Assembly (NCBI GenBank): GCA_002403905.1
Contig: DHIR01000038.1
Location: 1 to 9,365 of the forward strand
Source: Mucilaginibacter sp. UBA4741
Lineage (GTDB): Bacteria; Bacteroidota; Bacteroidia; Sphingobacteriales; Sphingobacteriaceae
Reading direction: 5' to 3'
Length of the DNA stretch: 9,365 bases
The position numbers and the translations under genes were made by a program. The notes below the pieces were generated by a model. That model made no database searches, was not told the origin of the DNA, and saw nothing but the letters and a program-made list of their open reading frames with translations. Position 1 is the stretch's first letter. Each line of letters opens with the position of its first letter. Positions 1-9,365 of this stretch are shown here, piece by piece.

Positions 1-1
1 C

Positions 2-757
2 TTAACCCGAACTCACGTTAATTAATAAAAACTTAGCTACCAATCGTTTTGCTAAATTATCACCTCCCTCTTTTGTTTCTCTAATAGGATACTTTCCTAC
101 TAAATATCCTTCTTGATATCTGGGTCTATACGCATTAACAGGAGAAACATTTTGAAGCTTGACGAGGACAATCTTTTGATCAATGAAATGAGATATGCTG
201 CCATGAGGATAAGGTAGTCCAAATACAAATAAATAACCTTTAGTAGTATTTCGCAAAGCCATTGTAGCAGCTACCCTTAACGATTGAGTTATATCGATTA
301 AAGGAGTAAAGCATGTTTCGTAATGCTGAAATAATGAAATATACCATTCATCCAAATGCCTTGTCTTGCCTTTATATAGGTTTATTAACTTATATAACTT
401 ATCATACCTATCAATGATTTCATTCGACCTTATAAGAGATTTGGTTGTACCATCTTCTCTCTTTGATGGCCTACAAATTGATGGATAAACAATAGTTTTA
501 TTGTTTTTATCTTTATAATCCTTTGCCTGCCCCCTATAGAACATCTCATAATGAGTATTATTTAACGTTACATTTGCAACTTCATCCACTAATTCTCGAA
601 AAGATTTAATCTCATACCCTTCCGACAGTCGAATTTTACTCACAGAAGCAAAATCATCTTCAGCCCAAGTTTTAGTTGATCGATTTTTACTTGGACAAAA
701 GATAATAGGCGTGTCTATTTGATATCTTGAACGAAAATTTCCGATTATAGGCTGCAT
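2..757 (-). CDS. FRG domain-containing protein
   Basis: The 251-residue protein shows the hallmarks of the FRG domain: the name-giving F-Y-R-G-Q at residues 73-77, Q-H-Y at 144-146 followed by T-P-L-I-D-I-T at 151-157, and a late R-x-R-x-Q-x-G at about 211-217. The biochemical activity of FRG proteins is not settled; they occur as accessory genes and are sometimes found near phage-defence genes. No signal peptide or membrane segment is visible, so it is probably cytoplasmic. The ATG at 755-757 is the only good start and the stop TAA lies at 2-4, so the gene is complete although it touches the window edge. The gene is distinctly AT-rich: 39 G/C in bases 1-120 against 65 in 1381-1500. This suggests acquisition by transfer (inference). 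It is divergent from the monooxygenase gene. The domain call is fairly sure; the role is unknown. Confidence 0.85.
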   Translation of the reverse strand: MQPIIGNFRSRYQIDTPIIFCPSKNRSTKTWAEDDFASVSKIRLSEGYEIKSFRELVDEVANVTLNNTHYEMFYRGQAKDYKDKNNKTIVYPSICRPSKREDGTTKSLIRSNEIIDRYDKLYKLINLYKGKTRHLDEWYISLFQHYETCFTPLIDITQSLRVAATMALRNTTKGYLFVFGLPYPHGSISHFIDQKIVLVKLQNVSPVNAYRPRYQEGYLVGKYPIRETKEGGDNLAKRLVAKFLLINVSSG

Positions 758-879
758 TTAAATATGTGGTCGATTTAAAAATGAAAGTTAACAATTTATA
801 TAAAATAAGGGATACCCTCCATTGCAAATCTTTACAATCCCTCTACAACCGCTTACGTACTTTTGTGTTTTACTATTCT
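758..879. other. Divergent intergenic region between FRG gene and monooxygenase
   Basis: This 122-base AT-rich spacer must hold the promoters of both divergent genes. It contains a small inverted repeat AGGG-ATA-CCCT at 808-818, a possible operator but short enough to be chance. A plus-strand reading frame extends upstream from 880 to an ATG at 766, but those 38 extra residues have no counterpart that I know in the family, so I treat them as non-coding. Confidence 0.4.
858..865 (+). promoter_or_regulatory. Candidate Bacteroidota -7 box for the monooxygenase
   Basis: The sequence TACTTTTG matches the Bacteroidota -7 consensus TAnnTTTG exactly and ends 14 bases before the ATG at 880. No convincing TTG-type -33 element lies at the usual 19-21 base spacing; the nearest candidates, TTTA at 831 and TTG at 822, are spaced too far. 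The call is therefore tentative. Confidence 0.35.
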
Positions 880-1902
880 ATGAGCACAAATAGATTACGC
901 CTTAGCGTGTTAGACCAATCTCCTATAAGGAAAGGTGTAACTGCCGAGCAGGCCATACAAGAAACCATCGCGTTAGCAAGATATACCGACCAGTTAGGTT
1001 ATACCCGATTTTGGGTATCAGAGCATCATAACACGGGTAGCCTGGCAGGATCAACCCCCGAAGTTTTGATAGCCTACCTGGCATCGCAAACAACAAACAT
1101 TAGAGTGGGATCAGGCGGAGTAATGATGCCTAATCATAGCACTTTAAAGGTTGCCGAAAATTTTAGGATGCTGGAAGCATTGGCCCCCGGCCGGATAGAT
1201 CTGGGCATGGGCCGCGCGCCCGGTACCGATCGCATTACAGCATCTATACTTAACCCATCCAATAATTTTGCCGAACAGGATTTTATAGAGCAACTGGCAG
1301 ACCTGCGCAACTATTTCCATGATACCGCCGAGCCGGGTACCATAAAGTAAAAAATACGTGCTATCCCGCAGGTAAAAACAGTACCAGCTATGTGGTTGTT
1401 AAGCTCGAGCGGGCAAAGTGGGTTATTCGCGGCACATTTTGGTATGGGCCTGGCCTTTGCCCATTTTATTAACCCGGTTGGCGGGCCGCAAGCAGTGCAA
1501 TTATACAGAGATAAATTTCAGCCATCGCTGGATCTGGCACAACCCGAAGCCAATATGGCCATCTTTGTTTTTTGTTCGGACGATGAAGAGAAGGTAATGC
1601 AGCATAAGGCGTTGATGGATCATCGTTTTATCCAGTTTGAACGAGGACTTGGCCTGTCGCCATTTGGCTATGACGATATAAAAGATACCGAATACACCCT
1701 GCATGAGCAGGACCGCATACGCTACAACCGTCAACGTGTAGTTGCCGGAACACCGGCCATGGTAAAAACCCGGCTAAGCCAACTTGCCGAAAGCTATGGT
1801 GTTGATGAAATTATTGCAGTAACCATTGCCGAGGATTTTGACGACAGGCTGCAATCATATAAACTATTAGCAGATATGTTTGGGGTAAATAAACAAGTTT
1901 AA
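880..1902 (+). pseudogene. LLM class flavin-dependent oxidoreductase (MsnO8/YhbW type), internal stop
   Basis: This is a luciferase-like TIM-barrel monooxygenase family, whose members use FMNH2 and O2; the substrate is unknown. The frame from ATG 880 has S-E-H-H-N at residues 47-51, G-S-G-G-V-M-M-P-N-H-S at 77-87 and G-R-I-D-L-G-M-G-R-A-P-G at 104-115, all typical of the MsnO8 group. Codon 157 (1348-1350) is TAA. The same frame then continues without a gap through I-R-A-I-P and W-L-L-S-S-S-G-Q-S-G to the end, in register with E. coli YhbW from memory. Total length is 340 codon positions, close to the usual size of about 335. There is thus one substitution-type stop and no indel, for example CAA or GAA changed to TAA. 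An ATG at 1390 could open a C-terminal piece, but that would lack half the barrel. I prefer start 880 over 766 because the family begins near the R-L-S-V-L-D strand. The stop lies 7 bases from the convergent NHL gene's stop. Confidence 0.85.
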
Positions 1903-1909
1903 CAACTTA

Positions 1910-3215
1910 TTACTTTATAGGTGCAAAAGTTACTTTACTAACTACACCCGCGCCTGTATTTGCAATATATAAATTGCCCGCCGGATCAAACATCATCCCA
2001 AGCGGGGAGTTTACCGACGCACTAAATGCCGGCCCGGTAAGTACGCCTTTAGCAGCTGTTCCTTTTATAAAAGTGGTTACTACACCTAACTTATTAATTT
2101 CGCGCACTTCGTACACAGGCAACGAACTATCTTCATCGGTTACCCATATATTGCCTGCCAGATCAATTGCCAATTGCCTTGGGTTAGTAAACTGTGCCGC
2201 GGCACCCACTCCGTCAACAAGGCCCGTTGCACCGCTGCCTACCAAGGTTGTTACTACCCCATCTACAGATATACGACGTATGTTTCTAAACTCACGATCG
2301 GTTACATAAATGATACCCTCATCATCAATAGCTATACCTTCTAAATTACCAAACTGTACATCGGTGCCTTTTCCGTTAGCGTAACCGTCCACTCCGTTTC
2401 CGGCAATAGTTGTTACTACACCCGTAGTAGATATTTTGCGTACCCTATGCGCGTCATTAACATATAGGTTCCCTAATACATCATGCGTTATCCCGGTAAT
2501 AGCACTAAATTTTGCTGCGGTTGCGGTAGCATCTGCATAGCCCTGCGTACCATCACCTGCAAAAACAGTGGCTGTTTTATCAGGAGCTATTTTAACAATA
2601 TTAAAATTCCCGGCGTTAGCTACGTACATATCACCTATCGCCAAAATTGTAAAATCTGCTATTGTCTTAAAATCACCGTTCGAATTGGTAATTGGCTGCG
2701 TACGCCCGTCTGATAATATTTTATAGATACTGGTACCGTTATCGCTAAACGCGTTTCCCTGCCTGTCCAAGGCAAAGTGTTTTAACTGGGTTATGCCAAC
2801 TGATATAAAATTATCAACCGAACCATACATTACCGTAAAACTAACCGGCGACTGCAATTGAGCCGTACCAGTTCTAAGTACCAACTGCCCAGAATTAGCA
2901 GTGGCAGGAACCGTAACCGTAATTTGGGTTGAGGTTATAGAACTGATAGGCATCTGCAAATCATTTAAATACACGACGGTACTACCCGGCGTGGTATTAA
3001 AACTTGAACCCGAAATTTTAATAACTGTATTAGGCAACCCACCTTGAGGGCTAATGCCATATATTACAGGGTCCGGCACATTAATAACACCCGAATCACC
3101 ATCAGGTGTTGAGGTAGGCGTAGTAGCTGTTTTTTTTTGCGCAACTGCTTATAAAACTAACCAGCAACAAAGCTATTATAAAACAGAAACCTGTTTTGCA
3201 GTAAAGATTTTTCAA
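1910..3215 (-). CDS. IPT/TIG and NHL-repeat lipoprotein, frame broken at an A9 run
   Basis: The body (stop at 1910-1912 up to about 3128) encodes an IPT/TIG domain, from P-V-I-Y-G-I-S-P to about V-S-F-T-V, then six NHL repeats of the form G-I-x-x-D-x-x-G-x-x-Y-V-x-D, predicted to form a six-bladed propeller. In that frame the only starts are internal, such as GTG 3079, and they leave no export signal. Upstream, another frame beginning at TTG 3215 reads M-K-N-L-Y-C-K-T-G, a hydrophobic stretch, then L-V-S-F-I-S-S-C, an ideal lipoprotein signal with Cys25 at 3141-3143. The two frames meet exactly at nine A (minus strand). With eight A they join into one 434-residue lipoprotein whose linker is C-A-K-K-T-A-T-T-P-T. 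As read, the signal frame stops 13 codons after the Cys. It is a paralogue of the gene at 3382-4821. It may be a pseudogene, a phase-variable gene, a slippage-expressed gene, or contain a homopolymer read error. Ligand and function are unknown. Confidence 0.75.
3130..3138 (-). repeat. Nine-base poly-A tract at the lipoprotein frame junction
   Basis: Nine T on the plus strand read as GCGC-A9-CAGC on the coding strand. It falls directly after the lipobox Cys codon of the NHL lipoprotein. Signal-frame codons are TGC GCA AAA AAA AAC, while the body frame needs ACA GCT. Loss of one A, or a +1 shift, joins them; a -1 shift does not. Tracts of this length are known sites of replication slippage and RNA polymerase slippage. 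Confidence 0.8.
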
Positions 3216-3300
3216 TGGAAAGAGGTTTATTATTTATTACAAGTTAGCTTTAATTTTTTAATTAAAAGCATTAACACATAGTTGCTATACATTATTTACA
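3216..3300. other. AT-rich spacer upstream of the frame-broken lipoprotein
   Basis: This spacer must contain the promoter of the 1910-3215 gene if it is transcribed on its own. It holds the 12-base palindrome TTTTAATTAAAA at 3256-3267 inside a longer near-palindromic AT stretch, and no clear TAnnTTTG box on the minus strand. No coding potential is visible. Confidence 0.3.
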
Positions 3301-3338
3301 AAACAGCCGTTCAAGCTTTTAGGCTTAAACGGCTGTTT
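3301..3338 (-). terminator. Hairpin terminator after the intact NHL lipoprotein gene
   Basis: The arms AAACAGCCGTT (3301-3311) and AACGGCTGTTT (3328-3338) pair perfectly over 11 bp. After one mismatch the stem extends by a further four pairs (3313-3316 with 3323-3326). Read on the minus strand the stem ends in GCTGTTTTG, a short T4 tract, and it sits about 43 bases after the stop of the 3382-4821 gene. It probably ends that transcript and separates the two paralogues. The T tract is weak. Confidence 0.6.
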
Positions 3339-3343
3339 AATGC

Positions 3344-3383
3344 AAGGTTTAGGTTTATTATTGTTAAAGGTTTAGGCTTATTT
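3344..3383. repeat. Short direct repeat at the 3' end of the NHL gene
   Basis: AAGGTTTAGGTTTATTA at 3344-3360 recurs as AAGGTTTAGGCTTATTT at 3367-3383, 23 bases apart, with two differences in 17 positions. The second copy overlaps the stop codon of the NHL lipoprotein gene. It is probably a small local duplication with no visible function. Confidence 0.5.
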
Positions 3384-4821
3384 ATTTAATAGTTACTTTA
3401 CTAATGGTGTTTGCACCTGTATTTGCAATGTATAAATTGCCCAATACATCGATAGTCATTCCATCAGGGAAATTTGTAGAGGCTGTAGCTAGCGGGCCAT
3501 TAATAACACCTGTATTGGATGTACCACTCAATAAGGTTGTTACTACACCCAATCTGTTTATCATTCTTATTGAATACATAGGCAGCAAATAATTTTCATC
3601 AGAAACAAAAACATTCCCGGCTGCATCTACTGCTAATCCATGAGGGTTATTAAATTGTGCAACGGTGCCGGGGCCATCCGTAAAACCGGCAGTACCACTA
3701 CCCGCTAATGTGGTAACAACGCCATCGGGAGTTATTTTGCGTATCTTTTTATACTTGGTATCGCCAACATATATGTTTTTATTAGCATCTACCGCTATGC
3801 CTTCCAGCGTACCAAACTGGGCGGCTGCGCCGGTTCCGTCAACACTGCCATCGGTTGCGCTACCGGCTATAGTAGTAACCAACCCATTGTTAGATATTTT
3901 GCGCACACGGTGCGTATCAGTAACGTATAGGTTATTTGATTGATCAATGGCCATGCCAGTAGGAGAGCTAAACCTGGCTACATTGCCGGCTCCATCCGCA
4001 ATGGCATCGGTACCATTACCCACAAACGAGCTTACTATTCCCTCGGGCGTAATTCTAAAAATATTATGATTACCACGATCCGACACATACAAATCACCAA
4101 ACTGATCAACAACGGTACCCCAAATGCTTTTAAAAGCATTACTATTAGCACCACCCGCAACTAAACTTACAGTACCGCCTACAGCGATTTTATAAATTGA
4201 TTTAGCTCCATCGTCACCAAAAATATTACCTGATGCATCAATCATGATATGCCTTAAGGTTGTTGTGCCCAAATCTTTAAAAGTACTAACCGTACCGCTG
4301 GTTAAAGTAAGGTTGGTTGTTGATGTAAGTACGGTGACACCACTTTTAAGCACAATGGGCCCCGTTGTAGCATTTGCCGGCACTGTTACTAATATCTCTT
4401 TAAAAGGAATAGAATTACCCGTAATAACGGGCACACCGTTTACTACTAGCGTATTAATTGAATTAATTGTGGCTGGCACACCATTTATTGTTATGGTATT
4501 ATTTGAAAACAATGGATCGAAGTTATAACCAATAATGCTTATTACACTATTAGGTAACGCGCTGGATGGTTGAATACTGCTCATTACAGGTATTGCAACA
4601 GTAACCGGCGGGTTTGGAATGCCATCTACATAATCATTATGAAGATCTTTAGTATAATCTTTTTTACACCCGTTTATAACAACAGAAAGCACTATTACAC
4701 TAAGCGTAATAGCCATTTTTTGCCAACTTAAGTTACTAGTTCTCATCTCTTTATTAGGTTTGTGTTTTATTGGTTCAGGTATTTTAGGTGAATATACATA
4801 GTTTTTTAATCTTTCAAACAT
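3382..4821 (-). CDS. IPT/TIG and NHL-repeat lipoprotein (intact paralogue)
   Basis: The 479-residue product has a hydrophobic stretch at residues 37-50 ending in V-V-I-N-G-C, so Cys52 is a likely lipidation site. The following K-K-D-Y-T-K-D resembles the charged export tags of surface lipoproteins in Bacteroidota (inference). An IPT/TIG immunoglobulin-like fold spans about 79-172. Six NHL repeats follow from about 188 to the end, for example G-M-A-I-D-Q-S-N-N-L-Y-V-T-D and G-L-A-V-D-A-A-G-N-V-F-V-S-D, predicting a six-bladed propeller. Such propellers usually bind proteins or sugars; the partner is not evident here. The ATG at Met26 (4744-4746) would give a more normal signal peptide (M-R-T-S-N-L-S-W-Q-K) than the ATG at 4821, so the true gene may be 3382-4746. 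Compared with its paralogue at 1910-3215, it carries an extra loop of roughly 15 residues in the TIG domain (about 123-141). It is divergent from the desaturase gene. Confidence 0.85.
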   Translation of the reverse strand: MFERLKNYVYSPKIPEPIKHKPNKEMRTSNLSWQKMAITLSVIVLSVVINGCKKDYTKDLHNDYVDGIPNPPVTVAIPVMSSIQPSSALPNSVISIIGYNFDPLFSNNTITINGVPATINSINTLVVNGVPVITGNSIPFKEILVTVPANATTGPIVLKSGVTVLTSTTNLTLTSGTVSTFKDLGTTTLRHIMIDASGNIFGDDGAKSIYKIAVGGTVSLVAGGANSNAFKSIWGTVVDQFGDLYVSDRGNHNIFRITPEGIVSSFVGNGTDAIADGAGNVARFSSPTGMAIDQSNNLYVTDTHRVRKISNNGLVTTIAGSATDGSVDGTGAAAQFGTLEGIAVDANKNIYVGDTKYKKIRKITPDGVVTTLAGSGTAGFTDGPGTVAQFNNPHGLAVDAAGNVFVSDENYLLPMYSIRMINRLGVVTTLLSGTSNTGVINGPLATASTNFPDGMTIDVLGNLYIANTGANTISKVTIK

Positions 4822-4955
4822 GTTACAACAAATACTGACGAATAAGTCAGAAATATTTTACAGTTCAATACACTAAGTACCTGCAACAGGCGTATTAGTA
4901 CCACTAAGTAATGGATAAATTAACATTAGTTTATTAGCAGTAAAAACTTAAATCG
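4822..4955. promoter_or_regulatory. Divergent control region with a 9-base direct repeat
   Basis: This spacer lies between the minus-strand NHL gene and the plus-strand desaturase. CACTAAGTA occurs at 4871-4879 and again at 4902-4910, 31 bases apart, close to three helical turns. The second copy is part of an inverted repeat TTAGT-ACC-ACTAA at 4895-4907. This is the arrangement expected of a paired operator, but no known regulator motif is recognised. Confidence 0.35.
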
Positions 4956-4963
4956 TATCTTTG
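4956..4963 (+). promoter_or_regulatory. Bacteroidota -7 box of the desaturase promoter
   Basis: TATCTTTG matches the TAnnTTTG consensus at every fixed position. Transcription would start near 4970, giving a leader of about 30 bases to the GTG at 5000. The -33 element is weak: TTAG at 4934-4937 has about the right spacing. The box contains the TTG that could be taken as a start codon at 4961, which argues against that start. Confidence 0.55.
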
Positions 4964-4999
4964 CCGTTATATTATAACACATTCAAATACATATCATTC

Positions 5000-5737
5000 G
5001 TGATCATACTCATATTTTTCCTGGCGCACTGGTTCCTGTCGCTATTTTTTCAAACATTTTTCCTGCATCGTTATGCTTCACACAAAATGTTTAGCACTCA
5101 TAAAATTAACGAGCGTATTTTCCACATGCTTACATTTATTTGCCAGGGTTCGTCTTATTTAAACCCGCGTGCTTATGCAATTATGCACCGCGAGCATCAT
5201 GCTTATAGTGATACCGAGAAAGATCCGCATTCGCCTTATTTCTTCAGGGATGTATTCCAGATGATGTGGCGCACCGCGTTAAGCTATAAGTTATATGAGA
5301 AACGCTTAAAAGAGCCCGAAGCTCAGTTTAAAGGCCATTACCCAGAGTGGCGGTTAGTTGACTATTGGGGATCGACCTTTGTATCACGTATTTTATTTGG
5401 TATTGGCTATATAGCTTTTTACGTTGCCTTTGCTACACATTGGTGGATGTTTTTATTATTGCCAATACACTTTATGATGGGGCCTATACATGGTGCTATT
5501 GTAAACTGGTGCGGCCATAAATACGGTTATTCTAACTTTGATAATGGTGACAAGTCAAAAAATTCTTTCCCGTTAGATTTTCTAATGCTTGGCGAATTGT
5601 TTCAAAACAATCACCATAAACGTCCTAATAATTCAAACTTTGCCGCCAAATGGTTTGAGTTTGATCCCGTTTACCCGGTAATGAAAGTTATGCATTGGGT
5701 AAGGATAATTAAATTAAGAAAACCACTTGCTGGTTAA
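5000..5737 (+). CDS. Membrane fatty acid desaturase (acyl-CoA desaturase family)
   Basis: This is an integral-membrane diiron enzyme predicted to insert a double bond into fatty acyl chains using O2 and an electron donor. Numbered from the TTG at 4961, the histidine boxes are H36-R-Y-A-S-H41 (HX4H), H76-R-E-H-H80 (HXXHH) and N216-N-H-H219, with an extra H177...H186 in I-H-G-A-I-V-N-W-C-G-H. These are the ligands of the stearoyl-CoA desaturase class. Hydrophobic segments lie at about 11-35, 143-158 and 160-175. An open frame reaches TTG 4961 (258 residues), but that codon sits in a -7 promoter box. GTG 5000 gives 245 residues starting M-I-I-L-I-F-F-L-A-H-W, which fits the family better. No Shine-Dalgarno sequence is seen. 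The likely role is membrane fluidity adjustment, by inference; regiospecificity cannot be read from the sequence. A hairpin follows the stop codon. Confidence 0.88.
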   Translation: MIILIFFLAHWFLSLFFQTFFLHRYASHKMFSTHKINERIFHMLTFICQGSSYLNPRAYAIMHREHHAYSDTEKDPHSPYFFRDVFQMMWRTALSYKLYEKRLKEPEAQFKGHYPEWRLVDYWGSTFVSRILFGIGYIAFYVAFATHWWMFLLLPIHFMMGPIHGAIVNWCGHKYGYSNFDNGDKSKNSFPLDFLMLGELFQNNHHKRPNNSNFAAKWFEFDPVYPVMKVMHWVRIIKLRKPLAG

Positions 5738-5776
5738 GTATAAAGCTTAATGCTTTCCAAATGATAAATTACTAAT

Positions 5777-5817
5777 AAAGGGTAAAGGCAAGCTTTCGGC
5801 TTTCACCTTTACCCTTT
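5777..5817 (+). terminator. Strong hairpin between desaturase and aminotransferase
   Basis: AAAGGGTAAAGG (5777-5788) pairs perfectly with CCTTTACCCTTT (5806-5817), and an inner AAGC/GCTT stem (5790-5793 with 5799-5802) caps it. It begins 40 bases after the desaturase stop and ends 13 bases before the aminotransferase ATG. It lacks a clear T tract on the plus strand, so it may be a weak terminator, a leader hairpin controlling the aminotransferase, or both. Confidence 0.55.
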
Positions 5818-5830
5818 CAGCTTAAATAGA

Positions 5831-7087
5831 ATGAAAGTATCTGCACTAGCCGAAAACCTTCGCGGTTCTGAAATTATTAAAATAGCCGGCGAAATCAACG
5901 AATTAAAACGCCAGGGTCAAAACATTGCCAACCTAACTATTGGCGATTATGATTCGAACATCTATCCTATCCCGGATGAATTAAAGCAAGGCATTGTTGA
6001 TGCCTATAAGGATAATCAAACCAACTATCCGCCTGCTGATGGCGTATTGTTGCTGCGCGAAAGTGTTTCTACCTTTTTAAAGAACCGTTTGGGTTTAGAT
6101 TATAAGCCTAACCAAATCCTAATATCAGGCGGGTCAAGGCCATTGATATACTCTACCTACCTGGCTGTTGTTGACGAAGGCGATAAGGTTGTTTTCCCGG
6201 CACCATCATGGAACAATAATCACTATTGCGATCTGCTAAAGGCCAAAAGCGTAATGGTACAAACCAGGGCCGAAAATAATTTTATGCCTACGGCAGACGA
6301 GTTGCGCCCGCATATTAAAGGCGCCGCTTTATTAGCACTATGTTCGCCATTGAACCCTACCGGTACCATGTTCCACAAAAAGGATCTGGAAGAAATTTGC
6401 GATATGGTAATTACCGAAAATAAAACCCGCACCGCAAACGAAAAACCACTTTACTTTTTATACGACCAGATATACTCGCAATTAACTTTTGGCGACAACC
6501 AACATTTTGACCCGGTTACTTTACGCCCCGAGTTGAAAGACTATGTTATATTTATTGATGGCGCCTCTAAATGCTTTGCGGCTACAGGTGTGCGCGTAGG
6601 CTGGGGTTTCGGGCCCGAAGGTGTCATCAACAACATGAAAGCCATTGTGGGCCACATGGGTGCGTGGGCGCCTAAGGCAGAGCAGGTTGCTATGGCTAAA
6701 TATATTGTAGAAGAGGATAAAGTAAATGCCTACCTTGATAAATTAAAATCAAGGATACAAGCCAGCTTAAATAGCCTGCATAACGGTTTCCAGCAATTAA
6801 AGGCTGATGGGTTTAGTGTTGACTCGATAGCCCCGATGGGAGCCATTTATTTAACTTTAAAAATAGACTATGCCGGAAAAATAACTCCTGACGGCACAGT
6901 ACTTAAAGACTCGGCTGATATTAATTTCTACTTGATAAAAGAGTCCAAAATTGCTTTTGTACCTTTCTCTGCCTTTGGTACTGACGATGATGTAAATTGG
7001 TTCCGTGCTTCGGTAGGTGCATGTACGTTTGAGGATATTGAGCAAGCTATCCCGAGAATTAAAGAAGCTTTGTCGAAATTGAAATAA
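5831..7087 (+). CDS. PLP-dependent class I/II aminotransferase
   Basis: This 418-residue fold-type I aminotransferase is typical in length for the aspartate aminotransferase superfamily. The PLP-binding lysine is K247 in G-A-S-K-C-F-A-A-T-G-V-R-V-G-W. N175-P-T-G178 contains the Asn that contacts the cofactor oxygen, D212 and Y215 (Y-D-Q-I-Y) contact the ring, R255 binds the phosphate side, and R392 (W-F-R-A-S-V-G-A) is the expected substrate-carboxylate arginine. It is predicted to be cytoplasmic. The substrate amino acid cannot be assigned; aspartate, aromatic or other specificities are possible. The ATG at 5831 is directly preceded by TTAAATAGA, without a Shine-Dalgarno sequence, and there is no room for a full promoter between the upstream hairpin and the ATG. 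Transcription probably comes from upstream, perhaps from the desaturase promoter. The gene ends with tandem stops TAA TAA and converges on the regulatory operon. Confidence 0.9.
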   Translation: MKVSALAENLRGSEIIKIAGEINELKRQGQNIANLTIGDYDSNIYPIPDELKQGIVDAYKDNQTNYPPADGVLLLRESVSTFLKNRLGLDYKPNQILISGGSRPLIYSTYLAVVDEGDKVVFPAPSWNNNHYCDLLKAKSVMVQTRAENNFMPTADELRPHIKGAALLALCSPLNPTGTMFHKKDLEEICDMVITENKTRTANEKPLYFLYDQIYSQLTFGDNQHFDPVTLRPELKDYVIFIDGASKCFAATGVRVGWGFGPEGVINNMKAIVGHMGAWAPKAEQVAMAKYIVEEDKVNAYLDKLKSRIQASLNSLHNGFQQLKADGFSVDSIAPMGAIYLTLKIDYAGKITPDGTVLKDSADINFYLIKESKIAFVPFSAFGTDDDVNWFRASVGACTFEDIEQAIPRIKEALSKLK

Positions 7088-7088
7088 T

Positions 7089-7121
7089 AAAAAATCCCGT
7101 TGTTTAAAGGACAACGGGATT
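7089..7121 (-). terminator. Terminator of the partner-switching operon (may act both ways)
   Basis: AATCCCGTTGT (7093-7103) pairs perfectly with ACAACGGGATT (7111-7121) over 11 bp with a seven-base loop. On the minus strand the stem runs into six T and then ATTATTTC, a good intrinsic terminator starting 7 bases after the stop of the ATPase gene. It lies just after the aminotransferase stop, so it may also end the plus-strand transcript, although the T tract there is poor. Confidence 0.85.
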
Positions 7122-7128
7122 CATAAAT

Positions 7129-7668
7129 TTAGTTTAGATCTATAATTACGCTAAAGGTATTTAGCCCGGTATCTACATCATACTTGTAAGTAAATGTATC
7201 TGATGATTTGGTAATGATGAGCAAACCAAAATGCTCCATTAGGTTAGTTACATCCAAAACTTCATCGCCGTTTTCTTCTTCGCATACAAACCGTATCTGG
7301 GTATCGCTTTCTACAACGGCATACATACTGTGCAAGCCGTCCTTAGTTAGTAACTCCCGGTGTCCTACATCATAAACAAGTAATGATGTAATATTACCCG
7401 GATGGAAACGGTTACCAAAATCCTTCTTATCTATATTAATGTTATCCTCATTAATGGTGACATCTAAAAATGTTTCAATAGTACCGGCATGCTTTATACC
7501 ATTGGTTAGCAGCTCAATTATTATAACCTCAATTTTAAAGCTAATTCCTTCTGCATTTACACTCGCAGGCAAGCTATTGATCACAAAATCAAGCACTTCC
7601 TGTACCGATGGCTTTATTGACTGCCTGGTATTAGGTAATAAAAACTGTTTGCTTGCTAATTGTGCCAT
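7129..7668 (-). CDS. RsbW/SpoIIAB-like ATP-binding regulatory protein (HATPase)
   Basis: This is a 179-residue protein of the GHKL ATPase type seen in anti-sigma kinases. The N box is E52-L-L-T-N56-G-I-K-H60-A, with the Glu, Asn and His that bind Mg-ATP. The next box is altered: instead of D-x-G-x-G there is K-K-D-F-G-N (81-86), and near the end F-G-L-L-I-I replaces G-L-G-L. It is longer than typical RsbW (about 160), with an acidic middle segment. Known relatives bind or phosphorylate a STAS antagonist and sequester a sigma factor or another target. Here the STAS partner is encoded immediately upstream with a 9-base gap. The weak second box makes kinase activity uncertain; it could act by binding alone. 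No sigma factor gene is adjacent. The ATG at 7668 is the only sensible start, and no Shine-Dalgarno sequence is seen. Confidence 0.8.
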   Translation of the reverse strand: MAQLASKQFLLPNTRQSIKPSVQEVLDFVINSLPASVNAEGISFKIEVIIIELLTNGIKHAGTIETFLDVTINEDNINIDKKDFGNRFHPGNITSLLVYDVGHRELLTKDGLHSMYAVVESDTQIRFVCEEENGDEVLDVTNLMEHFGLLIITKSSDTFTYKYDVDTGLNTFSVIIDLN

Positions 7669-7677
7669 CTGTTTTTA

Positions 7678-8010
7678 TTACTGATTAGTAATCTCGTCAA
7701 AACTATTATATATTTTAAAGACCTTATCTAACCTTGTTAAAGCAAATAGGTTGGTTATGTCCTTACTCAAGCCAACCAAAACAACATCAGCCTGGAAAGA
7801 TATTAAATGTTTAAAAGCTGATACGATCGAACCTAAAAATGAACTATCAATATACTCAACCGCGCTCATGTTTATGGCAATTGATTTATGATACTTATCG
7901 AAAAGCTTGATAATCTCGGCTTTAAACGCGTCTCCGTTTTCAAGGCTGGCTTCTTTTATGTTCAGATTAACAAGCAAAATATCATTAAGCTCTTTATATA
8001 CTTTAACCAT
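7678..8010 (-). CDS. STAS-domain anti-sigma factor antagonist (RsbV/SpoIIAA type)
   Basis: This 110-residue single-domain protein is the normal size for the family. The signature A-V-E-Y-I-D55-S56-S57-F-L-G-S-I-V corresponds to D-S-S/T-G-L-G in RsbV and SpoIIAA, and Ser56 is the expected phosphorylation site. The usual Gly after the serines is Phe58 here. In characterised systems the unphosphorylated form captures the RsbW-like kinase and frees its target; the phosphorylated form does not. The gene sits between the predicted phosphatase (3-base gap upstream) and kinase (9-base gap downstream), so co-transcription and probably translational coupling are expected. The start is ATG 8010. The protein is cytoplasmic and carries no extra sensory domain. 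Confidence 0.88.
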   Translation of the reverse strand: MVKVYKELNDILLVNLNIKEASLENGDAFKAEIIKLFDKYHKSIAINMSAVEYIDSSFLGSIVSAFKHLISFQADVVLVGLSKDITNLFALTRLDKVFKIYNSFDEITNQ

Positions 8011-8013
8011 ACT

Positions 8014-9156
8014 CTAATTTTTATATATGCTGATTATGCTGCGGTCATCCACTTGTTCATTTAAGTTACCACTAAACAAACTTTTTGCTATATGCGTAAA
8101 GTTATTCTCTTTTTCCATAAAAGGCTTTAAAGTTTTAGAAAATTGATTGTAGTCGCTTTTCTTGCCGGTTTTATCAATAAAATCAATCATGCCGTCTGTA
8201 AAGACAAAAAGCCTGTCGCCTTGGTTTAAAACAATTTCCTTCTCGGTATAGTTACCTTCCTCAAATAAACCCAATAACAAGCCTGACGAGCTTACCATGG
8301 TCAATTCGCCTGTTTCATTGCTGTATTGCAGTAAAGGCAGATCGCCGGCACCTGCATAAGTAATGCGGTTGGTTTCACTATCGATTAACAGCAATGATAG
8401 ACTTGATAAAATGTCTTTCAACACCTCATCAAAACAGATAATGCTGTTTACCTGCTGCAAAATTTTAGCGGTCGAGTATTCTTCATTAAAAGCTGCAAAC
8501 CTTACCGCCGACCGCACATAACTTAAAAACCCGAATGTAAAGAACCAGGCCATCCACTTTTTACCCATAATATCGCCCAGCACAATAAAGTTGTAACGGT
8601 CGTTAACCTTTATAAAGTCAATAAAATCACCACCGGGGATACCATGATAAGCCTGGTGCCAAAAATCAACCGTAAACTCTTTTATCTCTGGCGGTTTAAC
8701 CGGTATTGATTTGATGTTAAGCGATTTTGCCGCTTTCTTTACTTCGTTTTCTGATAGCTCACGCTGCTTATCAACAGCAAACAATATGTTGTTTACTTTT
8801 GATACAATTACGTTTATAGGTGTATCCTTTATAACATAATCAATAGCCTGCAGGTCAAGCCCTTTTTCTACCAGGTCCTTGTCTGAGAAAAAAGTCAAAA
8901 AAACAAACGGAATATCTTTAAAGGCAGCTTCGTTCATTAAATAACGCCTAAACTCAAAGCCATTCATTTTAAGCATCAGGTAGTCAGACAAAATAATATC
9001 GGGCTTGGCACCTTCCTGCAATAAAACAATAGCCGCCTCGGCCGATGGCGCTACAGTACAGATAAACCCTGATTTTTTAAATACCTGTTCAATCAGCTTT
9101 AAAAAAAGCTGGTCATCATCAACAAGTAATATCTGCTTGGGTTTACTAATAGCCAT
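8014..9156 (-). CDS. Response regulator with SpoIIE-type PP2C phosphatase domain (RsbU-like)
   Basis: This is a 380-residue two-domain protein. The receiver domain spans about 7-125: acidic pair D14-D15, phospho-acceptor D58 in S-D-Y-L-M-L-K-M-N-G, T88 and K110. A linker runs from about 126 to 160. The SpoIIE/RsbU PP2C domain runs from about 161 to the end: G-G-D177-F, G-D195-I-M-G-K, F-T-D321-G and D370-D371-R-S, the metal-binding aspartates. The stretch after G-D-I-M-G is K-K-W-M-A-W instead of the common G-H-G/K-G-x-x-A. The predicted reaction is dephosphorylation of Ser-phosphorylated STAS protein, gated by phosphorylation of the receiver by an unlinked histidine kinase. It is the first gene of a three-gene operon. 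ATG 9156 is preceded by CCCCAATA with no Shine-Dalgarno sequence, and the stop is TAG. Confidence 0.92.
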   Translation of the reverse strand: MAISKPKQILLVDDDQLFLKLIEQVFKKSGFICTVAPSAEAAIVLLQEGAKPDIILSDYLMLKMNGFEFRRYLMNEAAFKDIPFVFLTFFSDKDLVEKGLDLQAIDYVIKDTPINVIVSKVNNILFAVDKQRELSENEVKKAAKSLNIKSIPVKPPEIKEFTVDFWHQAYHGIPGGDFIDFIKVNDRYNFIVLGDIMGKKWMAWFFTFGFLSYVRSAVRFAAFNEEYSTAKILQQVNSIICFDEVLKDILSSLSLLLIDSETNRITYAGAGDLPLLQYSNETGELTMVSSSGLLLGLFEEGNYTEKEIVLNQGDRLFVFTDGMIDFIDKTGKKSDYNQFSKTLKPFMEKENNFTHIAKSLFSGNLNEQVDDRSIISIYKN

Positions 9157-9365
9157 TATTGGGGTATAATATTTTATTAAAGGGCTATCAATTTTAAATA
9201 ATAATCCTGATAAAAAATAATATTAAATTGCCTTTTCATTTTTCGGGAGGATGCCCTACTCCTTTTACCATCGACAATTTCTACCAAAAATGAGTTTTCA
9301 TACACTAAAATAGCCTTTATTAACCAACTTTAATTTGCCGCGTATAATTCATTAAGTTTTTTAAC
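9157..9365. other. Upstream region of the partner-switching operon
   Basis: These 209 AT-rich bases contain no gene I can support. They should hold the minus-strand promoter of the operon. TATTTTAG on the minus strand (9308-9315) is one base from the -7 consensus but lacks a good -33 partner. A GC-richer patch at 9244-9262 interrupts the AT-rich sequence, with only weak self-complementarity. Confidence 0.3.

Follow-up and report, generated by a model that had tools for sequence, protein, structure and literature searches.

A split lipoprotein gene and its neighbours

The window, by which we mean the whole stretch of 9365 bases analysed here, covers positions 1 to 9365 of C168, a 41,796-base contig belonging to a Mucilaginibacter MAG, and its right end is the start of a scaffold gap. 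This MAG is a draft with N gaps, 80% complete and distributed over 299 contigs. On the minus strand of the window, a TTG start opens a signal peptide of 25 codons (3141-3215), the last of which (TGC 3143-3141) encodes the predicted lipidated Cys. The predicted signal peptide matches a PS51257-like lipobox pattern, and so do its counterparts in two relatives, Mucilaginibacter sp. RYN_313 and isolate UR6-11. As sequenced, the TTG frame comprises 37 codons (3102-3215, minus strand) and then ends at TGA 3104-3102. The body of the protein lies in another frame, as an ORF of 389 aa from GTG 3079 (1910-3079, minus strand) that matches TIG and NHL domains above the Pfam cut-off and has an intact orthologue in RYN_313. 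Further upstream, a stop near 3151 closes the body frame, which offers no start codon from there to GTG 3079. The two frames meet at a run of nine A (3138-3130 on the minus strand, T9 on the plus strand), which starts two bases behind the Cys codon and is the sole A or T run of at least eight bases in the window. The third frame ends at a TAA ahead of the body; a -1 ribosomal shift is thus unable to join the frames, while a +1 shift could. Both this point and the placing of the lipobox signal peptide and the TIG/NHL body in different frames meeting at A9 had been proposed in the sequence-only reading, and both are confirmed. The assembled sequence holds a real frame break in a predicted lipoprotein gene.

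Upstream of the split gene lies a tandem paralogue, an intact TIG/NHL-type lipoprotein gene (3382-4746, minus strand), whose ORF was called from ATG 4821, while the start in RYN_313 corresponds to 4746. A strong, long and perfect hairpin occupies the space between the two genes (3296-3345, minus strand; fold of 3345-3060, z -4.35). It is followed by few T and was not reported by the terminator scan; promoter and terminator scans found none. The split gene has relatives elsewhere in its own genome, where the NHL-repeat protein gave 11 matches at E <=0.001, several of them sometimes within a single ORF. On the other side, a convergent luciferase-like gene of the MsnO8-type LLM kind (880-1902, plus strand) is interrupted by an in-frame TAA at 1348-1350; RYN_313 reads CAA at this codon, and its gene is open. 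Next to it lies an FRG-domain gene (2-757, minus strand), and RYN_313 carries at that place a 242-aa ORF with a lipoprotein-like start. Three genes at 7129-9156 (minus strand) encode a 179-aa protein without Pfam match, a STAS protein and a response regulator with a SpoIIE phosphatase, a set that presumably resembles a partner-switching module. Comparison of the window with plasmids gave no match.

The A run in relatives and in the same species

We compared the locus at the DNA level with that of RYN_313, a sister MAG (locus L061), and that of UR6-11 (locus L062). RYN_313 is 90% identical to the window over 1391 bases and has the same neighbour order from the luciferase-like to the STAS gene. 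The whole lipoprotein is encoded in RYN_313 (435 aa) and UR6-11 (433 aa), with a frame that remains open through the run, so that the window gene is broken relative to intact orthologues, as is expected of a pseudogene. The position of the TTG start is common to the three loci (3215 on the minus strand of the window, L061:5001 and L062:5001), and none of them has an ATG. The orthologues also share with the window gene the lipobox, the C-A-K-K sequence and the TIG/NHL body, but differ from it in their continuous frame and in their shorter run, which is A7 followed by GC in both relatives and A9 followed by CAGC in the window. The signal peptide precedes the TIG domain in frame in both, contrary to the possibility, raised in the sequence-only reading, that homologues might lack it. 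Alignment to the two orthologues maps the frame-changing indel into the A run. By parsimony, the lineage of the window would have lengthened its Lys-Lys run by a G to A change and gained one net inserted base, in either order.

The long run itself is absent from both relatives. Retention of a long run in orthologues, a mark of phase-variable genes, is therefore not what we observed. This bears on the possibility that reversible slippage of the run toggles the lipoprotein and that the assembly caught an off state. An A9 tract so close to the 5' end of a gene for an envelope protein fits such a switch, and in inlA of Listeria monocytogenes coding 5' poly(A) tracts are reported to vary at high frequency (PMC2831843). 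The window gene is similar to inlA in its poly(A) frameshift near the 5' end and its short envelope-protein stub, but differs in that frequent reversible variation was measured for inlA, whereas the window gene is seen in one state and the run of its relatives is short (PMC2831843). Since neither conservation of the long run nor a second length within the species was found, phase variation is unsupported, and we consider it quite unlikely. The nonsense codon in the adjoining luciferase-like gene is likewise not of a switching kind.

Among the 120 of 393 database matches listed, three protein clusters that match the species lack the signal peptide: P0001 with 5 contigs, P0002 with 4 and P0003, 97% identical, with 1. 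These amount to up to 10 contigs, which may include that of the window itself as well as duplicate gene calls; the longest contigs behind them measure 43,078, 39,690 and 10,408 bases, respectively. A full-length form from the same species was not found among the same 120 of 393 matches, while several sources called the RYN_313 protein (P0004) at its full length. Taken as proteins and not as their DNA, the three clusters would favour a break that is not an isolated error, and they come from contigs of different lengths. P0002 and P0003 differ from each other at 12 positions, which all fall between residues 242 and 373 of 375. In 10 cases P0003 carries the RYN_313 residue, a pattern suggestive of recombination or of a chimeric contig.

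Other A runs and other broken genes in the draft

A9 runs as such are not rare: we counted 96 of them here, 112 in RYN_313 and 148 in UR6-11. Ninety-five distinct tracts of the 96 in this genome were scored, of which 15 had a coding signal on both sides, all 15 in frame. The other 80, among them the window's own, fell into the non-coding or edge class, since a flank of 180 bases exceeds what short leader pieces can fill, so that this screen is weak for short leaders. When the open frames around each A9 run were tabulated and nine loci were inspected by eye, no second split case was found. We also searched 149 genomes of the genus for a lipobox-like Cys codon followed by A9. A first pattern, which could not match the spacing of the window's own gene, gave 3 matches against 8 for the control. 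The sequence AGTTGC with A9 starting within 3 bases gave 14 matches in 12 of the 149 genomes against 13 for the reversed control; we therefore rejected a genus-wide enrichment of this arrangement, which also speaks against phase variation.

The in-frame runs bear on two further explanations. One is that some full-length protein arises at the run through slippage of RNA polymerase or through a +1 shift of the ribosome. In tssM1 of Citrobacter rodentium, open frames are joined at an A run as in the window gene, but that run is A11, the frame is regained when an A is added, and the gene works through two products that are both required (PMC4256274). Length nine is described as the point at which selection against A/T runs becomes evident in many bacteria, and dnaX of Thermus employs A9 (PMC1088944). 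The window gene differs from tssM1 in that a single inserted base, the common kind of change, would leave its frame broken. Rescue would require a net change of -1 or +2 bases, whereas single insertions dominate at homopolymers in E. coli and Buchnera; deletions are rare in E. coli and in Buchnera rise with run length (PMC5574713). With A9 runs standing in frame inside other genes of this genome, such rescue is very unlikely. The other explanation is that assembly or sequencing went wrong and that the actual run is in frame. The 15 in-frame runs argue against it, while the N gaps with repeated edges in this draft MAG speak for it; one such gap (C168:31868-31941) lies inside a gene conserved at 97%, where both edges repeat the same bases, and is likely a scaffolding artefact.

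We then counted lesions in genes with an orthologue in UR6-11. From 705 reference ORFs, 69 orthologues were retained at 60% identity and not cut by a contig edge (29 on C168, 27 on C3, 7 on C2 and 6 on three short stretches). Of the 69, six are disrupted, five away from gaps and one where the scaffold has a stretch of N. The split NHL gene matches by its body only and must sit among the 63 scored as intact; it was hence added by hand, which brings the count to 6/69. The five others are a glycosyltransferase, the luciferase-like gene, a TPR protein, a DPP-IV-like peptidase and a DsbD-like protein. Three of them lie in one 40-kb stretch of contig C3, where the TPR and DsbD-like genes are each interrupted by a TAG and the peptidase gene by a frameshift (4-base gap). 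The glycosyltransferase (MshEN + GT2, C168:37424-39264) is one base short relative to UR6-11, at a site that is not a homopolymer. A stricter run at 70% identity gave 64 orthologues, with 57 intact, one N gap and 6 candidates, while 9 were dropped at edges. One of these candidates, an FtsH-like gene, was discarded because its stop falls within the very first residues, where the reference was probably annotated from a start too far upstream. No full-length copy near this species was found for the luciferase-like gene (best matches to the window's pieces 94% and 91%, in 50 of 120 listed proteins compared) or for the glycosyltransferase (best piece matches 91% and 95.5%, in 120 proteins compared).

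A proportion of 6/69 is many, and genuine decay and draft base errors would each produce it. With its neighbour gene broken as well, it indicates that the lineage or the assembly holds further disrupted genes. Together with the same-species clusters that lack a signal peptide, the broken neighbour and the 6/69 make a genuine lesion more likely than an isolated slip of the assembly, and we regard an error at the run as unlikely.

Constraint on the body and fate of the gene

Between the window and RYN_313, dN/dS is 0.143 for the body, 0.205 for the paralogue, 0.050 for the luciferase-like gene (constrained apart from its TAA), 0.044 for an aminotransferase and 0.012 for a desaturase. When UR6-11 serves as outgroup, 30 synonymous and 17 nonsynonymous changes in the body fall on the branch to the window, against 26 and 20 on that to RYN_313 (an earlier body-only count gave 29/17 and 26/20, p = 0.67). 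Summed over six genes, the synonymous/nonsynonymous counts reach 139/45 for the window and 122/34 for RYN_313 (Fisher p = 0.61), so that the window branch carries no excess of changes, which counts against draft errors although this comparison is blind to an error rate near 0.1%. The relaxed selection expected of an old pseudogene is not visible in the body, as would be the case if the break were recent. Any drift of the body has been short: either the break happened recently or the cell continues to make the product. The window-branch substitutions, which bear no sign of long relaxation, suggest that the break is likely recent; the same constraint would also suit a gene that is still expressed through switching or slippage.

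We consider it probable (about 0.6) that the extra base of the A run arose by recent replication slippage, which would inactivate the TIG/NHL gene in this lineage. A G to A change beside the Lys-Lys codons may have lengthened the run and made it prone to slip, and replication slippage would then have added one net base. The ribosome would yield only a 37-residue stub, made of the signal peptide and 12 residues, and the body, if produced at all from GTG 3079, would remain cytoplasmic. A9 could slip back, but nothing indicates that it does so or that selection maintains its slipperiness. Base errors in a draft MAG would likewise give 6/69, which weighs against the slip. Of the four explanations that the sequence-only reading had put side by side, namely phase variation, transcriptional slippage, recent decay and read error, recent decay fits best, and a read error is less likely.

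The same reading had suggested that slippage would switch surface display on and off. Surface lipoproteins of Bacteroidota are described as carrying export signals of the K-(D/E)2 or S-D-D type behind the Cys (PMC5080379). The mature N-terminus of the window protein is C-A-K-K followed by T or A, with no D or E in the following positions. It thus lacks the acidic export motif, which was defined in other Bacteroidota and not in this class; the text of PMC5080379 has no match for 'sphingobact' or 'mucilaginibacter'. Surface display is therefore not supported, and with A7 in both relatives and no second length within the species we rejected the surface switch. It is also quite improbable that the C-A-K-K start (GCA AAA AAA) forms a built-in slip site behind the lipid anchor, with A9 serving in this species to turn an envelope beta-propeller reversibly on and off. 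If it did, one base gained or lost would uncouple anchoring from the entire body.

Reversible switching of the window gene has a low probability; if shown, it would represent phase variation in a free-living soil genus, and a literature search of limited extent found no publication that combines 'Mucilaginibacter' with 'phase variation'. Most likely, the gene underwent a recent inactivating slip and is one of several NHL-repeat genes of the genome. As it stands, the finding is a plain frameshift and calls for caution in the annotation of draft genomes. For lipoproteins, it means that codon choice behind the lipobox can create a slip-prone run that severs the protein from its anchor.
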